This document shows positions 1 through 9,060 of a DNA stretch of 9,060 nucleotides, piece after piece (the stretch's first letter is position 1; the number at the start of each line of letters is the position of its first letter). The translations under genes and the position numbers were made by a program. The stretch is taken from assembly GCA_024278345.1 (NCBI GenBank), contig JAJRTK010000471.1, forward strand, positions 1 through 9,060, given 5' to 3'. The DNA comes from a bacterium. GTDB lineage: Bacteria; CSSED10-310; JAJRTK01. The notes beneath the pieces were generated by a model that saw nothing but the letters and a program-made list of their open reading frames with translations, searched no databases and was not told the DNA's origin.

Positions 1-28
1 CGCCCTTTTCTTCAGGTGGTTTCCTTAT

Positions 29-36
29 GTTTTCTG
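29..36. repeat. Left copy of 8-bp target-site duplication
   Basis: GTTTTCTG directly abuts the left terminal inverted repeat. The same eight bases directly abut the right one at 238-245. The right copy lies in the coding frame of the interrupted minus-strand gene, where it encodes Glu-Asn and part of the preceding Ala codon. Confidence 0.8.
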
Positions 37-237
37 GGCCTCGGTCATGGTACCGGCCACCCGAAAAAAGCGCGCAGCGCACAAAGATGTGGGTCCAGGG
101 AGCGGGCTCCCTGGCGTGGGTCTGGGAGCGGCGCTCCCAGCGGAGGTCCGGAGGCAGAGCCTCCGCCGGGTTCCAGGGCTGGAAGCCCTGGGGCGGCGTC
201 TGAAATCTGCACCGTGGCCGGTACCATGACCGAGGCC
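37..237. mobile_element. MITE-like element, 201 bp, with 24-bp perfect terminal inverted repeats
   Basis: The outer 24 bases at 37-60 (beginning GGCCTCGGTCAT) are the exact reverse complement of 214-237. Immediately outside lies an identical 8-base direct repeat, GTTTTCTG, at 29-36 and 238-245, which is the signature of transposition with an 8-bp target duplication. The element is far too short to encode a transposase and no transposase is visible in the window, so it would have to be mobilised in trans. Several IS families make 8-bp duplications, including ISL3, IS1595 and IS66, and the GG ends alone do not choose among them. The interior is a row of four hairpins, listed separately. The perfect ends and intact duplication suggest a fairly recent insertion. 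A chance arrangement of this kind is very unlikely, but its status as a repeat family cannot be shown from one copy. Confidence 0.82.
89..191. repeat. Tandem array of four perfect hairpins inside the MITE
   Basis: Four successive inverted repeats fill the core. Stem arms are 95-102/107-114 (loop 4), 122-129/133-140 (loop 3), 149-155/159-165 (loop 3) and 173-180/184-191 (loop 3). Each arm is 7-8 bp, GC-rich and without mismatch. The stem sequences differ (for example CCAGGGAG, CTGGGAGC, CGGAGGC, CCAGGGCT), yet each stem is preceded by a similar linker of the form GTGGGTC, GGAGGTC or CGGGTTC. The repeat unit is therefore about 25-27 bp. Base pairing is kept while sequence varies, which suggests a structural role in single-stranded DNA or RNA, or repeated duplication of a palindromic unit. 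The function is unknown. Confidence 0.75.
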
Positions 238-245
238 GTTTTCTG
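238..245. repeat. Right copy of 8-bp target-site duplication
   Basis: Exact repeat of the left copy, starting at the base after the right terminal inverted repeat. Deleting 37-245 (209 bp) would regenerate the pre-insertion sequence. Confidence 0.8.
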
Positions 246-352
246 CATGGTTCTTCTTGGGCTTGTACTCCGCTCCCATCGCTCACCTCCGTTGCGCACT
301 GCTCGCCTTGCGCTCCGCTCTTCGGTTATTCAAAGCAGGAGCAGGCCTTACC

Positions 353-380
353 TTGACATTCCTTTCATGGGCTCGATAGG
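353..380 (+). promoter_or_regulatory. Candidate sigma-70-type promoter for the pcm gene
   Basis: A perfect TTGACA -35 box lies at 353-358. With a 16-base spacer the -10 position reads GATAGG (375-380), matching TATAAT at only three bases. Transcription would start near 387, about 47 bases before the chosen pcm start. The -35 match is strong and the -10 weak. Confidence 0.4.
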
Positions 381-433
381 CTGGTTTCGTCGGAAGTTCG
401 CGGGTTGCGGTGAACACCTGTTGGAGAAGGATC

Positions 434-1090
434 GTGGAAGCTCCCTGGAAGGCCCGGTGCCTCAAGATGGTGAAGCAACAGATTGCCCGGCGAGGCATCG
501 CCCGGCGAGTCGTCCTTGATGCCATGGAATCGGTTCCGCGCCACCTCTTCATGCCCCAGGATCTTCGTCACCTTGCGTACGAGGATCGGGCCGTTCCAAT
601 CGGTGGTGGCCAGACCATTTCCCAGCCCTACATCGTCGCCTTTATGACCGATGTCCTGGAATTGACAGGCAAGGAACGGGTGCTGGAGGTGGGAACAGGC
701 TCCGGATACCAGACCGCGATTCTGGCCGAAATCGTTCCAGAGCTCTACAGCCTGGAAATTCGGCCCGATCTCGCCGCCAGGGCCCGAAAACTCTTGGAAA
801 GACTCGGCTACGAAAACGTGCGGCTGCGGGTTGGCGATGGTTCCCGCGGTTGGCCGGAGGCGGCACCTTTCCATCGGATTATCGTCACCGCCGCGCCAGA
901 ATCCGTGCCACCGGCTCTCGTGGAACAACTTGCCGAAGGCGGCGCGATGATTATTCCCGTGGGCCGCGACGACCAAGAGCTTGAGTTATCCTGGAAAAAA
1001 AATGGGAAGATGGTGGTTCGCGGGATCCTTCCGGTCCGCTTTGTGCCCATGGCGGGATCCGCCGGTTCTCTAGGAGGTTCCAGGTTTTGA
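434..1090 (+). CDS. pcm: Protein-L-isoaspartate O-methyltransferase
   Basis: This is a cytosolic repair enzyme that uses S-adenosylmethionine to methylate abnormal L-isoaspartyl residues in aged proteins, starting their return to normal aspartyl linkages. The 218-residue product has the full family layout: an N-terminal helix with VKQQIARRGI and VPRHLFMP (about 13-41), the substrate-site motif IGGGQTISQPYIV (56-68), SAM motif I LEVGTGSGYQ (84-93), VGDGSRGW (133-140), and the strand region FHRIIVTAA (146-154) followed by a glycine turn and IIPVG. I prefer the GTG at 434 because GGAGAAGG at 423-430 is well spaced before it and the length fits the family. An in-frame GTG at 410 and an ATG at 467 are alternatives; the ATG would cut into the conserved N-terminal helix. 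The stop overlaps the next gene by four bases. Identification is confident from the motifs. Confidence 0.95.
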   Translation: MEAPWKARCLKMVKQQIARRGIARRVVLDAMESVPRHLFMPQDLRHLAYEDRAVPIGGGQTISQPYIVAFMTDVLELTGKERVLEVGTGSGYQTAILAEIVPELYSLEIRPDLAARARKLLERLGYENVRLRVGDGSRGWPEAAPFHRIIVTAAPESVPPALVEQLAEGGAMIIPVGRDDQELELSWKKNGKMVVRGILPVRFVPMAGSAGSLGGSRF

Positions 1091-1467
1091 TTTGCCGTAG
1101 ATGTGGGCGCTCTCACGAAGAGGCCGCTTGCCCGTTATGCGGGCAGCCTCGACCGGAGGCCATTGCTACCAAGGCCCAGCGCGAAGCCTACCGGCAAAGG
1201 CTTTTCGTGACTCTCTCATTGCCTTTGCAACTGGAAGGGGAACATGCGGCTTTCCTGTCCAAAGCCAACCACTCCCGCCGTGAGGAGGACCGGATTCTTG
1301 CCACCTTCCAGGAAGAAAACCTCGGGGCCTTCCTGAAACTATGGGACAAGGTTGCCCATGACCCTGATTGCGAGCTCTTGTTCAACGGCCGCCGCCGGCC
1401 CTATGATCGGGAGTTGTGGATTCCTCTGATATGGATCGCGGCCTCAGGGGTTGAGGAGTCGTCCTAG
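1087..1467 (+). CDS. Small zinc-ribbon protein of unknown function
   Basis: The 126-residue product begins with two CxxC pairs, C3-C6 and C15-C18 (CRRC and CPLC), each followed by glycine. This is a typical zinc-ribbon or rubredoxin-like knuckle that should bind one zinc. The remaining ~100 residues are mostly helical and charged, with a conserved-looking FLKLWDKVAHDPDCELLF segment (about 78-95) and a tryptophan-rich end. There is no signal peptide or membrane span. The start is TTG, overlapping the pcm stop as TTGA. It is supported by AGGAGG at 1072-1077, nine bases upstream, and by the first zinc ligand lying only two codons in. Overlap and spacing indicate translational coupling to pcm, so it may act in the same pathway or simply share its transcript. 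I do not recognise the family. The C-terminal part gives no functional clue. Confidence 0.8.
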   Translation: MICRRCGRSHEEAACPLCGQPRPEAIATKAQREAYRQRLFVTLSLPLQLEGEHAAFLSKANHSRREEDRILATFQEENLGAFLKLWDKVAHDPDCELLFNGRRRPYDRELWIPLIWIAASGVEESS

Positions 1468-1618
1468 CCATCTCGAATGTGCTAATTTCTCACGGGGTTT
1501 TTGCGGCGAGTGATTACCAAACAGGATGAAGGCCCGGCCCTCACGCGGGGGTTAGCCAAAATGATGACCACCTTCAAATCTTCTTATTTTCAATTGGTTT
1601 CTTAGGATTGGGTGCGCC
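1468..1618 (+). other. Intergenic gap, no confident element
   Basis: These 151 bp separate the pcm/zinc-ribbon pair from the next plus-strand gene. A run of five T at about 1499-1503 has no convincing stem before it, so I cannot call a terminator. An AT-rich stretch near 1578-1600 could hold a -10 element, but no matching -35 was found. The next gene has only a weak AGGA at 1604-1607 as ribosome-binding site. Confidence 0.4.
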
Positions 1619-2356
1619 ATGGCCAAGAAGAAATCTGGTCTGAGCAGCAAGGATGTCACCGAGAAGCTCAAGGAGCTCGAGCTTCAGATGAAACGGCTTG
1701 GCAACCTCTATAACCAGTATCTGTCAGGGCAGCGGAAACGGCCGCCAAACCACGAGCAAATGAAGGTGGAACGAATGATCCGAACCTTCATTCAGGAACC
1801 GATCCAGAACGTGGGTCTCCGTTTCCGCTTTCTCAATTTGTCCGCCACTTACAACACGATGAAGACCCTCTGGAACCGGAAGGCGGAGGAGATGCTGTCC
1901 GGCGGAAAATCCAGGGCGTCAAGTCGTGTCCAACGCTTCAGCAAGAAGCGGGTTGCCAGGTTTATGGGGAGTGGCCGCTCCTCGCGGGACTCTTTCACCC
2001 GGCGGCGGCCCGGGCGCAAGACCGCGCAGGAGACGAAAGAGAAGGCCGCGCCGGAAAAAACGGCGGACCAACAACCTGAAACCGCTGCCCCGGCCGAAAG
2101 CAAAACTCCGGCGACCGCGGCCGCACAGGCCCGCCCTCGGTCAGGCGGCGGGATCGACCGGCTCTTTCAGAGCTTGACCGACCACCAAAAATCCCGGGGA
2201 CAGGCGCCAACCTTCCAATCGCCTGATCAACTTCGACGTTATCTTGCTCAACAGAAAGCCAAGATCCAGAAGCAGACCGGTGTTCAGAACATCCAGCTCA
2301 AGGTGAGGCTTGAGGGTGGCAAACTGAAGATCAAGGCCAAACGGCGTGGAGCGTGA
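1619..2356 (+). CDS. MXAN_5187-like protein of unknown function
   Basis: The 245-residue soluble protein has three parts. Residues 13-95 form a helical segment with a heptad-like start and the recognisable pattern LYNQYLSGQRKRPP ... IQNVGLRFRFLNLSATYNTMKTLWNR. Residues about 97-175 are a low-complexity linker that is basic at first, then rich in Ala, Pro, Lys and Glu. Residues 178-245 are a compact C-terminal module ending in a strand pair, VQNIQLKVRLEGGKLKIKAK. From memory this matches the region named after Myxococcus xanthus MXAN_5187: a helical segment with N-x-x-L-R-F-R-F and YNT..xxWNR, and a C-terminal module ending with a beta-hairpin. The molecular role of that family is not established. 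There is no signal peptide or membrane span. The stop overlaps the start of the membrane-protein gene by four bases (GTGA), implying coupling. The high lysine/arginine content would allow nucleic-acid or acidic-polymer binding, but this is speculation. Confidence 0.8.
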   Translation: MAKKKSGLSSKDVTEKLKELELQMKRLGNLYNQYLSGQRKRPPNHEQMKVERMIRTFIQEPIQNVGLRFRFLNLSATYNTMKTLWNRKAEEMLSGGKSRASSRVQRFSKKRVARFMGSGRSSRDSFTRRRPGRKTAQETKEKAAPEKTADQQPETAAPAESKTPATAAAQARPRSGGGIDRLFQSLTDHQKSRGQAPTFQSPDQLRRYLAQQKAKIQKQTGVQNIQLKVRLEGGKLKIKAKRRGA

Positions 2357-4782
2357 GACTGCGGTGGAGGGCAATGCTGTCCACTCGGTGGCTGTTAGTT
2401 CTGGAGTTCTCGAGCCTGGCGCCGCTCCTGGGGAGACAGCTTCTGCCCCTTGGACCCCATTGGCTTTCCATCATGGTTGGCTTCGCGGCCTCAGGCTGCG
2501 TCGGGTGGGCACTGGTTTGGGGAGCGAAGCGGCTCTTGCTGCCCCACAAGACGGGCCCTCTGCCAGGCTGCCCGGATCCAGCGGCTGACCCGCGCCAAGC
2601 AGAGCGGGAGGCCTTCGAATCGCTGATGAGGCACTGCCTGTTTCCTCTGCTCTTGCTGGTTCCCGCCGCTTTCCTCCATTTCACGGCTCCCGCGGATCTC
2701 GGGTTGGCCCTGGAATGTCTGGCTTTCGTTGCCGTTTTCCTTCGCCTGGCTGATCTGGTCCAGGATTCATCGCCCATTCTTCGCCGACCGCGGGCCTTTT
2801 TGTTGGGCCTTGCCCTCCTGGCCTCGGCGGCGTTGGCAGGCTCACTTCTGGCCGAGCACAACCCGCTCACCGGAGACGAGCCCGCCTACCTGGTGATGGC
2901 ATCAAGTCTTATTCGGGACCTGGATTTGGACGTTGGGAACAACTACCGTCAGCGGGATTACAGGGAGTTCGGGGTGGATTCCTATCCGACATTCGCCCAC
3001 CGCGGCACCGGAGGGCGTTTCTATCCCCATCACGGCGCCGGCCTGGGGCTTCTTCTCGCTCCAGTGCTGCCGATAGCTTCCTTTCTGGAGCGCAGGGTTG
3101 GCATGGGTTGGGGGATCTTCCTTCTGCGGTTGATCCCCGGTTGCCTGTTGGGACTCTACCTCATGGTGGCCTTTGATTTGTCCCGTGCGCTGGGAGCCAG
3201 GAAACGTCCGGCTTTTGGCGTCGCCGTGGCATTTGGGCTTTCCTGCCCCCTCCTCTTCTATTCCACGCAGCTCTACCCGGATTTGCCGGCGGGGCTGATG
3301 CTCGGGTGGCTCGCACTCCTTTGGGTTCGCCTGGCCAGGGTGCGTGATCCTGATGAAAGAGCCACCTTGCCGCTCTTGGCAATGTCGGCATCTCTGGCGA
3401 TGCTTCCACTTTTAGGGGTGAAGTTTCTATTGCCGGGAGGGCTCTTGGGGATGGGTCTGCTCTGGCGCTTTTGGCGGCGCCAGGATCCCCGTGGACTGGT
3501 TTGGGCCTTGGCCGGTGGCATTGTGGGGTGTACCGCCTTTTTCTGGCTGCTCGGCAGCCAGACAGGAACCTTTTCCCCAGCCGCCGCTTTCGGCGGGGCG
3601 AAAGCGGCCACCCAGGGCGGCGGACTGCTAGGCCACTTCGCCGCCGGGATGGGAGCACGCCTCCGATTCGTGCCCTGGTGGCTGTTCGGGTACCTGATGG
3701 ATCAGAGGACGGGCCTCTTTTTTCTCGCCCCCTTCATGGGGCTGGGTATAGCGGGACTCTTCCGGAATGGATCCAGGGACCGGTCATCGGTGGCCGCCAA
3801 AGCAGCCAACGATGACCGAGGCCAAGGATCCTCATCCCAATGGTTCTTGCTTCTCATCGCTGGTTCCTACATGCTGGTCTATGCCTACCACCTGGACTGG
3901 GGAGGCCGCTGTCCACCGGGAAGGCCCATGGTGGGCGTCCTCTGGTCGACCGCGCCCTTTGTCGCCCTGGGGATCGGATTGGTTCCAGCCTGGGGACGCA
4001 GAATCTTGTTTGGACTCTCAGGGCTCATCTCCCTGGCCTATGCACTGGACCACAAGACCCTTTTTCTTCACTTGCACCCCAACGCCCAATCCGAGTTCTC
4101 CCCGCTCCTCCAGAATCTGAGTCTTCCGCGGCTCCCCCTTGCCAAGCTGGCACCGTTCGTCTCCGTCGATCACACTTGGACCGTGGGAAACAGTGTCGGC
4201 TTGCTTCTGCTGGCAGCCTTGGCGGGCTGGTGTTGGAGGCTTGCCGCCCGCCCCTCGTCGCTTGCTGTAGGGAAGGGACGTTTCTTTGGCGTGTGCCCGG
4301 AAACAAGGGCTAGGAGCTCTTTCGCCGCTAGGTCTCTGGCGCTTCCACTTCTCGCGGCAGCCACGATCATCTGGGGCCTCCAGATCAACCCAGAATCCCG
4401 CCTCCAACCCCTCGTGGCGCAAGATCCAGACTGCGGCCGGGTTCTGACCGGCGGCGGGGCTCTCTGGCGGGATGGTTGGGTTCCGCCGCGCCTGTGGTGG
4501 TCTTTCTGGGTCCGCTTGGATTCCCCGGCGTCCCTCCAATTCACTGCGTTGCAGTCCACGATGGCTTGCATTCGCGGGCGCCGGCTCCATCGGCGCCTCG
4601 ACCTTGACCCGGCCTCCCCGCGGGAGGTTCAGCTCCCCGATTCTTGGATCGGGCGCCTAGAACGGTTAGAGATCTGGGTGGAGGCCGGAGTCGTTCCGGC
4701 TCTTCTCTCAAGATCCCCGGACAAACGAAATCTAGGTGCCCGGATCGCGCTCCGCTGCCATGAGGATCCAGGTTCGAGATGA
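2353..4782 (+). CDS. Multi-spanning membrane protein, probable GT-C-type glycosyltransferase
   Basis: The 809-residue protein has many hydrophobic helices (roughly 12-60, 94-165, 226-330, 338-400, 440-470, 496-570, 610-630 and 660-677) and a soluble C-terminal tail of about 130 residues. After the early helices comes LTGDEPAYLVMASSLIRDLDLD (172-193, motif core GDEP at 174-177), then NNYRQRDYREF. The acidic DE pair in the first large extracytoplasmic loop, followed by a helix, is the hallmark position of the GT-C fold, which transfers sugars from polyprenyl-phosphate donors on the outer face of the membrane. A later DWGGRCPPGRPM (515-526) resembles the GG..GPR loop seen in related uncharacterised proteins. 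The C-terminal tail (about 680-809) looks beta-rich and might bind carbohydrate. The GTG at 2353 overlaps the upstream stop; an ATG at 2374 is an alternative start. Substrate and acceptor are unknown. The membrane topology is secure, the enzymatic call moderate. Confidence 0.75.
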   Translation: MRLRWRAMLSTRWLLVLEFSSLAPLLGRQLLPLGPHWLSIMVGFAASGCVGWALVWGAKRLLLPHKTGPLPGCPDPAADPRQAEREAFESLMRHCLFPLLLLVPAAFLHFTAPADLGLALECLAFVAVFLRLADLVQDSSPILRRPRAFLLGLALLASAALAGSLLAEHNPLTGDEPAYLVMASSLIRDLDLDVGNNYRQRDYREFGVDSYPTFAHRGTGGRFYPHHGAGLGLLLAPVLPIASFLERRVGMGWGIFLLRLIPGCLLGLYLMVAFDLSRALGARKRPAFGVAVAFGLSCPLLFYSTQLYPDLPAGLMLGWLALLWVRLARVRDPDERATLPLLAMSASLAMLPLLGVKFLLPGGLLGMGLLWRFWRRQDPRGLVWALAGGIVGCTAFFWLLGSQTGTFSPAAAFGGAKAATQGGGLLGHFAAGMGARLRFVPWWLFGYLMDQRTGLFFLAPFMGLGIAGLFRNGSRDRSSVAAKAANDDRGQGSSSQWFLLLIAGSYMLVYAYHLDWGGRCPPGRPMVGVLWSTAPFVALGIGLVPAWGRRILFGLSGLISLAYALDHKTLFLHLHPNAQSEFSPLLQNLSLPRLPLAKLAPFVSVDHTWTVGNSVGLLLLAALAGWCWRLAARPSSLAVGKGRFFGVCPETRARSSFAARSLALPLLAAATIIWGLQINPESRLQPLVAQDPDCGRVLTGGGALWRDGWVPPRLWWSFWVRLDSPASLQFTALQSTMACIRGRRLHRRLDLDPASPREVQLPDSWIGRLERLEIWVEAGVVPALLSRSPDKRNLGARIALRCHEDPGSR

Positions 4783-4830
4783 CACGATCCCGCGGAAAGC
4801 CTCGGACTCTCGGGGGAGGCTCTCTTCAAC

Positions 4831-4850
4831 GAACCAGGTCTATTTGGTTC
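4831..4850. repeat. Short inverted repeat between convergent genes
   Basis: GAACCA (4831-4836) and TGGTTC (4845-4850) form a six-base-pair stem with an eight-base loop in the 82-bp gap between the convergent membrane-protein and pspA genes. No T-run follows on either strand, so it is at best a weak bidirectional transcription end. Confidence 0.25.
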
Positions 4851-4864
4851 CTCCGCACCCCGCT

Positions 4865-5578
4865 TCAGCCGTCGGCTCCCTCAGTGAGTTGCTTTGGAAG
4901 CTCGCCGTCAGAAGTGCCGGTTCCCAGAAGCTTGGCTTTCATGGCGGCAAGCTCGTCGTCGATATCGGCAGTTGCCTCGAGCTCGGCGAATCTCGATTCG
5001 ATACCCGTGTCCGCGAGTTCGGAGGCTGCGGCGGTCTCGATTTCCATCTCCTCGACTTTGGCCTCCACGCGGGCTAGAGCGTCGAAAGCGCCGGTCTGCT
5101 GGATGTTCGAGACGGCGTTTTGGATGGTCTTTTGAGCTTCGGCGCGTTTGGCGCGGGCGACGAGGAGGTTTTTCTTGCGCTTTGCTTCCTCGATCTTGGC
5201 TTCCAGTGTGTGGAGATTGTCCTTGAGGACGCTGGTCATTTTCCGATGCTCTTCCCACTGAGCCTTGAAGCCCCGAGCCACTTCCTCGTAGCTCTTTTTC
5301 CGCTTGAGGGCCTGACGCGCAAGGTCGTCGTCGCCCTTTTGAACGGCGAAGATGGCCTTTTTCTCCCACTTCTGGGACTGTTCGAGATTCCGCGCGAATT
5401 GTTGCTGGACCTTTTTCTCGTCAGCAATTGCCCGAGCGACTTCTACTTTGGCGGTACGAAAGCTCGTTTCCATCTCACGGATGGCCTGCTCCAGAGTCTT
5501 TTCCGGATCTTCGGCTTTATCGATGAGATCGTTGAGGTTGGATTTGATGATATCGGTCATGCGTCGAAAAATGCCCAT
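4865..5578 (-). CDS. pspA: PspA/IM30 (Vipp1) family membrane-stress protein
   Basis: PspA-family proteins are peripheral inner-membrane proteins that polymerise on stressed membranes and help keep the proton barrier. The 237-residue product starts MGIFRRMTDIIKSNLNDLIDKAEDPEKTL, with the amphipathic first helix and the conserved EDPEKTLEQAIREME (23-37). A long coiled coil follows (about 26-180), including the family-typical AFDALARVEAKVEEME (164-179), then an acidic, flexible C-terminus. The ATG at 5576-5578 is preceded by GGAGGA with about seven bases spacing and places MGIF at the N-terminus, as in homologues. An upstream in-frame ATG at 5602 adds eight residues and lacks support. No pspB, pspC or pspF homologue is visible nearby, so regulation is probably not the enterobacterial sigma-54 arrangement. 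Family assignment is confident; paralogues such as Vipp1 or LiaH cannot be excluded. Confidence 0.93.
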   Translation of the reverse strand: MGIFRRMTDIIKSNLNDLIDKAEDPEKTLEQAIREMETSFRTAKVEVARAIADEKKVQQQFARNLEQSQKWEKKAIFAVQKGDDDLARQALKRKKSYEEVARGFKAQWEEHRKMTSVLKDNLHTLEAKIEEAKRKKNLLVARAKRAEAQKTIQNAVSNIQQTGAFDALARVEAKVEEMEIETAAASELADTGIESRFAELEATADIDDELAAMKAKLLGTGTSDGELPKQLTEGADG

Positions 5579-5600
5579 CGACGTTCCTCCAGGCAGTCGC

Positions 5601-5630
5601 ATCCTATCGGCGGGAAGAATTGCGAATCAA
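5601..5630 (-). promoter_or_regulatory. Candidate promoter for pspA
   Basis: On the minus strand TTGATT (5630-5625) and TAGGAT (5606-5601) are separated by 18 bases. Each matches the sigma-70 consensus at about four positions. The predicted transcript would start near 5594, leaving a short leader that just includes the ribosome-binding site at 5590-5586. Confidence 0.35.
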
Positions 5631-5735
5631 ACCAGCTTGCCGAATGGATTGAAGCGCGGCAATCAAGTAGCTGGCACAAGAACGAGCAAAGTAAGAATAG
5701 TGGTCCTGGGCCAGAGTTGCAAACGAAAGGGAAGT

Positions 5736-5794
5736 GAAAGGAAAAGAGGGGAGTAGCCACAGGGGTCGTCCGAGGGTGGCAAGAGCTCCCCTCT
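5736..5794 (-). terminator. Probable intrinsic terminator after the thiolase gene
   Basis: A two-part stem lies 20 bp past the thiolase stop. The base stem pairs 5745-5753 (AGAGGGGAG) with 5786-5794 perfectly, and an inner stem pairs GCCAC (5756-5760) with GTGGC (5776-5780). Read in the minus direction the stem ends in CCCCTCT and is followed by TTTCCTTTC, a broken U-tract. This would end the hydratase/thiolase transcript before pspA, which has its own candidate promoter. Confidence 0.6.
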
Positions 5795-5814
5795 GGTCCA
5801 GGACCGCAGAACCG

Positions 5815-6957
5815 CTAAATGCGCTCGATAATCGTCGTGATCCCCTGCCCAAAACCGATGCACATGGTCTGGAGCCCCATTCTCAGATCTTGCCGCTCCA
5901 ACTCGTGGAGGAGCGTGGTCATGAGCTTTGTTCCCGTTGCGCCAAGAGGGTGGCCTAGAGCGATGGCTCCGCCATTGACGTTGGTCTTCTTGGGATCGAA
6001 GCCGATCTCCTTGTGCCAGGCCATGACAACCGACGCGAAGGCTTCGTTGATCTCCACCAGATCGATCTGATCGATGGTGAGGCCCGCTTTCCGAAGTGCC
6101 ATCTGGGTCGCCGGGATCGGGCCGGTGAGCATGATGGTGGGATCGACGCCGGCCGCGGCCATGGAGACGATTCGTGCCCGAGGCGTCAGCCCAAGCTCTT
6201 TTGCCTTCTCAGCCGAGGCCACCAAGATGGCGGCCGCACCGTCGGAGATCTGCGACGAGCTGGCTGCGGTGATCTTTCCGTCATCCTTGAAAGCGGGGCG
6301 AAGAGAGGCAAGCTTTTCCAGACTGGTGGAGCGCCGGGGACCTTCGTCGGTCTTGACGACGATCTTGTTCCCATTCTCGTCCACGGTGGAGACCGGCACG
6401 ATCTCCCGGTCGAAACGACCGGCGTCCAGAGCTGCCACGGCTTTTCCGTGGCTTTCCAGGGAGAACTCGTCGAGCTGTTCTCGCGTCAGGTCCCACTTGT
6501 CGGCAACGAGCTCCGCCGACAGCCCCTGAGGAATCACCTTGTAACGCCGGGAAATCGCGTCCGAAACGCCCTCACCGTCAGAACCCAAAGGAATACGGCT
6601 CATGCTCTCCACACCTGCCGCCACAACCAAGTCTTGGCTTCCCGACATGACACCCATGGCCGCGAAATGAAGCGCTTGCTGGCTCGATCCGCACATCCGG
6701 TTGACGCTGGTTGCCGGCACTTCCACCGGCCATCCCGCCGCGAGAACCGCCAGCCGGCCGATGTTCCAGCCCTGTTCTTGGTGTTGAGTCACGCACCCCA
6801 TCACCACGTCTTCCACTTGGGCCGGATCAACGCCGAGCCTCTCCAGTAATCCATTGAGTGCCACGGCTCCCAGGTCATCGGGTCTGATCCCTGACAGAGC
6901 TCCACGGTTCTTGCCCACGGGAGTCCGAACGGCTCCCACGATGTATGCATCTCTCAT
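5815..6957 (-). CDS. Thiolase family protein (acetyl-CoA acyltransferase)
   Basis: Thiolases cleave 3-ketoacyl-CoA with CoA in the last step of beta-oxidation, or condense acetyl-CoA in the reverse direction. The 380-residue product carries all expected catalytic elements: the nucleophilic Cys89 in NRMCGSSQQALHFA, NEAF at 304-307, His336 in GGAIALGHPLGATG, and the second acid/base Cys366 in CIGFGQG. The ATG at 6955-6957 is chosen because GGAG lies six bases upstream and the product then starts MRDAYIVGAVRTPVGK, as in the family; ATGs at 6996 and 6969 only add a non-conserved extension. It lies 69 bp behind the SCP-2/hydratase gene on the same strand, so the two are probably co-transcribed. 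Context favours a degradative 3-ketoacyl-CoA thiolase, possibly for a bulky or branched chain, over a biosynthetic acetoacetyl-CoA thiolase. Sequence alone does not settle chain length. Confidence 0.93.
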   Translation of the reverse strand: MRDAYIVGAVRTPVGKNRGALSGIRPDDLGAVALNGLLERLGVDPAQVEDVVMGCVTQHQEQGWNIGRLAVLAAGWPVEVPATSVNRMCGSSQQALHFAAMGVMSGSQDLVVAAGVESMSRIPLGSDGEGVSDAISRRYKVIPQGLSAELVADKWDLTREQLDEFSLESHGKAVAALDAGRFDREIVPVSTVDENGNKIVVKTDEGPRRSTSLEKLASLRPAFKDDGKITAASSSQISDGAAAILVASAEKAKELGLTPRARIVSMAAAGVDPTIMLTGPIPATQMALRKAGLTIDQIDLVEINEAFASVVMAWHKEIGFDPKKTNVNGGAIALGHPLGATGTKLMTTLLHELERQDLRMGLQTMCIGFGQGITTIIERI

Positions 6958-7026
6958 GGCTTTCTCCATGCAGTTTCTCGGCTCCGGAACCGCCACCCGT
7001 GCATTGGGCGGCTGCCCCCAGGAGCG

Positions 7027-9060
7027 CTAGAGGCTGACTTCGGCTCGACCGTTCGTCAGGACACACTGTCCATCGCTATTCCAGGTTTCGAACTCCACCA
7101 CCTGCACCGACTCGGTGAGCTCGGTCTTCCAGATCCGGGTCTCCAGTTCTTGTCCCGGAAGCACCGGCTTGGAGAAGCGGACTCTGATCCTTTTGAGCTT
7201 TTCGGGACGGCCGTCAGCGATGGTGCCGATGACCGCCTGTGTGGCCATTGCCATGGTGCAGAGGCCGTGAAGAATGATGCCTGGAAGCCCCGCGGCCTTG
7301 GCCACCGCCTCGTCAAGATGGATCGGGTTGTTGTCTCCTGATGCCTCAGCGTAGCGAGTAGCCTGGTCCAGAGCCACCTCGGTCCTGAAAACGCAATCCG
7401 CCTCAGGCCGCTCTTCGGTGCTGAGCTTGTCTTTCTTCTTTTCACCCGGCTTCTTGGGCGCCCGGATGAAGAGCCCCGATTTGGCTTCCACAACCGCCCG
7501 GCCTTCCCGCATGAGGCTCTGCCCAACGGTGACGAGCTGTCCCGAGGACTTGTCCTCAATAGAGAGAATTTCGCCCGTGGGATAGAGGATATCCTTGGGC
7601 CGGACCGTGTCGTGGAGGATCATCTCCTGTTCGCCGTGGACAAGCCTCAAGATGTCCAAGCCGAGCTCCGGATCGCTGGCCACGGGCATCAACAGGTCGT
7701 GGAAGTACCGCACGGCGAAGAGAGGATGAGCCATGATTCCGCCTTCCCGGCTATCATCGAAGAAAGCCGGGTTCTTATCATCCACTGCCGCGGCGTAGGC
7801 CTTCATTTCCCCAGCGGAGGCCAAGATCACGTCGCCACCGTAAAACCGACCGATCATTGCTTTGTTCGCGCCGCTTGGCTCCTCCGAGGATTGCCGTTCC
7901 TCCTCCGCCGCTTTCCGGGCGGCGGCAAAATCGAAAGCGCGGGAAAACTTCATGATGTCGCCAATGTTGTCCACGACGAACTTCCGGGCCATGAACGCCT
8001 TCTGCGGCTCCAGGGTACCACCCAAGATCCCTCCAAGGGTCTCGGCGTCGGTCTTCACCGTGGACGTGGCCTTGCCGTGGAGACCTTTTTTCGCCGAACA
8101 ACTCCCGTCGCCCACGGAAACTGTATAGTCATCCGATCCCGTGACGTGGAAGTGGATCGTCGCCGACCACCCCACGGCTTTCTCTGGCACGAACGCTCTG
8201 GGCAGAAGCCCGAACGCATTTTCGATGGGATCATCGGACGAAACCGGAGGCGCTGGCGTCGAGGCTGCTGCTCCCGCCGGGGCCGCCAATTCCAATTGCT
8301 TCACTTCCGCCGCCACTTTCTTCCGGTCGAAGGCGGTCTGGAATTTCATCATGTCGCCCAACTTATCGACCTTGAGCTTGCCCTTCATGAAGGCGCGCTG
8401 AGGATCCACCGTGCCATCGAACATTCCCACCAACGTCCCCGAATCCGTCTTCACCGTTGACGTCGGAGAGCCTTCGGCTCCCTTGACCACCCGGCAAGCG
8501 CCCGCTTCCACCATGACGGAGTACGTTCCCTTGTCCGCCGTGACAAAGTGGATGTTGGCCTTCCAATTCTTGGCCTTTTCCGCGACGAACGCCTTGGGAA
8601 GCAGCTCCATCACCTGTTGGAGCTTGTCCACTTCGGGTGCCGCCGGAGCCGCGGGACTCGGCCCCGCCGCCGGCGTAGAGGCCCGAGACGCCGCCACCGC
8701 CGCCACCGCCGCCGCCACCTTCTTCCGGTCGAAGGCGGTCTGAAACTTCATCATGTCGCCAAGCTTGTCAATCTTGAGTTTGCCCTGCATAAAGGCGCGT
8801 TGCGGGTCCACGGTACCATCGAACATTCCCACAAGCGTTCCGGAGTCGGTCTTTACCGTGCAAGTCGGTTTGCCCTCGGCGCCTTTCGTTGCATTACAGG
8901 CTCCGCCCTCTACAGAGAGCGAATAGGTCCCCTCGTCGGAAGTGACGAAGTGGATATTTGCTTTCCACGCCCCCGCCTTCGCTGGACGAAACCCCTCCGG
9001 CAACGAAATCATGAGGCTTTCCAACAGGCTGACCTGTGGGGCAACCGGAGCCGCCACCAC
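7027..9060 (-). CDS. Triple SCP-2 / hydratase-2 (MaoC) multidomain protein, 5' end outside window
   Basis: The 677 visible residues contain five domains. Three SCP-2-like sterol/acyl-carrier domains lie at about 11-114, 145-249 and 278-380 (numbering from the window edge), separated by Ala/Pro-rich linkers. Each has a W-x-A-x-I-H-F start, a T-V-K-T-D segment and a GKLK...GD(M/I)MKF end (third copy diverged). A degenerate hot-dog domain (about 400-533) precedes a hydratase-2 domain (about 551-677) with the active-site motif YAEASGDNNPIH (catalytic D576 and H581) and the following GIILHGLCTMA. This motif marks R-specific enoyl-CoA hydratases and the hydratase unit of eukaryotic peroxisomal MFE-2, whose order is dehydrogenase, hydratase-2, SCP-2. 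Here SCP-2 domains come before the hydratase. The frame is open to the right edge, where sequence resembles another linker, so more domains (perhaps a short-chain dehydrogenase) may lie beyond. A GTG at the edge is unlikely to be the start. The thiolase follows. Confidence 0.9.
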   Translation of the reverse strand: MVAAPVAPQVSLLESLMISLPEGFRPAKAGAWKANIHFVTSDEGTYSLSVEGGACNATKGAEGKPTCTVKTDSGTLVGMFDGTVDPQRAFMQGKLKIDKLGDMMKFQTAFDRKKVAAAVAAVAASRASTPAAGPSPAAPAAPEVDKLQQVMELLPKAFVAEKAKNWKANIHFVTADKGTYSVMVEAGACRVVKGAEGSPTSTVKTDSGTLVGMFDGTVDPQRAFMKGKLKVDKLGDMMKFQTAFDRKKVAAEVKQLELAAPAGAAASTPAPPVSSDDPIENAFGLLPRAFVPEKAVGWSATIHFHVTGSDDYTVSVGDGSCSAKKGLHGKATSTVKTDAETLGGILGGTLEPQKAFMARKFVVDNIGDIMKFSRAFDFAAARKAAEEERQSSEEPSGANKAMIGRFYGGDVILASAGEMKAYAAAVDDKNPAFFDDSREGGIMAHPLFAVRYFHDLLMPVASDPELGLDILRLVHGEQEMILHDTVRPKDILYPTGEILSIEDKSSGQLVTVGQSLMREGRAVVEAKSGLFIRAPKKPGEKKKDKLSTEERPEADCVFRTEVALDQATRYAEASGDNNPIHLDEAVAKAAGLPGIILHGLCTMAMATQAVIGTIADGRPEKLKRIRVRFSKPVLPGQELETRIWKTELTESVQVVEFETWNSDGQCVLTNGRAEVSL
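7921..8229 (-). repeat. SCP-2 domain repeat 3 (diverged)
   Basis: Third unit, clearly homologous (WSATIHF, STVKTD, EPQKAFM, GDIMKFSRAFD) but with many replacements relative to units 1 and 2. It lies next to a charged linker rich in Glu and Ser that leads into the hot-dog part. Confidence 0.75.
8314..8628 (-). repeat. SCP-2 domain repeat 2
   Basis: Second unit. It is nearly identical to unit 1 in its C-terminal half (T-V-K-T-D through FDRKKVAA) and offset from the third unit by about 132 codons. Confidence 0.8.
8690..8719. repeat. GCC/ACC triplet repeat in the linker after SCP-2 unit 1
   Basis: Ten consecutive triplets follow the pattern GCCGCCACC, twice exactly and once with an extra GCC. 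In the coding frame they give VAAAVAAVAA, a flexible or helical linker. Slippage here would change linker length without shifting the frame. Confidence 0.7.
8719..9030 (-). repeat. SCP-2 domain repeat 1
   Basis: First visible SCP-2-like unit, offset from the second by 134 codons. It shares long identical peptide blocks with unit 2, including the 24 residues encoded by 8788-8859. Confidence 0.8.

Follow-up and report, generated by a model that had tools for sequence, protein, structure and literature searches.

The 201-bp repeat near the left end of the window is a real, intact, high-copy MITE, and we suggest, with a probability of roughly 0.87, that it was multiplied in trans by a DUF6399 (PF19936) transposase of an IS with the same ends. 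By "the window" we mean the whole stretch of DNA analyzed, a contig of 9,060 bp (C413) of an uncultured bacterium whose genome, the host genome, comprises 6.06 Mb in 550 contigs and is 87.9% complete; among 145 genomes compared, no relative closer than the phylum level was found, and no sister strain with an empty site turned up. The exact ends, the many copies with different 8- or 9-bp duplications, and the ends common to MITEs and DUF6399 genes can be read directly in the sequences. That the DUF6399 protein is the enzyme, and that it acts on the MITE in trans, is the interpretation we regard as most likely. The new part is this link of the MITE to DUF6399 elements: an orphan repeat becomes assigned, and the DUF6399 family gains a likely and testable function.

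An intact MITE upstream of a PCMT gene

The features of the element and its nearest rightward neighbor are as follows (window coordinates):

29–36, unstranded: left 8-bp target-site duplication GTTTTCTG, repeated at the same site on contig C282
37–60, plus strand: left 24-bp terminal inverted repeat, GGCCTCGGTCATGGTACCGGCCAC; the genome has 233 such ends, the control 0
37–237, unstranded: the entire 201-bp MITE, non-autonomous and lacking a transposase gene
70–82, minus strand: short hairpin followed by a T-run, intrinsic-terminator-like, GTGCGCTGCGCGC TTTTTT; weak, 2 found versus 0.8 expected
95–114, plus strand: internal palindromic hairpin 1, CCAGGGAGC..GCTCCCTGG; kept in diverged subfamilies
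122–140, plus strand: internal palindromic hairpin 2, CTGGGAGC...GCTCCCAG
149–165, plus strand: internal palindromic hairpin 3, CGGAGGC...GCCTCCG
173–191, plus strand: internal palindromic hairpin 4, CCAGGGC.....GCCCTGG
214–237, minus strand: right 24-bp terminal inverted repeat, complementary to the left one without a mismatch
238–245, unstranded: right 8-bp target-site duplication GTTTTCTG
410–1090, plus strand: PCMT (protein-L-isoaspartate O-methyltransferase), the nearest gene rightward; PF01135, E 2e-62

The original prediction, which had been made from the letters of the window, proved right on every testable point. The arms at 37–60 and 214–237 are 100% complementary over 24 nt with a spacing of 153 nt, both by direct reading and in a repeat search, as it had claimed; by simple arithmetic, a perfect inverted pair of 24 bp, both arms within 300 bp, is expected ~1e-8 times in 9 kb. 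The perfect 8-bp duplication that it described is likewise there, at 29–36 and 238–245. It had also fixed a 201-bp non-autonomous element to the base, and the other copies indeed stop at identical bases, with differing flanks and duplications, instead of extending beyond 37–237 with the same flanks; the copy on C282 that shares the flanks is the same locus. Open frames within the 201 bp are spurious only. Short, devoid of a transposase gene, and with fixed ends, differing duplications, and a high copy number, the element corresponds to an intact MITE, just as had been proposed. Its single-strand fold is strong (−73.1 versus −44.7 kcal/mol for shuffles, z −8.6) because the inverted ends enclose four internal hairpins.

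The MITE sits in the upstream region of the PCMT gene. Contig C282 ends in the window's own MITE copy (L066 15652–15852), flanks and duplication being the same, so that the two contigs overlap there; the two versions of the shared copy show small differences. On C282, a gene on the minus strand (13687–15465), named by eye as serine/threonine protein kinase-like, starts 186 bp from the MITE. Given the overlap, the MITE site is intergenic, between divergent kinase-like and PCMT genes.

Copy number, target-site duplications, and subfamilies

The 233 ends detected in the host genome (115 + 118, allowing up to three mismatches; the control was the reversed pattern) suggest roughly 115 or more MITE copies. 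The full 201-bp sequence has at least 40 strong matches in the host (~40 being the candidates scored). The first 400 bases of the window found no match among plasmids. We could read both flanks of 35 copies, 32 from the host and three from a second genome, G003, with the window locus counted twice since it lies on two contigs. A perfect 8-bp duplication flanks 13 of them and a perfect 9-bp duplication another six, while 16 have none; when right flanks were shuffled, perfect 8-bp matches averaged 0.4. Further copies with different duplications, which the original prediction had led us to look for, are therefore present, and the 8 bp that it gave as the duplication length stands for most duplicated copies, with 9 bp to be added for some. 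The 16 copies lacking a duplication would be accounted for by recombination among copies or by assembly misjoins. The duplicated letters are 49% G+C, compared with 58% in a genome sample. The mean divergence of main-subfamily copies from their consensus is 2.2%, suggesting that they spread fairly recently. In a set of 100 contigs chosen regardless of the MITE, 31 of 178 contig ends carry it, and MITE ends are often found ~140 bases from the contig end, as would be expected of an assembler stopping at a repeat; the MITE explains in part the frequent assembly breaks of the host genome.

In older subfamilies, ends such as GGCCTCGTCCATCGTTTCGGCCAC and GGCCTTGGTCATCGTTTCGGCCAC form pairs at a distance of 200–204 bp that enclose the four internal hairpins also seen in the window MITE, and several of the elements carry their own 8- or 9-bp duplications. 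In alignment A2, 6–7 sequences show changes on both sides of five end pairs (columns 8, 9, 13, 16, and 17); the two ends thus vary in concert, just as one would predict for sites that a transposase uses as a pair. Conservation of the internal hairpins is strong, with little covariation except at one pair; they may be functional, or simply young. Two elements (L105 1438–1662 and L142 5357–5588) combine one family end with an end of another type, GGCYTCGKYCATCGTTGGTGCCTT, and are flanked by an 8-bp duplication with 0 or 1 mismatch; such hybrids suggest that the essential part of the end is mainly its outer 15 bases.

MITE ends adjoin DUF6399 genes in two related genomes

Matches to the window end with at most three mismatches were found in three of the 145 genomes: the host, G003 (same phylum, other family), and G080 from another phylum. 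The single match in G080 is inside a coding region and was judged to be chance, as were six IMG/VR matches of a degenerate end, all of them single, with neither a partner nor DUF6399. When an older end was used as query, G003 yielded 19 related ends against 0 in the control. One locus in this genome (L193) is a 127-bp element with its own 8-bp duplication, GAGAAAAC, and an interior unlike that of the window MITE. At two others (L202 and L206), a family end continues into the 3' end of a gene that encodes a DUF6399 C-terminus (Pfam PF19936, E 6e-15, above the curated cut-off). Both of these contigs break at the same point within the DUF6399 gene, as at a multi-copy element.

The same association is seen in the host, in decayed DUF6399 genes. 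Contig C80 carries a degenerate DUF6399 C-terminal end, TTAAERFFGSPPTELFEW..., with an internal stop (L079 2668–2784), and C282, the window's neighboring contig, holds another, WLLPRLPLPARPTRSPKKPRRWAA-stop (L066 from base 3, stop codon at 75–77); the latter remnant is short and is tied to the C80 copy by 87% DNA identity over 108 bp. Within about 10–30 bp downstream of both remnants lies a family end, GGCCTTGGTCATAGTACCGACCAC or GGCCTTCGTCATAGTACCGGCCAC, and MITE copies with a closely related end, GGCCTTGGTCATAGTACCGGCCAC, are present. On C36, an N-terminal DUF6399 fragment is interrupted by a family element. In the about 1.6 Mb read of the 6.06 Mb of this genome, which is 87.9% complete and fragmented at MITE repeats, DUF6399 genes occur as remnants only, none of them intact. 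No element that combines good ends with an autonomous size emerged from a scan of 1.34 Mb for core ends plus duplication.

A complete DUF6399 element and its protein

A plasmid search with the G003 fragment led to DUF6399 genes in Candidatus Thiodictyon syntrophicum, Acaryochloris, Crinalium, and Methylomonas. The complete element in Thiodictyon is located as follows:

Plasmid pTs417, NZ_CP020371.1, 366251–368166: DUF6399 (PF19936) element, 1,916 bp, with a 558-aa gene

This element has the ends GGCCTTGATCATAAATCCGGCCAA and GGCCTTGATCATCGTTCCGGCCAC and a perfect 8-bp duplication, GTCCAACC; its boundaries were the clear best inverted-repeat-plus-duplication solution in a scan that made no use of the MITE end. 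It is the one complete DUF6399 element with a clean duplication, whose length of 8 bp is also that found for the MITE. The right end is identical at 23 of 24 positions to older host MITE-type ends, GGCCTTGGTCATCGTTCCGGCCAC (on C22 and C322), and at 20 of 24 to the end of the window MITE. The original prediction had pointed to full-length IS elements with matching ends as a way to the transposase, and this element is one with closely matching ends. It had also supposed that the MITE may belong to an undescribed group, and apparently it does. It had been unable to name an IS family; the evidence points to DUF6399-encoding elements.

Like the host MITE, the Thiodictyon element has a perfect 8-bp duplication and small companions with the same kind of ends. 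Unlike the MITE, it is 1,916 bp long with a gene of its own, its left end is less well kept, and it comes from another phylum; the interiors of the small companions also differ. Two small neighbors share this type of end and are flanked by perfect duplications of 8 bp, GTTGCGCC and CGCACGTG. Across the surrounding region (L226/L257; pTs417 340000–389999), small elements with DUF6399-type ends occur with and without duplications. Two DUF6399 elements from cyanobacteria were also examined; their ends are different, which indicates that the DUF6399 family is varied, and neither shows a clean duplication.

Three full DUF6399 proteins were compared. They are 524–558 aa long, the other two being 24–25% identical to the first, and share the invariant motifs DETF, SD (SD.A.AL), DLFH, and S(S/T)S(S/A)xEGRNG; the Thiodictyon protein has, in addition, a weak N-terminal helix-turn-helix match. 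In these three sequences, the pattern of motifs and helix-turn-helix fits a DDE transposase; candidate D/D/E residues of the Thiodictyon protein are D147, D201 or D221, and E474. Pfam describes DUF6399 as of "unknown function," NCBIfam gives no match above its cut-offs, and neither these two resources nor PHROGs and PADLOC provide a transposase label. We found no solved structural relative of DUF6399, no occurrence in IMG/VR or phage records, and no mention in the literature searched. The IS family may already be named in ISfinder.

We therefore propose a model, built from sequence comparison, in which the MITE consists of two transposase-binding ends around a non-coding hairpin array and is multiplied in the host by a transposase supplied in trans. 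The 24-bp ends (in the family, GGCCTYGKYCATNGTNYCGGCCAC) would be recognized and bound by the DUF6399 protein, which would excise or copy the MITE; insertion into a target with staggered cuts, 8 bp and sometimes 9 bp apart, would then create the duplication. With clearly less assurance, we lean towards a broader reading: DUF6399 proteins would be the transposases of a distinct, unclassified IS family (24-bp ends GGCCTYGRTCAT..., 8–9-bp duplications, at least two phyla), whose MITEs repeatedly took up hairpin arrays and expanded, to more than 100 copies in the host lineage. Genome annotation could then treat DUF6399 genes, together with their MITEs, as mobile elements.

Other explanations for the repeat

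Several IS families (ISL3, IS1595, ISAs1, IS256, and IS66) produce duplications of about 8 bp, and another DDE transposase of the host with such a stagger, belonging to one of these types, could in principle move the MITE. ISL3, IS1595, and an ISAs1-like fragment are present in the host, and one host ISL3 end, GGCTCTTCGCCATCTTTGAGGCC, is loosely like the older MITE end. However, G003 has family ends but no ISL3 match, and the ISL3 transposase gene on C5 was itself split by a MITE copy; we thus consider this explanation improbable. The individual candidates were also rejected as parents on their own terms. The host ISL3 end GGCTCTTCGCCATC... differs from the MITE end; the host IS1595 copies begin with GGCTCTATATGCGATCC and the ISAs1 fragment on C373 ends with CATGGCAATCGCATCA (element orientation; boundary placed by eye), both unlike the MITE; and neither IS256 nor IS66 has a match in the host genome at its 87.9% completeness. 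The Pfam families rejected as parent were PF01609/ISAs1, PF00872, PF01610, PF12762, and PF03050. Tn3 ends are about 38 bp and Tn3 duplications 5 bp, while the window MITE has 24-bp ends and duplications of 8 or 9 bp, so that an origin as a Tn3-derived TIME, for which 5-bp duplications are expected, was discarded as well.

Slightly less probable still is that the repeat has ceased to be a transposon, or is one only secondarily, and instead is retained as host sequence such as a terminator, an mRNA-end or nucleoid element, or a REP/BIME-like repeat. The conservation of four strong hairpins across subfamilies and the terminator-like hairpin on the minus strand would suit such a role, as would the tendency of duplication-bearing copies to avoid long open frames: 36% of them lie in a frame of at least 250 codons, versus 89% of random sites (n = 14). 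This avoidance, however, is also expected from purifying selection, and the different perfect duplications indicate that the copies arrived by transposition, with both ends changing in concert between subfamilies as paired transposase sites would. A later host role for single MITE copies is conceivable. Finally, an artefact of assembly or binning, with chimeric contig ends, is a very unlikely source of the repeats, although it might be read from their frequency at contig ends (31/178), from the 16 of 35 readable copies without duplication, some of them maybe wrong joins, and from the small differences where C282 and C413 overlap at one copy: high-copy repeats break short-read assemblies, which makes the contig ends a consequence and not a cause, copies with perfect duplications lie inside long contigs (e.g., C249, C287, and C364), and two other genomes contain related elements that bear duplications. 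Multiplication by a DUF6399 transposase remains our preferred reading.

Comparison with known bacterial MITEs

The Correia element and other high-copy bacterial MITEs probably have end sequences and parent families unlike those of the window MITE. They resemble it in size (204 bp for the Correia element), in their inverted ends and direct repeats, in reaching more than 100 copies, and in being mostly intergenic (PMC10969869). Nezha and Chunjie, from cyanobacteria and Geobacter, are bacterial MITEs of similar size (cited in PMC10969869). A similarly massive spread of one MITE is known for the hupL MITE of Candidatus Thiomargarita nelsonii, with matches on 260 of 439 contigs; it has a 10-bp direct repeat and a 19-bp inverted repeat, and its authors found no ISfinder parent and proposed one of PD-(D/E)XK type (PMC4853749). 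TIMEs, the miniature elements derived from Tn3, are also short, non-autonomous, and moved in trans (PMC4133298).

Additional observations in the host and in the window

In the host, one MITE copy (L115, on G000:C32) contains the 3' end of a group II intron at 19–97 (Rfam Intron_gpII, 58 bits). The MITE end is at 130–153, and the intron 3' end adjoins the position expected for the hairpin array; it appears that a group II intron took the MITE as its target on C32. The host also has a separate recurrent repeat, GAGCTGGCTCCCTGGTGGGGGC...GACCGCCAAGCGGAGCGAGGCGTTGCCC, which is rich in hairpins and lacks MITE ends (L061 1001–1110 and L062 1090–1190).

In the window itself, ~47 bp at 3780–3826, within an 809-aa frame (2353–4782), resemble two back-to-back family ends, GGACCGGTCATCGGTGGCCGCC / GGCCTCGGTCATCGTTGGCTGC, and leave the frame unbroken; this is perhaps a minimal, decayed in-frame element. 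Further to the right, 7027–9060 on the minus strand encodes a single protein in which a MaoC-like hydratase region accompanies three SCP2 domains, and a 183-nt direct repeat at 8302/8704 falls in its SCP2 part.
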